This document shows positions 1 through 64,000 of a DNA stretch of 64,000 nt, one piece after another (the stretch's first letter is position 1; each line of letters starts with the position of its first letter). Below the pieces are notes generated by a model that made no database searches, had not been told where the DNA came from, and saw nothing but the letters and a program-made list of their open reading frames with translations. Both the position numbers and the translations under genes were made by a program. The stretch spans positions 1-64,000 of the forward strand of contig NZ_MSRR01000031.1 of assembly GCF_001956585.1 (NCBI RefSeq). The letters run 5' to 3'. The stretch is from Actinomyces naeslundii. Its GTDB lineage: Bacteria > Actinomycetota > Actinomycetes > Actinomycetales > Actinomycetaceae.

Positions 1-32
1 AAGGGCGGCGACCCGCGCGGGTCGCCGCCCTT
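1..32. terminator. Perfect GC-rich hairpin, probable terminator
   Basis: The first 32 bases are a perfect inverted repeat with 14-bp arms beginning AAGGGCGGCGACCC and a GCGC loop. A stem of this strength in a noncoding stretch fits a factor-independent terminator of the GC-rich actinobacterial type, which often lacks a long U tract. It could serve the divIVA transcript from the right or a gene left of the window. Confidence 0.75.
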
Positions 33-93
33 CGTAGAAGGCCGTGTCAGAGACGACTGAAGAAGCCGGACCATCCTCGGCAGGTGGGAGCCA

Positions 94-125
94 CAGCACT
101 CAGAGGGCCAGTGCTCTCAGTGCTG
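94..125 (-). terminator. Candidate hairpin downstream of divIVA
   Basis: CAGCACT (94-100) pairs with AGTGCTG (119-125), and the stem extends inward by AGAG/CTCT with one C:C mismatch around an 8-base loop. It lies 50 bases after the divIVA stop. There is no T-rich tail, so termination is an inference. Confidence 0.4.
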
Positions 126-174
126 AGGAGTTGGCGTCGGGAGACGATCACGGCAGAGGGGATCCTTGACAGGA

Positions 175-780
175 TCACAAGCCGGAGATGGAGCTCTCGC
201 CACCATCCTCGACGTTGGTCAGCAGGTTCTGCAGGTAGCTCTTGAGACGGGTGCGGTAGTCGGACTCGAAGCGCCGCAGCTCGTCGATCTTCTGCTCGAG
301 GGCGGAACGCTCCTTCTCCAGCTGGGCCAGGGTACGGTTGCGCTGGTCCTCTGCCTCACGCACGATCTGCTCACCGGTGGAGCGGGCCTCGGTGACGATG
401 CGCTCGCCCTCGGCCTTGCCGTTGGCGACGTGCTCGTCGTGGAGACGCTGAGCCAGCTCGAGCATGCCGGAGGCAGCGGCCGGCCCCTGGCCACCGGACT
501 CGCCGGAGACGGCCGGCATCGAAACGGCAGGCTCGGCCTGAACCGGAGAGACGGGAGAAGCGGGGGCGGCGGGGATGGAAGCTCCCTCGCCGAGCTGCGC
601 CACTCGCCGGTTGGCGGCCTCGAGCTTGGCCTTGAGGTCGGCGTTCTCAGCCTCCAGCTGACGCATGGCCTCGACTACCTCGTCGAGGAACTCGTCGACC
701 TCGTCCTGCTCGTAGCCCTCACGGAACTTGGTCGCCTGGAACTTTTTGTTGAGGACGTCGTCTGCTGTCAGCAGCGTCAT
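175..780 (-). CDS. divIVA: DivIVA/Wag31 polar growth scaffold
   Basis: This 201-residue protein is DivIVA (Wag31), which binds curved membrane at the poles and septum and recruits the cell wall machinery. The N-terminal DivIVA domain is clear: it opens MTLLTADDVLNKKF and has the FxxGYxxDEVDEFLDEV segment at about residues 19-36, then a coiled coil to about residue 65. A Pro/Ala/Ser linker (about 70-105) leads to a second long coiled coil (about 107-190) rich in Glu, Arg and Gln. Length is somewhat short for actinobacterial Wag31. It is the last gene of the division cluster, after yggT, as usual in Actinobacteria. Confidence 0.95.
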   Translation of the reverse strand: MTLLTADDVLNKKFQATKFREGYEQDEVDEFLDEVVEAMRQLEAENADLKAKLEAANRRVAQLGEGASIPAAPASPVSPVQAEPAVSMPAVSGESGGQGPAAASGMLELAQRLHDEHVANGKAEGERIVTEARSTGEQIVREAEDQRNRTLAQLEKERSALEQKIDELRRFESDYRTRLKSYLQNLLTNVEDGGESSISGL

Positions 781-853
781 GGGTCGTCACCTCGGTGTCG
801 TTACGGATAAGGTCACGAGCACCGGGCATCCGGTCACTCATGCGGACAGAGTA

Positions 854-872
854 CCTGAACTCGAGGTTCAGG
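854..872. promoter_or_regulatory. 19-bp near-palindrome upstream of divIVA
   Basis: CCTGAAC and GTTCAGG, 7-bp perfect arms, flank TCGAG. It sits 74 bases upstream of the divIVA start and 74 bases after the yggT stop-side boundary is passed, inside the 165-bp divIVA-yggT gap. It could be an operator or a small hairpin. The GAAC-N5-GTTC spacing does not match the usual SOS box (N4). Confidence 0.35.
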
Positions 873-945
873 CCACATCAAGCGCGCTATCTCACGCTGA
901 CGTGAGGACAGCACTCTAGCGGTTCATTCACGACTTGACACCTGA

Positions 946-1254
946 TCAGGTGAGAAGGCTGACGAGAAGTCTGAGGAACCACTGGATGATCCAGATCCCG
1001 AAGACCAGGACCAGGAAACTCAGGTCGATACCGACCCCTCCCAGGCGTGCCATGGGAACCCACCGACGGATCAGTCGCAGAGGCGGATCCGTCAGCGCGT
1101 AGACGAAGTTGGCCAGCACCAGGACGACTCCCTGAGGACGCCACTGGCGGGCGAAGACCTGAATCCAGTCGAGCACGACCCTGACCAGGAGGATGAGGAA
1201 GTACAGGCTCAGAATGCTCGACAGGATCGAGGCCAGCAAAGAGACAAGGGTCAC
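946..1254 (-). CDS. YggT family membrane protein
   Basis: A 102-residue integral membrane protein of the YggT family. Hydrophobic segments lie at about residues 4-26 and 76-100, with the family-typical RVVLDWIQVF and LTDPPLRLIRRWVP segments between them. The molecular role of YggT proteins is not settled; the gene is found beside sepF and divIVA in Gram-positive bacteria, which implies a link to division or envelope function. It starts only 12 bases after sepF ends, so the two are very likely cotranscribed. Confidence 0.9.
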   Translation of the reverse strand: MTLVSLLASILSSILSLYFLILLVRVVLDWIQVFARQWRPQGVVLVLANFVYALTDPPLRLIRRWVPMARLGGVGIDLSFLVLVFGIWIIQWFLRLLVSLLT

Positions 1255-1266
1255 GTCTCAGTCAGC

Positions 1267-1731
1267 TCAGCTCTGATTGAAGAAGCGGCCGCGAGCCTCG
1301 GCGACCTCACCACCGTCGATCTCGACACTGGCAGGGGTCAGCAGGAACACCCGCGGGGTGACTCGCTCGATGGCGCCGTGCAGACCGAAGACCAGACCGG
1401 CGGAGAAGTCAACCATGCGACGTGCGTCCGACTCGCTCATGCCGGTGAGATTGATGATGACGGGAACGCCGTCACGGAAGGACTCGCCGATGATCCTGGC
1501 CTCGTTGTAGGTCGATGGGTGCACCGTGACGATACGGCGAAGGTCAGGGGCGGCGGCGACGGGCTCGGGCGCAGCCGGGGCGGAGAAATCCTCGTACCCC
1601 TCGTCGACGAAGTCCTGCTCGTGCTCCTGCACGGCGTAACCCGCGTCGGCAGCCTCATAGCTGTCCTCGTAGGTCTCCTCCTCCGGCTCCGAGTAGCCGA
1701 GGAAACTGGTCATACTGCGCAGCGCGCCCAT
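1267..1731 (-). CDS. sepF: Cell division protein SepF
   Basis: SepF is the membrane anchor and bundling factor for FtsZ; Actinobacteria lack FtsA, so SepF is the main tether of the Z ring. The 154-residue protein begins MGALRSMTSFLGYS, the amphipathic membrane-binding helix, followed by an acidic Glu/Asp-rich linker (about 16-60) and the globular DUF552 core (about 62-150). The core includes ITVHPSTYNEARIIGESFRDG-like sequence and the VFLLTP strand. It lies between yfiH and yggT as in other actinobacterial division clusters. Confidence 0.95.
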   Translation of the reverse strand: MGALRSMTSFLGYSEPEEETYEDSYEAADAGYAVQEHEQDFVDEGYEDFSAPAAPEPVAAAPDLRRIVTVHPSTYNEARIIGESFRDGVPVIINLTGMSESDARRMVDFSAGLVFGLHGAIERVTPRVFLLTPASVEIDGGEVAEARGRFFNQS

Positions 1732-1883
1732 TTATCGCTCCTTGGTTCGTCCGGTCCCCTGCGTTCCGGATGTGCTGCGACGGTATCCGTCACCGCAACA
1801 TCGCACGGGGACCTCAGCCCGGCGTGTCCCCCACCTCAGGCTTCAAGAAGGTCACGCCCAGGAAGTATTCAGTCGTCTGGACG

Positions 1884-2702
1884 TCATCTCGGGACCACGA
1901 CGCCGGCCAGCCGCCCGGTCGTTCCGTCCCGTCGAAAGGAGTAGAAGTGCGGGTCCTCGTAGGTGCACCAATGGCCCGCGCTGATATGTCCGACTCCAGC
2001 GCGCTCGAGCTGCGCCAGGACGCCTGCCGCGACATCAAGGCCGGGGGTGCCCCATGACGTTCGTGAGGCGCAGGCCGGTTCGCGCTGCGCGGACAGCGCG
2101 CGCATGTCATCGGGGACCTCGTAGCAGGAGCCGCAGATCGACGGCCCGACGGCGGCCCAGAGGTCAGCAGGATCCACTCCGGCGCCCTGCAGGACGTCAA
2201 TCGTTGCGGGGACGATGCCGTCGAGCATGCCTCGACGCCCGGCATGGACAGCCGCCACCAGGCTGCCGTCTCGGGAGGACAGGAGGAGCGGCACGCAGTC
2301 GGCCACGAGGACGCAGCATCCGGCGGGAGCGCCGGCTACCCGAGAGTCCAGGACGAGCGCGTCCGCTGTGGGGACCTGCTCCGCCCGGGCCGCGGCCACG
2401 ACACTGGAGTGGACCTGATTCATCCAGGCCAGGTGCTGGTCCCGGTCGAGCCCGAGGAGATCCTCCAGCCGTCTGCGGTGACGATGAACGCGCTGCGGGT
2501 CGTCTCCGACATGGAGAGCCAGATTCCATCCCTCGTAGATGCTCGCCTCGCGCCCGTCAAGGCTCCAAGCCCGCGCGTCGCCATCATGTCCGCCTAGGGG
2601 TGAGGTCCCCCGCAGGCCGCGGGTGGTGAAGTACCCGCGAGCTCCAGGACCCAGATCCACCTCGATCAGGTCAGAGACCTGATCGAGGCTCGCGTCACGC
2701 AT
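1884..2702 (-). CDS. pgeF: YfiH/PgeF laccase-domain protein
   Basis: A 272-residue protein of the Cu-oxidase_4 (YfiH, DUF152) family, annotated as polyphenol oxidase or peptidoglycan editing factor; in E. coli the family member removes wrongly incorporated amino acids from peptidoglycan precursors. The metal-site residues are visible: MNQVHS, the CVLVADCVPLLL strand with its Cys, and AAVHAGRRGML with its His. The ATG lies 28 bases after the ftsZ stop. The first 14 residues are encoded largely by a perfect hairpin (2661-2687), so an internal GTG start at the following VDLGPGARGY is possible. Confidence 0.9.
   Translation of the reverse strand: MRDASLDQVSDLIEVDLGPGARGYFTTRGLRGTSPLGGHDGDARAWSLDGREASIYEGWNLALHVGDDPQRVHRHRRRLEDLLGLDRDQHLAWMNQVHSSVVAAARAEQVPTADALVLDSRVAGAPAGCCVLVADCVPLLLSSRDGSLVAAVHAGRRGMLDGIVPATIDVLQGAGVDPADLWAAVGPSICGSCYEVPDDMRALSAQREPACASRTSWGTPGLDVAAGVLAQLERAGVGHISAGHWCTYEDPHFYSFRRDGTTGRLAGVVVPR
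2661..2687. repeat. Perfect 12-bp-arm hairpin at the yfiH 5' end
   Basis: CTCGATCAGGTC (2661-2672) and GACCTGATCGAG (2676-2687) are exact reverse complements separated by AGA. The element is 44 bases after the ftsZ stop and within the first codons of yfiH. On the mRNA it would fold over or beside the yfiH start. Confidence 0.7.
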
Positions 2703-2730
2703 GCCTGAGCGTCCTCAACGCTCGCATCAC

Positions 2731-4095
2731 TCAGCGCAGGAAATCGGGGAGGTCAATACCATCGTCATCGGCGTCGACACCAATGACCTGGGGAACCTCG
2801 AGATCAGGGACCGACTGCTGGGCCGGCACGGAACCGTAAGAGCTGTAGGAGTCATCCACGTAGGCCGGCATGCTTCCGGAGGACAGCGCCTCAGCCGCAC
2901 TCACCTCCGACAGGTGAGCGGCAACCGCCGGCGAGGACGGCGCCGGAGCCAGCGGGACCGGACGGGTGACGGGGTTCTGCGCAGCATGAGCCCCGCCGCG
3001 AGGAGCGGGGGCCGGCGGCAGGTCATCGACCGGGGAGGAGGGAACCGGAGGAACCGCAGCTCGGGACAGGCGGGTCACAGGGTCGGCCAGGCCCCCCACT
3101 ACCGGCTCGGAGTCGAAGCCGGCAGCGATAACCGTCACCCGGACCTCGTCGCCCAGAGCACCGTCGACGACGTTTCCGACGATGATGTTCGCCTCGGGGT
3201 GGACGGCCTCGCGAACGAGGTTGGCGGCCTCGTTCATCTCGAACAGCCCCAGGTCGGAGCCGCCCTGGAAGAAGAGCAGCACACCGTGGGCGCCGTCGAT
3301 CGAGGTCTCCAGCAGCGGCGACGCGATGGCCTCCTCGGTGGCCGTGATCGCACGTCCCTCGCCGGTGGCCGAACCGATACCCATGAGCGCACTGCCGGCG
3401 CCCTGCATGACGGACTTGACGTCGTTGAAGTCGACGTTGATGAGACCGGGCGTGGTGATGAGCTCGGTGATGCCCTGAACACCCTGAAGAAGGACCTGGT
3501 CCGCCTGCTTGAAGGCGTCCACGACGGAGATGTTCTTGTCGGCGATCTGCAGGAGTCGGTCGTTGGGGATGACGATGAGGGTATCGACTTCCTCACGCAG
3601 GGCCTGGACACCGTCCTCGGCCTGAGCCGAGCGGCGACGCCCCTCGAACGAGAAGGGACGGGTCACCACGCCGATGGTCAGCGCGCCGATGCTCTTGGCC
3701 AGGCGAGCGACCACGGGCGCGGCCCCGGTACCGGTGCCGCCACCCTCGCCCGCGGTGACGAAGACCATGTCCGACCCATCAAGGGCCTCGCGGATCTCGG
3801 ACTCGTGATCCTCTGCGGCCTTGCGGCCGATGGCCGGGTCGGCTCCGGCCCCCAGTCCTCGAGTCAGATCACGTCCGACATCAAGCTTGACGTCGGCGTC
3901 GGACATGAGCAGCGCCTGGGCGTCGGTGTTCACGGCGATGAACTCGACGCCACGCAGATCGGCCTCGATCATTCGGTTGACGGCGTTGACGCCGCCACCA
4001 CCGACGCCGACGACCTTGATCTCTGCCTGGTAGTGCTGTGCGTCGTCCACAGCCATGCTCTCGACCACTGGCGTCCCCTCCGCGAGTTTCGTCAT
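2731..4095 (-). CDS. ftsZ: Cell division protein FtsZ
   Basis: FtsZ, the tubulin-like GTPase that forms the division ring. The 454-residue protein carries the GTP-binding [14 protein letters not shown] segment (about 29-42), the tubulin signature [12 protein letters not shown] (about 118-129) and the T7-loop region [11 protein letters not shown]. The globular domain ends near residue 325. A Pro/Ala-rich linker of about 100 residues follows, then a conserved C-terminal tail ending [12 protein letters not shown], the docking peptide for SepF and other partners. The residues before the nucleotide site (about 1-20) are typical for Actinobacteria. It has its own 267-bp upstream region. Confidence 0.98.
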
Positions 4096-4362
4096 GAGCC
4101 CTCTGGCGAGGACTCCCCTCGAACCTCAACCTAAAGTTAAGGTCTATACTTATGTCATTCTTTGAATGACTGGCTTAACGCTATGAGACTTCCGCGACCT
4201 CGAGACGCATTGAAGCCCGGCGTGTTCGTGTGCAGTTGCCTGCGGATTTCCTGCTATATCACTGCAACTTGCCTGCAATTAACCTGAAGACCGGCGATGT
4301 GCGGCCCCGTCTCCGTAGCCGGGTGCCCGGCGGAACCGCTGAGCCGCGATCCGCCGGGGCGC
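4096..4362 (-). promoter_or_regulatory. ftsZ upstream region with AT-rich block and small palindrome
   Basis: This 267-bp gap between ftsQ and ftsZ contains an unusually AT-rich block at about 4128-4192. Within it, GTCATTC (4154-4160) and GAATGAC (4164-4170) form a perfect inverted repeat around TTT. A TATAGA hexamer on the minus strand lies just downstream of it. No well-spaced -35/-10 pair could be fixed, but ftsZ is commonly driven by promoters in the ftsQ-ftsZ gap, so a promoter here is likely. Confidence 0.5.
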
Positions 4363-5592
4363 TCAGGACGCCTGCGGTGTCGTCGCCGACGCCGCGCCGT
4401 CCGCGGATCGTGTGGTGGGGCGGTGCGGCGAGGAGACGTCGTAAATGGACGCGCTGGTGGTCATGAGGGTCGCCAGAACCCGTGCCTTGAGCTCGTTGTC
4501 CTGGGTGTCCCCCCACACCACGCTGGCGCCGTTGGACATGGTGAGCGTGACCTGTCCGGCCTCGGTAGCGCTCCCGCTGGCAACCTGGGCAAGAGTCTGC
4601 GGCGTGAGCGACCCCACCACCTGGGTGACGGCCGCGACCTGCTTGGCTGAGATCGTCTGCGACCCGGACGCCCCGTCGGTCTTGTCAGGCACGATGGTCA
4701 CCAGACCCGACGGCGCCTCGGGGACCCGTTCAAGGACCACGGCCTCGTTGTCGAGGACCTGGTAGCCGTCCGCTCCCTGAACGGTGGCCACCGGCACCCT
4801 CATCGTCAGCTGCACCCGTAGTCCGCGAGGCCAGGACCTGGTCACCTGCGCCTGACGCACCCGGACCAGCTTGTCGCTCACCTGGGTGGAGAGCCGCCCG
4901 GTGTCCAGACGCAGTAACGAGTCACCCGTATAGGGCGCCAGGACATCGCGAACCTGCTTGTCCGAGACACTGCCGTCCGATCCGGCGACGGAGATCCTCT
5001 GGGGCTGCAGCCCCAGAAGGGGTGAGAAGAGCAGGGCCCAGGTCGCCAGAGCGACGACGAGCACGACGATGGCGGCGGTCGTCACTCGGCGCAGACGCAG
5101 CCGGCGCAGAGCCTGCTGACGCTCCTTGAGACGGTCGGCGAGCCCGGTGGAGACGACCCGGTCATCTCCACGAGGCAGTGCGACCTGCCGACGGCCGAAG
5201 ACGGTCAGCTCGGCGCCGGGCGCGCTCTCGGGGCTCCGGCTCGACTTGGACGAGGCGTCGGGCGAGTCACCACCGGTCCGCTTCCCGGAGACGGCTGGGC
5301 GTGCGCCCCCCTTGGAGGAAGCCGTTCTCGCCGTACCCCTGGGAGAACTCGCTGCCGCACCGGCTCCCGGCGCTCGAGGTCGCCGGGCCGGGCCGACCGC
5401 CCCAGCCGGCTCGGTCTCCCGCTGAGCCTGTGAAGCCTGCGGGGATCTCCTCGTACCATTCTGCCCGGCCCCGCCCTGCCCTGAGCGAGCAGGACGCGCG
5501 CGCCGGTTGCCTGAGCGGCGCGGAGGAATGCTGGCCGGGGTCCCCTCAGAACGGTTGGACGGCTCGGGGCGCGGCGCCGAGGGCTTTCTCAT
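4363..5592 (-). CDS. ftsQ: Cell division protein FtsQ with long basic N-terminus
   Basis: FtsQ, the bitopic divisome protein that links FtsB/FtsL to the septal synthase. The 409-residue protein has a long low-complexity Arg/Ser/Pro/Gly-rich cytoplasmic tail (about 1-165), one transmembrane helix (about 171-193, AAIVVLVVALATWALLFS), a POTRA domain (about 197-266) starting with RISVAGSDGSVSDKQV, and the FtsQ beta domain to about residue 385. FtsQ proteins usually have short cytoplasmic tails; this one is unusually long. The ATG overlaps the murC stop as ATGA. Confidence 0.93.
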   Translation of the reverse strand: MRKPSAPRPEPSNRSEGTPASIPPRRSGNRRARPARSGQGGAGQNGTRRSPQASQAQRETEPAGAVGPARRPRAPGAGAAASSPRGTARTASSKGGARPAVSGKRTGGDSPDASSKSSRSPESAPGAELTVFGRRQVALPRGDDRVVSTGLADRLKERQQALRRLRLRRVTTAAIVVLVVALATWALLFSPLLGLQPQRISVAGSDGSVSDKQVRDVLAPYTGDSLLRLDTGRLSTQVSDKLVRVRQAQVTRSWPRGLRVQLTMRVPVATVQGADGYQVLDNEAVVLERVPEAPSGLVTIVPDKTDGASGSQTISAKQVAAVTQVVGSLTPQTLAQVASGSATEAGQVTLTMSNGASVVWGDTQDNELKARVLATLMTTSASIYDVSSPHRPTTRSADGAASATTPQAS

Positions 5593-7166
5593 GCGTGCCC
5601 ACCTCGCCGCGTGGGCGAACCAGGTGCACCACCCTCGCGGGTCGCCAAGTCGGACAGGACGGTGGTAGCGAGCTCGGTGACGTCACCGGCACCGACCGTC
5701 AGCAGCAGGTCGCCGGGACGGGCCTGCGCGGCCAGCGCGTGGGCGGCCTCCAGACGATCCGCGACGAAGGTGGCTCTGCCACCGGGAACCCGCTGGACGA
5801 CCGTGTCCCCGGTGACGTCGGGGAAGTCCGCCTGGATCTCCCTGGCCGGATAGACGTCTGCGACGACGACGGTGTCGGCCAGGCCCAGTGCCTGCCCGAA
5901 GCGGTCGGCGAAGGCCCTGGTGCGGGAGAACAGGTGCGGTTGGAAGAGCACCAGGACCCGGCCACCGCGCTCCTGAGCGACCTCCCGCGCCGTGCGCAGC
6001 AGCGCCTCGATCTCGGTGGGGTGGTGGGCGTAGTCGTCAATGACGCGGACGCCGTCGGCTTGTCCCCGGTCCTCGAAGCGCCGCCCCGTCCCCCCGAAGG
6101 AGCCCAGGGCACGGGCCATCTCAGCCGGTTCGACACCGAGCTCGATGCCAGCGGCCCAGGCGCCGCCGGCGTCGAGGGCCACGTGGTCACCGGGCACGGC
6201 CAGCACCAGCTCGACCTGGCTCTGGACCTGTTCCCCCGCGCGGGCGCTGCCGCTGCGCTCCGGCTCCGCCGCCCTGATCAGGGTCAGCCGTGCACGGGTG
6301 GAGGCCGCGCCGCGTTCCTGGATCGCCAGGTGGACGTGCCCCTCCCCCACCAGCATCCCGCCAGGCAGGGTGTCGAGGCCTCCGAAGGAGTAGGTGACTA
6401 CGCGCAGCCCTTCCGCGGCCGCGGTGCGTGCCAGGCGCAGCGAGCCGGGGTCGGCGGCGCAGGCGACCAGGAGCCCCCCGGGGACCAGGCGGTGGGCGAA
6501 GTCGACGAAGGCCGCCTCGAAGGCCTCGGTGGTGCCGTAGGTGTCGAGGTGGTCGGGCTCGACGTTGGTGACGATCTCCACGCGGGGCGTGTAGTTGAGA
6601 AAGGAGCGGTCGGACTCGTCGGCCTCAGCCACCAGGGAGGAGCCACCGCCCAGGTGGGCCCCGGTGCCCAGGGCCCGCACGACCCCGCCGATGGCGAAGG
6701 AGGGATCGGCCCCGGCGTCCGTCAGGGCCTCAGCGAGCATGCCCGAGGTCGTCGTCTTGCCGTGCGCACCGGCCACGGCGACGAAGTCCAGCCCCTGGGC
6801 GGCCAGGGCAAGGGCTTGCGAGCGATGGATGACCTCCTGGTCCCGGCGACGGGCCTCAGCGAGCTCGGGGTTGGTCCCCTTGATCGCGGTGGAGACCACG
6901 ACGGTGCTCCCTGCGGGAACATTCGCGGCGTCATGGCCCAGGTGAGTCGTGATGCCCAGGTCGGAGAGGTGGTCGAAGGCGGGTGAGCCGTGGGCGTCCG
7001 ACCCCGATACCCGGGCGCCGCGAGCGGCGAGAAGCTGGGCGACGACGCTCATACCCGCTCCCCCGATGCCGATGAGGTGGAATGACCTGTCGGTGAGCGT
7101 GTGGCGGTCGGCACCGGTCTGCTGAGAGCCGGTGCGGGAGGTGGGCTGCTGTGTCGGGGCGGTCAT
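5589..7166 (-). CDS. murC: UDP-N-acetylmuramate--L-alanine ligase
   Basis: MurC adds L-Ala to UDP-MurNAc, the first amino acid of the stem peptide. The 525-residue protein shows the N-terminal Rossmann motif HLIGIGGAGMSVVAQLL, the ATP-binding loop VAGAHGKTTTSGML, and the Mur ligase signature NVEPDHLDTYG. The start chosen is the ATG at 7166 because it overlaps the murG stop (ATGA), matching the coupling pattern of the cluster; an in-frame ATG 15 codons upstream lies inside murG and is less likely. Confidence 0.97.
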   Translation of the reverse strand: MTAPTQQPTSRTGSQQTGADRHTLTDRSFHLIGIGGAGMSVVAQLLAARGARVSGSDAHGSPAFDHLSDLGITTHLGHDAANVPAGSTVVVSTAIKGTNPELAEARRRDQEVIHRSQALALAAQGLDFVAVAGAHGKTTTSGMLAEALTDAGADPSFAIGGVVRALGTGAHLGGGSSLVAEADESDRSFLNYTPRVEIVTNVEPDHLDTYGTTEAFEAAFVDFAHRLVPGGLLVACAADPGSLRLARTAAAEGLRVVTYSFGGLDTLPGGMLVGEGHVHLAIQERGAASTRARLTLIRAAEPERSGSARAGEQVQSQVELVLAVPGDHVALDAGGAWAAGIELGVEPAEMARALGSFGGTGRRFEDRGQADGVRVIDDYAHHPTEIEALLRTAREVAQERGGRVLVLFQPHLFSRTRAFADRFGQALGLADTVVVADVYPAREIQADFPDVTGDTVVQRVPGGRATFVADRLEAAHALAAQARPGDLLLTVGAGDVTELATTVLSDLATREGGAPGSPTRRGGHA

Positions 7167-8422
7167 GCCGCGTTCTCCTCGTCGGTGGGAGTGTTGTTGG
7201 TGGAGGCGCACTGCTGGATGAGGGCGCCCAATCGGGCCGCCGCGTCCTGGACGCCGGTGGAGGCGGCAGCCCGGGCCATGGCAGCCTGACGCGCGGGGTC
7301 GGAGACGAGCACCGTGAAGTCGAGGATGTCGGAGGGCTTGAGGTCGGCATCGAGCACCATGCGCCCGCCCCCGGAGGCCAGGACGTCAGCGGCGTTGAGG
7401 CGCTGCTCGCCGTTTCCGATCGGGAGGGGCACGTAGAGCGCCGGTAGTCCCAGGGCGGTGATCTCCGCAACCGTTCCGGCTCCGGAGCGGCACAGGACCC
7501 CGTCGGCGCAGGCGTAGGCCTGTTCCATCGTGGTCAGATAGTCCAGCACGTGATAGCGCTCGGTCAGATCCTCCGGTGCGCCGGCGGCAACCGCCGCCTC
7601 CAGGGCGGCGCGCACGGGGGCGTCCTTGTCCTTGCCGGTCAGGTGCAGCACCTGCAGGCCAGCGGGCAGGGAGTCCAAGGACTCGCTGAGGACCTCGTTG
7701 AGGTGCTGGGCTCCCAGAGAGCCGCCCGTCACCAGGAGCGTGGGCATGTCGGGGTCGAGTCCCAGCGCCTGGGCGCCGTCGACGCGGGCACGATGAGTCC
7801 CCTCAGTGGTGGAGCGCTGCGTCACCAGGTCGGCGATGGCCGGGCGCAGTGGCAGCCCGGTCACCTCGGTACGCCCCTTGGAGGCCTTGAGGCGGGTCGA
7901 TGCGAAGGTCAGCGCCACCGCTTGGGCCCAGGACGCCCCCAGGCGGTTGGCCAGGCCGGGGCGGGCGTTCTGCTCGTGGATGACGACCGGCACGCCGGCC
8001 TTCCGGGCGGCCAGGTAGGCGGGGGTGGAGACGTATCCGCCGAAGCCGACGACGACGTCGGCCTTCACGGCCTCGATGGCCTCGGTGGCTGCGCTGATCG
8101 CTTTTCCCAGCCGGTGCGGCAGACGCAGCAGGTCCCCGCTGGGGCGTCGAGGCAGGGGGACCCGGGGAACCAGGGCCAGCTCGAAGCCGGCCTCGGGAAC
8201 CAGGCGGTTCTCCAGCCCCTCGGCGGTCCCCAGGACGAGGATCTGCGTGCGGGGGTCACCTCCCAGCGCCGGGTCCTGCAGGGCCGCGGCCGTGGCCAGC
8301 AACGGGTTGACGTGGCCGGCGGTGCCTCCACCGGCCAGCAGCACCCGCAGGGGCCGGGGGCGCTCCTGCCGGCTCGGCTGCATCTGGCTGGGAGAGCCTG
8401 CGGTCTCACTTGTCTCGGGCAC
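7163..8422 (-). CDS. murG: Lipid II synthase MurG
   Basis: MurG transfers GlcNAc from UDP-GlcNAc to lipid I at the inner face of the membrane, giving lipid II. The 419-residue GT28/GT1-fold protein has the N-terminal glycine loop LLAGGGTAGHVNPLLA (about residues 27-42), the second-domain VTGGSLGAQHLNE loop, and the donor-binding segment CRSGAGTVAEITALGLPALYVPLP. The GTG start at 8422 is supported by an AAGGAGGAAC ribosome site and it overlaps the end of ftsW by 17 bases. A longer open frame upstream is within ftsW. Confidence 0.97.
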   Translation of the reverse strand: MPETSETAGSPSQMQPSRQERPRPLRVLLAGGGTAGHVNPLLATAAALQDPALGGDPRTQILVLGTAEGLENRLVPEAGFELALVPRVPLPRRPSGDLLRLPHRLGKAISAATEAIEAVKADVVVGFGGYVSTPAYLAARKAGVPVVIHEQNARPGLANRLGASWAQAVALTFASTRLKASKGRTEVTGLPLRPAIADLVTQRSTTEGTHRARVDGAQALGLDPDMPTLLVTGGSLGAQHLNEVLSESLDSLPAGLQVLHLTGKDKDAPVRAALEAAVAAGAPEDLTERYHVLDYLTTMEQAYACADGVLCRSGAGTVAEITALGLPALYVPLPIGNGEQRLNAADVLASGGGRMVLDADLKPSDILDFTVLVSDPARQAAMARAAASTGVQDAAARLGALIQQCASTNNTPTDEENAA

Positions 8423-10094
8423 GGTTCCTCCTTGGGACAATGACTGCCAGGGAACGACGCAGCGCCCCGGGACTCGTGGACAGGGCCTCCTGCGCGCCGG
8501 GTTCGTGGCGGGCGAAGGCGAGAAGCACTCCAATGGCCAGGAGGACCGAGACCAGGGCGGTTCCTCCACGGCTGACGAGAGGGAGCGGGACGCCCAGCAC
8601 CGGCAGCGCACCGGTGACGACCCCCATGTTGATGATCGCCTGCCCCACGATCCACGCACCGATGGCCGAGGACGTGGCCACGACGTAGGTGGAGGTGTGA
8701 CGCCTCATCAGACGTAGGCAGCAGGCGCCGATGGCGGCGAACAGGGCAATGACGACGAGGGTGCCCACCAGCCCGAACTCCTCACCGAGCACGGCGAAGA
8801 TGTAGTCGGAGTCGGCCTGGGTGAGGTAGCCCCACTTCTGACGCGAGGAGCCGGGGCCCACACCGAACCATCCGCCGGTTCCCAGCGCCCACATGCCGTG
8901 CTTGGGCTGGTAACCCACACCTGTGGGGTCCGCCCCCTCGGGATGGATCCAGGCGACGATGCGAGCGCGTCGGTTGGCGCTGAGCATCGAGGCCCCGGTA
9001 AACATGACCATACCGAGCGCCCCCAGGAGGGCGAACCATCGTTTCCTCAGGCCCCCCACCCACAGAGCACCCGCAACGATGAGGACCAGGATGATGACGG
9101 TTCCCAGGTCCTGGCCTCCGAATACGGCCAGGATCGCGATACCGACGCCGGCCCAGCCCGCCGACACGGTCCGGTCCCGGCGCCCGGCCGTGTACCAGGT
9201 CACCAGCGTGCCCAGTACCAGGGCGAGGGCCACCTTGATGAACTCCGAGGGCTGAGCCGTACCGACTCCTGGAACCAGGATCCAGTTGCGATTGCCGTAG
9301 ACGTTGACGCCGATGGGGGTGAAGACCAGGCACTGCATGGCGATCGTCAGTCCCAGCACCGCCCAGGCGATACGGCGGAACCAGGACAGTGGCATGCGGG
9401 AGACCCCCACCATGCCCAGGGTCCCCACGACGGCGAAGACGAGGTACTTGGCGAAGTCGGTGAAGGCGTTGCCCCCATTGGCGGCTACTGTCACCGACTG
9501 CACGGAGAAGACCATGATGAGTCCGAAGGTCTCCAGCACCAGGGTGGAGATGAGCAGGCAGTAGTAGGTCAGAGTGACCTGCTCGGAGCTCTGGGCGGAG
9601 TCGGCGGCACCGTCCGACCGACGCCGGCGAACCCCTTGTGAGGCGCCGTCGGGCTCGGAGTCAGTGGCGCCGTCCCAGGGGCGGGAGAGACGCTCGCCCC
9701 AGCTCGCCAGGCGCTTGCTCCAGGCCGCACGCATCCGACCGATCCGGCCGGTGGCCTGCGATCCGATGGCCTTCGACGGGGTCCTCGATGAGGCCGGCGA
9801 GGAGGACTGGGACGAGGCGGTGCCTGTCCGTCGTCTCGGCGAACTCGACGACGGCTGAGACCTGGCCGAGCGCGATGCGGGCTGCTTACCGGCTCCTGCC
9901 TGTTTCCGCGCCTGCTTCCCAGACTTCTTGGAGGGCCTGGCCGAAGCGTCCCGAGCCCTGGCCTGGTCCCGCTTGCGGCCGGTCTTGTGACCGCTTCCAG
10001 ACTGTTGTGGCGCACGCCCGGAGACCGCCGAGGAGCCTGACGAGGAGGGCGTCGACGAGCGAGGGGCTGTGGCCGAGGGGGACCCGGTCTTCAC
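8406..10094 (-). CDS. ftsW: Septal peptidoglycan polymerase FtsW with long N-terminal tail
   Basis: FtsW is the SEDS-family glycosyltransferase that polymerises lipid II at the septum together with the class B PBP. The 562-residue protein has about ten transmembrane segments from residue 175 onward and the SEDS signature ending PVLGVPLPLVSRGG. The first 172 residues are a low-complexity basic Ser/Arg/Lys/Ala-rich cytoplasmic tail, much longer than in most FtsW proteins. The GTG start overlaps the murD stop as GTGA. Confusion with RodA is unlikely given its place between murD and murG. Confidence 0.96.
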   Translation of the reverse strand: MKTGSPSATAPRSSTPSSSGSSAVSGRAPQQSGSGHKTGRKRDQARARDASARPSKKSGKQARKQAGAGKQPASRSARSQPSSSSPRRRTGTASSQSSSPASSRTPSKAIGSQATGRIGRMRAAWSKRLASWGERLSRPWDGATDSEPDGASQGVRRRRSDGAADSAQSSEQVTLTYYCLLISTLVLETFGLIMVFSVQSVTVAANGGNAFTDFAKYLVFAVVGTLGMVGVSRMPLSWFRRIAWAVLGLTIAMQCLVFTPIGVNVYGNRNWILVPGVGTAQPSEFIKVALALVLGTLVTWYTAGRRDRTVSAGWAGVGIAILAVFGGQDLGTVIILVLIVAGALWVGGLRKRWFALLGALGMVMFTGASMLSANRRARIVAWIHPEGADPTGVGYQPKHGMWALGTGGWFGVGPGSSRQKWGYLTQADSDYIFAVLGEEFGLVGTLVVIALFAAIGACCLRLMRRHTSTYVVATSSAIGAWIVGQAIINMGVVTGALPVLGVPLPLVSRGGTALVSVLLAIGVLLAFARHEPGAQEALSTSPGALRRSLAVIVPRRNRARDK

Positions 10095-11677
10095 AGCTTC
10101 TCCTGGACGCCGGAGGCGTCCGTGGTCTCGGGGGAGCCGCCGCCGGCGTAGGCCCTGGCGGCGGTGGCGAACAGGTCGCCGCGCTGGGCGTAGGAGGTGA
10201 ACTGGTCCCAGGAGGCGCAGGCCGGAGCCAGCATGACGGTGTCGCCGCTGCGGGCCATGGTTCCGGCTGCCTCCACCGCCGCGGCACTGACCTGCTCAGG
10301 CGCGGCGTGGCTGATACGGGTGACTGCCAGTCCCGGTGCCTCCTTCTCCAGGGCGGCCAGGATGTCGCTCTGGTCCTTGCCGATGACGACGGCACCGCGC
10401 AGGTGGGGTCTCACTGTGCGCACCAGGTCGAAGAACTGGGCGCCCTTGGTGTCACCACCGCAGATCCAGACGCCGGTTCCCTGCGGCAGAGAGGTCAGCG
10501 CGGCCTCGGCGGAGTGCGGGTTGGTGGCCTTGGAGTCGTCGACCCAGGTGACGCCGCCCGCCTCGGCGACGGTGACGATCCGGTGGGCTCCGGGGCTGTA
10601 GTGGCGCAGGCCCGATGCGACCGCCTCGGCGTCGACCCCGGCCGCGCGGGCCAGAGCGGCTGCAGCCAGGGCGTCGGCGAGCAGGTGAGCGGGCAGGTTC
10701 TCGGCGCGACCCCCCGGCGCCAGGTGCGCCAGGTCAGCGGTGGTGGCGAGCTCGACGCCGCTGGAGCGGCGCTCGGCGTGGAAGGCCCGATCCACCAGCA
10801 GGTCCTCGACCATGCCGACCTGTCCCAGCCCCGGCGTGGTCAGGGTGAAGCCGACAGCCCGACAGCCCTCGACGACATCGGCCTGACGGACCATGTCCTC
10901 GGTGGCGCTGTCGGCGAGGTTGTAGACGGCGGCGAGCCGGGTGCGGGCATAGACACGGGCCTTGTCCGCGGCGTAGGCCTCCAGGCCCCCGTGCCAGTCG
11001 AGGTGATCGGCGGCCAGGTTGAGGCAGACCGAGGCCAGGGGCGACAGGGTGCGGGTGGTGTGGAGCTGGAAGCTGGACAGCTCCACGGCCAGGGCGTCAG
11101 CGCTGCCCGCCAGTACCGTCTCGATGACGGGGGTGCCGATGTTGCCGACGGCGGGGGCAGTGAGCCCCTGGGCCTGAAGGATGGCCGAGAGCATGCTCAC
11201 CGTCGTGGTCTTGCCGTCCGTGCCGGTCAGCGCGAGCCAGGGGACGTCCGGGCGGGAGGAGTCCCGCTGAAGTCTCCAGGCCAGCTCGATCTCGCTCCAG
11301 GTCTCGATACCGGCCGCCTCAGCGGTGCGCAGGACCGGACCGGTGGCCGGGACCCCGGGCGAGACGATCAGGAGCCGCGCCGGGGAGTCCGCCAGGGCGG
11401 CCGCGGTCGCCTCGCTGCCGGCCACGGTGGCTGAGACCACGGAGGTGGCCAGGATGCCGTGGGCAGAGGCGTCCAGTGCCTCGATGGAGGCCTCCTGGCT
11501 GTCGAAGAGGTGGAGGCGTGCCCCCAGGGTGGCCAGGGCCTCGGCGACGGCGCGCCCGGTGCGTCCGAGCCCGACGACGGCCACGTGGGCGCCGTCGAGC
11601 TGGTCGCTCAGGGACCCGGCGGAGCCGGTAACGGCGCCGCCGGTCGGTTCACCGGGGACTTCAGTCAGACTGGTCAC
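10091..11677 (-). CDS. murD: UDP-N-acetylmuramoylalanine--D-glutamate ligase
   Basis: MurD adds D-Glu to UDP-MurNAc-L-Ala. The 528-residue protein shows the N-terminal nucleotide-recognition motif VAVVGLGRTGRAVAEAL, the P-loop ALTGTDGKTTTVSML and the NLAADHLDWHG signature. The D-Glu-binding C-terminal domain includes the conserved DDSKATNPHS segment. It is slightly longer than E. coli MurD because of extra N-terminal residues and a C-terminal tail. It follows mraY after a 95-bp gap that shows no clear element. Confidence 0.97.
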   Translation of the reverse strand: MTSLTEVPGEPTGGAVTGSAGSLSDQLDGAHVAVVGLGRTGRAVAEALATLGARLHLFDSQEASIEALDASAHGILATSVVSATVAGSEATAAALADSPARLLIVSPGVPATGPVLRTAEAAGIETWSEIELAWRLQRDSSRPDVPWLALTGTDGKTTTVSMLSAILQAQGLTAPAVGNIGTPVIETVLAGSADALAVELSSFQLHTTRTLSPLASVCLNLAADHLDWHGGLEAYAADKARVYARTRLAAVYNLADSATEDMVRQADVVEGCRAVGFTLTTPGLGQVGMVEDLLVDRAFHAERRSSGVELATTADLAHLAPGGRAENLPAHLLADALAAAALARAAGVDAEAVASGLRHYSPGAHRIVTVAEAGGVTWVDDSKATNPHSAEAALTSLPQGTGVWICGGDTKGAQFFDLVRTVRPHLRGAVVIGKDQSDILAALEKEAPGLAVTRISHAAPEQVSAAAVEAAGTMARSGDTVMLAPACASWDQFTSYAQRGDLFATAARAYAGGGSPETTDASGVQEKL

Positions 11678-11772
11678 GGTGCGGGTTCACGCTCCTGGTT
11701 CTTCACTGCTTCTCGCCGGATCCCCGGCGGGAAGGCTCTGCATCAATGGTTCCTCGGTCCTGACGGCCCGGA

Positions 11773-12873
11773 TCATCCGAAGATGAGCTGACGCAGGTAC
11801 TCGGCGTAGAAGAGCCCGAGTCCCGCGATGACGCACAGGCCTGCGATGATCCAGAAGCGGATCACCACGTTGACCTCGGTCCATCCTCCCAGTTCGAAGT
11901 GGTGATGCAGTGGAGCCATGCGGAAGACGCGTCGGCCTGTCGACTTGAACGAGACGATCTGGATGATGTCACTCATGACCTCGGCCAGGAAGAGCCCGCC
12001 CAGGATAACGGCGAGGAACTCGGTACGGGTCAGGATCGACAGCCCCGCGACCGCCCCTCCCAGGGCCAGGGAACCGGTGTCCCCCATGAAGATCTTGGCC
12101 GGTGATGCGTTCCACCACAGAAACCCGAAGCAGGCCCCCATGAGGGCGGCGGCGATCATCGCCAGGTCACGGGGATCCCGGACCTGGTAGCAGGTGGTGG
12201 GAACCATGGTGTCGTGGCCGTAGTTGCAGGACTGGTTGGTCTGCCACACGCCGATGAGCGTGTAGGCGCCGAAGACCATGGCCGATGCCCCCGCGGCCAG
12301 CCCATCAAGGCCGTCGGTGAGGTTGACGGCGTTGGACCAGGCGGTGATGAGGAAGTTCGCCCACAGAATGAACAGGATGAGTCCGACGACGCTGCCGGCG
12401 AAGGCCAGGTTGATCGCCGAGTCCCGGGCGAAGGAGATCCGGGTGGAGCCGGGGGTGAGCCCGTTGCGGTCCGCGAAGTGCAGCGCCGCCACCGAGAAGC
12501 CGACGCCGATGAGCGCCTGCCCGACGATCTTCTGCCAGGCCCGCAGCCCCAGGGAGCGCTGCTTGGAGATCTTCTCGAAGTCGTCCAGGAAGCCGATGAG
12601 TCCGAGCCCGACGACGAGGAAGAGCAGCAGGACCCCGGAGGCGCGCGGTGTGCGCAGCTGGCTGAGGTTGGCCAGGGTGTATCCCAGGACGGTGGAGATG
12701 ATGATGACGAGGCCGCCCATGGTCGGCGTACCGCGCTTGGTGAAGTGACCCTGGGGACCGTCCTGGCGGATGAACTGCCCGTACTCCTTGGCGTGGAGGT
12801 AGCGGATGAGCAGCGGGGTTCCCAGCAGGGTGCCCACCAGTCCGACCACGCCGGAGATGAGGATGGCGGTCAT
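11773..12873 (-). CDS. mraY: Phospho-N-acetylmuramoyl-pentapeptide transferase
   Basis: MraY joins the UDP-MurNAc-pentapeptide to undecaprenyl phosphate, forming lipid I in the membrane. The 366-residue protein has about ten transmembrane helices and the family motifs GPQGHFTKRGTPTMGG (near residue 40), the catalytic aspartates in GFLDDFEK, NAVNLTDGLDGLA and MGDTGSLALGG, and the late HHHFELGGW histidine cluster. Its ATG overlaps the murF stop (ATGA). Confidence 0.98.
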   Translation of the reverse strand: MTAILISGVVGLVGTLLGTPLLIRYLHAKEYGQFIRQDGPQGHFTKRGTPTMGGLVIIISTVLGYTLANLSQLRTPRASGVLLLFLVVGLGLIGFLDDFEKISKQRSLGLRAWQKIVGQALIGVGFSVAALHFADRNGLTPGSTRISFARDSAINLAFAGSVVGLILFILWANFLITAWSNAVNLTDGLDGLAAGASAMVFGAYTLIGVWQTNQSCNYGHDTMVPTTCYQVRDPRDLAMIAAALMGACFGFLWWNASPAKIFMGDTGSLALGGAVAGLSILTRTEFLAVILGGLFLAEVMSDIIQIVSFKSTGRRVFRMAPLHHHFELGGWTEVNVVIRFWIIAGLCVIAGLGLFYAEYLRQLIFG

Positions 12874-14324
12874 CGGGGACGTACCTCCTTGAGGTGGTCG
12901 GCCAAGCGCCAGGCGCCTGATCCGTTGGAGCCCTTGACCAGGACGGCGTCGCCGTCGGACAGGAGCGCGTCGATCTGGGAGATGGCGGTCGCGGAGTCCT
13001 CAAAGCCGACGACCTCGACCCCTCGGGCCCGGGCTGCGTCGAGCGCCTCCTGGGTGGAGCCGATGCCGATGAGCATAGCGGCTCCGGCCTGGGCCGCTAG
13101 CTCCCCAGTACGAGCGTGGTCGGCGGCGGAGGACTCCCCCAGCTCGAGCATCTCGGAAACCACGACGACGCGGCGCCGACTGCCGGCCAGAGCCGGCAGC
13201 GCGGCCAGCGCGGCCGTCATGGAGTCGATGTTGGCGTTGTAGGAGTCGTCGATAAGGAGAAGATCGCCACTGAGCTCCGACACGTCCATGCGGTGGGGGC
13301 TCTCAATGCTGACGGAGCCGAGCCGTTCGGCGATGAGCTCGGGCTCCAGCCCCGCGGCCAGAGCCAGCCCCGCGGCAGCCAGGGCGTTGGCCACGTTGTG
13401 GGCGCCGGCCACGGCCAGCTGGACGCGCCGGGGGACGTCGAGCCCGGGCAGGTGGAGGTCGAAGGCCGCGCAAGCGGCCTCATCGAGGACGACGTTCTCG
13501 GCCTGCAGGTCGGCGGGCTCACCCTGGGCGGAGAAGGTGAGGACCCGCGCCGGTGCGAGCTCGGCCATCGCGGCGCAACGGGCGTCGTCGGCGTTGAGGA
13601 TGGCGGTCCCCTCAGGCAGCAGGCCCGCGATGATCTCCGCTTTGGCGGCGGCCACCCCCTCGATGGAGCCGAACCCGCCCATGTGGGCATGGCCGATCAT
13701 GAGGACCCCGGCCGCGTCCAGGGGCGCGATGTCGGTGAGGTAGGCGATGTGCCCCGATCCGGAGGCGCCCATCTCCAGGACGAGGTAGCGGGTGGACTCG
13801 TCGGCCTCCAGCACGGTCAGCGGCAGGCCGATCTCGTTGTTGAAGCTGGCCCTGGGGGCCACCGTGGGGCCGGAGGCGGCCAGGAGCTGACGAGTGAGGT
13901 CCTTGGTGGTGGTCTTACCCACCGAGCCGGTCATCGCCACCACGGTGAGCCTCTCGCCGCGATCCACGGCGCCCTGGCGCAGACCGGCCAGGTGGGTGCG
14001 GGCCAGGGCACCCAGGGCGACGACGGTGTCCTCCACGAGGACGAGTCCCATGGGCAGGTCCTCAGACTCCGCAGCCTCCGCAGGCTCCACGGACAGCCCG
14101 GTCCGGGCTGCCTTCAGGTCGGAGACGATGGCTCCGACGGCACCCAGGGCGCCGGCGGAGCCCAGGTGGGCGTGGCCGTCGGTGCGTTCGCCGTGGACGG
14201 CGACAAACAGCGCTCCTGGGGAGGCTTGACGGGAGTCGGTGACGACGGGGCCGGTCACGGTCGCATCCGGGCCGATGAGTCTGCCGCCGACGGCGGCTGC
14301 GATCTGACTCAGGCTGAGGTTCAT
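12870..14324 (-). CDS. murF: UDP-MurNAc-tripeptide--D-Ala-D-Ala ligase
   Basis: MurF completes the stem pentapeptide by adding D-Ala-D-Ala. The 484-residue protein has the MurF N-terminal domain (ending near residue 100), the P-loop VAMTGSVGKTTTKDL, the MGASGSGHIAYL segment and the DDSYNANIDSM motif typical of MurF. The ATG at 14324 is preferred because it overlaps the murE stop as ATGA; a GTG four codons upstream (14336) is the alternative. Confidence 0.97.
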   Translation of the reverse strand: MNLSLSQIAAAVGGRLIGPDATVTGPVVTDSRQASPGALFVAVHGERTDGHAHLGSAGALGAVGAIVSDLKAARTGLSVEPAEAAESEDLPMGLVLVEDTVVALGALARTHLAGLRQGAVDRGERLTVVAMTGSVGKTTTKDLTRQLLAASGPTVAPRASFNNEIGLPLTVLEADESTRYLVLEMGASGSGHIAYLTDIAPLDAAGVLMIGHAHMGGFGSIEGVAAAKAEIIAGLLPEGTAILNADDARCAAMAELAPARVLTFSAQGEPADLQAENVVLDEAACAAFDLHLPGLDVPRRVQLAVAGAHNVANALAAAGLALAAGLEPELIAERLGSVSIESPHRMDVSELSGDLLLIDDSYNANIDSMTAALAALPALAGSRRRVVVVSEMLELGESSAADHARTGELAAQAGAAMLIGIGSTQEALDAARARGVEVVGFEDSATAISQIDALLSDGDAVLVKGSNGSGAWRLADHLKEVRPR

Positions 14325-15907
14325 CCCCGTCCCCACTTCTGCTCGACGGCCTCGGCCATCACGGGAGCGTCGTTGTAGCGGATGAACTCACCGGCCGCCT
14401 CCAGGAAGGGCTCGTGGCCCTTGCCGGTGACGATGACGGTGTCCTGGGGTCCGCACAGCTCGACCCCGCGGCGTACGGCGTCGCCGCGCCAGGTTGTGAT
14501 CTCTTCAACGTCCTCTAGATCCGGGCGGACGCTGCGCACCCCCTCCAGGATGGCGTTGCGGATGAGCTGGGGATCCTCGCTGCGGGGGTTCTCGTCAGTG
14601 ACGACCAGGACGTCCGCCAGGCGGGCGCACACCTCCCCCAGCATCGGCCGCTTGCCCTGGTCGCGATCGCCGTCGGAGCCGAAGACCACGATGAGGCGTC
14701 CCGGAGTGATGGGCCGCACGGCCTTGAGGGCCAGCTCCATGGCCTCGGGGGTGTGAGCGAAGTCGACGATGCACAGGCCCCGCTGCCCGTCTCGCTGGCT
14801 GATGCGCTGCATGCGGCCCGGGATGTTGTGGGCCCCTGCCAGGGCGGCGGTGGCCGTGGCGGCGGGGACGCCCGCTCGGATGGCCATGACCAGGGCCAGG
14901 GCGGCGTTCTGGACGTTGACCAGCCCGGGCAGGGGGCAGGATGCCTCGATCTGCTCGCCGTCGGGCCCGTGGAGGGTGAAGGTGGTGGCGGAGTCGGTCA
15001 GGGAGACGGTGGCGTCGCTGACCCACCAGTCGGCGGGGGTGTCTCCGGGGTAGGCGCGCACGCGGTCGATCTCGATGGGCGCCTCGTCGGCGAGGGCCGC
15101 GCCCCACCGGTCGTCGACGCACACGACGCCGCGGCGGGCGTGCTCGGGAGTGAACAGCTGCGCCTTGGCCTTCAGGTAGCCCTCCATGGTCTTGTGGAAG
15201 TCGAGGTGGTCACGCTGGAGGTTGGTGAAGCCGGCGACATCGACGACGAGGCCGTCAAGGCGGTGCAGGACGATGGCGTGGCTGGAGGCCTCCAGGGAGG
15301 CGGCGCCGACCCGGTCCTCCACGGCCAGGGCCATCATCCGCTGCAGGACGGGGGCCTCGACGGTGGTGCGCGGGGACTCCACGGAGCGCTCCCCCACGCG
15401 CAGCTCGACGGTCCCGGCGACCATGCATCCACCGACGTGTGCCGACAGGATCGCGTCGAGGAAGTAGGAGGTGGTCGTCTTGCCATTGGTGCCGGTGACG
15501 GCGGTGGTGATGAGGCCGCGTGCCGGGTGGTGGTAGACCTCGGCGCTCAGAGGCCCGACGACGGCGCGAGGGTCGTCGTGGACGAGGGCGGGGGTGCCGG
15601 GGGCGAGCTCGTGGACGATCTGGGCACCATCGGAGTCGGTCAGGACCGCGACGGCACCGGAGGCGACGGCCTCGGCGGCGAAACGGGCGCCGTGGGCGGT
15701 GAAGCCGGGCAGCCCCACGAAGAGCTCACCCGGGGAGGTGTCTCCAGAGTCGACGCTGACCCCCAGAACACTCAGGTCGTTGAGGGCGGCGGAGTCATCA
15801 GCTGAAGCGGGAACCAGGGAGAAGCGCTCGCACAGAGTACTGATGGGTATGGGACCATTGGAGCTCGGCCGTAGGGCGGCGGCCGACTCGTAGGCGTGGT
15901 TGCTCAT
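14321..15907 (-). CDS. murE: UDP-MurNAc-L-Ala-D-Glu ligase (third-residue ligase) MurE
   Basis: MurE adds the third stem-peptide residue. The 528-residue protein has the P-loop VTGTNGKTTTSYF, the ASSHAIVLHRLDG segment with the HRLDGL-type motif and the NLQRDHLDFH signature. The substrate-selectivity motif reads TDENPRSEDP (around 14570-14600) where meso-diaminopimelate enzymes normally have DDNPR: the first Asp of DNPR is Glu here while Arg is kept. Actinomyces walls are known to carry Lys or Orn at this position, so which diamine is added cannot be read from this motif alone. Confidence 0.95.
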   Translation of the reverse strand: MSNHAYESAAALRPSSNGPIPISTLCERFSLVPASADDSAALNDLSVLGVSVDSGDTSPGELFVGLPGFTAHGARFAAEAVASGAVAVLTDSDGAQIVHELAPGTPALVHDDPRAVVGPLSAEVYHHPARGLITTAVTGTNGKTTTSYFLDAILSAHVGGCMVAGTVELRVGERSVESPRTTVEAPVLQRMMALAVEDRVGAASLEASSHAIVLHRLDGLVVDVAGFTNLQRDHLDFHKTMEGYLKAKAQLFTPEHARRGVVCVDDRWGAALADEAPIEIDRVRAYPGDTPADWWVSDATVSLTDSATTFTLHGPDGEQIEASCPLPGLVNVQNAALALVMAIRAGVPAATATAALAGAHNIPGRMQRISQRDGQRGLCIVDFAHTPEAMELALKAVRPITPGRLIVVFGSDGDRDQGKRPMLGEVCARLADVLVVTDENPRSEDPQLIRNAILEGVRSVRPDLEDVEEITTWRGDAVRRGVELCGPQDTVIVTGKGHEPFLEAAGEFIRYNDAPVMAEAVEQKWGRG

Positions 15908-16014
15908 AGTTCCTCAATCTATCGCGACCTTCCACTGTCGATCTTCCACAAGAGCCCCTCCGGCACACTTCGCCGGGGTGCTGGTGGTCACGCTCATCTA
16001 CCTCATGCGCCACC

Positions 16015-17814
16015 TCATTGGCTCGCGTCCCGCTCCCCGCCGGCGCCGTTGCGCGCGGCCTGGGCCGCCACGACATTCGGGTCGGGGGCGATGTTGAGGG
16101 CCTGCATGGCGGCCAGTGCCACCTCCCGGAAGACGGGGGCGGCGACGGTGCCTCCGAAGATGCCCTCGGGCCGGTTGACGATGACGGCGATGGCCAGCGC
16201 CGGATTGCGCGCGGGAAGGAAACCGACGAAGGAGGCCACGGTGGAGTCGTCGGTGAGGATCTCGGTGGTTCCGGTCTTGCCGGCCACCAGGTAGCCGTTG
16301 ATGGAGGCGGACTCGGCGGTACCACCCTCCTGGGTGACGCCGATGAGCATCTCAGTCAGGGTCTTGGCGGTGGCCTCGGAGATCACACGAACGCCCTCGG
16401 GGCGGGTCTGGGGGGTCTCCTTGCCGTCGGCGTCGATCCAGGCGTCGATGATGCGCGGGGCCACGCGCACGCCCTTGTTGGCGACGGTGGCCAGCACCTG
16501 GAGAGACTGGAGGGTGGTTCCGGCCACGCCCTGTCCGAACATCGTGGTGTAGCGGGTGCGGTCGTCCCAGGAACTGGGCGGGTAGATGATCCCCTCGGAC
16601 TCGGCCGGCATCTCGATGCCCGTGGCCTCGCCCCAGCCGAAGCGCTTCATGTAGTCGTAGCGGATGTCGTCGGAGACCTTCTCGCCGATCTGGACGGTGC
16701 CGACGTTGGAGGACTCCGCCAGGACGCCTGCGGTGGTCATCGACTGGGTCTCGTGCTCGTGGGAGTCCCTGAAGGTCTGCCCGCTGGCCGAGGTCCAGGT
16801 GTAGGGGACGTTCCAGGTGTCCTCGGGCTTGACCGCGCCCTCATCCAGGGCGGTGGCGAAGGTGACGACCTTGCCGACGCTTCCGGGCTCGAAGACGGCC
16901 TGGACGCTGCGGGCGGTGCGGTTCTCCTCGGAGGTGGCCGAGGGGTCGGAGGGGTCGACGGAGTTGGAGTCGGCCAGGACGACGACCTTGCCGGTGCTCG
17001 GCTCCATGGCCATGACGATGCCCCAGTCGGCGTGCTGGGCTGCCACCGTGCGGTCGATGGTCTCCTGGGCGATGGACTGCAGGTCCGGATTGAGGGTGGT
17101 GCGCACGGTGGCACCCGCCCTGGCGGGCTGATCCTTCTGCTCACCGGTGGGGATGATGACGCCGCTGCGCCCGATCTCCTCGCTGCCCTTGCCGTCGACG
17201 CCGGTGAGGACCTTGTTCTGGGTCAGCTCCAGGCCGGCGGCCCCGATGAGCTCGCGGTTGTGCTCACCCTCGTGGGTGAAGCCCAGGACGTTGCCCGCCA
17301 CGGTCCCGGCCGGGTAGGTGCGACGGGTGCGCTGGTCGGGCTCGACGCCGGGGATGTCGAGGGCCTTGATCTTGCGCCAGGTGTCAGGAGCGACCTCCTG
17401 GGCGATGACCTCGTAGCTCCGATCACCCACGAGCTTGGCCCCGAGCTCGAGGGGATCGACGTTGAGGATCGGGGCGAGCTGGGCGGCGACCGCCGCCGCC
17501 CCGTAGCCGACGACGACCTTCTCATTGACACCGGTGGACTCGTTGAGACGCATCTCGGTGCGCTCGTACTGGGCGATGAGCGGCTGGTTGACGCCGATGT
17601 CGTAGCTGACTGCCGACGAGGCCAGGACCGTGCCGTCCCGTCCCGTGATGTCTCCCCGGGGAGCCCGGTTGACCCAGGAGACCGTGCGCTCGGCCTTGGC
17701 CTTGGCGGCCAGCTTGGGCCCGTTGATCGCCTGGACGTAGACGGTGCGCCCGGACAGGGCCGTGAAGAGCAGCAGGCCTCCGGCCTGGAGCACCTGACGA
17801 CGCGAGGGGTTCAC
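16015..17814 (-). CDS. ftsI: Septal class B penicillin-binding protein FtsI (PBP3)
   Basis: FtsI is the septal transpeptidase that cross-links glycan strands made by FtsW. The 599-residue protein begins with a basic segment and one transmembrane helix (about residues 8-27), then a PBP dimerisation domain (about 50-230) and the transpeptidase domain. The active-site motifs are EPGSVGKV (SxxK), ESSNVGT (SxN) and GKTGTTE (KTG). It follows ftsL by 6 bases. Its C-terminal tail after about residue 575 is Ala/Asn-rich and not conserved. Confidence 0.97.
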   Translation of the reverse strand: MNPSRRQVLQAGGLLLFTALSGRTVYVQAINGPKLAAKAKAERTVSWVNRAPRGDITGRDGTVLASSAVSYDIGVNQPLIAQYERTEMRLNESTGVNEKVVVGYGAAAVAAQLAPILNVDPLELGAKLVGDRSYEVIAQEVAPDTWRKIKALDIPGVEPDQRTRRTYPAGTVAGNVLGFTHEGEHNRELIGAAGLELTQNKVLTGVDGKGSEEIGRSGVIIPTGEQKDQPARAGATVRTTLNPDLQSIAQETIDRTVAAQHADWGIVMAMEPSTGKVVVLADSNSVDPSDPSATSEENRTARSVQAVFEPGSVGKVVTFATALDEGAVKPEDTWNVPYTWTSASGQTFRDSHEHETQSMTTAGVLAESSNVGTVQIGEKVSDDIRYDYMKRFGWGEATGIEMPAESEGIIYPPSSWDDRTRYTTMFGQGVAGTTLQSLQVLATVANKGVRVAPRIIDAWIDADGKETPQTRPEGVRVISEATAKTLTEMLIGVTQEGGTAESASINGYLVAGKTGTTEILTDDSTVASFVGFLPARNPALAIAVIVNRPEGIFGGTVAAPVFREVALAAMQALNIAPDPNVVAAQAARNGAGGERDASQ

Positions 17815-17820
17815 CGACGC

Positions 17821-18294
17821 CTACCTCCCGGTCTGGCCGGTCTTGGGAGCGTGGGCCGGGGTGCCCTCGGTGAGCTGGCCCTTGTCGACGTCGACGACGC
17901 CGGGCGCGGCGGCGGGCACCATACCAAGATCCTTGGCACGGTCAGCCAGGGCGTCGGGCGCCGAGGCCTCCTGCACCTGGGTACGGAGGGTCTCGACGTG
18001 GTCCTCGGCGACGTTGAGCTCGACCTGCTTCTCCTTCATCCGGTAGGCGGTGTCGGCCATCTTGGCGTTGAGGAGCATTGAGGCGATGAGAGCGCCGGCC
18101 AGCACCAGGATGATGAGCGTGAGGAAGGGCAGGGAGGACGAGGTCACCGTCGAGGCGCCGCTGATGACTCGCAGCTGGGGCCGGGAGACGGAGCCGGCCT
18201 CGGTGCGTCCCTGGGTGCCGGTGGAACCACTTGCCTGGGCGGTACGCCGCGTCGTGATCGGGCGGGTGACTCGAGCAGTGGCGGTGGCGCTCAT
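17821..18294 (-). CDS. ftsL: FtsL-like septum formation protein
   Basis: A 157-residue bitopic protein: a Thr/Ser-rich cytoplasmic part (1-50), a transmembrane helix at about 55-76 (LTLIILVLAGALIASMLL), and an extracellular coiled coil (about 80-125) with heptad Val/Leu/Ala pattern. This architecture plus the position between rsmH and ftsI identify FtsL, which with FtsB and FtsQ activates FtsW-FtsI. Sequence similarity in this family is weak, so the call rests on architecture and context. Confidence 0.88.
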   Translation of the reverse strand: MSATATARVTRPITTRRTAQASGSTGTQGRTEAGSVSRPQLRVISGASTVTSSSLPFLTLIILVLAGALIASMLLNAKMADTAYRMKEKQVELNVAEDHVETLRTQVQEASAPDALADRAKDLGMVPAAAPGVVDVDKGQLTEGTPAHAPKTGQTGR

Positions 18295-18411
18295 CGATGT
18301 GCCTTCCCTGTGGTGTGTCTGGACTGGTGCGGTTGAAGAAGTAGTGAGAGATGAGGTTGAGGTTGAGACTTGCGGTGACGGACGGTCGCCGCGTGAGGGC
18401 CGAGGTGGCCG

Positions 18412-19533
18412 CTATCTGGCTCGGTCCCGGTGGGCACGACGCCCGGCTCGGCGGCCGGAGCGGCCCGGGCCGCCCGAGGAGGGATGCTCTTCCGGCGCAG
18501 GGGCCTGGTCGGCGGGACGCAGACGCACGGCCGCGCGCAGCCGTACCGGTGCTGAGCGGGGGTTGTGGTCGAGCTCGCGGGCGTCGGCCTTCTCGGCGCC
18601 GTTGGTGAGCAGCTCGAGGTAGGGGCGGTCCGTCTCGGGCACGACCGGCAGGTCCTGCGGCGCCCGGGAGGTGGCTCCGTGGTTCAGAGCGCGTTTGACG
18701 ATGCGGTCCTCCAGGGACTGGTAGGACTCCACCACCAGTCGTCCCCCGACCCGCAGACTGTTGAGCGCCCGGGGCACGGCCCGCTCCAGGACGTCGAGCT
18801 CGGCGTTGACCGCGATGCGCAGTGCCTGGAAGGTCCGTTTGGCCGGGTGCCCGCCGCTGCGACGAGCCGGCGCCGGCACGGCCTGACGGACGAGCTCGGC
18901 CAGGTCCTGGGTCGTGGTGACCGGCTGGCCGGCCTCACGTCGGCGCACGACGGCGGCGGCGATGCGGGAGGCGAATCGCTCTTCGCCGTAGGTGCGCAGG
19001 ATGTGGGCGAGTTCGGCGGCTTCGGCGGTCTCCAGCAGCTCCTGGGCGGTAGGGCCCGAGCCCTGATCCATGCGCATGTCGAGGGGCGCTGGGCGGGCAT
19101 AGGAGAAGCCTCGTGAGACCTCGTCGAGCTGGAGGGAGGAGACGCCCAGGTCCATGAGGATCGCGTCCACCGTTCCCGCGCCATTGACGGAGTGCTCCTG
19201 GGAGACTCGGCTCACGGCGTCGTAGGTGGTCTGAACCGCGATGAAGCGGTCTCCGAATCGCTCCAGGCGCGCTGAGGCCAGCGCGATCGCCTCGGGGTCA
19301 CGGTCAATACCCACGACGCTCAGAGCCGGGAAGCGTTCGAGCGCCGCCTCACTGTGCCCACCCATCCCCAGGGTGCAGTCGATCATGACCGCTCCGGCAG
19401 CGGCCCCCTCAGAGGATCGCCCGTCTACGCCCTCGACCGCGGGTGCGAGCAGGTCCAGACACCGTTGCAGGAGCACCGGCTCGTGCCGGCCGGCGGCGTC
19501 GGTGGCGGTTGCCTGAGCTTGAGGGCTGGTCAT
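18412..19533 (-). CDS. rsmH: 16S rRNA (cytosine(1402)-N(4))-methyltransferase RsmH
   Basis: RsmH (MraW) methylates C1402 of 16S rRNA using S-adenosylmethionine. The 373-residue protein shows the N-terminal HEPVLLQRCLDLL, the SAM-binding DCTLGMGGHSEAAL loop, VVGIDRDPEAIALA, and the family motif DLGVSSLQLDEVSRGFSY. A charged tail of about 40 residues rich in Arg, Pro and Gly follows the conserved end near KADARELDHNPRSAPVRLRAA-type sequence. It lies between mraZ and ftsL as in nearly all bacteria. Confidence 0.97.
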   Translation of the reverse strand: MTSPQAQATATDAAGRHEPVLLQRCLDLLAPAVEGVDGRSSEGAAAGAVMIDCTLGMGGHSEAALERFPALSVVGIDRDPEAIALASARLERFGDRFIAVQTTYDAVSRVSQEHSVNGAGTVDAILMDLGVSSLQLDEVSRGFSYARPAPLDMRMDQGSGPTAQELLETAEAAELAHILRTYGEERFASRIAAAVVRRREAGQPVTTTQDLAELVRQAVPAPARRSGGHPAKRTFQALRIAVNAELDVLERAVPRALNSLRVGGRLVVESYQSLEDRIVKRALNHGATSRAPQDLPVVPETDRPYLELLTNGAEKADARELDHNPRSAPVRLRAAVRLRPADQAPAPEEHPSSGGPGRSGRRAGRRAHRDRAR

Positions 19534-19860
19534 ACGGCGTTCTCCTTCCTGGTGACGACCCGACGCACGGCCGGGAGCTGGGCTGGTTGCTGGGGCTGAG
19601 GATCTTTCAGCAGGTCACCGCCGCGGCTCCGCAGAGGGGTGGTCAAACGCGCTGCCGACGTCGGCTCGAGGACCGGGGACGGCCATCCCACCAGGACTCC
19701 TCCCGTGGTTCCGGCGCCGGGGAAGAGACGTCGGACGCAACATCGGGCGGAGACCTCACGAGATGGTTCGTCAGAGCCCTGATGGCATCTGCGTGCGGTC
19801 CACAGCTTCAGCGTGGTGTTCAGTTGTCGGTCGCTCGGCGGTGCCGGCATACGGTTCGGC
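19534..19860 (-). other. 327-bp mraZ-rsmH spacer
   Basis: No convincing gene, hairpin or promoter was found. A 106-codon open frame on the minus strand spans much of it, but its Arg/Pro-rich composition lacks any recognisable domain and no ribosome site precedes it. In many bacteria mraZ and rsmH are nearly adjacent, so this is a long spacer. Confidence 0.5.
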
Positions 19861-20292
19861 TCAGAAGAAGCCGGGGATGATCTCCTCGGCCGTGTCGGCG
19901 AAGACCTGTTCCTGAGCCGCCAGGTAGGTGCTCCAGGACTCGGCGTCCCAGATCTCCACCCGCGCCCCGGCTCCGATCACGGCCAGGTCCTTCTTCAGGC
20001 CCGCATAGGCCCTCAGCGGTGCCGGCAGCGTGATGCGCCCCTGCTTGTCCGGGATCTGCGAGTCCGCGCCCGAGAGCATGACGCGCACATAGTCACGCGC
20101 CTGCTTCTGAGCGAGGGGCGCCTCACGCAGCTGGGCGTACATGCGCTCGAACTCGACAGCAGTGAAGGCGTACAGGCAGTGCTCCTGACCTCTGGTCAGA
20201 ACCACTCCGCCCGCAAGTTCCTCACGGAACTTCGCCGGGAGGATGAGGCGACCCTTCTCGTCCAGCTTGGGTGCATGCGTCCCCAGGAACAT
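19861..20292 (-). CDS. mraZ: Transcriptional regulator MraZ
   Basis: MraZ is the AbrB-fold DNA-binding protein that represses the division cluster, including its own gene. The 143-residue protein starts [21 protein letters not shown] and contains the two MraZ/SpoVT repeats, the second with [16 protein letters not shown]. The ATG at 20292 is preceded by a strong GAAGGAGGTGGCTC ribosome site; an in-frame ATG upstream is not conserved. Its upstream region carries GTGG boxes at 10-bp period. Confidence 0.97.
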
Positions 20293-20311
20293 GAGCCACC
20301 TCCTTCCCCTC

Positions 20312-20361
20312 GACGACCCAGTGAGCCCCACCCTACTCCACTTCCCTCCCTTTTCTCCCAC
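20312..20361 (-). promoter_or_regulatory. MraZ operator: five 10-bp-spaced GTGG boxes
   Basis: Read on the minus strand towards mraZ, five 10-base units follow one another: GTGGGAGAAA, AGGGAGGGAA, GTGGAGTAGG, GTGGGGCTCA and CTGGGTCGTC. The shared core is (T/G)GG(G/A) at an exact 10-bp period. MraZ of E. coli is known to bind TGGGN repeats separated by 5 bases, the same period, so this is very probably the autoregulatory operator. It ends 20 bases before the mraZ start. Confidence 0.8.
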
Positions 20362-20843
20362 CCCTATCCCGCGAGCGCATCACAACTGCGCATCTTCAGC
20401 GCGACCCCAGGTCCACCCCACCACCACCTTTCGTTGGCACGACAGTCATCTCTGGAAGAGACGAAGATGGTGGAGGAAGGTGGAGGGAGGCATTCACCAC
20501 GACTCTCTCGGCGTGGTGGGCATCCAGGACAAAAGCAGACTTCACTCGGTCTGCACGCAGGTTTCAGGCGATGGGGCGCACGACGTGGAGGCCCCCTGGA
20601 AGCTTCCTGGATTCTCTTGGAACTCCCTGAGATTCTGCGAGTCCTGGCGGGATCTGGAGGGGATTGGACGACGTCAGGTCCTGTCCCGAGCAGGTGAGCA
20701 TCGGGACAGGACCTGTGAAACCGGGGCCTGTGGTGGGAGGTGGAGGTGGAGGGAAGTGGGGGCGGTGGAGGGAAGTGGGGATCCAGCCTGGGGCGACACC
20801 CTCGAAGACGGCGATGGTGTCAGATGGAGCCGGGTGAAGGCGG
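20362..20843. other. Noncoding region with further GTGG clusters
   Basis: No gene was supported here. Besides the terminator at 20675-20715, two more GTGG clusters occur on the plus strand: GTGGAGGAAG/GTGGAGGGAG at 20470-20489, and a run at 20733-20784 that includes GTGGAGGGAAGTGGGG twice (20746-20761 and 20765-20780). A minus-strand GGTGG-rich patch is at about 20408-20432. The boxes resemble the MraZ operator core, mostly in the opposite orientation. Confidence 0.5.
20675..20715 (-). terminator. 15-bp perfect hairpin after the DUF3040 gene
   Basis: CAGGTCCTGTCCCGA (20675-20689) and its exact reverse complement (20701-20715) enclose an 11-base loop. It lies about 130 bases downstream of the DUF3040 gene on the minus strand and before the mraZ operator, so it probably insulates the division cluster from that gene. 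Confidence 0.65.
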
Positions 20844-21257
20844 TCAGTCCTCTGAGTTGCGGCGACGGTCCCAGCGCTCGGACTGGCGGTCCATGAAGGA
20901 GGAGCGCCTTCCCCCACCACTCTTGCCGCGAGACGGTTTGCCGCCACGGGGGGTGAACTGGCGCGACCCCGAGGCGCTCTCGACCCGGGTCAGGGCCAGG
21001 GCCACTCCGCCGACGGCGACGAGAAAGCCCGCCACTCCCAGCAAAATGGAGACGAGGTTGTGGCGCACCGAGACCCCGGCGATGAGAAGGGCCAGACCGA
21101 TGAGGACCAGGGTAACGCCCCCGCCGATGTGACGGGGAGAGGGCCGGGATAGCCGACGCTCCTCGCGTTGGAGCGTCTGAGCCAGGTCAGGGTCGTCCTG
21201 GTGGAGCTGCGACTCCAGGTCCCGCAGGACCTGCTGCTCTCGCTCTGACAGTGCCAT
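20844..21257 (-). CDS. DUF3040 small membrane protein
   Basis: A 137-residue protein of the DUF3040 family, whose function is unknown. The N-terminus MALSEREQQVLRDLESQL is the family hallmark, followed by two close hydrophobic segments (about 46-62 and 68-87, GVTLVLIGLALLIAGV and VSILLGVAGFLVAVGGVALA) and a basic C-terminal tail. The second of two adjacent ATGs is chosen because it is better spaced from the AAGGAG ribosome site. DUF3040 genes commonly neighbour dinB and mraZ in Actinobacteria, as here. Confidence 0.88.
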   Translation of the reverse strand: MALSEREQQVLRDLESQLHQDDPDLAQTLQREERRLSRPSPRHIGGGVTLVLIGLALLIAGVSVRHNLVSILLGVAGFLVAVGGVALALTRVESASGSRQFTPRGGKPSRGKSGGGRRSSFMDRQSERWDRRRNSED

Positions 21258-21427
21258 CATGCTCCTTGCTTCCGGACGGGGCCGGGGATCTGCGCCGTAG
21301 TTGCCAGGATAGGCGCTGTGGGGGCTCAGGAGAAACTCACCGGAGCAGGTTGGTCAAGATTGACCGGGATGGGCCCAGATGGCTCAGCCGAGGCCGGAAT
21401 CAACCGGGGCCGGTCCGGCTCGCCGCT

Positions 21428-22708
21428 CTATCTGCCCTCCTCATCTTCGCGTCCTGGCTGCCTCACCTCGCCCCGCGGTGCTCGGGCGGCCCCGGTCCCG
21501 CCTCCTAGGAGGCTGGCCGGGGCCAGCGCGCTGCTGCCCCACCTGCGCCGCACGGCATCGGCCGCCCGCTCCGAGGCACCGCGCCGGGGGTCCTCCCCCA
21601 GAAGGAGCTGGACGCCGTCGTCGGGGCGCAGCAGGCCCTCGACCCGCACCCCCAGCAGACGGAAGCCGCCTGCCGGTGTGGGCAGGGCGGAGTAGAGCGA
21701 GGAGACGGTCTCCCAGATGTCATGGGCGAGGTCGGTGGGAACCGACAGTGTGCGTGAGCGGGTGACGGTGGTGAAGTCAGCACCTCGAGCCTTGAGGACC
21801 ACGACGCGGCACCGCAGGTCGCTCGCACGCAGTCGGGCGGCGCACTGGTGGGTCTGGTCCAGCAGGACCACCCGGGCGTGCTCGCGATCGGTGACTGTAT
21901 CGAAGAAGGTCGTCTCAGTGCCCACCGACTTCTCCTCGCGTACCGGCTCCACCCGGCGGGGGTCGACGCCGTGGGACAGCTCGTGCAGGTGACGCCCGGC
22001 GGCCCGGCCGAGGATCTTCTCCAGGTGGCGCACGTCAGTGTCCGCCAACGTACGCACGTCCTCGATCCCCCACCTGGCCAGGACCTCCTGAGTCCGCGCG
22101 CCCACGCCCCACAGGGCCCCGACCGGCAGCAGGTTGAGGAAGTCCTGCGTGGCGCCGGCCGGCACAAGAAGCAGCCCATCGGGCTTGGCGTGGGACGAGG
22201 CGAGCTTGGCGACGAACTTGGTGGAGGCGATGCCCACCGAGGCCGGAACGCCCACACGACGACGGATCTCGGCACGGATCCACCTGCCGATGGTCACTGG
22301 CGAGCCCATGCGGCGCCGGGCCCCGGCAACGTCCAGGAAGGCCTCGTCGATGCTCACCTTCTCCAGAACCGGGGTGACCTCCGCCAGGACGGACATGACC
22401 TGCGCGGAGACCTGGGAGTAGAGGCCGTGGCGCACGGGCAGGACCACGGCCTGGGGGCAGCGTCGGGAGGCCTCGGCCATGGACATCGCCGAGGAGACGC
22501 CGAAGGCGCGGGCCTCATAGGAGGCCGCTGAGACGACGCCCCGACCATCACGGCCACCAACGATGACCGGACGGCCGGCCAGCTCGGGGTGCTCGAGCAG
22601 CTCGACCGAGGCGAAGAACGCGTCCATGTCGACGTGGACGATGGGGGTGGCGGAGTCGTCGTTCCCCCAGGACCGGCGCACGGCCTGGGAGCGAGGCGCC
22701 CTGCTCAT
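21428..22708 (-). CDS. dinB: DNA polymerase IV (Y family)
   Basis: DinB is the error-prone translesion polymerase. The 426-residue protein shows the catalytic IVHVDMDAFFASVE motif, the YEARAFGVSSAMSM segment, EKVSIDEAFLDVAG with the second pair of acidic catalytic residues, and the little-finger region. The start at 22708 is supported by GAGGAGGTGGAG before ATG; an upstream in-frame GTG/ATG at 22771 lacks this. No canonical SOS box was seen upstream. Confidence 0.95.
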   Translation of the reverse strand: MSRAPRSQAVRRSWGNDDSATPIVHVDMDAFFASVELLEHPELAGRPVIVGGRDGRGVVSAASYEARAFGVSSAMSMAEASRRCPQAVVLPVRHGLYSQVSAQVMSVLAEVTPVLEKVSIDEAFLDVAGARRRMGSPVTIGRWIRAEIRRRVGVPASVGIASTKFVAKLASSHAKPDGLLLVPAGATQDFLNLLPVGALWGVGARTQEVLARWGIEDVRTLADTDVRHLEKILGRAAGRHLHELSHGVDPRRVEPVREEKSVGTETTFFDTVTDREHARVVLLDQTHQCAARLRASDLRCRVVVLKARGADFTTVTRSRTLSVPTDLAHDIWETVSSLYSALPTPAGGFRLLGVRVEGLLRPDDGVQLLLGEDPRRGASERAADAVRRRWGSSALAPASLLGGGTGAARAPRGEVRQPGREDEEGR

Positions 22709-22792
22709 CTCCACCTCCTCAACGAGTACGACGGGCTCACCGAGTGAGCCCCTGGCGTGCTGCGGGCGCACGGTGGCGTCGCCGCAGTCATG

Positions 22793-22822
22793 GTCGGCAG
22801 TAGCCGGCAGTAGTCGACAGCA
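22793..22822. repeat. Three imperfect 10-bp tandem units
   Basis: GTCGGCAGTA, GCCGGCAGTA and GTCGACAGCA stand head to tail in the divergent gap between dinB and the methyltransferase-fold gene. Exact 10-bp period would place them on one face of the helix. Confidence 0.5.
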
Positions 22823-22825
22823 TCC

Positions 22826-22845
22826 GACTCAAGACCGGTTGAGTC
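22826..22845. promoter_or_regulatory. Palindrome in the dinB divergent gap
   Basis: GACTCAA (22826-22832) and TTGAGTC (22839-22845) are exact inverted arms around GACCGG. It lies 33 bases before the plus-strand gene start and 118 bases before dinB, so it could be an operator controlling either gene. Confidence 0.45.
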
Positions 22846-22877
22846 CCTCTGCGCCCCTGACAGGCTACCGTGGGGCT

Positions 22878-23714
22878 GTGACACGTAGACGCAGGGCCTC
22901 CGGCGCCCCGGCGCTCGCCGACCTGCCCTCAGGCCCGGTGCGAACCTCCTTCGCCACCGCCGAGCTCGTGGCGCGAGACACCGGGATCCTCCTCATGCTG
23001 GACGGCGCGGAGTCCTCCTTCCTGGACCTGCGCGATCCGGCGCACCTGGACTTCGAGTACCACCAGCAGATGGACGCGGCGCTGACGGCGCTGCGCGGCG
23101 AGGGCGGCCCCGTCAGGGCTCTCCACCTGGGTGGGGCGGGCTGCGCCCTGGCCAGGGCGTGGGACGTCACCCGTCCCGGCTCCCAGCAGGTCGCCGTCGA
23201 GATCGACGAGGTTCTGGCGGCCCGGGTCCGCACCTGGTTCGACCTGCCCCGCTCCCCCAGGCTGCGCATCCGGGTCGGCGACGCCGCCGAGGTGGTCGAA
23301 GGGCTGCGGCCCGGACAGTGGGACGTCATCGTGCGGGACGTGTTCAACGGTGGCAGCGTGCCGGCCTCCTGCAGGAGTGGGGCGTTCATGGCCTCGTGCC
23401 TGGAGGCGCTCGCGCCCGGCGGGCTGCTGCTGGTCAACACCTCCTCCGTGCCCCGGTCCCAGGCCGGAGCCGAGATCCAGGCGCTGCGAGAAGCCCTGGA
23501 GGGGAAGGCCTCAGGCCTGGTGATCGTCGCCGATCCGGCTGCGATGCGCGGCCGCCGTCGGGGGAACCTGGTGCTGGTGGCCCGCCCCGATCCCTTCACA
23601 GCCGGAGAGCTCGAGGAGGTCGAGCGCGCGGTGCGTCGCCTACCGCTGCCGGTGCGCACCTGGTCCCCCGACGACGCCGCGGTACCGCGCCCCGAGGGCG
23701 TCCTGCCCCGTTAG
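22878..23714 (+). CDS. Spermidine synthase-like methyltransferase-fold protein
   Basis: A 278-residue protein with the spermidine synthase/class I methyltransferase fold. Recognisable parts are the N-terminal beta hairpin region with GILLMLDGAESSFLDLRDP, the DFEYHQQMDAAL segment, the cofactor loop ALHLGGAGCALARAW followed by the acidic VAVEIDEVLA, and WDVIVRDVFNGG at the catalytic loop. Actinobacterial members of this group often have no shown polyamine activity, so the substrate is open. The GTG at 22878 fits the start of conserved sequence; the open frame continues upstream across dinB and that part is not real. Confidence 0.8.
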   Translation: MTRRRRASGAPALADLPSGPVRTSFATAELVARDTGILLMLDGAESSFLDLRDPAHLDFEYHQQMDAALTALRGEGGPVRALHLGGAGCALARAWDVTRPGSQQVAVEIDEVLAARVRTWFDLPRSPRLRIRVGDAAEVVEGLRPGQWDVIVRDVFNGGSVPASCRSGAFMASCLEALAPGGLLLVNTSSVPRSQAGAEIQALREALEGKASGLVIVADPAAMRGRRRGNLVLVARPDPFTAGELEEVERAVRRLPLPVRTWSPDDAAVPRPEGVLPR

Positions 23715-23747
23715 AGACGGCAGGCCGACAGGCCCCGCCCGGGGTCG

Positions 23748-24686
23748 TCAGCCCCTGCGGCCGGGGTTCCAGCCCTGAGTTCCCAGGTCCCCGGAGTCAT
23801 TGGCCTCCAGGAAGGCCTCCAGGCGGGCGCCGATCTCATCGGCGCTGGGCAGGTTGATGACGGGTGCAGCGGTGTCCGCCTCACCGGTGGCGATCCGGGG
23901 TGCCATGGCGTCGTACTGAGCCTCCAGGGCGGAGACGACGGCGCTGACCTCCGGCTGCTGGGCGGCCTCGGCGTTGATCTCGGCGCGGTTGATGTTGGCG
24001 GCGGCCTCCAGGTCCCCCACCGGCAGGGCCAGGCCGGTGGCGTGCACGACGGCGGTCAGCAGCGCCGAGGCCCCCTGCGGGAACTCGTCGCGGGCCACGT
24101 AGTGCGGGATCGCCGCGGACACCCCTCGGGAGTCCAGGCCCAGCTCACCTAGCCGCAGCTCGAGGTAGGCCGACATCGAGCCGGGAAGCTCGACGTGGCC
24201 GAAGAGCTCGGGCTGATGGGGCAGCAGGTCGGGCTGACTGCCGTGGTGGTGCACGTAGGTCGGGCGAGTGTGGGGCACGGCCATGGGGATGCCACTCATG
24301 CCGACGGCCTGGCTCACTCCCATGGAGACTGCCAGGTGGGCCACGGCTCCGACGAACTCGTCCCACCGATAGTCCGGCTCGCTGCCGTGGAGCAGCAGGA
24401 GGTCCTCGCCGTTGTCGTCGTGGAGGAGGTCCAGGACCAGCTCAGGCATGGCGACTGAGGAGTAGGTGTTGTGGACGAAGGTCATCGCGGGGCGTCGGGC
24501 GCGGTAGTCCACGAGAGCGTCGATGTCGAAGGTGGCCAGACGCTCGCTGGGCAACGTCATCAGCAGCTGGTCGACGGCCAGGGCGCCGGCGTTCCCGGCG
24601 TCCATGGCGCCCTCGAAGTAGTGGATGAGGACCCTCGGGGAGATCGGCTGATCCGCGGGGTGCTGGATGGTGAACAGTGGTCTCAC
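23748..24686 (-). CDS. PAC2 family (proteasome assembly chaperone-like) protein
   Basis: A 312-residue PAC2-domain protein. The N-terminal RVLIHYFEGAMDAGNAG segment, the FDIDALVDYRARRP motif and the LLLLHGSEPDYRWDEFV and GIPMAVPHTRP segments are typical of the actinobacterial PAC2 family. These relate to proteasome assembly chaperones by fold, but their bacterial role is not established. The GTG start has AGGAGGAGACGGGTTC upstream. It converges on the preceding gene with a 33-bp gap. Confidence 0.85.
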   Translation of the reverse strand: MRPLFTIQHPADQPISPRVLIHYFEGAMDAGNAGALAVDQLLMTLPSERLATFDIDALVDYRARRPAMTFVHNTYSSVAMPELVLDLLHDDNGEDLLLLHGSEPDYRWDEFVGAVAHLAVSMGVSQAVGMSGIPMAVPHTRPTYVHHHGSQPDLLPHQPELFGHVELPGSMSAYLELRLGELGLDSRGVSAAIPHYVARDEFPQGASALLTAVVHATGLALPVGDLEAAANINRAEINAEAAQQPEVSAVVSALEAQYDAMAPRIATGEADTAAPVINLPSADEIGARLEAFLEANDSGDLGTQGWNPGRRG

Positions 24687-25155
24687 GAACCCGTCTCCTC
24701 CTGTCTGGTCTGGTCCGTCCTCCCCTGGCGCGAGCCGGTTCGCACCATCGCCGCCCTGCTGCGGGGGCGGGTGGGGCCGACGACGTCGGGGAGGGTCATG
24801 TATGTATCGTGCAATGGTCTCAGCTCGGTACTCGGCGTGATCCCGCCTCGGTCGAGTGACGCCGACTCGGGGACGAGATTCGGCGTTTTACCAGGATTCG
24901 TCCGGGTAAGTGCCCGGGAACAGCGGATAGCGTCCTCGGCACTCCTGCCAACACCTTCTGGCTTGTCGATGTTCCCGCCCGCGCCGGGCCCGGGCGACGT
25001 GTTCGCCCTCGGCGTCCCCACCGAGGCTTCAGCAGGAGAATAATGGGTCGACCGTACTGAAGCCATCACCGACCCCAGTACCCGTCAGTGTCAATCAGCG
25101 CCAGTCAGTGCCGGCACGTGCCAGCCGGCCAGAACCAGAACCGATGCGAGGCCTT
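24687..25155. other. Divergent intergenic region between PAC2 and helicase genes
   Basis: About 470 bases with no supported gene. It must hold both promoters. An AT-richer patch lies around 24870-24900 and TATGTATCG around 24800. The long inverted repeat associated with rifamycin-inducible HelR genes (GGGGCTTGC-type arms) was looked for and not seen. Confidence 0.5.
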
Positions 25156-27801
25156 GTGAGTCAGACGATCCCCTCCCACTCGCCGCAGTCTCAGCGGGAA
25201 ACACGTGAGCGGGCACAGGACGACGCGGGAGACGATGCGGGCAGAGTCCGCGAGCGCGAGATACATGGTGAGCAGGAGGTCGTCGACCTCGCCTACAGCG
25301 AGCTGGACCGTCAGCTGGCCCAGGCCCGCCGCTCCCTGGCACGAACCGAGGCCCAGGGTGTCAGCGGAACCCACCAGTCGCGCGGGGAGCGGGACGCCTA
25401 CGCCGTGCACTACTCGTCGCTGGTCTCCTCCCTGGAGGGAGTCGAGGACCGGTTGGTCTTCGGACGGATGGACATGTGCCGCGCGCCCGACGACGCCGCT
25501 GGAGCATCCGGATCCGGAAACGACTCTGCACCCTCCCCCGGATCGGGCCGGGGCGTGGGCAGCTCCTCCCCGGTCACGGACGGGGGAAGGCGCCACTACG
25601 TGGGCCGTATCGGCCTGCAGGACGCTCAGCACCGTGAGGTGATCCTGGACTGGCGCGCCCCCCTGGCCCGGGCCTTCTACCAGGCCACGGCCTCCCATCC
25701 CATGGGGCTGGTGCGCCGTCGGCACATCGATACCCGGGCCCGCCAGGTGCTCGGGGTGGAGGACGAGGTCCTGGACCTTTCCGCCCTGGGATCCGAGGGA
25801 GCCCCGGAGGGGGCCTCCGCCGCCACCGTGGCCGCCGGCGAGCTGCAGGGCGAGGGGGCCCTCATCGCCGCGATGTCCACGGCCCGTGACGGCCGGATGG
25901 GCGACATCGTGGCCACGATCCAGGCCGAGCAGGACCGGATCGTCACCTCCTCAGGCCGGGGCGTGCTCGTGGTCCAGGGCGGCCCGGGGACGGGTAAGAC
26001 GGCGGTGGCTCTGCACCGGGTGGCCTACCTGTTCTACTCCGAGCGCGAGCGCCTGGAGCGCTCGGGCGTGCTGCTGGTGGGACCGTCACGCACCTTCCTG
26101 CGCTACGTGGAGCAGGTCCTGCCCTCCCTGGGTGAGACGGGCGTGGTCTCCACGACGATCGGCGACCTGGTTCCCGGGATTCGGGCGACGGCGCAGGAGG
26201 ACGCCCGCGTCGCCGAGGTCAAGGGGCGCTCCTTGTGGGTCAAGGCCCTCGAGCGCGCGGTGCGCGGTCTGCAGCGGGTCCCCGAGGCTCCGCGCGTGAT
26301 CGAGATCCAGGGGGTGCGTCTGACACTGGAACCCAGCGATGTGCGAGAGGCGGCCTCACGGGCCCGCCGGGGCGGCAAGCCCCACAACCTGGCCCGGGAG
26401 GCCTTCGTGATCTGGCTCCTGGAGCGCCTGACCGACCAGTACGCTGCGGCCACGAACCAGGACGCCTCGGACGCCGACACGCGGGCCTGGATCCGCGAGG
26501 ACATCCGTACCGCCCGCGACGCCCGCCGGGAGATCAACCTGTGCTGGATGCCGACGACGCCCCAGGGGCTGCTGGAGCGGCTGTGGAGCCGGCCCGCGCT
26601 CCTGGAGCAGGTAGCACCTTCCCTGAGCGATCAGGAGCGGCGGCTGCTGCGCCGGGAACCGGGAAGCCCCCTCACCTCCGCGGACATCCCACTCATTGAC
26701 GAGCTGGCCGAGCTGCTGGGTCCCAGCGAGGACGCCCAGGCCCGGCGCTCCCGGCTGGAGGCCCGACGCCGTGAGGACCTGGTGGCCTACGCGGCCCAGG
26801 CGATCGAGGCCCAGGACCTGGGTGACGGCATGGTCAGTGCCGAGATGCTCGCCGACCGGGTCTCCCAGGGCGGCCCCACTCTCACCCTGGCCGAGCGGGC
26901 CCGGGCGGATCGGACGTGGACCTACGGGCACGTCGTCGTCGATGAGGCCCAGGAGCTCGGCGCCATGGCCTGGCGGGCACTGGCGCGCCGCTGCCCGGTG
27001 CGCTCCTTCACGGTGGTGGGCGACCTGGCCCAGTACTCGGGCCCCCACGCTCCTGACAGCTGGGGCGAGGTGCTCTCCGCCCTGGGGACGGCTTCCGCCG
27101 AGGACGCTGCCGGCCAGTCCCGGTCCCAGTCCCGTCACCGGGCCCGTTCGCGCTCGCGGCGGAGCAAGCAGTCGGGACGCTCGCGCGGCGGGTCGACCCC
27201 GCTGCGCGAGGAGGCGCTCAGCGTCTGCTACCGCACTCCGGCCACGATCATGGAGGTGGCCGAGGAGACGGTGACGCAGCTGGGCCATCCCCCGGTCTAC
27301 CCGGTGCGCTCGGTGCGCGACCTGCCCGAGTGTCTCGAGATCACTGAGGTCACTGAGGCGGGGAGTGTTCCTGCCGCGCCGGTGCAGGCCCCGGAGGACT
27401 CGACCGACGAGGGCTCCGGCGCCTGGGGGCGGGCTCTGCGCGAGGCGGTGACACAGGAGGCGGCTCGTCTTGATCAGGAGGTGGGCACCGGCGTCGGACG
27501 CATCGCGGTCATCTCGCCCTCGCCTCGCCGCACCGAGTCGCTGCTGCGCGAGGACCCGGGCCTGGCCGCCGCGATGGAGGCACCGGGCGGGGACGTGCTG
27601 CGCTCACGGCTGCTGGTGGTCAGCCCGGTGCTGTCCAAGGGACTGGAGTTCGACGTCGTCGTGCTGGTGGACCCGGCCGACATCGGTGAGCGCAGCGCAG
27701 GCGACCTGTACGTGGCGATGACCCGACCCACACGCCGTCTGCGGGTGGTCAGCCGCCTGCCCCTGCCCGGAGGGCTCGAGGCGCGCCCCGGCGCCCGGTG
27801 A
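25156..27801 (+). CDS. HelD/HelR-type RNA polymerase-associated ATPase helicase
   Basis: An SF1 (UvrD/Rep-like) ATPase of the HelD/HelR group, which remove stalled RNA polymerase from DNA; the actinobacterial HelR form protects against rifamycins. The 881-residue protein has the N-terminal coiled-coil arm (about 25-60), Walker A VVQGGPGTGKTAVALHR, Walker B VVVDEAQELGAM, VVGDLAQYSGP, the SVCYRTP motif, SKGLEFDVVVLVDP and YVAMTRPTRRL. A strongly basic Arg/Ser-rich insert (about 27115-27200) sits between the VVGDLAQ and CYRTP motifs. The GTG at 25156 has GAGG upstream; ATG 25144 and GTG 25108 are alternatives. Confidence 0.88.
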   Translation: MSQTIPSHSPQSQRETRERAQDDAGDDAGRVREREIHGEQEVVDLAYSELDRQLAQARRSLARTEAQGVSGTHQSRGERDAYAVHYSSLVSSLEGVEDRLVFGRMDMCRAPDDAAGASGSGNDSAPSPGSGRGVGSSSPVTDGGRRHYVGRIGLQDAQHREVILDWRAPLARAFYQATASHPMGLVRRRHIDTRARQVLGVEDEVLDLSALGSEGAPEGASAATVAAGELQGEGALIAAMSTARDGRMGDIVATIQAEQDRIVTSSGRGVLVVQGGPGTGKTAVALHRVAYLFYSERERLERSGVLLVGPSRTFLRYVEQVLPSLGETGVVSTTIGDLVPGIRATAQEDARVAEVKGRSLWVKALERAVRGLQRVPEAPRVIEIQGVRLTLEPSDVREAASRARRGGKPHNLAREAFVIWLLERLTDQYAAATNQDASDADTRAWIREDIRTARDARREINLCWMPTTPQGLLERLWSRPALLEQVAPSLSDQERRLLRREPGSPLTSADIPLIDELAELLGPSEDAQARRSRLEARRREDLVAYAAQAIEAQDLGDGMVSAEMLADRVSQGGPTLTLAERARADRTWTYGHVVVDEAQELGAMAWRALARRCPVRSFTVVGDLAQYSGPHAPDSWGEVLSALGTASAEDAAGQSRSQSRHRARSRSRRSKQSGRSRGGSTPLREEALSVCYRTPATIMEVAEETVTQLGHPPVYPVRSVRDLPECLEITEVTEAGSVPAAPVQAPEDSTDEGSGAWGRALREAVTQEAARLDQEVGTGVGRIAVISPSPRRTESLLREDPGLAAAMEAPGGDVLRSRLLVVSPVLSKGLEFDVVVLVDPADIGERSAGDLYVAMTRPTRRLRVVSRLPLPGGLEARPGAR

Positions 27802-27843
27802 GCGCCATCGCACACAATCATCGGCAGCACCGCCCAGGCAGGT

Positions 27844-27863
27844 TACGCCACCGTAGGTTACGG
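27844..27863. promoter_or_regulatory. Overlapping TACG/CGTA palindromes upstream of the acyl-CoA ligases
   Basis: TACG-CCAC-CGTA (27844-27855) overlaps CCGTA-GGT-TACGG (27851-27863), giving three alternating half-sites. The same bases hold a direct repeat GGTTACG at 27841 and 27856. The position, about 100 bases before the ligase start, suits a TetR/FadR-like operator for lipid genes. Confidence 0.45.
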
Positions 27864-27958
27864 TTGCTCCTGACCTCTCGCCGTCGCGCCGTGTGACACC
27901 CGCGGCGGGCGGGACCTTCCCGACAGGGGAGGCTCACGGCAGACAAGGGGGAAGACCC

Positions 27959-29851
27959 ATGAGTGCTTCACGCGCGTCGGCGCCCACGCAGACCGACGAC
28001 AGCGTAGCCGCGACCGGTTCAGGCGCCTCCCGGGACGAGGTCCTCGACGCCGTCTACCGGGAGGCCGGGGTTCCTTCCGCGATCCCCGCGGTGAGCGAGC
28101 CCCTGTCCTGCATGCTGCGCGACGCCGCCCGGGACTTCCCGGAACGGGTCGCCCTGGACTTCCTGGGCGCCACCACCACCTACTCCCAGCTGGAGACCCA
28201 GGTGGCGCGGGCCGCCGAGGCCCTGCGGGGCCTGGGGGTCGGGCGCGGGGACGTCGTCGGGCTCATTCTCCCCAACTGCCCCCAGCACGTGGTGCTGGCC
28301 TATGCGGCCTGGCGCATCGGGGCGATCGTGGCCGAGCACAACCCGCTGGCTCCCGCCGCCCAGCTGCGCGAGCAGTTCCACATCCACCGCGGGCGCGTCA
28401 TCATCGCCTGGGAGAAGACCCTCGAGCGCCTCGAGGCGGCAGTGGGCTCCCTGGAGGCGGCAGGCCTGGGGGGCCTGAGCGTGTACTCGGTGGACCTGTC
28501 CCGTCACCTGCCGCTGCGCAGCCGCCTGGCCCTGAGGCTGCCGGTTGCCGCCGCCCGCACCCAGCGCCGCGAGCTGCGCGGCAAGGTGCCGGCCGGGGTG
28601 CGCTCCTGGGACGACCTGGCCGCCTCGGCCGCTCCCCTGGCGACGGGATTCCCCCTGCCAGGCGTCTCTGAGACGGCCGCGCTGCTGTACACCGGCGGGA
28701 CGACGGGCACGCCCAAGGCGGTCTGCCTCAGCCACGAGAACCTGCGCTCCAACGCCGAGATGTCGCTGGCCTGGGCCTCGCGCACCACGAGCCCGGGCAA
28801 GGAGACCTTCTACGCCGTCCTGCCCTTCTTCCACGCCTTCGGCATGTCCCTGTCGCTGCTGTGCGCGGTGGGGCTGGCCGCCACCCAGGTGGTGCTGCCC
28901 AAGTTCGGGGCGGACCTGGTGCTGGCCGCCTGGAAGCGGCGCCCGGCCACCTTCTTCCCCGGGGTCCCGGTCATGTTCGACCGTCTGGCGACCCGGGCAC
29001 GAGCGACGGGCGCGAACCTGTCCTCCTGCAAGATCGCCGTGTGCGGGGCCGCCCCCAACCCGTTGGCCGTGGCCCAGGCCTGGGAGGAGGCCACCGGCGG
29101 CACCATCATCGAGGGCTACGGCATGACCGAGTCCTCCCCCATCATCCTGGGCAACCCGATCTCGCCGGCGCGCCGGCCCGGCACCCTGGGGGTGCCCTAC
29201 CCCTCCACGCAGGTGCGGCTGGTGGACCCCGAGGACGTCGAGCGCGAGGTGGCTCCCGGTGAGATCGGCGAGCTGGTGGCCCGAGGCCCGCAGGTCTTCA
29301 CCGGCTACTGGGACAACCCCGAGGAGAGCGCCGAGGCGATGCTGGACGGGGGCTGGTTGCGCACGGGAGACCTGGTGCGTCAGGAGGAGGACGGCTTCTA
29401 CGTCATCGCCGACCGCCGCAAGGAGCTCATCATCTCCGGGGGCTTCAACATCTACCCCACGGAGGTGGAGGCCGCGGTCCGCTCAATGCCGCAGGTGGAG
29501 GACGTCGCCGTCGTCGGGCTGCCGGCCGAGGCCGGTAACGAGTCCGTCGTCGCCGCGATCCTGCCCAAGGAGGGCCAGACGGTCACCCTGGAGCAGGTGC
29601 GCGAGTGGGCGGCCAAGAACCTGTCCAACTACGCGCTGCCGCGTCAGATCGCGATCCTCACCGAGATGCCCCGCTCCCAGATCGGCAAGGTGCTGCGACG
29701 CGTCGTGCGAGACGAGCTCCTGGCCGCCCGGGAGGCGGCCTCCGGGGCCGCGACGGCGGCGGCCGTCTCGATCGTCGAGCACTTCCCTGGCAGGGGCGAG
29801 CGCAAGGACGACGCTCAGCACGACAGCGAGGATGACAAGACGCCTCACTGA
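27959..29851 (+). CDS. Long-chain fatty acid--CoA ligase (first of two)
   Basis: An AMP-binding (ANL) enzyme that activates a carboxylic acid with ATP and CoA. The 630-residue protein has the P-loop-like LLYTGGTTGTPKAV, the EGYGMTESSP motif, the GDLVRQEEDGFYVIADRRKE hinge and the catalytic-lysine region RSQIGKVLRR near the C-terminus. It is followed by a 35-residue charged tail. ATG 27959 is chosen because AAGGGGGAAG precedes it; an upstream GTG is possible. Fatty-acyl substrate is inferred from family resemblance; other aryl or alkyl acids are possible. Confidence 0.88.
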   Translation: MSASRASAPTQTDDSVAATGSGASRDEVLDAVYREAGVPSAIPAVSEPLSCMLRDAARDFPERVALDFLGATTTYSQLETQVARAAEALRGLGVGRGDVVGLILPNCPQHVVLAYAAWRIGAIVAEHNPLAPAAQLREQFHIHRGRVIIAWEKTLERLEAAVGSLEAAGLGGLSVYSVDLSRHLPLRSRLALRLPVAAARTQRRELRGKVPAGVRSWDDLAASAAPLATGFPLPGVSETAALLYTGGTTGTPKAVCLSHENLRSNAEMSLAWASRTTSPGKETFYAVLPFFHAFGMSLSLLCAVGLAATQVVLPKFGADLVLAAWKRRPATFFPGVPVMFDRLATRARATGANLSSCKIAVCGAAPNPLAVAQAWEEATGGTIIEGYGMTESSPIILGNPISPARRPGTLGVPYPSTQVRLVDPEDVEREVAPGEIGELVARGPQVFTGYWDNPEESAEAMLDGGWLRTGDLVRQEEDGFYVIADRRKELIISGGFNIYPTEVEAAVRSMPQVEDVAVVGLPAEAGNESVVAAILPKEGQTVTLEQVREWAAKNLSNYALPRQIAILTEMPRSQIGKVLRRVVRDELLAAREAASGAATAAAVSIVEHFPGRGERKDDAQHDSEDDKTPH

Positions 29852-29916
29852 GCCCCGCCCCGGTCACCACCGCCCGCCCATCTCCCCCAGCGACAGCCCT
29901 ATCCGACCCCACAGAC

Positions 29917-31692
29917 ATGAGCAGCAGCACCATCGACGCCGGAGCCTCACCGCAGCAGGCCACCGAGGACTACCACCACTACCTGCGCCCTCACTACCTG
30001 CCCGGGATCCCCGCAGCGATCGAGGTTCCCGACGCGCCTCTGAGCGATCTGCTGGAGACGGCGGCGCGCTTCTACCCCGACCGGGTCGCCATTGACTTCC
30101 TGGGCGCCACGTTGACCTACCACGAGCTGCTGGAGGCCTCGGAGCGGGCGGCGCAGGTGCTGCGGACCTCGGGGGTGCACAAGGGCGACCGGGTGGCTCT
30201 CATCATGCCGAACTGTCCGCAGCACGCCGTCGCGCTCTACGGGGCGCTGCGCATCGGCGCGGTCGTGGCCGAGCACAACCCGTTGGCGCCCGCCGAGGAG
30301 ATCCGCTCCCAGCTGGATGCGCACGGGGCGCAGGTTGTCATCGCGTGGGAGAAAGGCATCGATCTCATCACGGATCCCGCCGCCGATCCACGGGCCGGCG
30401 GCGACCCGCTCAAGGGCCGCACGGTCTTCAGCGTGGACCTCTCAGCGGCGATGCCGGTGCGCCTGCGCGCCGCGCTGCGCCTCCCGGTGGAGCGGGCCCG
30501 CCAGCAGCGGGCCGCCTTGAAGGCCGAGCAGCTTCCCGCCGGTGTGCGCTCCTGGGACAAGGAGGTGACCGGTGCTCACCGGATCCCCTCACGCTTCCCC
30601 TACCCGGCCGGCTCCGACGTCGCGGTCCTGCTGCACACCGGTGGGACGACCGGCACGCCCAAGGCGGCGATGCTCACGCACACCAACCTGCGGGCCAACG
30701 CCAACCAGGCCATCGCCTGGGTGCCGATGCTGCACGAGGGCGGGGAGAACTTCCTGTGCCTGCTGCCCTTCTTCCACGCCTTCGGACTGACCTTCAACCT
30801 CTTCTGCGCGGTGCAGAAGGCCGCCACCCAGGTGATGCTGCCCAAGTTCTCGGTGGATCAGGTGCTCGCCGCGCACGAGCGGCGTCCCTTCACCTTCTTC
30901 GTCGGCGTGCCGGTCATGTTCGAGCGGATCCTCGACGGCGCCCAGAAGCGGGGCACGAGCCTTGGCACCCTGCGCTACGGGGTGTGCGGGGCGGCCCCGA
31001 TGCCGCCGGAGGTCGGGGCCCGGTGGGAGAAGGCGACCGGCGGCTTCTTCGTCGAAGGCTACGGCATGACCGAGACGAGTCCGATCGTCGCGGGCACACC
31101 CATGGGGCCCTCGCGCCGCCTGGGGGCGCTGGGACTGCCCTTCCCGTCCACGGACGTGCGCGTCGTGGACCCCGAGGACCCGGATCCCAATCGGGAGGTG
31201 CCCGACGGCGAGCCGGGCGAGCTGCTGGTGCGTGGCCCGCAGGTCTTCGCCGGCTACTGGGAGGATGAGGCGGCCACGCAGGCCGCGATCCTGCCGGGCG
31301 GGTGGCTGCGCACGGGCGACATCGTGCGCAGGGAGGACTCCTTCCTGTGGATGGCCGACCGCAAGCGCGAGCTGATCCTCACCGGTGGCTTCAACGTCTA
31401 CCCCAGTCAGGTCGAGACCGCGATCCGCTCCCTCGAGGGCGTGGCCGACGTCGCCGTGGTGGGGCTTCCCGACGGCGCCAGAGGCGAGCTCGTGTGCGCC
31501 GCCGTGGTTCTCGCCGAGGGAACCGCGCCGGACTCCCTGACTCTTGAGGCGGTGCGGGAGCACGCCGAGCGGACGGTCCCGCGTTACTCGCTGCCGCACC
31601 GCCTGGAGGTCATCGAGGAGATGCCGCGCTCCCAGATCGGCAAGATCCTGCGCCGCGTCGTGCGCGAGCGGGTGCTTGCCGGAGACGAGTAA
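29917..31692 (+). CDS. Long-chain fatty acid--CoA ligase (second of two)
   Basis: A second ANL-family acyl-CoA ligase of 591 residues, clearly a paralogue of its upstream neighbour: both share YRP/HYLPGIPAAI-like openings, the DFLGATLTYHELLE region, NCPQHAVALYGALRIGAVVAEHNPLAP and the LLHTGGTTGTPKAAM loop. EGYGMTETSP, DRKRELILTGGFNVYPSQVE and RSQIGKILRR are intact, so it should be active. It starts 65 bases after the first ligase stops and is probably in the same operon, pointing to tandem duplication with diverged substrate range. Confidence 0.88.
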   Translation: MSSSTIDAGASPQQATEDYHHYLRPHYLPGIPAAIEVPDAPLSDLLETAARFYPDRVAIDFLGATLTYHELLEASERAAQVLRTSGVHKGDRVALIMPNCPQHAVALYGALRIGAVVAEHNPLAPAEEIRSQLDAHGAQVVIAWEKGIDLITDPAADPRAGGDPLKGRTVFSVDLSAAMPVRLRAALRLPVERARQQRAALKAEQLPAGVRSWDKEVTGAHRIPSRFPYPAGSDVAVLLHTGGTTGTPKAAMLTHTNLRANANQAIAWVPMLHEGGENFLCLLPFFHAFGLTFNLFCAVQKAATQVMLPKFSVDQVLAAHERRPFTFFVGVPVMFERILDGAQKRGTSLGTLRYGVCGAAPMPPEVGARWEKATGGFFVEGYGMTETSPIVAGTPMGPSRRLGALGLPFPSTDVRVVDPEDPDPNREVPDGEPGELLVRGPQVFAGYWEDEAATQAAILPGGWLRTGDIVRREDSFLWMADRKRELILTGGFNVYPSQVETAIRSLEGVADVAVVGLPDGARGELVCAAVVLAEGTAPDSLTLEAVREHAERTVPRYSLPHRLEVIEEMPRSQIGKILRRVVRERVLAGDE

Positions 31693-31711
31693 CCCTGCGG
31701 CTCCTCTGAAG

Positions 31712-32158
31712 CTACGGAGCCAGCGCCCGTTCCCAGGGCTCGACGTCGCCGGGGACGACCCGGAAGATCGGGTGCGCCTCAAGCCGCTCGGGCAGGGGCA
31801 GGAGCTCGGGGGCGCGCCCGGCCAGCTTGGCCTCAAGGTGCATGCGCTCCAAGTCCATCTGGCCCTCGGTGACCGTCAGGCCGACGCCGGTGCACTCCGC
31901 CTCGGGCAGGTCGATGCGGGTGGCGTCGAAGCGGTAGCCGCGCCGGACGGCCTCCTCGCGCAGCCCCCACAGGTAGGCGCCCACCGCTACCGCCGGGGTG
32001 ACCGGATCGGGGGCGGCGCGGAAGCGTTCGAGCTGGGGGTGGTTGCGGTAGCCGCGGGTGCGTCCGGCCAGGACCGCCTGGGCCAGCAGCGACTCGCGCC
32101 AGCAGGCCACCAGGCCCGCGCGGTCCAGATGGCGCGGGTGCAGCGACCACATGCGCAT
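31712..32158 (-). CDS. Pyrimidine dimer DNA glycosylase/endonuclease V family protein
   Basis: A 148-residue protein of the Pyr_excise family (T4 endonuclease V-like), which cuts DNA at UV-induced pyrimidine dimers. Recognisable sequence includes the N-terminal MRMWSLHPRHLDRAGLVACWRE, the YRNHPQLERF segment and the YLWGLREEAVRRGYRFD helix. The family fold uses the N-terminal amino group as nucleophile after Met removal. It is downstream of dapA on the same strand with a 22-base gap. Confidence 0.85.
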   Translation of the reverse strand: MRMWSLHPRHLDRAGLVACWRESLLAQAVLAGRTRGYRNHPQLERFRAAPDPVTPAVAVGAYLWGLREEAVRRGYRFDATRIDLPEAECTGVGLTVTEGQMDLERMHLEAKLAGRAPELLPLPERLEAHPIFRVVPGDVEPWERALAP

Positions 32159-32180
32159 GGCGGGAGTGCCCTACCGGTTC

Positions 32181-33077
32181 TTAGAGCAGCCCGGAGGCGG
32201 CCAGGACCTCGCGCAGGGCGGCCACCTCGGCCTCCTCGGCGCGCACGAGGGGCAGGCGCAGGGCGGGGCTGGGCAGGCGTCCCTGGAGGTGCAGGGCCTC
32301 CTTGGCCATGACGGCCCCCTGCCCGCCGCCCATGATGGCGTGCACGAGGGGACGCAGACTCCGGGCGAGGGTGCGGGCGCTGGCCAGGTCGCCGGCGTCG
32401 ACGGCAGCGATCATCTGGCGCCAGGAGTGGGCGTCGGCGTGGGCGGCCACGGAGATGACACCGGAGGCGCCGTGGGTGAGCCAGGCGAAGTTGAGGCCGT
32501 CGTCGCCGGAGTAGTACTCCAGGCCGGTGGACTCCATGCGCCTGAAGCCCTGCTCGACGTCGCCGGTGGCGTCCTTGACGGCCTTGACGCGGGGGTTCTC
32601 CGCCAGGCGCGCCAGGGTGTCCTCGGTGATCTTCACGCCGGTGCGCCCGGGGATGTCATAGACCATGACGGGCAGGTCGGTGGCCTCGACGACGGCGTTG
32701 ATGTGCCGGTAGACCCCCTCCTGGCTGGGGCGGTTGTAGTAGGGAGCGTTGATGAGCAGGCCCTCGGCACCGGCCTCCTGGGAGGCCACACCGATGCGCA
32801 CCGCGTGGGCCGTGTCGTTGGAGCCGGCGCCGGCCATGACCATGGCGCGTCCGGCCAGGGCGTCCTTGACCTGGTGGATCAGCTCCTGCTTCTCGGGAGT
32901 GTGGGTGGTCGGGGACTCACCGGTGGTGCCCGACAGGAGGATCAGGTCGGCGCCGTCGTCGACCAGGCTGACCGCCAGGGCGCGGGCGGCGTCGAAGTCG
33001 ACCTCCCCACTGGGCGTGAAGGGGGTGACCATGGCGACGCCGACGGAACCGAAGCTGCGGGAAGGGGCTGCGCTCAT
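32181..33077 (-). CDS. dapA: 4-hydroxy-tetrahydrodipicolinate synthase
   Basis: DapA condenses pyruvate with aspartate semialdehyde in the lysine/diaminopimelate pathway. The 298-residue TIM-barrel protein shows VAMVTPFTPSGEVD, LSGTTGESPTTH, the YDIPGRTGVKI segment with the catalytic Tyr, and the Schiff-base lysine in VKAVKDATGD. The ATG at 33077 (MSAAPSRSFG) is chosen; upstream in-frame codons lack conservation. In Actinobacteria dapB and dapA normally follow pnp and the M16 peptidase, as here. Confidence 0.96.
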   Translation of the reverse strand: MSAAPSRSFGSVGVAMVTPFTPSGEVDFDAARALAVSLVDDGADLILLSGTTGESPTTHTPEKQELIHQVKDALAGRAMVMAGAGSNDTAHAVRIGVASQEAGAEGLLINAPYYNRPSQEGVYRHINAVVEATDLPVMVYDIPGRTGVKITEDTLARLAENPRVKAVKDATGDVEQGFRRMESTGLEYYSGDDGLNFAWLTHGASGVISVAAHADAHSWRQMIAAVDAGDLASARTLARSLRPLVHAIMGGGQGAVMAKEALHLQGRLPSPALRLPLVRAEEAEVAALREVLAASGLL

Positions 33078-33197
33078 GGTGCCAACCCTAACGTGCACCC
33101 GGCCCGCAGAGGATCCGTTCTCATGATCTGTTGCATAGGTACCTACATCCCCAGCTGCACCCAGGGACCCGGCAGGCCCGTCACTTAGGCTCGGTCC

Positions 33198-33932
33198 ATG
33201 ACCTCATCGCCCTCATCCCCCTCCGGCAGCCGGGACGGCTCCTTCCTGAACGCCGACCCGCTGGCCGGGCTCAGCCCAGAACTGGATGCACGCGCCCCGC
33301 ACCAGCACTCCCACGGCGCTCACGACCCGCATGACCATGACGGCCCCCAGGTATCAGGGGGGTTCGTGCGCCCGGCTCGGTTGGGGGATCTGGCGGCGAT
33401 CGGGCAGGTCCAGTCAGCGACCATGCTCGCCTCCCTGGAGGCCGGGCACACCGCAGAGCACCACGCACCGCTGCCCGAGGGCGTGCGGGCGATGATCGCG
33501 GCCCCCGTCATCGCGGCGGGCTGGGAGGCGGCCGTGGCCGAGCCGCCCTCGCCCGAGCACCACGTCCTGGTGGCCACCACCGCCGAGGCAGACGCTGCTA
33601 ACCGGACGGTAGTGGGCCTGCTGGGTCTGGCCCCCACCCGGTCCATGGACGCCGAGGGACACGTTGACGAGACCGGCGTGCAGGCCGTGGAGGTCACGGC
33701 CCTCGGGGTGGAACCCGACAGCCAGCGCCGGGGACACGGATCCAGACTCCTGGCCGCGGCCGTCGACCTGGCCCGTCGGGATGGTGCCAAGGCACTGGTG
33801 GCCTGGGCCGTAGGCGGGGACGAGTCGGTGAGCCGGCTCCTGGCCTCGGTCGGCATGGCCCCCACCGGGGCCCACCGGGTACTCGGCGTCGGCGAGGGCA
33901 TCACCGAGGACTGCTGGGCGGCCTCGCTGTAG
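33198..33932 (+). CDS. GNAT family N-acetyltransferase
   Basis: A 244-residue GNAT-fold acetyltransferase. The acetyl-CoA binding segment is clear: VEVTALGVEPDSQRRGHGSRLLAAAVDLA. The N-terminus is His-rich (HQHSHGAHDPHDHDG, about residues 35-50), which could bind metal. It lies on the opposite strand between dapA and dapB, interrupting the usual dapB-dapA pair. The substrate is unknown. Confidence 0.8.
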   Translation: MTSSPSSPSGSRDGSFLNADPLAGLSPELDARAPHQHSHGAHDPHDHDGPQVSGGFVRPARLGDLAAIGQVQSATMLASLEAGHTAEHHAPLPEGVRAMIAAPVIAAGWEAAVAEPPSPEHHVLVATTAEADAANRTVVGLLGLAPTRSMDAEGHVDETGVQAVEVTALGVEPDSQRRGHGSRLLAAAVDLARRDGAKALVAWAVGGDESVSRLLASVGMAPTGAHRVLGVGEGITEDCWAASL

Positions 33933-33974
33933 CCCCTGACCAGCTCCCGGCCGGCTCCCGCCTACTCCCTCGAC

Positions 33975-34727
33975 TCAGAGGTCGAGCAGGGCGTCCAGGC
34001 CGATGGTCAGGCCGGGGTGGCTGGAGACCTGCCGGACGGCGAGGACCACGCCGGGCATGAAGGAGGCCCGGTCGAAGGAGTCGGTGCGGATGGTCAGCTG
34101 CTCGCCGGGGTTGCCGAGCACGACCTCCTCGTGGGCGGTCAGCCCCCGCAGGCGCACGGCGTGGACGTGGACGCCGTCGACGACGGCCCCGCGGGCGCCG
34201 TCGGGGTCGGTCTGCGTGGCATCCGGCATGGCGCCCAGGCCGGCCTCGGCGCGGGCGGCGGCGATGCCCTGGGCGGTGGCGACCGCGGTGCCCGAGGGCG
34301 CGTCGACCTTGTTCGGGTGGTGGAGCTCGATGACCTCGGCGGACTCGAAGTAGGGGGCGGCCTTCGCGGCGAAGCTCATGGCCAGCACGGCGGACAGGGC
34401 GAAGTTCGGGGCGATGAGGACGCTGCGACCGGCGGCCTCGGGCCGGGCCAGGTGCTCGCGGACGCGCCCGTAGGACTCCTTGTTCCAGCCAGTGGTACCG
34501 ACGACGACATCCACCCCGGCGTCGAGGAGGGCATGGACATTGGACTCGGTGACGCTGGGGACGGTGAAGTCGACGGCGACGTCGGCGCCCGCCAGGTGCT
34601 CGGCGTCAAGGGTGTCCCCCACGTCCAGGCGGGCCACGAGCTCGAGGCCCTCAGCGTCCTGGACCGCCTGGCAGACGGTCGATCCCATGCGCCCGGCGGC
34701 GCCCACAACAGCTACGCGAATCGTCAT
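33975..34727 (-). CDS. dapB: 4-hydroxy-tetrahydrodipicolinate reductase
   Basis: DapB reduces the DapA product with NAD(P)H in lysine/diaminopimelate synthesis. The 250-residue protein shows the Rossmann loop VAVVGAAGRMGSTV, the FTVPS segment, VGTTGW, and the active-site motif ELHHPNKVDAPSGTA. The gene converges with the GNAT gene with a 42-base gap and no strong terminator was seen between them. Its order relative to dapA is as in other Actinobacteria apart from the inserted gene. Confidence 0.97.
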   Translation of the reverse strand: MTIRVAVVGAAGRMGSTVCQAVQDAEGLELVARLDVGDTLDAEHLAGADVAVDFTVPSVTESNVHALLDAGVDVVVGTTGWNKESYGRVREHLARPEAAGRSVLIAPNFALSAVLAMSFAAKAAPYFESAEVIELHHPNKVDAPSGTAVATAQGIAAARAEAGLGAMPDATQTDPDGARGAVVDGVHVHAVRLRGLTAHEEVVLGNPGEQLTIRTDSFDRASFMPGVVLAVRQVSSHPGLTIGLDALLDL

Positions 34728-34736
34728 GGCTCCACC

Positions 34737-35399
34737 CTAGCGACTCTCCGGTCCACCACGGGGGCCGTCTTTCCCACCGTGCCCCAGCAGACCGGGGCGG
34801 ATGAGCTCCAGCCAGCGCCGACGGACCTCGAGAGAGCCGTCGCCGGGGTAGAAGACCATGAGGACGTAGAGGTCGGAGACAGCGAGGTCGGAGCGCAGCC
34901 GCCCGCTGGCCCGTCCCTCCTCGATGAGGCGTCCCAGCGCCTCAGTGGCGCGAGTCTCCGGCTCGGCGTACTCCACCTCCGCCCCCAGCGCCCGAGCAAC
35001 GGTCTTGGCGGCATGGCTCCGGGAGATCATCTCCAGGGCCCGCTCCAGGAAACCCAGGAGCTCCTGGGCGGCGTCGGAACGGCCGGCCTCGACGCGCGCC
35101 CAGGCGTCCTGAGCGTCATCGGCCAGGGCCTCGACATACTCGTTGACGACCGCCGCAAGCAGGTCCGTCTTGTTGGGGAAGTGGCGGTAGAGCGTGCCCA
35201 CGGCGACGCCGGCCGCCCGAGCGATCTCCCCCATGGCGACCTCAGTGCCCTGCTCAGCGACCAGCCGTCTGGCGGCCTCCAGGATGGAGGTCCGGTTGCG
35301 CACCGCATCGGCACGCCTTGACGAGCGCTCTGAGGTGATGCCGCTCGCCTCCGTCACCGTCCCGGTCCGCTCAACCGCGTCATGGGTAACCCGAGCCAT
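34737..35399 (-). CDS. TetR family transcriptional regulator
   Basis: A 220-residue TetR-type repressor. The N-terminal helix-turn-helix (about residues 35-80) contains ILEAARRLVAEQG, MGEIARAAGVAVGTLYRHFPNKTDLL, the classic TetR signature. The C-terminal ligand domain is generic. It is divergent from a short-chain dehydrogenase and separated by 122 bases with an inverted repeat, so it probably represses that gene and itself. It ends 9 bases before dapB on the same strand. Confidence 0.92.
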   Translation of the reverse strand: MARVTHDAVERTGTVTEASGITSERSSRRADAVRNRTSILEAARRLVAEQGTEVAMGEIARAAGVAVGTLYRHFPNKTDLLAAVVNEYVEALADDAQDAWARVEAGRSDAAQELLGFLERALEMISRSHAAKTVARALGAEVEYAEPETRATEALGRLIEEGRASGRLRSDLAVSDLYVLMVFYPGDGSLEVRRRWLELIRPGLLGHGGKDGPRGGPESR

Positions 35400-35455
35400 C
35401 CTTCTCCCTTTCCTCAGGCTTGCTCAATAGCGTGCCGAGCATCTCACTTGCACAA

Positions 35456-35501
35456 ACATGAATCTACATTCACGATATTACCTGAACGACGATTCATGTT
35501 A
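35456..35501. promoter_or_regulatory. Candidate TetR operator in the TetR/SDR gap
   Basis: AACATGAATC (35456-35465) and GATTCATGTT (35492-35501) are perfect 10-bp inverted arms 26 bases apart. Within the left arm a second, smaller palindrome TGAAT-CTAC-ATTCA is present. The right arm ends 20 bases before the dehydrogenase start. The region is far more AT-rich than its surroundings. Confidence 0.6.
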
Positions 35502-35521
35502 ACGAGAGGACACCTCAGACG

Positions 35522-36424
35522 ATGACCACCACCACGCCGGCCCAGGCCCCCGCGACCTCCACCGAGAGCTCTTCGGAGAACGCCGCAGACCACGGTGCGA
35601 CCCGCACCGCCCTCGTCACCGGCGCCTCCTCCGGCATCGGTGAGGACACCGCCCGCAAGCTCCAGGCCCTGGGCTACATCGTCTACGGTGCGGCCCGCCG
35701 TACCGACCGCCTCCAGGCCCTGACCGCCGACGGCATCCGCCCACTGGCCATGGACGTGACCGACGACGCCTCCATGACCGCCGGTGTGAACCGCATCCTG
35801 GAGGAGACCGACCGCATCGACGTCCTGGTCAACAACGCCGGCTACGGCTCCTACGGGGCCATCGAGGACGTCCCGATCGATGAGGCCCGTCGCCAGTTCG
35901 AGGTCAACGTCTTCGGCCTGGGTCGCCTCACCCAGCTCGTCACCCCGCACATGCGCACCCAGGGCTCGGGCACCATCATCAACATCTCCTCCATGGGCGG
36001 GAAGCTGACCACGCCGCTGGGCGGCTGGTACCACGCCACGAAGTACGCCGTCGAGGCCCTGAGCGACGCCCTGCGCATGGAGCTGCGCCCCTTCGGGATC
36101 GACGTCGTCGTGGTCGAGCCCGGCGGCATCCGCACCGAGTGGGCATCAATCGCCGCCGACCACCTCGAGGCCACGGCCGAGGGCAGCGCCTACGCCAATC
36201 AGATCCGGGCCGTGGCCGGTGCCATGCGCAGCGAGTCGAACAATCGGCGCTACTCCCCGCCGGAGGTCATCGCCCGTACCGTCGGCAAGATCGTCACCGC
36301 CCGCCACCCCCGGACCCGCTACGCCGTGGGCTTCATGGCAAAGCCGCTCATTGCCGCACGTCGGGTCCTGCCGGACCGTGCCTTCGATCAGCTCATCGGT
36401 GCCGCCTTCGGCTTCCGTCGCTGA
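35522..36424 (+). CDS. Short-chain dehydrogenase/reductase
   Basis: A 300-residue classical SDR oxidoreductase. The cofactor loop TGASSGIGEDTARKL, NNAGYGS, the catalytic Ser in NISSMGG and YHATK (YxxxK) are all intact. It lies next to and divergent from the TetR regulator, suggesting substrate-induced expression. The substrate cannot be read from sequence; similar genes are often annotated as ketoreductases or general oxidoreductases. Confidence 0.9.
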   Translation: MTTTTPAQAPATSTESSSENAADHGATRTALVTGASSGIGEDTARKLQALGYIVYGAARRTDRLQALTADGIRPLAMDVTDDASMTAGVNRILEETDRIDVLVNNAGYGSYGAIEDVPIDEARRQFEVNVFGLGRLTQLVTPHMRTQGSGTIINISSMGGKLTTPLGGWYHATKYAVEALSDALRMELRPFGIDVVVVEPGGIRTEWASIAADHLEATAEGSAYANQIRAVAGAMRSESNNRRYSPPEVIARTVGKIVTARHPRTRYAVGFMAKPLIAARRVLPDRAFDQLIGAAFGFRR

Positions 36425-36483
36425 GCGACGGGCCCACGTAACCCCGCCAGCACCTGGGGCCGACGACTGGAATCAGCCTTTTG

Positions 36484-36605
36484 GTGTCCAAATCGGAGAC
36501 AAAGGGCCTCCACCTCTTAGAGCGCAGGCTGGAGAACCTTGGAATCATGCGGTTGCGCATCGGCTGGATGAAAGCGATCCGCGCCTTTGTCACCGATTTG
36601 GACAC
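36484..36605. mobile_element. MITE-like element with 22-bp terminal inverted repeats
   Basis: GTGTCCAAATCGG at 36484 starts a 22-bp arm that reappears as the reverse complement at 36584-36605 with one mismatch (21/22). The 78-bp interior encodes no protein. TCAGCC occurs just outside the right end (36606-36611) and, five bases off, outside the left end (36473-36478), compatible with a target duplication but not exact. It could instead be a large RNA hairpin or a decayed insertion sequence. Confidence 0.5.
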
Positions 36606-36675
36606 TCAGCCCCTCTTCTGGCTCCGGCGGTACTCGATGAACGGGTCCATGGGCCCCGTTTGTAGTCGGCAGGCG

Positions 36676-38109
36676 TCAGTCGACCGGGCCCACGAGGATG
36701 CGGGCGCGTTTCTGCTCCACCAGCCAGGCAGCCATCTCCCGGACCTCCTCGGGGGTGACAGCCTCCAGGCGGCGCAGGTTCTCCTCCATGGAGCGCAGGC
36801 GCCCGGTGACGACCTCGGCCCGCCCCAGGCGCCCCATGCGCGCCAGGGAGTCCTCTCCCCCGAGGACCATGGCCCCGCGCAGCTGGCCGCGGGCGCGCAT
36901 CATCTCCCGTTCGGTGACGCCGTGCTCGGCGAGCTTCTCGAACTCGCCGATCATGACGGCGCACACCTCATCGACGTCGCCGGGAGCGCAGCCCGCGTAG
37001 AGCCCGAAGGCTCCGGCACCGGCGTAGGAGGTGTCGAAGGCATAGGTGGTGTAGGCCAGGCCGCGCTTCTCACGCACTTCCTGGAACAGGCGCGAGGACA
37101 TGCCACCGCCCAGGATGGTGGTGAGTACGCTCATGGCCCAGCGCCGCTCGTCACGCACGGCGATGCCCTGGCACGTCAGGTACAGGTGGGTCTGCTCGCT
37201 CTCACGCGGGACGGTGATGTCGTGAACGTCCAGGGCCGCGAAGGGCTCGATCTCGAAGCGGCGCTCGCGCGGGGCGGCGTCGGGCGAGGCGTCCCAGCCG
37301 GCCGCGGCCAGATCGGCCAGGACCCGTTCGCAGACCTCGTCGTGGTCGACGGCGCCGGCGGCCGCCACCACGAGGGTGTCGGAGGCGTAGGTGCGCTTGT
37401 AGTGCTCCCACACGGCGTCGCGCGGAACCGCGGTGACGGTCTCGTTGGTGCCGCCGATGGGTCGGCCCAGCGGCGTGTCCTCACCGAAGGCGGCCCGGGC
37501 GAAGGCCTCCTGGGCGACGTCGGCAGGGTCATCGGCGGCATCGGCCAGCTCGGAGACGATGACGCCGCGCTCGGTCTCGACGTCGGTCGGCTCCAGGAGA
37601 GAGGAGGTCACCATGTCGGCGAGCACGTCGAGGGCCGCCATGCCGTCGGGGGCGAGCACGCGGGCGTAGTAGGAGGTGTGCTCCTTGGACGTGGCGGCGT
37701 TGGACTCCCCGCCGATCATGTCGAAGGCCTCGGCAATGTCGTGGGCGTCGCGTGTGGCGGTGCCCTTGAAGAGCAGGTGCTCCAGGAAGTGGGTGGAGCC
37801 CTCCTGGCCGGGCTCCTCGTCGCGGCTCCCGACGCCGAACCACATGCCGATCGAGGCCGAGCGCAGGCCCGGCACGGACTCGGTGATGACCCGCACCCCA
37901 CCGGGCAGGACGGAGCGGCGGGTGAGCGCACCGTCGTCGTGCAGGGTGAGCTCGGTGCCGTCGCGGCCGGGACGGCCCCGCCGCAGCTCCACCTCGGAGT
38001 AGTCGGTCGGGCTCGAGGACTCCCCGGTCATAAGGGTCGAAGGGAGGGCTGTCGAGGGCGCGGAGGCCGCCGGCCCCGCTGAGCCGGCTAGCATGTCTGG
38101 GTTGGTCAC
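36676..38109 (-). CDS. M16 family metallopeptidase
   Basis: A 477-residue pitrilysin-type (M16) zinc peptidase. The zinc motif is HFLEHLLF (HxxEH) at about residues 108-115, and the downstream acidic ligand lies in TERGVIVSELAD. The second half has the typical LGGGMSSRLFQEVREKRGLAYT segment. M16 peptidases of this type follow pnp in Actinobacteria, exactly as here. Start is a GTG at 38109; a downstream ATG (MTGESSSPTDYSEVEL) would shorten the protein by 26 residues. Confidence 0.92.
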   Translation of the reverse strand: MTNPDMLAGSAGPAASAPSTALPSTLMTGESSSPTDYSEVELRRGRPGRDGTELTLHDDGALTRRSVLPGGVRVITESVPGLRSASIGMWFGVGSRDEEPGQEGSTHFLEHLLFKGTATRDAHDIAEAFDMIGGESNAATSKEHTSYYARVLAPDGMAALDVLADMVTSSLLEPTDVETERGVIVSELADAADDPADVAQEAFARAAFGEDTPLGRPIGGTNETVTAVPRDAVWEHYKRTYASDTLVVAAAGAVDHDEVCERVLADLAAAGWDASPDAAPRERRFEIEPFAALDVHDITVPRESEQTHLYLTCQGIAVRDERRWAMSVLTTILGGGMSSRLFQEVREKRGLAYTTYAFDTSYAGAGAFGLYAGCAPGDVDEVCAVMIGEFEKLAEHGVTEREMMRARGQLRGAMVLGGEDSLARMGRLGRAEVVTGRLRSMEENLRRLEAVTPEEVREMAAWLVEQKRARILVGPVD

Positions 38110-38198
38110 CCGCGAAGACTAACGGGCAGGTGGGCCCGCTGTCGTTCCCGCCACCCAGCGCACTCTGCCGCGCGCAGCGAACGCACTCCCCGAAGACG

Positions 38199-38241
38199 AC
38201 GGTGTCCCCGTTCGGTCCATCGGACCGAACGGGGACACCGT
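38199..38241 (-). terminator. 20-bp perfect stem terminator after pnp
   Basis: ACGGTGTCCCCGTTCGGTCC (38199-38218) is followed by an ATC loop and its exact reverse complement (38222-38241). It sits 38 bases after the pnp stop on the minus strand. A perfect 20-bp stem without U tract fits the GC-rich terminators of Actinobacteria, though it may also act as a stabiliser between pnp and the M16 gene. Confidence 0.8.
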
Positions 38242-38278
38242 GAATACGCGTCAGTCGGCTAGCGCCGCTGAACGGGTC

Positions 38279-40645
<2,367 letters not shown>

Positions 40646-41075
40646 GAAGTCTCTTTCTCGCGATCGTCGTGCCGGTCCGTGGCCTTCGATCGAGGCCCAC
40701 GGAGCCAAGTCCTGCCACACGCAGATCTCCATGATCCGACGGCGCGAGCGCGGTTCCGGAGGCCACCACCGAAAACCGACGGGGCCGGCCGCTCCCCGGG
40801 TCTCTTCCCGGAGGCGGACTACGGCTCCTCCGTACTCCTGGCCGGCTCACACGCTGGGAGAGCATCGAAGAGCCGTGGCGAGTACCCGAGGGCGCAGCCG
40901 CGCAGATTCTATCGTGCGCGGCCTCATGATGCCGATCAGCACCACCGGATGCCACGTGAGATGGGACGCGCGGAACCTTGGACTGTCTGGACCGGGCTCG
41001 CTTGATCATGACAAAGTGGTGGCCAACGGCAGGACGGAGCAGTCCTGTCCCCCTCTCTTCTCAGGAGTGTCAACG
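40646..41075. other. Divergent pnp/fucO region with leader hairpins
   Basis: No gene here. GCCGCGCA (40897-40904) and TGCGCGGC (40915-40922) form a perfect 8-bp hairpin, and GGCCTTCGATCGAGGCC at 40681-40697 is a near-perfect palindrome 36 bases before pnp. In E. coli the pnp leader folds into a hairpin cut by RNase III for autoregulation, so similar control is conceivable. A promoter for fucO should lie near TTGGAC at about 40976, though no fitting -10 was found. Confidence 0.45.
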
Positions 41076-42227
41076 ATGACCCACCGCATGATCTTCAACC
41101 AGACCGGCTACTTCGGCAGGGGCGCGATCGCCCATATCGCCCCCGAGATCGCCCGCCGGGGCCTGACCAAGGCCTTCATCGTCACCGACCCGGTCCTGGC
41201 CGACAACGGCACCGCTGCCCGTATCACCGACCTGCTCGACGAGGCCGGCATCAGCTGGGAGGTCTTCTCCGACGTCGCCCCCAACCCGCCGATCGAGAAG
41301 GTCCAGGCCGGCCTGGCCGCCTTCCGCACCTCGGGCGCCGACGTGCTCATCGGCCTGGGCGGGGGCTCGCCCCAGGACACGTGCAAGGCGATCTCGGTCA
41401 TCGCCACCAACCCCGACTTCGAGGACGTGCTGAGCCTGGAGGGCCTGTCCCCCACCACCCGTCCGGGCGTGCCGATCATCGGCGTGCCCACCACCGCGGG
41501 CACGGCCAGCGAGACCACCATCAACTACGTCATCACCGACACCGCCAAGCGGCGCAAGTTCGTGTGCGTCGACCCCCACGACATCCCGGTCCTGGCCATC
41601 GTGGACCCCGACCTCATGGACGGCATGCCCCGCTCGCTCAAGGTCGCCACCGGGCTGGACGCCCTCACCCACGCCATCGAGGGCTACATCACGCCGGGCG
41701 CGTGGGAGCTCTCCGACGCCCTGTGCCTGCGCTCCATCCAGATGATCGCTGCGAACCTGCGGGCCGCTGCCGACGGGGACGCCGACGCCGTCGAGCAGAT
41801 GGGCCTGGCCGCCTACATCAACGGCATGGCCTACTCCAACGTCGGGCTCGGCCTGGTCCACGGCATGGCCCACCCGCTGGGCGGACGCTACAACGCCCCG
41901 CACGGGGTGGCCAACGGGATCCTCCTGGCACCGGTCATGGCCTTCAACGCCGAGCACACCGGGGAGAAGTACCGCGATATCGCCGAGGCCTTCGGGGTCG
42001 AGGGAGCCCGGACGATGCCGCTGGAGGAGGCGCGCGCCGCGGCCGTGGAGGCCGTGGCCCAGCTGACGCGGGACCTGGGCAACCCCACCCGGATCTCCGA
42101 GGTCGGGGTGGAGGCCGACGGCGTCGAGGCCCTGACCGATGACGCCTTCGCCGACGTGTGCACGCCGGGCAACCCTCGCCCCGCGACCCGTGAGGACATC
42201 AAGGCGCTCTACACCTCACTGCTGTAA
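41076..42227 (+). CDS. fucO: Iron-containing alcohol dehydrogenase, lactaldehyde reductase (FucO-like)
   Basis: An NAD(H)-dependent iron-containing alcohol dehydrogenase of 383 residues, closely resembling E. coli FucO (lactaldehyde reductase/propanediol oxidoreductase): NRMIF/LNxTxxFGRGA-type opening, IGLGGGSPQDTCKA, IGVPTTAGTASETT, NYVITD, KRRKFVCVDPHDIP, and the iron-ligand region DALTHAIEGYIT with GLVHGMAHPLGG and APHGVANG. The physiological direction is anaerobic reduction of L-lactaldehyde or related aldehydes. It lies on the plus strand between rpsO and pnp, an unusual place, and is preceded by AGGAGTG. Confidence 0.93.
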   Translation: MTHRMIFNQTGYFGRGAIAHIAPEIARRGLTKAFIVTDPVLADNGTAARITDLLDEAGISWEVFSDVAPNPPIEKVQAGLAAFRTSGADVLIGLGGGSPQDTCKAISVIATNPDFEDVLSLEGLSPTTRPGVPIIGVPTTAGTASETTINYVITDTAKRRKFVCVDPHDIPVLAIVDPDLMDGMPRSLKVATGLDALTHAIEGYITPGAWELSDALCLRSIQMIAANLRAAADGDADAVEQMGLAAYINGMAYSNVGLGLVHGMAHPLGGRYNAPHGVANGILLAPVMAFNAEHTGEKYRDIAEAFGVEGARTMPLEEARAAAVEAVAQLTRDLGNPTRISEVGVEADGVEALTDDAFADVCTPGNPRPATREDIKALYTSLL

Positions 42228-42263
42228 TCGCGTCCAGGAGAGGCGAAGACTCTCCTCGACACG

Positions 42264-42304
42264 CCGTGCGGCCCGGCTCCCAACAATGGGACCGGGCCGC
42301 ACGG
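42264..42304. terminator. Bidirectional terminator between fucO and rpsO
   Basis: CCGTGCGGCCCGG (42264-42276) pairs with CCGGGCCGCACGG (42292-42304), extended by TCCC/GGGA around an AACAAT loop with one bulged C. It lies in the convergent gap 37 bases after the fucO stop and 20 bases beyond the rpsO stop, so it can serve both genes. Confidence 0.8.
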
Positions 42305-42323
42305 TTCGAGGCTGTCAGCTCGC

Positions 42324-42593
42324 TCAGCGGCGGATGCCGAGGCGGGCGATGAGGGCACGGTAGCGCTCGATGTCCTCCTTCATGAGGTAGTCGAGCAGGC
42401 GGCGGCGCTTACCGATGAGCAGGTAGAGGCCGCGACGCGAGTGGTGGTCGTGGGTGTGGCCCTTGAAGTGCTCGGTGAGGTTGGAGATGCGCTCGGTGAG
42501 GATGGCGACCTGGACCTCAGGGGAGCCCGTGTCACCCTCGTGGGTGGCGTACTCGGCGATGATCTCTTGCTTGCGCTCTGCGGTAACCGACAT
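42324..42593 (-). CDS. rpsO: 30S ribosomal protein S15
   Basis: S15 binds 16S rRNA in the central domain of the small subunit. The 89-residue protein [20 protein letters not shown]...[11 protein letters not shown] has the full family length and the [19 protein letters not shown] region. The ATG at 42593 is preceded by CCGAAGGAGTCCGC. It normally precedes pnp directly; here fucO separates the two. Confidence 0.98.
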
Positions 42594-42810
42594 GCGGACT
42601 CCTTCGGGTCTCGTTGCACGGAGCGCCGGGGCAGGTTCTCCCGGGCATGAGGTATCCGTGGCCGATCGACGGCCCGCCAACCTTACCAGCGCCGCATCCT
42701 CCCGATCGCACCGGAGGCTGTGTGAACCGGCACAATTCCAGGGCAGAACCGGGCTGCCACGGCGCCGCTCCGACGGCGAGCACGCCCCGGGCCCCGCTCC
42801 GGCACCAGAG

Positions 42811-43836
42811 CTACTGCGCGGTGACGTCCTCGGGACGGATCGGATCAGGAACCGGGACATCCAGGATCCGGGCGGTGTCCTCGATGTCGGCGCGCATCTG
42901 GACCAGGAGCGGGTCCAGTCCGTCGAAGGCGAGCATGGGGCGCAGGCGCTCGACGAGCTCGATCCCCACCTCCTCGCCGTAGAGGTTGAGGTCGGCGCGT
43001 CCCAGGACGTGAGCCTCGACCGTGCGCTGGGGGACGTCGTCGAAGGTGGGGTTGGTGCCGATCGAGATGGCGGCGGGCAGCCGCTGGCCACCGGCCTCGG
43101 CGCTACTGCCTCGAACCAGCCAGCCGGCGTAGACGCCGTCCGGCGGCACGACGCCGGCGGTGGCGGCCTCCAGGTTGGCAGTGGGGAACCCGAGCTCGCG
43201 CCCACGGCGCAGCCCCCGCACGACGACGCCGCGCAGCCGGTGGGGACGGCCCAGAACCTGGCTGGCCCGCCCCATGTCTCCGTCCTTGAGGCACTGGCGG
43301 ATCCAGGTCGATGACCAGCGCCGTCCCTCCTCCGAGCGGATCTTGGAGACGATCTCGACCTCGAAGCCGTCATCGCGGCCGATCTGTTCCAGGGTGGTGG
43401 CGTCGCCGGAGTTGCGGCAGCCGAAGCGCACGTCATCACCGACGACGACCGCTCGCGCCCCCAGCAGCCCCTCCAGCCAGGTGCGCACGAAGTCCTGCGG
43501 GCTCTGGGCGGCGAAGTCGAGGGTGTAGGTGATGACCAGGACCGCGTCGAGACCGAGGTCCTTGAGGGAGGCCAGGCGGTCGGTCAAGGAGGTGATGAGG
43601 GGCAGGTCCACCTCCGGCTGGTGGACGCTGCGGGGATGCGGGTCGAAGGTGACCGCGACAGCCAGTGGCCGCTCGCCGTCGCAGGCGAGCTCACAGGAGA
43701 GCTCGACGACGCGTCCTAGGACCGCTTGGTGTCCGCGGTGGACGCCGTCGAAGATCCCCATGGTGACCACGGACCCCACTCCGCCCGGCGCGCTCAGGCT
43801 CGCTGGCACCTGCTCGGCGCCGTACCAGACCTCCAC
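42811..43836 (-). CDS. ribF: Bifunctional riboflavin kinase/FAD synthetase RibF
   Basis: RibF phosphorylates riboflavin to FMN and adenylates it to FAD. The 341-residue protein has the N-terminal FAD synthetase nucleotidyltransferase domain with [16 protein letters not shown] and the [18 protein letters not shown] region, then the flavokinase domain with the GFPTANLE segment and GTNPTFDD. It is usually located downstream of truB, but here an ABC transporter and a small Cys-rich gene come between. The stretch to rpsO (42594-42810) shows no other gene. Confidence 0.96.
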
Positions 43837-44014
43837 TGCCGATATCCCTGCTCTCGTCTCCTCGAGGGACGCGTCGCGTCCCCGCCTGCATCCTTACCTG
43901 CACCCTTGTCCGCATGCTCCCGAACTGCACAGACAGGTCGGGGAAGGTTGCTTGTGCGGGACAACCCTGCCACGGTCACGCCTTCGGGCGCGACCTCATC
44001 GCCGCAGACCCGCC

Positions 44015-44066
44015 TTGACGTGAACCGACCGTCGGTCTATTCTCAATATCGACCGATGGTCGGTTC
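44015..44066 (+). promoter_or_regulatory. Promoter overlaid by double-palindrome operator for ABC exporter
   Basis: TTGACG (44015-44020), 17 bases, then TATTCT (44038-44043) form a plausible -35/-10 pair. Two 16-bp arms overlay it: GAACCGACCGTCGGTC (44022-44037) in the spacer and GACCGATGGTCGGTTC (44051-44066), 15/16 inverted complements of each other, and each itself palindromic around GACCG..CGGTC. The layout is typical of a TetR-family repressor that blocks polymerase. No TetR gene lies beside it. Confidence 0.7.
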
Positions 44067-44139
44067 ACCTCGAAACCGTTCACGTGACCGAGAAAAGAGA
44101 CACAGAGACCGGAGAGAAAGACTCAAGGAGGCCGCTGCC

Positions 44140-46461
44140 ATGCTGACGCGACTGCTCAAGGCCGACCTGGCGCGCGGCGCCGTCGTGGCCGCCACCCTGA
44201 CCGCCCTCATCGCCCTGGCGGCCACGCTGATGTCGGCCGGGACGTCCCTGATCGTGGACAGCCTGTCGGCAACGAGCCGGCTGTCCACCCAGGCCAAGCT
44301 GCCGGATCTGGTCCAGATGCACACCGGGACAGTGGACTCCGAGACCATTGACCAGTGGGCCGCGACGCGCAGCGACATCGCCGATCACGAGGTCATCAAG
44401 ACCCTGCCGGTACCGCGCCAAGAGCTGACGATCAACGGCCGCAACCAGAGCGAGTCCTACAGTGAGCCCGCCTTCGTCACCTCCCCCAAGCGCCTCGACC
44501 TGCTGCTCGATGATCAAGGCAACCCCGTGGACCCGAGGCCGGGCGAGGTGGTTCTGCCGATCCACTACCGGGCGATCGAGGCCGCCGACGTCGGTGACAC
44601 CGTCACCGTCACCGCCGGGGGCAGGACGACGACGCTGAAAGTGGTGGGTTTCGCACGCGACGCGCAGATGAATGCCGCCATGATCACTTCCAAGCGCCTC
44701 GTGGTCTCACCTAAGGACTTCTCCGCCCTGGAGCAGCAGATCAGCGAGCCCGAGTACCTCATCGAGTTCACCCTGACCGGCTCCGCCCGCCCCGGAACCG
44801 TCATCAGCAGCTATAAGGAAGCGGGCCTGCCCAGCAACGGCATCAACATCAGCGCCTCGATGATTCAGCTCATGAACTCCCTGAACACCATGCTCATCGT
44901 GGCCGTGGCCCTGGTGGTGGCGATCGTGCTGGCCGTAGTCGCCATCCTCGCCCTGCGCTACACAGTGCTGGCGGCCATCGAGTCGGACCTGGCCCAGATC
45001 GCCGTGCTCAAGGCCATCGGAGCGCCTCACAGCCGGATACGCCGCCTCTACGTGATCAAGTACCTGGCCCTGTCAGCGGTGGGAGCGATCATCGGCTACG
45101 CAGCGGGCCAGCCCCTGGCGGCACAGCTGGAGGCCCCCACGACCCTCTACCTGGGCACGCCACCCAGGACCGTCTGGAGCGTGGGGATCCCCATCCTCGC
45201 GGTGCTGGTTCTGGCCGCGATCATCGTCGGCTTCACGTGGCTGTCCCTGCGACGCGTCGGACGCATCTCGACGATCGAGGCCCTGCACAGCGGCACCAGC
45301 GCCTCCCTGCGCCCGCGCCGTCAGCGGTGGAGGCTCAGTAGCGTGCGTCGTCTTCCGGTCCAGGTATGGCTCGGCGCGCGTGAGGCGCTACGCCCCTCCA
45401 ACGCGCTGCTGCTCGGCGTCCTGGCGCTGTGCACCTTCACCATGGTGCTGCCGACCAATGTCTCCACCACCCTGAGCAATCCGCAGATCGCCACCTATCT
45501 GGGAGTCGGCCAGGCGGATCTGCGCATCGACGTGCGCACCGGGGTCCAGGACCTGGCCACGGTGGACAAGGAGGTCGACTCCGACCCCCGTATCACCCGG
45601 CACACCACGGTACTGCGCCGCAGCTACAAGATGTCCACGAGCAGTGGCGGCTGGGAGCCGGTGATCATCGATATCGGAAATCACGAGGCCTTCCCCATGA
45701 AGTACATCTCCGGACATGGTCCCACCACGGACGACGAGGTCTCCCTGTCCTACAGCCAGGCCGAGGCCACGGGCGCGAAGGAGGGATCCACGGTCACCGT
45801 GCAGACCGCCGACGGGGACAAGGACCTCACGGTCACGGGCGTCTACCAGGACATCACCAACAACGGGAAGACCGCCAAGGCCACCTTCGACGACGGCGCT
45901 CCCGCGCTGTGGCAGGTCATCTACGCCGATGCCCACTCCCCGGACCAGGCCAGCGCCTTCGCCCGTGACCTGAACGAGAAGTACCCGGGCGTCCAGGCGA
46001 TCGGCATGAACCAGTACGCCTCCCAGTTCTTCGGGGCCACCGGCTCCCAGGTTCACCGCATCACCATGATGGCCTGCGCCATCGCACTGGGACTGTCCTT
46101 CCTCATCACCGTCCTGTTCACCGTCCTGGTCGTGTCGAGGGAGAGGCCCCAGCTGGGCGTCCTCCTCGCACTGGGCTGCACCAGGGGCGCCATCGCCCGT
46201 CAGTACCTCATCCGTTTCGGCGTCCTGGCCCTGACCGGTATCGCCTTGGGGCTGCTGGGCTCCTTCACACTGGGAGCCTCCGCGATCGGGGCTGCCATGT
46301 CCTCTCGAGGAGCGCCCGATCTTCAGCTTCTCCCCAACCCGTGGCTGGTGGGACTGCTCCTGCCGGGTGCGCTGCTGGCCACCGTCATCGGCGCGGTCGC
46401 CCTGGCACTCAGACGCCTTCGCACCATGTCCCTGTCCACTGCTCTGACCACCGGCGAATGA
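44140..46461 (+). CDS. ABC transporter permease (FtsX/MacB-like)
   Basis: A 773-residue permease with two FtsX-like domains. It starts MLTRLLKADLARGAVV with a first transmembrane helix (about 12-38), a large extracellular domain (about 40-250), three helices (about 255-370), a second extracellular domain and three final helices (about 640-770). This topology matches MacB/LolC-type machines that extrude lipoproteins, peptides or antibiotics rather than importers. AAGGAGGCC precedes the ATG and the ATPase gene follows after 10 bases. A TetR-like operator lies upstream, implying induction by a compound. Confidence 0.9.
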   Translation: MLTRLLKADLARGAVVAATLTALIALAATLMSAGTSLIVDSLSATSRLSTQAKLPDLVQMHTGTVDSETIDQWAATRSDIADHEVIKTLPVPRQELTINGRNQSESYSEPAFVTSPKRLDLLLDDQGNPVDPRPGEVVLPIHYRAIEAADVGDTVTVTAGGRTTTLKVVGFARDAQMNAAMITSKRLVVSPKDFSALEQQISEPEYLIEFTLTGSARPGTVISSYKEAGLPSNGINISASMIQLMNSLNTMLIVAVALVVAIVLAVVAILALRYTVLAAIESDLAQIAVLKAIGAPHSRIRRLYVIKYLALSAVGAIIGYAAGQPLAAQLEAPTTLYLGTPPRTVWSVGIPILAVLVLAAIIVGFTWLSLRRVGRISTIEALHSGTSASLRPRRQRWRLSSVRRLPVQVWLGAREALRPSNALLLGVLALCTFTMVLPTNVSTTLSNPQIATYLGVGQADLRIDVRTGVQDLATVDKEVDSDPRITRHTTVLRRSYKMSTSSGGWEPVIIDIGNHEAFPMKYISGHGPTTDDEVSLSYSQAEATGAKEGSTVTVQTADGDKDLTVTGVYQDITNNGKTAKATFDDGAPALWQVIYADAHSPDQASAFARDLNEKYPGVQAIGMNQYASQFFGATGSQVHRITMMACAIALGLSFLITVLFTVLVVSRERPQLGVLLALGCTRGAIARQYLIRFGVLALTGIALGLLGSFTLGASAIGAAMSSRGAPDLQLLPNPWLVGLLLPGALLATVIGAVALALRRLRTMSLSTALTTGE

Positions 46462-46471
46462 GAGAGAAACG

Positions 46472-47278
46472 ATGAACACCTCGATCCCCACCAACGCCCG
46501 CCTGAACGCTGCGAGCACGACACCGGCCGGGACCACGGGTCCCGCCCTGAGTGCCCGGGGCCTGTCGAAGAGCTACCAGAGCCCCGTTCTGACGAAGCTG
46601 GACCTGGATATCGAGCAGGGGCAGTTCGTCGCCATCATGGGCCCCTCCGGATCCGGGAAGTCCACCCTCCTGCACTGCCTGAGCGGCATGGACCGGCCCA
46701 CTGACGGCTCAGTGCTCCTGGGAGACACAGAAATGACGACCTTGAGCGAGAAGGAGCTGGCGGCGCTACGGCTGACGCGCTTCGGATTCGTCTTCCAGCA
46801 GGCCCACCTCATGGCCACTCTGTGCCTGCTGGACAACATCGTCCTACCCGGGTTCCTGGCGGGTCTGCGTCCGCGCCCCGAGGTCACGGCGCGCGGAGAG
46901 GAGCTCATGGAACGCATGGGGATCGCCGAGCTGGCCGCCAGCAGCGTCACCGAGGTCTCCGGAGGCCAGCTCCAACGAGCCGGCATCTGCCGGGCCCTGA
47001 TCAATGATCCCGGAATCGTGTTCGCCGACGAGCCCACCGGAGCGCTCAACTCAGCCACCGCGCTGCAGATCCTCGACCTGCTCGGTCAGGTGCACGCCTC
47101 GGGAACGACTCTCGTCATGGTCACCCACGACGCCCAGGTGGCGGTCCGGGCGGACCGGGTCCTGGTGCTCGTGGACGGACGGATCGTGGAGGACCTCTCC
47201 CTGGGGCGCTATGAGGAGGCTGAGGCGCCCTCACGCCTGACGACGGTCACCGAGGCCCTTCAGCGCCGCAGCGTGTGA
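46472..47278 (+). CDS. ABC transporter ATP-binding protein (MacB/LolD-like)
   Basis: The ATPase partner of the upstream permease; 268 residues. Walker A GPSGSGKSTLLHCLSG, the Q loop in FVFQQAHL, signature VSGGQLQRAGICRAL, Walker B IVFADEPTGAL and the switch His in VTHDAQ are intact. The 30-residue N-terminal extension is Ala/Thr-rich. It ends 11 bases before the convergent small Cys-rich gene. Substrate is unknown; the operator upstream suggests drug or antimicrobial export. Confidence 0.92.
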   Translation: MNTSIPTNARLNAASTTPAGTTGPALSARGLSKSYQSPVLTKLDLDIEQGQFVAIMGPSGSGKSTLLHCLSGMDRPTDGSVLLGDTEMTTLSEKELAALRLTRFGFVFQQAHLMATLCLLDNIVLPGFLAGLRPRPEVTARGEELMERMGIAELAASSVTEVSGGQLQRAGICRALINDPGIVFADEPTGALNSATALQILDLLGQVHASGTTLVMVTHDAQVAVRADRVLVLVDGRIVEDLSLGRYEEAEAPSRLTTVTEALQRRSV

Positions 47279-47289
47279 AGGCACCGGAC

Positions 47290-47592
47290 TCAGTGACCGC
47301 CACAGCCGCAACCGCCGCCGCTCGAGGCGGACGCGGAGACGTCACGCAGGCCCAGCAGGTTGCCGGTCTTGTGTCCGGGAGTGACGCCCTGCGGGGCCGC
47401 CGCCCCCAGCGCAGTCGTCACCGCTGTGGCGACTGCGACGGCGTCCACGTCCTCCGGCGATGTCTGCACGGGCTGGGGCCGGTAGCCCTCACCCAGGGGC
47501 TGGGCAACCTCGGGAGCGGCCGCCCGCTCGTCCCGCTCGCTCTGCTTGGCGTGACCGCCGCATCCGCAGCTGCACCCACCGGTCTGGCTCAT
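47290..47592 (-). CDS. Small protein bracketed by two CGCGGH motifs
   Basis: I do not recognise a named family. The 100-residue protein has Cys/Gly/His clusters at both ends: Cys7, Cys9, Cys11 and His14 near the N-terminus, Cys95, Cys97 and His100 at the very C-terminus. The hexapeptide CGCGGH occurs at 9-14 and again as the last six residues. The middle is Ala/Gln/Glu-rich, perhaps partly disordered. Such paired Cys-Gly-Cys-Gly-Gly-His ends suggest metal or iron-sulfur binding, but this is inference. GAGGAGATCTG precedes the ATG, and it lies 75 bases downstream of truB on the same strand. Confidence 0.7.
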   Translation of the reverse strand: MSQTGGCSCGCGGHAKQSERDERAAAPEVAQPLGEGYRPQPVQTSPEDVDAVAVATAVTTALGAAAPQGVTPGHKTGNLLGLRDVSASASSGGGCGCGGH

Positions 47593-47667
47593 CAGATCTC
47601 CTCAGATAAAGGCACTCATCATGTCTGCTCACGCCGGACGAGCCGGCGGCTCGACTCCGAGCCCGTC

Positions 47668-48819
47668 TCAGGCCGGGTCGAGGACCAGCACCGGACGCGC
47701 GCGCGAGCCTTGATGCCTCAACAGTGCCACGAGCCGCCCGTCAGGAGCGAATCCGGCCACGACGCGCTGCCTGGAGATCCCCTTGGAGGCCACTTCCCCC
47801 AACCGGCCCTCGGGCGCCTCGGCCCGTTCCAGGACCGCGGCGTCGAGCGGCTGACCGTGGCGCAGTCCGCGAGCCTCGGGCTCTGTGAGGGCGAGCCGCT
47901 CGAAGCAGCGCCGGGCCACCTCCTCCAACGGGACTGTGGCGGCTCCGCGCGGGTCAGGGGTGACGGCGTCGGTCTCGACCTGCTCGGACAGCTCGATCAG
48001 GGTGCTGGCCTGACCGACGTCGAAGGGGCCGACCCCGGTGCGCCGCAGCGCGGTCAGGTGCGCGCCGCACCCCAGGGCCTGGCCCAGGTCACGGGCCAGG
48101 GCTCGCACGTAGGTGCCCGACGAGCAGGAGACCACGACATCATGGTCCACGACCTGGACCTCGCCCTCGGCTCCGTCCGTCTCGGCGCCCGTTGCGACTC
48201 CCCCTGCCGCAGCACCGGCGAGGTCGACACCGGCCTGACGGGGCTCTCCGGTCAGGCGCAGATCGTGGATGGTGACGGGCCTGGCCTCCAGCTCGACGTC
48301 CTGCCCGTCGCGAACCCGTTTGTAGGCGCGCACGCCGTCGACCTTGATGGCCGAGACGGCGCTGGGCACCTGCTGGATCTGTCCGGTCAGGCCGGCCAGT
48401 GCCTTCTGGAGGCGGTCCCCGGACAGGTCGTCGATCCGGCAGCCGTGGGCTGCGGTGACCTCGCCCTCGGCGTCCTCGGTAGTGGTCTCCAGCCCGAGGC
48501 GGATGGTGGCCGCGTAGGTCTTGTCCGCTCCCACCAGGTAGGTGAGGAATCGGGTGGCGCGTCCGACGCCCAGGAGCAGCAGGCCGGTGGCCATGGGGTC
48601 GAGGGTGCCGGCGTGCCCCACCTTGCGGGTGGCGGCCAGGCGCCGCGTGGCACCGACGACGTCGTGGCTGGTCAGCCCCTGGGGCTTGTCCACCAGGAGG
48701 ATCCCGTCGGAGGCTGGGACGGCTCCGCGAGGGACGTCGGGGCGGCGCCGACGCGCACGGTGGTGGTCGTTATCGCCACCGGCCCGCTCCACCGGCTCGG
48801 CCTGATCGGAGACGCTCAC
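47668..48819 (-). CDS. truB: tRNA pseudouridine(55) synthase TruB
   Basis: TruB makes pseudouridine 55 in the T loop of tRNA. The 383-residue protein shows [15 protein letters not shown], the catalytic [16 protein letters not shown] with its Asp, and [18 protein letters not shown]. An extra acidic insert (about residues 190-225) and a C-terminal extension make it longer than E. coli TruB. The GTG start overlaps the rbfA stop (GTGA), supporting cotranslation. An N-terminal tail of about 35 residues precedes the conserved core. Confidence 0.96.
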
Positions 48820-49310
48820 AGGCCCTCTGCGTCCCGAGCCGGCCCCTGATCGGCCGTCTGCTCATCATCCTCGTCGGTCTCGCCCGTGTCCTCGTCGTCG
48901 TGGCGGTAGGGGTCGGCCTCTCCCGCATAGGTGGCGCCCTCGGCGGCCTTGGCGATCTGGGCGTCGCGCACGCGGGCCTGAGCCAGGGCGTCCTCGAGGG
49001 TCTTGGCGGTCGTGGGCAGGGCGTCGAGCTGGAAGGTCAGGGACGGGGTGAGACGGATCCCCAGGGCCTTGCCGACCTCTGAGCGGATGAGGCCCTTGGC
49101 CGAGCGCAGTGCCTTGGCCGTCTCCTCGCGCTCCTCGTCGCTGCCGTAGACGGTGTAGAAGATGGTCGCCTGCTGCAGGTCGCCGGTGACACGGACGTCG
49201 GTGACGGTGACGAAGCCCAGGCGCGGATCCTTGATACGCCCCTGAAGGAGGCGGGCGACGGTCTCATGAATGCGGTCGGCGACCTTGCGGGCGCGGGCGG
49301 CGTCGGCCAT
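48816..49310 (-). CDS. rbfA: Ribosome-binding factor A
   Basis: RbfA helps mature the 16S rRNA 5' end in the small subunit. The 164-residue protein starts [23 protein letters not shown], contains the KH-like core [29 protein letters not shown], and ends in an acidic tail of about 45 residues. In most bacteria rbfA follows infB directly; here the two are 7.3 kb apart because of inserted genes. Confidence 0.95.
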
Positions 49311-49507
49311 GGCGGGGCTCCTTCACGTGCGGGGGCCGGGTCTGTGAGGCCCGGGGCTGAGCGATCGGGACCGATCGGCGCGTCGTCCTCGCCCGCGAAA
49401 GAGCGAGCCCTTCCGAGGCGATCCAGTGCGCCTCACTATGCTACGTGGAGCGGCGACGCTGTCACCGCCGCCATCCCCGAGCGCGAACGGATCAGGAACA
49501 GATCACA

Positions 49508-50524
49508 ATGAGCTCCTCCCCCGGTGCATCCTCCTTGGAACCCGAACCCTCCGCGACGCCGAGTTCTCCGGCAGGCGCCCGAGGGCCGGCGTCGGCCTCC
49601 GGGGCGCTCGACGGTACCGGGATGGCCCTGGTCATCGGCTGCTACACCCTGTGGGGCGTCTTCCCCCTCTACTTCCACCTGTTGTCCGCGGCCGGCAGTG
49701 TGGAGATCATCGGTCACCGGATCGTGTGGACCCTGGGCACCTGTCTGGCGCTCATCGCCGCGCGCCGCCGTTGGGCGAGCCTTGCCCGCGTCTGCCGCAC
49801 GCCCCGACTGCTGGGGGCGCTGACCGTCTGTGGACTCCTGGTCTCGGTCAACTGGCTCGTCTACGTCTACGGTGTCAACACCGCACGCACGGCCGATGCC
49901 GCCCTGGGCTACTTCATCAACCCGTTGGTGACGGTGGCCCTGGCCTCGCTGGTCCTGCGCGAGCGGCTGCGCCCCGTCCACCGGGTCTCGATCGTGCTGG
50001 CGAGCGCCGCCGTCGCGCTCCTGGTGGTGCTCCAGGGCTCGCTGCCGTGGATCTCCCTGGCCCTGGCCTTCTCCTTCGCCCTGTACGGGCTGGTCAAGAA
50101 GCGGATCGGGCCTGACGTGGATGCCCTGACCGGACTGACGGTGGAGAGCGCCGTCGTGGCGCCTATCGCCCTTGCCTACCTGAGCTGCCTGGCCTGGCAG
50201 GGGCAGTCGGCCTGGCAGTCCCCCGACCAGGGCTGGCAGATCATGGCTCTGCTCGTGGTGGCCGGTCCGGTCACGGCCGTGCCCCTGCTGCTCTTCGCCG
50301 CAGGGACCAGGCGGGTACCGCTGTCGGTGGTGGGGATGAGTCAGTACATCGCCCCGACCATCCAGTTCCTTCTGGCCTGGGCCGTCTTCCATGAGCAGAT
50401 CCCGCCGGCGCGCTGGGCGGCCATGGTGCTGGTGTGGGCGGCGGTCGCGGTCTTCATCGGCGACGCCGTGCACCAGCTCATTCGCCGTCCTCATCCGCGT
50501 CCGGCAAACCGGCCTCGGCCCTGA
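49508..50524 (+). CDS. rarD: RarD/EamA-type transporter
   Basis: A 338-residue membrane protein of the RarD subgroup of EamA (drug/metabolite) transporters. About ten transmembrane segments run from residue 38, and the opening GCYTLWGVFPLYFHLLS...EIIGHRIVW is the RarD hallmark. The first 35 residues are a Pro/Ser/Ala-rich tail. Its role is likely metabolite export, with chloramphenicol sensitivity reported for E. coli RarD. Its 3' end overlaps the 3' end of the convergent slipin gene by 47 bases. Confidence 0.88.
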   Translation: MSSSPGASSLEPEPSATPSSPAGARGPASASGALDGTGMALVIGCYTLWGVFPLYFHLLSAAGSVEIIGHRIVWTLGTCLALIAARRRWASLARVCRTPRLLGALTVCGLLVSVNWLVYVYGVNTARTADAALGYFINPLVTVALASLVLRERLRPVHRVSIVLASAAVALLVVLQGSLPWISLALAFSFALYGLVKKRIGPDVDALTGLTVESAVVAPIALAYLSCLAWQGQSAWQSPDQGWQIMALLVVAGPVTAVPLLLFAAGTRRVPLSVVGMSQYIAPTIQFLLAWAVFHEQIPPARWAAMVLVWAAVAVFIGDAVHQLIRRPHPRPANRPRP

Positions 50525-51272
50525 AACGCTCCAGGAGCGGACCGATGATGTCCATCGGGAGGGGGAAGACGACTGTGGAGTTCTGGTCGGCGCCGAGCTC
50601 CAGGAGGGTCTGCAGGTAGCGCAGCTGGAGGGAGGCCGGTGACTTCGAGAGCGTGTCCGCCGCCTGGCGCAGCTCCTCGGAGGCCTGAAGCTCACCGCGG
50701 GCATTGATGATCTTGGCACGGCGCTCGCGCTCGGCCTCGGCACCACGGGCCATGGCCCGCTGCATCTGCTCGGGGATCTCGACGTCCTTGATCTCGACGA
50801 CGCTGACCTCCACACCCCAGGGCTCGGTGAGCTTCTCGATGATGTCGCGCAGGTCGGCGTTCAGGGCGCTGCGGTGGGCGAGCACGGTGTCCAGGTCGAC
50901 CCGCCCGAGGACGGATCTCAGTGTGGTCTGCGCGATCTGGGAGGTGGCGATCGCGTAGTTCTCCACCGCCATGACGGCTTTGACCGGGTCGGTGACGTTG
51001 AACAGGACGACGGCGTTGACGCGCGCCGGCACGTTGTCCTCCGTGATGACCTCCTGTGGCGGGATGGTCAGGGTGACCACTCGGGTGTCGACCCGTACCA
51101 GGCGCTCGAGGAAGGGGACGACCAGGTGCAGACCGGGCTCGTAGACGGGCCGCAGGCGCCCCAGCCTGAAGACGATGCCCCGCTCGTACTGGGTGATGAT
51201 CTTCAGCGAGAGCGCCAGGGCGAGCAGCACGAGGACGGCGAGCGCCACGACGGCGGAGACGGAAGTAGTCAT
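50478..51272 (-). CDS. SPFH/stomatin-like slipin
   Basis: A 264-residue slipin of the SPFH/Band 7 superfamily: one N-terminal transmembrane helix (about 6-25), then the PHB domain with ITQYERGIVFRLGRLRP, LTIPPQEVITEDNVPARVNAVV and the coiled-coil region REAxAERERRAKIINARGE-like near residues 175-200. Such proteins scaffold membrane microdomains and often associate with membrane proteases or redox proteins. It lies 50 bases after the Cys-motif membrane protein and probably belongs to the norB operon. Confidence 0.93.
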   Translation of the reverse strand: MTTSVSAVVALAVLVLLALALSLKIITQYERGIVFRLGRLRPVYEPGLHLVVPFLERLVRVDTRVVTLTIPPQEVITEDNVPARVNAVVLFNVTDPVKAVMAVENYAIATSQIAQTTLRSVLGRVDLDTVLAHRSALNADLRDIIEKLTEPWGVEVSVVEIKDVEIPEQMQRAMARGAEAERERRAKIINARGELQASEELRQAADTLSKSPASLQLRYLQTLLELGADQNSTVVFPLPMDIIGPLLERFRAEAGLPDADEDGE

Positions 51273-51322
51273 GAAGGGTCCTTCAGGAAGGTGGGTCGAA
51301 GCGGGTCAGGGCTGGGGCCGGA

Positions 51323-52264
51323 TCATCTGGTTGTGGTGTCGGTGGCCTCGTTCCATGCCGAGGACCATGAGCGCCGAGCTCCACCACGGGCACCATCACG
51401 AACACCGTCCGAGCCGAGCTCGGCACCGGCGACCGGTACTCGTCTGCGGGTGCGCAGGGCAGTGACACGGCGCAGCTCGGGCTCTGCGGAGGCGGCAGTC
51501 CCGCCGTCCGCCTTCCCGACGCCGTCGGGCTCGGCGACGAAGGAGACGTGCACGGACCGCCCCGACGCCGCCGCACGCGCCTGAGCGGCGGCGATCGCCT
51601 CGGCCGCCTCGCGCACCGAGCGGTAGCCCGAGGGGCGAGAGCCGATCGTCACCGGCACGGGTCCGGCTGGGGCGCTCGCCGCCAAGCGACGGGACTCCTC
51701 GGCCTCCCGGTACTCCTGGGAGCCGACGTGGGGCAGGTGTGCCGGTGCGTTGTCAGGAGTGCTCCACAGGTGGCGGGCCAGCGGCAGGACTCCGGTGACA
51801 ATGACGACAACGGCCGTTGTGCCCAGGACGATGAGGTCGCCGACGGCGTGAAAGGCCATCATGAGCAGCAGCGGGATGAAGACGCCGACGCAGGCGATGA
51901 CCAGGCCCACACCGCGATGGAAGCGTCCGGCGTCGGAGTAGGGCCACGGGTCAACGGGCCGGGTGATCTCCCGCGGGCCGGGAGTCGGTGAGCAGCTGTC
52001 CTTGGACGGGCAGCGCCCGCAGATCGCGTGGGCCCCCTCATAGCGGATGACGCGCTTGTCCGGGTCGAAGGCGGTGGGCCACAGCCACTGGTCCTCGTGG
52101 CACCTCCAGCCGTCGACGTCGTCGTGGTAGACGAAGTCCGAGTGGCGCCAGGACATCGAGTGCCGGGCGCTGCGTGAGCCGAGGACGTCCACGACCCACG
52201 CGGCGGCCAGCATGATGAGCGCGTAGGCGGAGATGAGCCACACGCTCAGGTCGGGTGAGCCCAT
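51323..52264 (-). CDS. Membrane protein with WhiB-like iron-sulfur motif
   Basis: A 313-residue protein of no family I can name. It has one N-terminal transmembrane helix (about 6-28), a Cys-rich loop, and two more helices (about 118-137 and 141-160), then a long Ala/Arg-rich tail. The loop has Cys55, Cys82, Cys85 and Cys91, i.e. C-x26-C-x2-C-x5-C, with CGRCPSKDSC at 82-91 closely matching the CxxCPxxxxC of WhiB regulators, and a WLWPTAFDP stretch resembling the WhiB FFP region. The WhiB GVWGG turn and basic DNA-binding tail are not seen. The ATG overlaps the norB stop by one base, so translation is coupled. Confidence 0.8.
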   Translation of the reverse strand: MGSPDLSVWLISAYALIMLAAAWVVDVLGSRSARHSMSWRHSDFVYHDDVDGWRCHEDQWLWPTAFDPDKRVIRYEGAHAICGRCPSKDSCSPTPGPREITRPVDPWPYSDAGRFHRGVGLVIACVGVFIPLLLMMAFHAVGDLIVLGTTAVVVIVTGVLPLARHLWSTPDNAPAHLPHVGSQEYREAEESRRLAASAPAGPVPVTIGSRPSGYRSVREAAEAIAAAQARAAASGRSVHVSFVAEPDGVGKADGGTAASAEPELRRVTALRTRRRVPVAGAELGSDGVRDGARGGARRSWSSAWNEATDTTTR

Positions 52265-54606
52265 CAGTCGTTCAGCTCCGCGCGCTCACCGCGCCAGGCC
52301 TTGCGCCCGCCCTTGATCTCCTCGTAGAGGGCGTCCTCGGCGAAGGTGTCCACCGTCCGTCCGCGACGCCAGTTCCTCAGTCCCAGGAAGGCGATGTAGA
52401 GGTAGGGCAGGACTCCGCCGATGATGAAGATGAGGTCTCCGGGCATCCGTCCCCACTCGATGATCGTGTTGACCGAGTTGGTGACGTAAGTGAGCTGGCG
52501 GGCCTCGAAGTAGCCAGTGCCCACCGAGTAGCGCAGCTGGAGGATGCCCAGCGGCAGCAGGGTGGCGAAGCACATCCAGGCCAGGCCGATGTTGAGGCTC
52601 CAGAAGGAGGTCTTGGCGAGCTTCTCGGGCCACTTGTCGACCGGTACCAGGTAGCGCAGGGCGAACATTCCCAGTGCCAGCGCCATGAAGCCGTAGACCC
52701 CCATCATGGAGGCGTGGGCGTGGTTGGCCGTCAGCGCGGTGCCGATCTCGTAGTAGGACACGATGGGCAGGTTGACCAGGAAGCCGAAGACACCGGCACC
52801 CAGGAAGTTCCAGAAGCCGACGGCCATGAGGAACATGACGGCCCAGCGGTGCGGGAAGGGCCCCGCCTCCTTGCCGTGACGGTTGGCGCCCAGCTGCATG
52901 AAGGCCCAGGCCTCCACCGTCAGGAAGGTCAGGGGGATCACCTCGGCGGCTGAGAAGAAGGCGCCCAGGGCCATGTGCTCCACCGGCGTGCCGGAGAAGT
53001 AGAGGTGGTGCATGGTCCCGATGACGCCACCGGCGGAGTACAGGATGATGTCCATGAAGATGATGCCCAGCGCGATCCTCTCCCGGACGACGCCCAGGAG
53101 GACGAACACGTAGGCGACCATGACGGTGGTGAACAGTTCGAGGAAGTCCTCGACCCACAGGTGCACCACCCAGAAGCGCCAGAACTCGGCGACGGTGACA
53201 TGGGTACCGGTGCGGGCCATCATCCCCACGGCGTAGAAGGCCGGGATCGCCAGCGCGGCGAACATGAACAGCCAGGGCATGTTGGCCACGTGCTCGTTGC
53301 TCAGGCGCCGGCGCATGGCGCGCCAGATGATGAACACCCAGACGAACAGGGCCACGGTGAGCAGGACCTGGAAGACGAAGGGCAGGTCGAGGTACTCCCA
53401 CTGCTGGGAGAACAGCGGCCCCTTGGCCCAGCTCAGACCGTGCTGGCTGGCCCCCTCGGCCAGGCAGGACAGAACGACGACGACCGTGGCCGCGATGAAC
53501 AGGGTCCATACCAGGACGTGCTGCCTCCTCGGCTCGCGCCTGGCGATGAAAGGCGTCAGGAACAGGCCGGCCGCGAGCAGCCCGATGGCGGTCCAGAACA
53601 AGGAGAGCTGGACGTGCCAGGTGCGGGCCAGTGAGAAGGGCAGGAGCCTGCCCAGGTCGAGGCCGAAGAAGGACAGCACGTCGGCCCGGTAGTGCTCGGC
53701 CAGGGCGCCCAGGAGCGTCTGCACGAGGAACAGGGCGGCGATGGTGAAGACGTACCAGGCCACCACCCTCTGCGACTTGGTCAGTCCGATCTCCTCGGGT
53801 TGTCGGAAGGACAGGGCCGGGGCCTCCTCCGAGTGCCAGCCGATCTTCTGGCTCCAGCGGCCGTAGATGGCGAACATGACCCCGGTTCCGCCGATGAGGA
53901 CGATCAGCGACAGGACCGACCAGATCATGAGGTCTCCCGTGGGCGCGTTGCCGACCAGGGACTCCGGGGGCCAGTTGTTCGTGTATGAGTAGTCGTGACC
54001 CGGGCGCTGCGCAGACGAGCCCCAAGCGGTCCAGCCGAAGAAGGCCGTCACCTGCTTGACCTGGACGGGATCAGTGATGAGATCCGGTTTAAGACCATGG
54101 CTGTGGGCATCGGGCCCGAACATCTTGGTGTAGTGACCGACGGCGTCGTTGTAGGCCTTGACCTGCTCATCGGTCCACACCAGGGTCCCCGTGGAGGGAT
54201 CGTAGCGGTTGGTCCGCAGCATCTCCTTGGTGGCGGCGGCCGGGTCGTCGACGCCCTGGGAGGCAAGCTGCTCCTTGACGCTCGTGGCCTCCATGCGGAG
54301 GTACTCGGCGGTGAAGTCGGGGCCGAGGTAGCCGCCGTGCCCCAGGATGGAGCCGTACTCCATGAGGCCTCTGGCCTGGAAGAGCTTCTGCCCCTCGGTG
54401 ATGTCCTGCGTCGTGAAGAGGGTCTCGCCGCTCTCTGTGACAACCCTCTCCGGTTGAGGCATGGAGTTGGTGTAGGTGCGATAGGCCAGCAGGCCCATGA
54501 CGGTGAATCCGAAGAGCATGACCAGGGCGACGCCCTGGATCCACCCCTTGCCAATGAGGCGAGCGCGTCGGGAGGTCGCCCCCTCAGCCGTGGCAGCGGA
54601 TGACAT
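52264..54606 (-). CDS. norB: Quinol-dependent nitric oxide reductase (qNor)
   Basis: qNor reduces nitric oxide to nitrous oxide using membrane quinol, in a single polypeptide that fuses NorC- and NorB-like parts. The 780-residue protein has a first helix (about 22-45), an extracellular NorC-like domain (about 50-220) and a heme-copper-oxidase-like core of about twelve helices. Ligand-region motifs include RTWHVQLSLFW, HLWVEDFLELF (His and Glu for the iron B site), GTMHHLYF and NHAHASMMG. ATG 54606 is preceded by CACGGAGGTACTCTC. It is detoxification or NO respiration, first gene of a coupled operon with the WhiB-like protein and slipin. Confidence 0.94.
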   Translation of the reverse strand: MSSAATAEGATSRRARLIGKGWIQGVALVMLFGFTVMGLLAYRTYTNSMPQPERVVTESGETLFTTQDITEGQKLFQARGLMEYGSILGHGGYLGPDFTAEYLRMEATSVKEQLASQGVDDPAAATKEMLRTNRYDPSTGTLVWTDEQVKAYNDAVGHYTKMFGPDAHSHGLKPDLITDPVQVKQVTAFFGWTAWGSSAQRPGHDYSYTNNWPPESLVGNAPTGDLMIWSVLSLIVLIGGTGVMFAIYGRWSQKIGWHSEEAPALSFRQPEEIGLTKSQRVVAWYVFTIAALFLVQTLLGALAEHYRADVLSFFGLDLGRLLPFSLARTWHVQLSLFWTAIGLLAAGLFLTPFIARREPRRQHVLVWTLFIAATVVVVLSCLAEGASQHGLSWAKGPLFSQQWEYLDLPFVFQVLLTVALFVWVFIIWRAMRRRLSNEHVANMPWLFMFAALAIPAFYAVGMMARTGTHVTVAEFWRFWVVHLWVEDFLELFTTVMVAYVFVLLGVVRERIALGIIFMDIILYSAGGVIGTMHHLYFSGTPVEHMALGAFFSAAEVIPLTFLTVEAWAFMQLGANRHGKEAGPFPHRWAVMFLMAVGFWNFLGAGVFGFLVNLPIVSYYEIGTALTANHAHASMMGVYGFMALALGMFALRYLVPVDKWPEKLAKTSFWSLNIGLAWMCFATLLPLGILQLRYSVGTGYFEARQLTYVTNSVNTIIEWGRMPGDLIFIIGGVLPYLYIAFLGLRNWRRGRTVDTFAEDALYEEIKGGRKAWRGERAELND

Positions 54607-54971
54607 GAGAGTACCTCCGTGTATCTCAGGAGACGGCGGATGTCTTCCGCGTCTGGCAGCCACCGTACAAGCACCACGCTGTCCACTTACGGAGCAATCC
54701 GGTACTACTCCGTCAGCCCACCGACCGATCGGCCCCATTTCATCAGAAATAAACCATATATATTCAACGTGTCGAATCGGCCGACGGCCGAGGTGCCGAT
54801 CATTTTGACAACAACATACTTTGTTATTTAGGTAAGGCATTCTTGGGTTACAACTCTCACCCCGCAGAGCTGATCGAAACACACCGTCACAAAACCCTGC
54901 ATAAAACCGATGATCAGCAGTACAATTGTTTGTACGGCAAGTGTTTTCATCCCGTTTTGTTAGGCACGACG
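54607..54971. promoter_or_regulatory. Divergent AT-rich control region of norB and the oxidoreductase
   Basis: The 365-bp gap is markedly AT-rich in a GC-rich window. It has a perfect TTGACA (54805-54810), AACAA-CATACT-TTGTT dyad at about 54811-54826, and GTACAATTGTTTGTAC (54920-54935) with perfect 6-bp arms, 36 bases before the plus-strand start. TATATATTC lies near 54758. FNR/CRP (TTGAT-N4-ATCAA) and known NsrR sites were not found. The shared gap implies common control of both divergent genes by one regulator, not encoded nearby. Confidence 0.55.
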
Positions 54972-56543
54972 ATGTCCCTTCTGCCTCTAGCCGCACAGAC
55001 CGTCAACGACGTCGCCCAGCAGTGCGTCGACACCGAGACCTTTCCACTGTGGCTGCGCGTCACCCACTTCATCAACTTCCTCCTCATGGGCGTCCTCATC
55101 CGCTCAGGCATCGAGATCATCGCCTCGCACCCGCGCTTCTACCTCAAGGACCAGTGCGAGCCCGGCTCCGAGTGGATCCGGTTCACCAAGGACAAGGTGC
55201 CCCTCGAGGAGGGCGCCTTCACCGCTCGAGACGACCAGCGCGACCTCTCCCCACTCATCTCGCTGCCCGGCCGGGCCAAGATCGGGTTAGGACGCGCCTG
55301 GCACGGAGTAGCCACGAGCTTCTGGCTGCTCAACGGCGTCGTGTATGTCGTCTTCCTCGTGGGCACCGGGGCGTGGCAGCGCCTGGTTCCGACGACCTGG
55401 CGGATCCTGCCCGACGCCTGGGACTCATTACTGACCTACGCGCACCTGCGCACCCCGTCCCTGTGCGACTTCACCCCCTACGACAGCCTTCAGCAGCTGG
55501 GGTACTTCTTCATCGTCTTCATCGCCGCCCCGCTGATGATCGTGACGGGCCCGGTCATGTCTCCGGCAGTCGTCGGGCGCTTCCCCTGGTACGCCAAGAT
55601 GTTCGGTGGACGCCAGGCCGCCCGCTCCCTGCACCTGATCGGCATGTTCACCTACCTGGGCTTCGCCGTCGTCCACGTGGGCCTGGTGTTCATCGTGCAC
55701 GCGCCCCACAACCTCACCCACATCGTCTTCGGTTACTACGACCCCAGCCGTGTGGGTCAGGCCTACGTCACCGTGATCGCGACGATCATCGTCGTCGTGG
55801 CACTGTGGATCGCCATGTCCTACTGGACGCTGACGGACACGCGCCGCAGCCAGCGGATCCTGTGGGACGCCACGCGGGGGATCCGCCACGTCACGGTGGA
55901 CCGCTTCAACTCCCAGCAGGCGGCCAAGAGGCCGTGGACGGAGAAGGACATCTCCAAGTTCCACTGGGTCAACACCCGTACCCCCTCGCGTGAGGAGTCC
56001 CCGGAGTACCAGGAGCTGGCGGCGAACGACTTCGCCGACTTCCGCCTCGAAGTAGGTGGCATGGTCTCGGAGCCGGCGTCCTTCTCCCTCGAAGAGCTCA
56101 AGGCGATCGCCAGCCAGTCCCAGATCACCATGCACACCTGCATGCAGGGATGGACGGGTATCGCCAAGTGGACGGGGATCCGGGTGCGGGATCTGCTCGA
56201 GCAGGTCGGCCAGGTCGACCCCGAGGCCGGATGGGTGATGTTCGAGTCCTTCGGCATGGCCCAGCACATGCACGACGGGCGCCCGGTCGAGCCGTACTAC
56301 ACGTGCCTCTCACTGGACATGGCCCTCGAGGATGACACGATCCTGGCCTGGGACCGCAATGACGAGCCGCTCTCGGGCATGTTCGGCGCCCCACTGCGAC
56401 TGCGCTGCGAAACGAGCCACGGGTACAAGATGATCAAGTGGGTCCGGTCAGTGACGGTGATCCGTCACTACAGCGAGGTCGGTGACGGCATGGGCGGGAC
56501 CCGCGAGGACTCCGGATACCAGGACGTCAACGCACGCATCTGA
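54972..56543 (+). CDS. Molybdopterin oxidoreductase fused to a cytochrome b561-type membrane domain
   Basis: A 523-residue two-domain protein. Residues about 20-290 form a di-haem b561-like membrane domain with several helices and histidines such as WLRVTHFINFLLMG, AWHGVATSFW and LHLIGMFTYLGFAVVHVGL. Residues about 350-515 form a sulfite-oxidase/YedY-type molybdopterin domain with candidate metal Cys390 in MHTCMQGWTG and the FESFGMAQHM, SHGYKMIKWV segments. It is probably quinone-coupled. The start at 54972 is preceded by GGCACGAC, not a strong ribosome site. Substrate unknown; sulfoxide or methionine-sulfoxide repair is one option. Confidence 0.82.
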   Translation: MSLLPLAAQTVNDVAQQCVDTETFPLWLRVTHFINFLLMGVLIRSGIEIIASHPRFYLKDQCEPGSEWIRFTKDKVPLEEGAFTARDDQRDLSPLISLPGRAKIGLGRAWHGVATSFWLLNGVVYVVFLVGTGAWQRLVPTTWRILPDAWDSLLTYAHLRTPSLCDFTPYDSLQQLGYFFIVFIAAPLMIVTGPVMSPAVVGRFPWYAKMFGGRQAARSLHLIGMFTYLGFAVVHVGLVFIVHAPHNLTHIVFGYYDPSRVGQAYVTVIATIIVVVALWIAMSYWTLTDTRRSQRILWDATRGIRHVTVDRFNSQQAAKRPWTEKDISKFHWVNTRTPSREESPEYQELAANDFADFRLEVGGMVSEPASFSLEELKAIASQSQITMHTCMQGWTGIAKWTGIRVRDLLEQVGQVDPEAGWVMFESFGMAQHMHDGRPVEPYYTCLSLDMALEDDTILAWDRNDEPLSGMFGAPLRLRCETSHGYKMIKWVRSVTVIRHYSEVGDGMGGTREDSGYQDVNARI

Positions 56544-56583
56544 CGACATCACACCGACCGATCTCAGGGCAGTCTGATGACGC

Positions 56584-56620
56584 CGGCGGGCCGGCCACCG
56601 AGTGGGTGGCCGGCCCGCCG
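56584..56620. terminator. 16-bp perfect stem terminator between oxidoreductase and infB
   Basis: CGGCGGGCCGGCCACC (56584-56599) and GGTGGCCGGCCCGCCG (56605-56620) are exact complements around GAGTG, followed on the plus strand by TTGTTACT. It lies in the convergent gap and would stop both transcripts. Confidence 0.85.
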
Positions 56621-56641
56621 TTGTTACTGAGGCGGCAGCGC

Positions 56642-59611
56642 TCAGTCGCGAGGCTTCTCGCGCATCTCCCAGGTCTCGATGACGTCGCCCTCGGCGATGT
56701 CCTTGAAGCCCAGGTTGATACCGCACTCGTAGCCCTCGCGGACCTCGGTGACGTCGTCCTTCTCGCGGCGCAGTGTCTCGATGGACAGATCGCCGTTGAT
56801 GACGACGCCGTCACGCACCAGGCGGGCCTTGGTACCCCGCTTGATGATGCCCGAGCGGACGATGGAGCCGGCGATGGAACCGAACTTCGAGGAGCGGAAG
56901 ATCTGCCGGATCTCGGCGGTGCCGAGCTCGACCTCCTCGTAGACGGGCTTGAGCATGCCCTTCATGGCGGCCTCGACGTCCTCGATCGCGTTGTAGATGA
57001 CCGAGTAGAACTTCATGTCGACGCCCTCGCGGTCGGCGATCTCCGAGACCCGCTCAGCGGGCCGGACGTTGAAGCCGATGATGACGGCGGAGTCCACCGT
57101 GGCCAGGTTGACGTCGTTCTGCGTGATGGCACCCACACCACGGTGGATGACGCGCAGGGCGACCTCCTCGCCGACATCGATCTTGAGCAGGGAGTCCTCC
57201 AGGGCCTCGACCGCACCCGAGCTGTCACCCTTGAGGATGAGGTTGAGGGTGTCGACCTTGCCCTCCTTGAGGACGTCGCTGAGGTTCTCCAGGGACACGC
57301 GCTTGCGACGCTTGGCCAGCAGGGCGGCGCGCTCGGCGGCCTCACGCTTGTCGGCGATCTGACGGGCCGTGCGGTCGTCGGGGGCGACGATGAAGGAGTC
57401 GCCGGCGCTGGGCACGTTCGTCAGTCCCAGGACCAGGGCCGGACGGGCGGGCCCGGCCTCGGTGAGGTTCTCCCCGTGCTCGTTGAACATCGCCCGCACG
57501 CGCCCGTAGGCGCTTCCGGCCACGATCGGGTCGCCGACCCGCAGCGTGCCGCGCTCGACCAGGATGGTGCTCACGGCACCGCGGCCCTTGTCGAGCTTGG
57601 CCTCGATGGTGACGCCGCGGGCCTCGGTCTCCGGGTTGGCCCGCAGGTCCAGGGCGGCATCCGCTGTGAGCAGGACGGCCTCGAGGAGCTCGTCGATGTG
57701 GAGACGCTGCTTGGCGGAGATGTCCACGAACATCGTCTCGCCGCCGTACTCCTCGGGGACCAGACCGTACTCGGTGAGCTGGCCGCGGATCTTGTCCGGG
57801 TTGGCGCCCTCCTTGTCGATCTTGTTGACCGCCACGACGATCGGCACATTGGCCGCCTGTGCGTGGTTGAGGGCCTCAACGGTCTGGGGCATGACGCCGT
57901 CGTCGGCGGCCACCACCAGGATGGCGATGTCGGTCACCTCGGCACCGCGGGCACGCATGGCCGTGAAGGCCTCGTGACCGGGGGTGTCGATGAAGGTGAT
58001 CGAACGATCCTCGTCGTTCAGGTTGACGCGGACCTGGTAGGCACCGATGGACTGGGTGATGCCCCCGGCCTCGCCGGCGACGACGTCGGTGGAGCGGATC
58101 GCGTCCAGCAGCTTGGTCTTACCGTGGTCGACGTGTCCCATGACCGTGACCACCGGGGGCCGCGGCACGAGGTTGGCGTCGTCCTCATCGGGCTCGAGGT
58201 CGATGTCGAAGGACTCCAGCAGCTCTCGGTCCTCGTCCTCGGGCGAGACGATCTGGACGTTGTAGCCCAGCTCGGCGCCCAGGAGGGCGAAGGTGTCCTC
58301 GTCGAGGGACTGGGTGGCCGTGGCCATCTCACCGAGGTGGAACAGCACGGTCACCAGGGCCGCAGGGTTGGCGTTGATCTTCTCGGCCAGGTCGGTGAGC
58401 GTCGCGCCCTGGCGCACACGCACCGGGGTGGAGCCGTCACCGCGCGGGACAATGACACCGCCGATCGACGGCGCGCTCTGCTGCTCGAACTCCTGGCGCT
58501 TGGCCCGCTTGGACTTGCGTCCCCGCGGGGCGCCACCGCCACGTCCGAAGGCGCCCTGGGTGGAGCCGCGGCCACCGCGACCACCGCGAGGCCCGCCGAA
58601 ACCGCCTCCGGGACGACCACCGCCGCCTCCGGGACGGCCGCCACCACCGGGACGCGAGCCGCGGCCACCGCCGCCGGCACCGCCACGCGCCGGGGCGCCG
58701 GGACGGCCGATGGAGGACTGGCCGGGCATCATGCCCGGGTTGGGACGCGGACCGCCCGGGCGCGGGGCACCGGAACGACCGGCTCCCTGAGGCCGTGCAC
58801 CGCCCTGAGGACGGGGGCCGCCGGGGCGCGGGCCGCCCTGGGGACGGGGACCGCCCGAGCCGCCCAGGCGGGGCATGCCCTGGGAGGTGGCGAAGGGGTT
58901 GTTGCCGGGACGCGGCGCACCCGAGCGTGACTGGCCCGAGCGCTGGCCGCCTCGGCCTCCCTGGCCACCCTGACGGGGCATGCCCTGGGAGGTGGCGAAG
59001 GGGTTGTTGCCGGGACGCGGAGCCCCGGGACGCGGCCCCGGCGTCGGGGCGTTGCGGCGAGGACCGGGCGTGGGCGCTCCGGATGCAGCCGCCGGCCTAG
59101 GAGCACCGGCACCGGGCCTGGATGCCTTGGGGGCGTCGTCGGGGGTGGAGGCACCGCCCTGGGTCCCGGGCTTCGCGGCACCCGCTCCGGCCGGAGCACT
59201 GCCACCGGGCTTGGGAGCCGAGGCTGCGGGCTTGGGGCCGGCCGCCGGGGCGCCGGGCTTGGGAGCACCGGCGCCCGTCCTGGGAGCGGCGGAGCTAGCC
59301 GTCGCGTCCGTAGCACCGGCTGCGGGCTTCGGCTTAGCGGCCGCTCCGGGCTTGGGGGCGGCCTTGCCCGGCTTGGGAGCCGGGGAGGCGGCCTTGGCCG
59401 GATGGTCGGCCTGAGTGTCCGCCGGTGCCTCCTGCACCTGGGCGGCGAAGTGCTCGCGAACCCGGCGAGCGACGGGGGGCTCGACCGCGGAGGAGGCCGC
59501 CTTGACGAACTCTCCCTGGTCCTTGAGCCAGGCCAGGATCACCTTCGAGGTGACCTTCTTGCCAGTGGGGTCGAGCTCCTTGGCGAGCTCATGAACGCGT
59601 GGTTTAGCCAC
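56642..59611 (-). CDS. infB: Translation initiation factor IF-2
   Basis: IF-2 is the GTPase that brings initiator tRNA to the 30S subunit. The 989-residue protein has the N-terminal IF2_N helix motif [13 protein letters not shown], a long Pro/Gly/Arg/Ala-rich linker (about 60-370) with repeats, and the conserved GTPase domain: [20 protein letters not shown]. Domains II-IV follow to the end. Long linkers of this kind are usual in Actinobacteria. Confidence 0.98.
58870..59020. repeat. 46-bp exact direct repeat in the infB linker
   Basis: Positions 58870-58915 and 58975-59020 are identical over 46 bases and 105 bases (35 codons) apart. They encode the same [15 protein letters not shown] segment twice in the Gly/Pro/Arg-rich linker of IF-2. 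Confidence 0.85.
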
Positions 59612-59702
59612 TTTTCTCCTGTCCGGTTTCCCACCCCGGACAGGGGTGGGTGCTTCTAGAGGCAGCTCATCGCTGGGTACTCATCGGGTGCCCATCGGCT
59701 TC

Positions 59703-60035
59703 CTACCCGCCTTCGCTATCGGTGGTCCGCTCACCCGGTCGGGCAGCGGGGATCTCGCCGTCATTGACCATCCTCCGCTCCAGGAACCCGCGGACCCGGG
59801 CCACGTCCAGTGGCCCGCCGGTGCGCAGGGCACGCGAAGCGGCGCGTCGTCGTTCAGCGAGGGTGAGGCACTCGGGATCCGGGTGGATCCAGGCACCGCG
59901 CCCGGGTCTGACGGCCCGGGCATCGACGTCGAGCTCGCCGCTCGGCGTCAGCACGAGACGCAGCAGCTGCGCCCGCGGGGCCCTTTGCCGACAGCCGATG
60001 CAGGTGCGCTCGGGCACGTGAGGGGTGGTCGCCAC
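59703..60035 (-). CDS. YlxR family RNA-binding protein
   Basis: A 110-residue YlxR (DUF448) protein, a small RNA-binding-fold protein found between nusA and infB. PERTCIGCRQRAPRAQLLRLV is the hallmark, followed by DVDARAVRPGRGAWIHPDPEC. Its role is a regulatory one in transcription or RNase P activity in some bacteria. The gene lies 91 bases before infB and 118 bases after nusA, matching the conserved order. Confidence 0.93.
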   Translation of the reverse strand: MATTPHVPERTCIGCRQRAPRAQLLRLVLTPSGELDVDARAVRPGRGAWIHPDPECLTLAERRRAASRALRTGGPLDVARVRGFLERRMVNDGEIPAARPGERTTDSEGG

Positions 60036-60153
60036 CGTCCGTCGGTGTCCTTCCGCTGCTCTGCAACCGCTGACGCGGGAGCTACAACCGGGACGTCCCG
60101 GCGTAGGACCCGCAAAGGTCCGCCGGAAAGTCTACATCCCCGGGAAGGCCGGT

Positions 60154-61194
60154 TCAGTCGCCCAGCCCTGAGGCACCTGTCACGTCGTCGGACTGGGAGC
60201 CCTGGCCGGGGGTGATCTCGCCGGACTCGGCGTCGGCGTGGATATCGATCTTCCACCCGGTCAGGCGGGCGGCCAGGCGGGCGTTCTGCCCCTCCTTGCC
60301 GATGGCCAGCGAGAGCTGGAAGTCGGGGACGATGGCGCGGGCGGTGCGCTCCTCGGCGTCAATGACGCCCACGGCCGCCACACGGGCCGGCGACAGAGCG
60401 TTGGCGATGAAACGCGCCGGGTCCTCCGAGTAGTCCACGATGTCGATCTTCTCTCCACCGAGCTCGGTCATGACCGCGCGCACCCGCTGCCCCATGGGAC
60501 CGATGCAGGCACCCTTGGCGTTCACACCGCGAATCTTGGAGCGCACGGCCATCTTCGTACGGTGCCCGGCCTCGCGGGCCACCGAGACGATCTCGACGTC
60601 GCCGGAGGAGATCTCGGGGACCTCGCGCTCGAAGAGCTTGCGCACCAGACCCGGGTGGGTGCGAGACAGGATGATCTGGGCCCCGCGGGTGCCGCGCGAG
60701 ACGTCGGTGACGTAGGCGCGCACACGGTCACCATGGCGGTAGCGCTCACCGGGAACCTGCTCATGGGGAGGCATGATGCCCTCGTGCTCCTCGTCCAGAC
60801 GCACGTAGACGATACGGGGGTCCCGGCCCTGCTCGACGGTGCCGGAGATCAGCTCACCGGTCTTGTCCTTGAAGGCCCCCAGGACCTCGAAGTCACGGCG
60901 GTCCTGGATGCGCTGGACGATGACGCTGCGGGCCGTCGCCTGGGCGATGCGGCCGAAGTCGTCAGGGGTGTCGTCGAAGTACTCCCCTGTGGGCTGATCG
61001 TCCTCATCGACCTCCGGAGCCAGGACGCTCATGTGCCCGGAACGGCGGTCGATCTCGACGTGGGCGCCCCGGATCGCTCCGGGGACCTTGGAGTAGGCAC
61101 CCAGGATGGCGTCCTCGATAGCGGGAAGCAGGTTGTCCAGGTCAATGCCCAGCTCGTCGGCAGCACCTCGCAGCTCCGGCATATTGATGTCCAT
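60154..61194 (-). CDS. nusA: Transcription termination/antitermination factor NusA
   Basis: NusA binds RNA polymerase and nascent RNA to control pausing, termination and antitermination. The 346-residue protein has the N-terminal domain (about 1-120), an S1 domain (about 128-200) and two KH domains (about 200-330) with GACIGPMGQRVRAV and IGKEGQNARLAARL. The C-terminal acidic repeats of E. coli NusA are absent, as in other Actinobacteria. ATG 61194 (MDINMPELRGAADELG) is chosen; the upstream extension is noncoding in character. Confidence 0.97.
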   Translation of the reverse strand: MDINMPELRGAADELGIDLDNLLPAIEDAILGAYSKVPGAIRGAHVEIDRRSGHMSVLAPEVDEDDQPTGEYFDDTPDDFGRIAQATARSVIVQRIQDRRDFEVLGAFKDKTGELISGTVEQGRDPRIVYVRLDEEHEGIMPPHEQVPGERYRHGDRVRAYVTDVSRGTRGAQIILSRTHPGLVRKLFEREVPEISSGDVEIVSVAREAGHRTKMAVRSKIRGVNAKGACIGPMGQRVRAVMTELGGEKIDIVDYSEDPARFIANALSPARVAAVGVIDAEERTARAIVPDFQLSLAIGKEGQNARLAARLTGWKIDIHADAESGEITPGQGSQSDDVTGASGLGD

Positions 61195-61390
61195 GGGTCC
61201 TTGGGTCCTCTCTGGTCCGCTAGGCGGGTGTGCGCTGGGCTCTCCGACGACGTTAGCCCGTGACGGGCCGGGTGGTCCATACACGTCTTCCCGGGTCGGT
61301 CCATCAACCTATCAGTTATCAGGTCATACATTATTCCCGGAGGCTATCCGCAGCAGGCATCTTATAATCCTTCGGCCTGTTGCAACGGAT
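61195..61390 (-). promoter_or_regulatory. AT-rich rimP-nusA spacer
   Basis: A 196-bp gap between rimP and nusA that is much more AT-rich (about 61300-61375) than its surroundings. The minus strand shows TTGCAA, TATAAG and TATGAC hexamers, but no -35/-10 pair with standard 16-18 spacing. rimP and nusA usually abut, so an internal nusA promoter is plausible. Confidence 0.4.
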
Positions 61391-61900
61391 CTAGAGCCCG
61401 GTTACCACCATCTGCGCCTCGGAGATCTCCCTCAGAGCGATGCGGTGCTCGACGCCGTCGACCTCGATGCTGACCAGGCCGTCGCCATCACCCTCACCGT
61501 CGTCACCGTCAGCGTCGGCCGCCGTGACGACGCCGGTGAGCTCCTCACCGGCGGCACGCAGGCGGGCACTATGACCAACGGCACGTCTGAAGTGACGCAG
61601 GGTGCTCAGCTCGCGCTCGGCTCCGGGAGTGGAGACCTCAAGGGTGTACTGACCCTTGACAGGGTCGGCCTCATCGAGGGCCTGTGAGACGGCTGCGGTC
61701 ACCGGCCCCAGGGCGTCCAGGTCGAGGTCACCCGGGCCGTCGGCCAGGTCCACGAAGACGCGCACAACCGAGTACTTGCCCGCCCGGGTGGTCTCCACTC
61801 CCTCGAGGTGGAGCCCGGTGTCGGCGACGACAGGAGCAAGCAGGTCGGTGAGGCTGCGGGCCAGAGCATCAGCCCTCTGCCGAGGGTCGTGGGCTGCCAT
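61391..61900 (-). CDS. rimP: Ribosome maturation factor RimP
   Basis: RimP assists maturation of the 30S subunit. The 169-residue protein begins MAAHDPRQRADALARSLTDLLAPVV, shows the conserved YTLEVSTPGAERELSTLRHFRRAVGH core, and ends with a C-terminal SH3-like domain containing an acidic Asp/Gly insert (DADGDDGEGDGDG, about residues 132-144). The in-frame extension upstream of 61900 has no support. Confidence 0.95.
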   Translation of the reverse strand: MAAHDPRQRADALARSLTDLLAPVVADTGLHLEGVETTRAGKYSVVRVFVDLADGPGDLDLDALGPVTAAVSQALDEADPVKGQYTLEVSTPGAERELSTLRHFRRAVGHSARLRAAGEELTGVVTAADADGDDGEGDGDGLVSIEVDGVEHRIALREISEAQMVVTGL

Positions 61901-62017
61901 GTCGTTCTTCCTCCCGTACGGGCCCGAGCGGACGGCTCGAGCGAAACGTGGTCGATGTGGTCGAGGCCTGGTCAAGGTCGGGATCATGCTACCCGTCGTC
62001 TGTGGGAGGATTCCCGA

Positions 62018-63037
62018 GTGAAGACTCCTCGCTCCGCCCACCCCACCCAGACGAACGGCCTCCAGGTACCCACCGGCTCCGACGACGCAGCCTCAGGCCG
62101 CCGCATGACGCGCCGCGCCGCGGTACTCGCCCTGGGCTCATCGGCCGTGGTCGCACTGGGGGGATGCGGACTGCGCCTGGGGAAGGGCTCACCGGCATCC
62201 CTGCCGACCGCCTCGCCCGCAGAGACCGCTCGTGACGGTCTGGCACGCCAGGCGGCCCTGATCTCCTCCACCGCGGGCGTGGTCGCGCAGAGCGGCGGCA
62301 CGGAGGGCACGACGGTCTCACTGGCCGAGGGCGTCAAGCAGACCGCCGATGCCCAGCTCGAGACGCTGGGCGGAGTGTGGCAGCCGTGGCCCTCGCAGGT
62401 GCCGTCCTCCTACCCCACGGTCGCTCCGGTTCCGTCGGCCTCGGCAGGCGCCTCCGCGCAGGACCTGGCCACAGCCCTGGCCGACGGCTCAACCATGGCC
62501 CGCCGGGCGGCGATCGGCGCTGCTTCGGAGCAGGATGCCCGGCTCTTCACCTCGCTGACGGTGGCCTGGAGCCTTCAGCACGATCTCTTCGCCCAGGCCG
62601 GCTCGGCGGACACACCACGTGTGGACGTGGCCCAGGGCAGCAAGATCAGCGCCGGCCTCCTGACCTCCTATGACGCCGCCCGCTACGCCATGGAGGAGAT
62701 CGCGGCGCGAAGTGATGAGCCCCAGCGCAAGCAGGCGACCGAGGACGCCAAGGCCGCGACCGCCGTCGTCAACACCGCTGTCGCCGCAGGCAGTGAGGAC
62801 GCCCGACTGGCCGCATACGCCTCCCCGACCGAGTCCTCCGACCCCAGTGTGAGCGTGCAGGTGTCCTGGGCCCGGCAGGTGTGGTCCGCCGTCGTGTCGT
62901 CAGAGGTGCAGGAAGCCGGCTCCGCCAAGGCCTCCACGCCGGCCCGCGAGGCGGCCGTCACCGGCGCGGTCGACGCCGCCCGCCGCGCCACCGCCTGGGG
63001 CGCGGACTTCTCCTCCCTGCCCGGCTACGCCGCCTGA
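62018..63037 (+). CDS. Putative Tat/lipoprotein with DUF4439-like domain
   Basis: A 339-residue alanine-rich protein. The N-terminus has twin Arg residues (MTRRAAVL) followed by a hydrophobic stretch and a lipobox LGGC at about residues 46-49, so it is probably exported and lipid-modified. The C-terminal half is helical and resembles the DUF4439 ferritin-like group that neighbours rimP in Actinobacteria. The GTG at 62018 has GGGAGG 9 bases upstream. It is divergent from rimP. Metal binding is not shown. Confidence 0.72.
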   Translation: MKTPRSAHPTQTNGLQVPTGSDDAASGRRMTRRAAVLALGSSAVVALGGCGLRLGKGSPASLPTASPAETARDGLARQAALISSTAGVVAQSGGTEGTTVSLAEGVKQTADAQLETLGGVWQPWPSQVPSSYPTVAPVPSASAGASAQDLATALADGSTMARRAAIGAASEQDARLFTSLTVAWSLQHDLFAQAGSADTPRVDVAQGSKISAGLLTSYDAARYAMEEIAARSDEPQRKQATEDAKAATAVVNTAVAAGSEDARLAAYASPTESSDPSVSVQVSWARQVWSAVVSSEVQEAGSAKASTPAREAAVTGAVDAARRATAWGADFSSLPGYAA

Positions 63038-63038
63038 C

Positions 63039-63293
63039 GTGCGCCTCCTCGTAGCGGTCCTGGCCGTCGTCGCCGCCCTGGCGGCCGTGGACCAGCTCTT
63101 CTTGTGGATGGAGCGCCGTGGCTGGATCTACTGGCGGCGTCGCAAGCCTGACCCGCGCGGAGCCATCCTGGGTCCCATAGACAATGTCTTCAACCCGGCC
63201 CGCGAGCACGTGGTTGAGCAGAAGGAGACCGAGGAGCTCCTGGCCGACATCCAGGCAGACACGGCCCCGAGGCGCAGCCGTACAGCGGAGTGA
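63039..63293 (+). CDS. Small membrane protein, unknown
   Basis: An 84-residue protein with one N-terminal transmembrane helix (about 2-22, LLVAVLAVVAALAAVDQLFL), then a basic patch (RRRKPDPRG) and an acidic/basic C-terminal part. No family is recognised. The GTG start is one base after the stop of the preceding gene, so translation is probably coupled to the lipoprotein. It could be a partner of that protein. Confidence 0.65.
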   Translation: MRLLVAVLAVVAALAAVDQLFLWMERRGWIYWRRRKPDPRGAILGPIDNVFNPAREHVVEQKETEELLADIQADTAPRRSRTAE

Positions 63294-63913
63294 CCCGGGA
63301 CGGCAGCACCAGCGCACCCCGCTCCGATGGAGATCCCCGTAGGACTCGTCGTCTCGCATGTGGCGGCAACGCGTCACACCTGCAGCACCGGATCGTTGGG
63401 GCCTCCGGCCCAGTGGCATCCTGACCCTTCCGTCTTTTGAGGGTGCTCGGCCAGTCCGCCGGTCAACCGGTGCGATGGGGCTACTCCGCGAGGTTCAGCT
63501 CCCACGGCCTGAGAGTCAACCGCGCAGTGTTGTCTCATGGCTTCTGAGAACTCCGGACGTCATGGCGTCTCAAGACACCGGTGGAGCAGGTTTCCCGGGC
63601 GCGAGAGTCGTTGCTCGCCCTGCCGGCAGGGGCGGGCTCGGTTACTTGGGCGGTGCCTGGCGTGCACTGCACGAGGGTCGGGGACTGCTGGGCAGGGGGC
63701 GGGGGTACTCCATGAGGTGTGGGGGCTCGTGCAGTACGCACACCCCTTGGTCGGTACACCCCTACCCCCGTGCAGTAGGCCGCCCCGAGGAAGGGGCTCG
63801 GGCCAAAGCCAGCGTTGAGGCAGTGCCACCGGGACCCAGCACAGGAACCAGGAGGGGCAGCCGGGTCCGAGGTGTTCGCCTCTCACGCCCTGCGCTGATA
63901 CCAGCGCCGCCTC
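63294..63913. other. 620-bp noncoding stretch with CGTGCAGT repeats
   Basis: No gene was supported. CGTGCACTGCACG (63661-63673) is a perfect palindrome with one central base. ACTGCACGAG (63666-63675) is inverted again at 63726-63735, and CGTGCAGT appears a third time at 63769-63776. GGGGG-rich and CCCCC-rich blocks lie between, so the RNA could fold. Confidence 0.5.
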
Positions 63914-64000
63914 TCACAGGCTCTCAGCGGCCTCCAGGGCGGCGCGGACGGTGGCGCTGAGCTCGGCCGCAGCGGCGTCGGCGGGAACGGAGCGACGCTC
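63914..64000 (-). CDS. Partial CDS, C-terminal end only
   Basis: The window ends inside a minus-strand gene whose last 28 codons are readable: Ala-rich sequence with ATVRAALEAAESL before TGA. The product cannot be identified from this. The order beside rimP and the DUF4439 gene in other Actinobacteria would suggest proS, but this is a guess. Confidence 0.45.
   Translation of the reverse strand, partial: ERRSVPADAAAAELSATVRAALEAAESL

Follow-up and report, generated by a model that had tools for sequence, protein, structure and literature searches.

Organization of the norB-norX locus

The DNA analysed here (the window) is a stretch of 64,000 nucleotides from a contig of Actinomyces naeslundii (NZ_MSRR01000031.1). 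Its minus strand carries, in this order, norB (52264–54606, putative start codon), a 313-amino-acid open reading frame that we name norX (51323–52264), and a gene encoding a stomatin-like SPFH/Band 7 protein (50478–51272). NorB matched PF22085 and PF00115 and is taken as a quinol-type nitric oxide reductase (qNor). The norB stop codon and the norX ATG have one base in common (TGATG), in agreement with an earlier reading of this DNA from the sequence only, which had placed the norX start on the last base of norB. The product of the third gene matched Band_7 (PF01145), and its matches to HflK and HflC were below the cut-off. Divergently from norB, the plus strand encodes a fusion of cytochrome b561 with a sulfite-oxidase-type molybdenum domain, recognized by domain matches (54972–56543, putative start). 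The rbfA and infB genes are usually close together; in the window (48816–49310 and 56642–59611, both on the minus strand) they are split by a rarD/eamA gene and the norB cassette, the SPFH, norX, norB and molybdenum genes sitting between rarD/eamA and infB. The 3' ends of the SPFH gene and of the convergent rarD/eamA gene overlap by 47 bases (50478–50524). A scan for promoters and terminators gave a single promoter-like match, located inside norB, no terminator and nothing above chance, and PADLOC gave no match.

The conserved core of NorX extends from residue 1 to about residue 185, as judged from alignment and structural model. The tail of the window protein (residues 190–313; 51326–51697, minus strand) is rich in A, R, G and S, and the total length of NorX is only 198–256 codons in four other genomes (G537, G597, G604 and G559). 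AlphaFold2 predicted three long helices, residues 6–41, 111–137 and 141–168, with four cysteines between the first two. Membrane helix 1 probably covers about residues 6–28 (52181–52249), helix 2 corresponds to 51854–51934, and helix 3 to 51761–51844, all on the minus strand; the AlphaFold2 run with NorX rows alone predicted helices as well. The cysteines, identified by translation and alignment, are Cys55 (codon 52100–52102), Cys82 (52019–52021), Cys85 (52010–52012) and Cys91 (51992–51994), spaced C-x26-C-x2-C-x5-C with the motif CGRCPSKDSC; translation and model together confirmed that this motif is placed in a loop between membrane helices 1 and 2 of three, as the earlier reading had it. 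The protein has one more cysteine, Cys125, which lies in helix 2 and occupies a column that is not conserved.

In an alignment of 30 NorX rows, C55 was kept in all 29 rows that reach this column, and C82, C85 and C91 in 30 of 30, so the lack of conservation that would have refuted the earlier reading was not seen. The exact spacing was found in 29 rows, the remaining one starting after C1 at the start of a contig. This invariance indicates that the motif exceeds chance. R71, R74, Y75, K88, R98, E99, D105, W107, P108, S110, F115, H116 and R117 were also invariant (30 of 30), and R114 was kept in 29 of 30 rows; helix 2 opens with R-F-H-R-G, preceded by the conserved D105, W107, P108 and S110. 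Residues 1–5 contain no K or R, and an Arg/His-rich stretch directly follows helix 1; the whole loop has 11 K/R and 12 D/E. The positive-inside rule is used to orient membrane proteins, and because of the basic stretch after helix 1, the only indication and a slender one, the loop probably faces the cytoplasm.

Association of norX with norB in Actinomycetota

Named NorX relatives were found in Actinomyces, which has the nearest ones, and in Kineosphaera (L016, Kineosphaera limosa); further ones came from additional genera, families and classes of Actinomycetota, the phylum within which the genome censuses of norX and norB were made. For the window's family, 213 genomes were searched, and the 21 with a NorX relative were the identical 21 with the NorB domain, at 22 places each, one genome (G013) having two. 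The same was true in a second family (a sample of 131 genomes, including G537), which PPE proteins in one locus (L105) suggest to be mycobacterial: both genes were present in the identical five genomes, with 1.68–1.87 kb between the NorB and NorX matches, as expected of neighbours. The intervening sequence was read for two of these five (G537 and G597; L104 and L105). A sample of the phylum (396 genomes) contained seven genomes with both genes, four with norB only and two with norX only; a candidate norX in G598 was dropped, as it proved to be an EndoIII-type Fe-S loop. The samples share some genomes, and the NorX search scored up to 10 candidates per genome in the 213-genome family, 5 in the phylum sample and 26 in the 131-genome family, so that weak relatives may escape.

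Two of the four norB-only genomes (G351 and G345) have short norB pieces, and the other two, from one genus (G255 and G462), carry norB at full length, and the surrounding 13 kb that were read contain no norX; qNor can therefore apparently do without NorX. At L095 4545–6920, the norB of G351 is cut to an open frame of only 357 codons and adjoins a Mutator-family transposase gene. In G345, norB is represented by a 372-codon piece that by eye belongs to another qNor type, and the contig has a mixed appearance. Two genomes, both fragmented assemblies, have norX and no detected norB (G521 and G575). In G521, norX was matched only from about residue 50, and no norB was present on its 5-kb contig; in G575, norX sits at a contig end. 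At L099 401–2664, the G521 piece is head-to-head with another Band 7 gene.

In a further class (39 genomes, including G396), norB was present in two genomes and NorX of full grade (E below 1e-40) in four, of which the two lacking norB are fragmented, with a completeness of 86 and 77 percent; 14 genomes matched the NorX profile, the ten not counted as NorX having transposase-only matches, within model positions 33–104. The norB of G396 (L106, 6285–8627) was matched in two reading frames, which suggests a frameshift or an assembly error. In conclusion, the link between norX and norB is strong but not absolute: the expectation that the gene occurs mostly with norB held exactly in the two families, and the wider sample contained exceptions in both directions.

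The two genes overlap at 9 of 14 norB-norX junctions, by TGATG in the window, L005, L011, L014 and L034, by ATGA in L037, L039 and L041, and by GTGA in L042; no overlap was present in L016, L036, L040, L043 and L044. NorB and NorX distances over 22 pairs were correlated (rho 0.81, with none of 1000 permutations as high), a correlation that is in part shared species history.

The order norB-norX-SPFH was found in all 22 family-level loci. The SPFH gene also follows norX in L016 and L039–L041; in G559, G418 and G396, none was found next to norX. The b561-molybdenum fusion lies beside norB in 8 of 12 loci of named relatives (L005–L012, all Actinomyces) and was not found in L014–L016, L013 ending too near norB to tell. 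rbfA was found in all 49 genus genomes searched, and loci were available for 30, 17 of them without norBX. Five of these 17 (L162, L166, L168, L172 and L178) contain rbfA, eamA and infB, with no SPFH, norX, norB or molybdenum gene between eamA and infB; two others have infB and no eamA within 1.5 kb, and ten have no infB within the 1.5 kb read. As the four genes are missing together in five relatives, the cassette behaves as a unit where the locus is readable. In individual loci elsewhere, genes for the nitrate reductase alpha subunit (L106), cytochrome bd subunit I (L103) or a COX1-type oxidase (L104) are near norB-norX, which is consistent with respiratory NO metabolism.

Relationship of the cysteine loop to IS1182 transposases

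Profile comparison showed homology between the NorX loop and a domain of IS1182-family transposases, their cysteine domain (NCBIfam NF033551; Pfam PF13751, DDE_Tnp_1_6). Aligned by hhalign with ten transposase domains, it gave a probability of 99.4 and an E-value of 5e-21 over 68 gapless columns, compared with a probability of 44 and an E-value of 2e-4 for four WhiB proteins of the same genome, over 30 columns around C2–C4; eight column-shuffled controls gave probabilities of at most 2.5. NF033551 matched residues 33–105 of the window NorX with an E-value of 2.7e-5, only over model positions 347–418 of 488, and three distant relatives (L041–L043) with E-values of 6e-12, 9e-12 and 1e-11, all NorX matches being under the whole-protein cut-off of this model, 270 bits. 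PF13751 was not among the Pfam matches of the window NorX, and in the six relatives scanned with Pfam (L041, L043, L042, L016, L034 and L040) its matches were all below the cut-off, the best by little (24.8 versus 25.1 bits). Conversely, the NorX profile picked up transposases of actinobacterial genomes with E-values down to 3e-17, the matches falling in the loop.

NorX and the IS1182 transposases have in common the four cysteines and the positions of F-x-Y, C1, an RY-like pair, C-x2-C-x5-C and R-x-x-x-R. The C1–C2 spacing is 26 residues, identical to that of NorX, in 13 of 30 transposase rows, and 34 in 14. NorX differs from the transposases in that its domain is set between membrane helices and is not accompanied by a DDE catalytic core: no DDE family was matched by Pfam in the window NorX, hence no core and no full-length transposase. 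In a 54-row tree built on only 65 columns, a branch with 99/99 support set the 24 distinct NorX domains together, apart from the other rows. The module presumably moved from transposase to NorX. Five of the transposase loci L138–L154 (L138, L139, L143, L145 and L149) were run against family libraries, the rest being judged by position and alignment. A search for the IS1182 family in 19 relatives gave nothing over the cut-off, and in 6 of the 9 matching genomes the matches include the norX place itself (positions 347–418). The one plasmid match of the window NorX (Roseobacter) was a PF13751 transposase fragment, and was therefore not counted as NorX outside Actinomycetota.

Other collections gave little. 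Neither Pfam nor NCBIfam has a dedicated family for NorX, a sequence search of the PDB gave nothing below E 0.7, and no relative was present in the viral contigs scanned with the NorX alignment. PHROGs gave no match for the window NorX; the L041 protein matched phrog_8928, a family of unknown function, over the finger (E 1.8e-5).

The sequence-only reading had likened the loop to the iron-sulfur motif of WhiB proteins, an identification that did not survive. PF02467 did not match the window NorX up to E 10, in a search where HMMER filters drop most weak matches; among the six relatives only L034 matched, with 19.6 bits for a curated cut-off of 23.6 bits. In the same genome, four WhiB places were over this cut-off, none of which is NorX. 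The motif GVWGG, called characteristic of WhiB in PMC5741622, is missing from the NorX translation, as the earlier reading had noted. According to the same paper, Cys9, 37, 40 and 46 of WhiB1 hold an NO-reactive [4Fe-4S] cluster in a helical fold (PMC5741622). NorX therefore resembles WhiB/Wbl proteins (PF02467) in its C-xn-C-x2-C-x5-C spacing, and differs from them by the lack of a PF02467 match in the window protein, the lack of GVWGG, a modelled finger that is beta-rich and its nature as a membrane protein. With PF02467 below its cut-off, no GVWGG and a profile likeness confined to 30 columns, WhiB kinship was rejected. It is reasonable to suppose, as proposed earlier, that NorX does not act in transcription.

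The finger itself (residues 44–103; 51956–52135, minus strand) is delimited by the transposase homology and by the modelled fold. AlphaFold2 run with NorX rows alone gave pLDDT values below 50 at residues 37–85 and 92–104. An input of nine NorX rows plus ten from transposases gave a mean pLDDT of 88.3 and loop block means of 75–90, and the finger was modelled with strands 44–47, 52–55, 60–67 and 72–77, helices 79–82 and 88–91, and strand 99–103. The runs without and with transposase rows also differ in length (190 versus 170 residues) and in the number of NorX rows (12 versus 9), so the gain in pLDDT is not a clean control for the transposase rows. The loop is thus predicted to be a beta-rich finger. 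A fold search of the PDB with the NorX model gave nothing at E 0.001 or better, and the VIA-align list, mostly helical hairpins, was uninformative on the finger.

The four-cysteine centre could bind zinc or a [4Fe-4S] cluster, both being equally compatible with the NorX sequence. Given the transposase kinship, a structural zinc finger would be no less fitting than a WhiB1-like cluster. Titles and abstract openings of the open-access papers searched gave no metal for the IS1182 domain.

Possible roles of NorX

The earlier suggestion that norX is an undescribed partner gene of qNor is well supported by genomics, norX being tightly linked to norB. Its product has no family of its own in Pfam or NCBIfam, and no NorX-type protein was described in the titles and abstract openings of the open-access papers searched. 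We favour, with about even confidence, the explanation that NorX is dedicated to actinobacterial qNor, either as an accessory subunit or as an assembly factor, and that in it the transposase-type finger is a docking platform. NorX would be translated in step with NorB, and its three membrane helices would anchor it beside NorB, a contact that we infer together with the accessory role. The compact finger, presumably closed by one metal centre on the four cysteines and probably on the cytoplasmic face, would most likely dock or stabilise NorB and the stomatin-like scaffold protein encoded next. The SPFH neighbour fits such a membrane-scaffold role by analogy with HflKC, the loss of which lowers E. 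coli respiration (PMC12005517); the likeness to HflK/HflC and stomatin SPFH proteins concerns the third gene of the cassette, not NorX.

The best rival, possible although unlikely, is that an NO-reactive [4Fe-4S] cluster on NorX senses or mops up cytoplasmic NO, protecting the cell or tuning NorB, as proposed for NorA of Ralstonia. The cysteine spacing of NorX is close to that of WhiB1 (PMC5741622), a false match of the norX search was an Fe-S loop of EndoIII type, and one relative, L034, gave a sub-threshold score with the WhiB profile; however, this similarity is limited to 30 columns around C2–C4, the modelled finger is beta-rich where WhiB1 is helical, and the actual homologue is a transposase domain for which the literature surveyed states no metal. 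NorA is described as a putative NO-binding helper that works with NorB against NO (PMC9045102), but it is a hemerythrin-like di-iron protein, and the parallel with NorX is functional, no sequence relation being claimed. A combination of the two ideas, in which the mobile-element finger holds an NO-reactive [4Fe-4S] cluster and was recruited by a respiratory NO reductase to sense or absorb NO in the cytoplasm, appears somewhat more doubtful still; if it were true that the finger holds such a cluster, the IS1182 transposases would by implication be Fe-S proteins too.

It is improbable that NorX serves the stomatin-like protein, in membrane microdomain or protease control, with only an indirect link to NO. 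The constant place of the SPFH gene after norX in the family-level loci, the Band 7 gene beside the G521 norX piece where no norB was found, and the respiratory effect of HflKC loss (PMC12005517) agree with this proposal, but norX remains with norB in the three genomes where no SPFH gene was found. Least probable is a role as electron-entry or quinone-site subunit, in which the membrane-edge R-F-H-R-G and a redox centre would feed electrons to NorB: the near-invariance of R114 to R117 at the start of helix 2 and the constant pairing with norB in two families would suit it, but a lone four-cysteine centre makes no chain, intact norB exists without norX, and qNor draws its electrons directly from quinol.

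As a rule, qNor is regarded as an enzyme made of a single protein. The association of the reductase with a transposase-finger membrane protein, and mostly with a stomatin-like scaffold, is recurrent across Actinomycetota, oral Actinomyces included. If NorB needs NorX, a component is missing from heterologous studies of qNor, and also from predictions that infer the NO tolerance of these bacteria from norB. NorX would also exemplify the reuse of a prokaryotic transposase module within a membrane protein and, being small, it offers a direct way to test which metal the widespread IS1182 cysteine domain contains.
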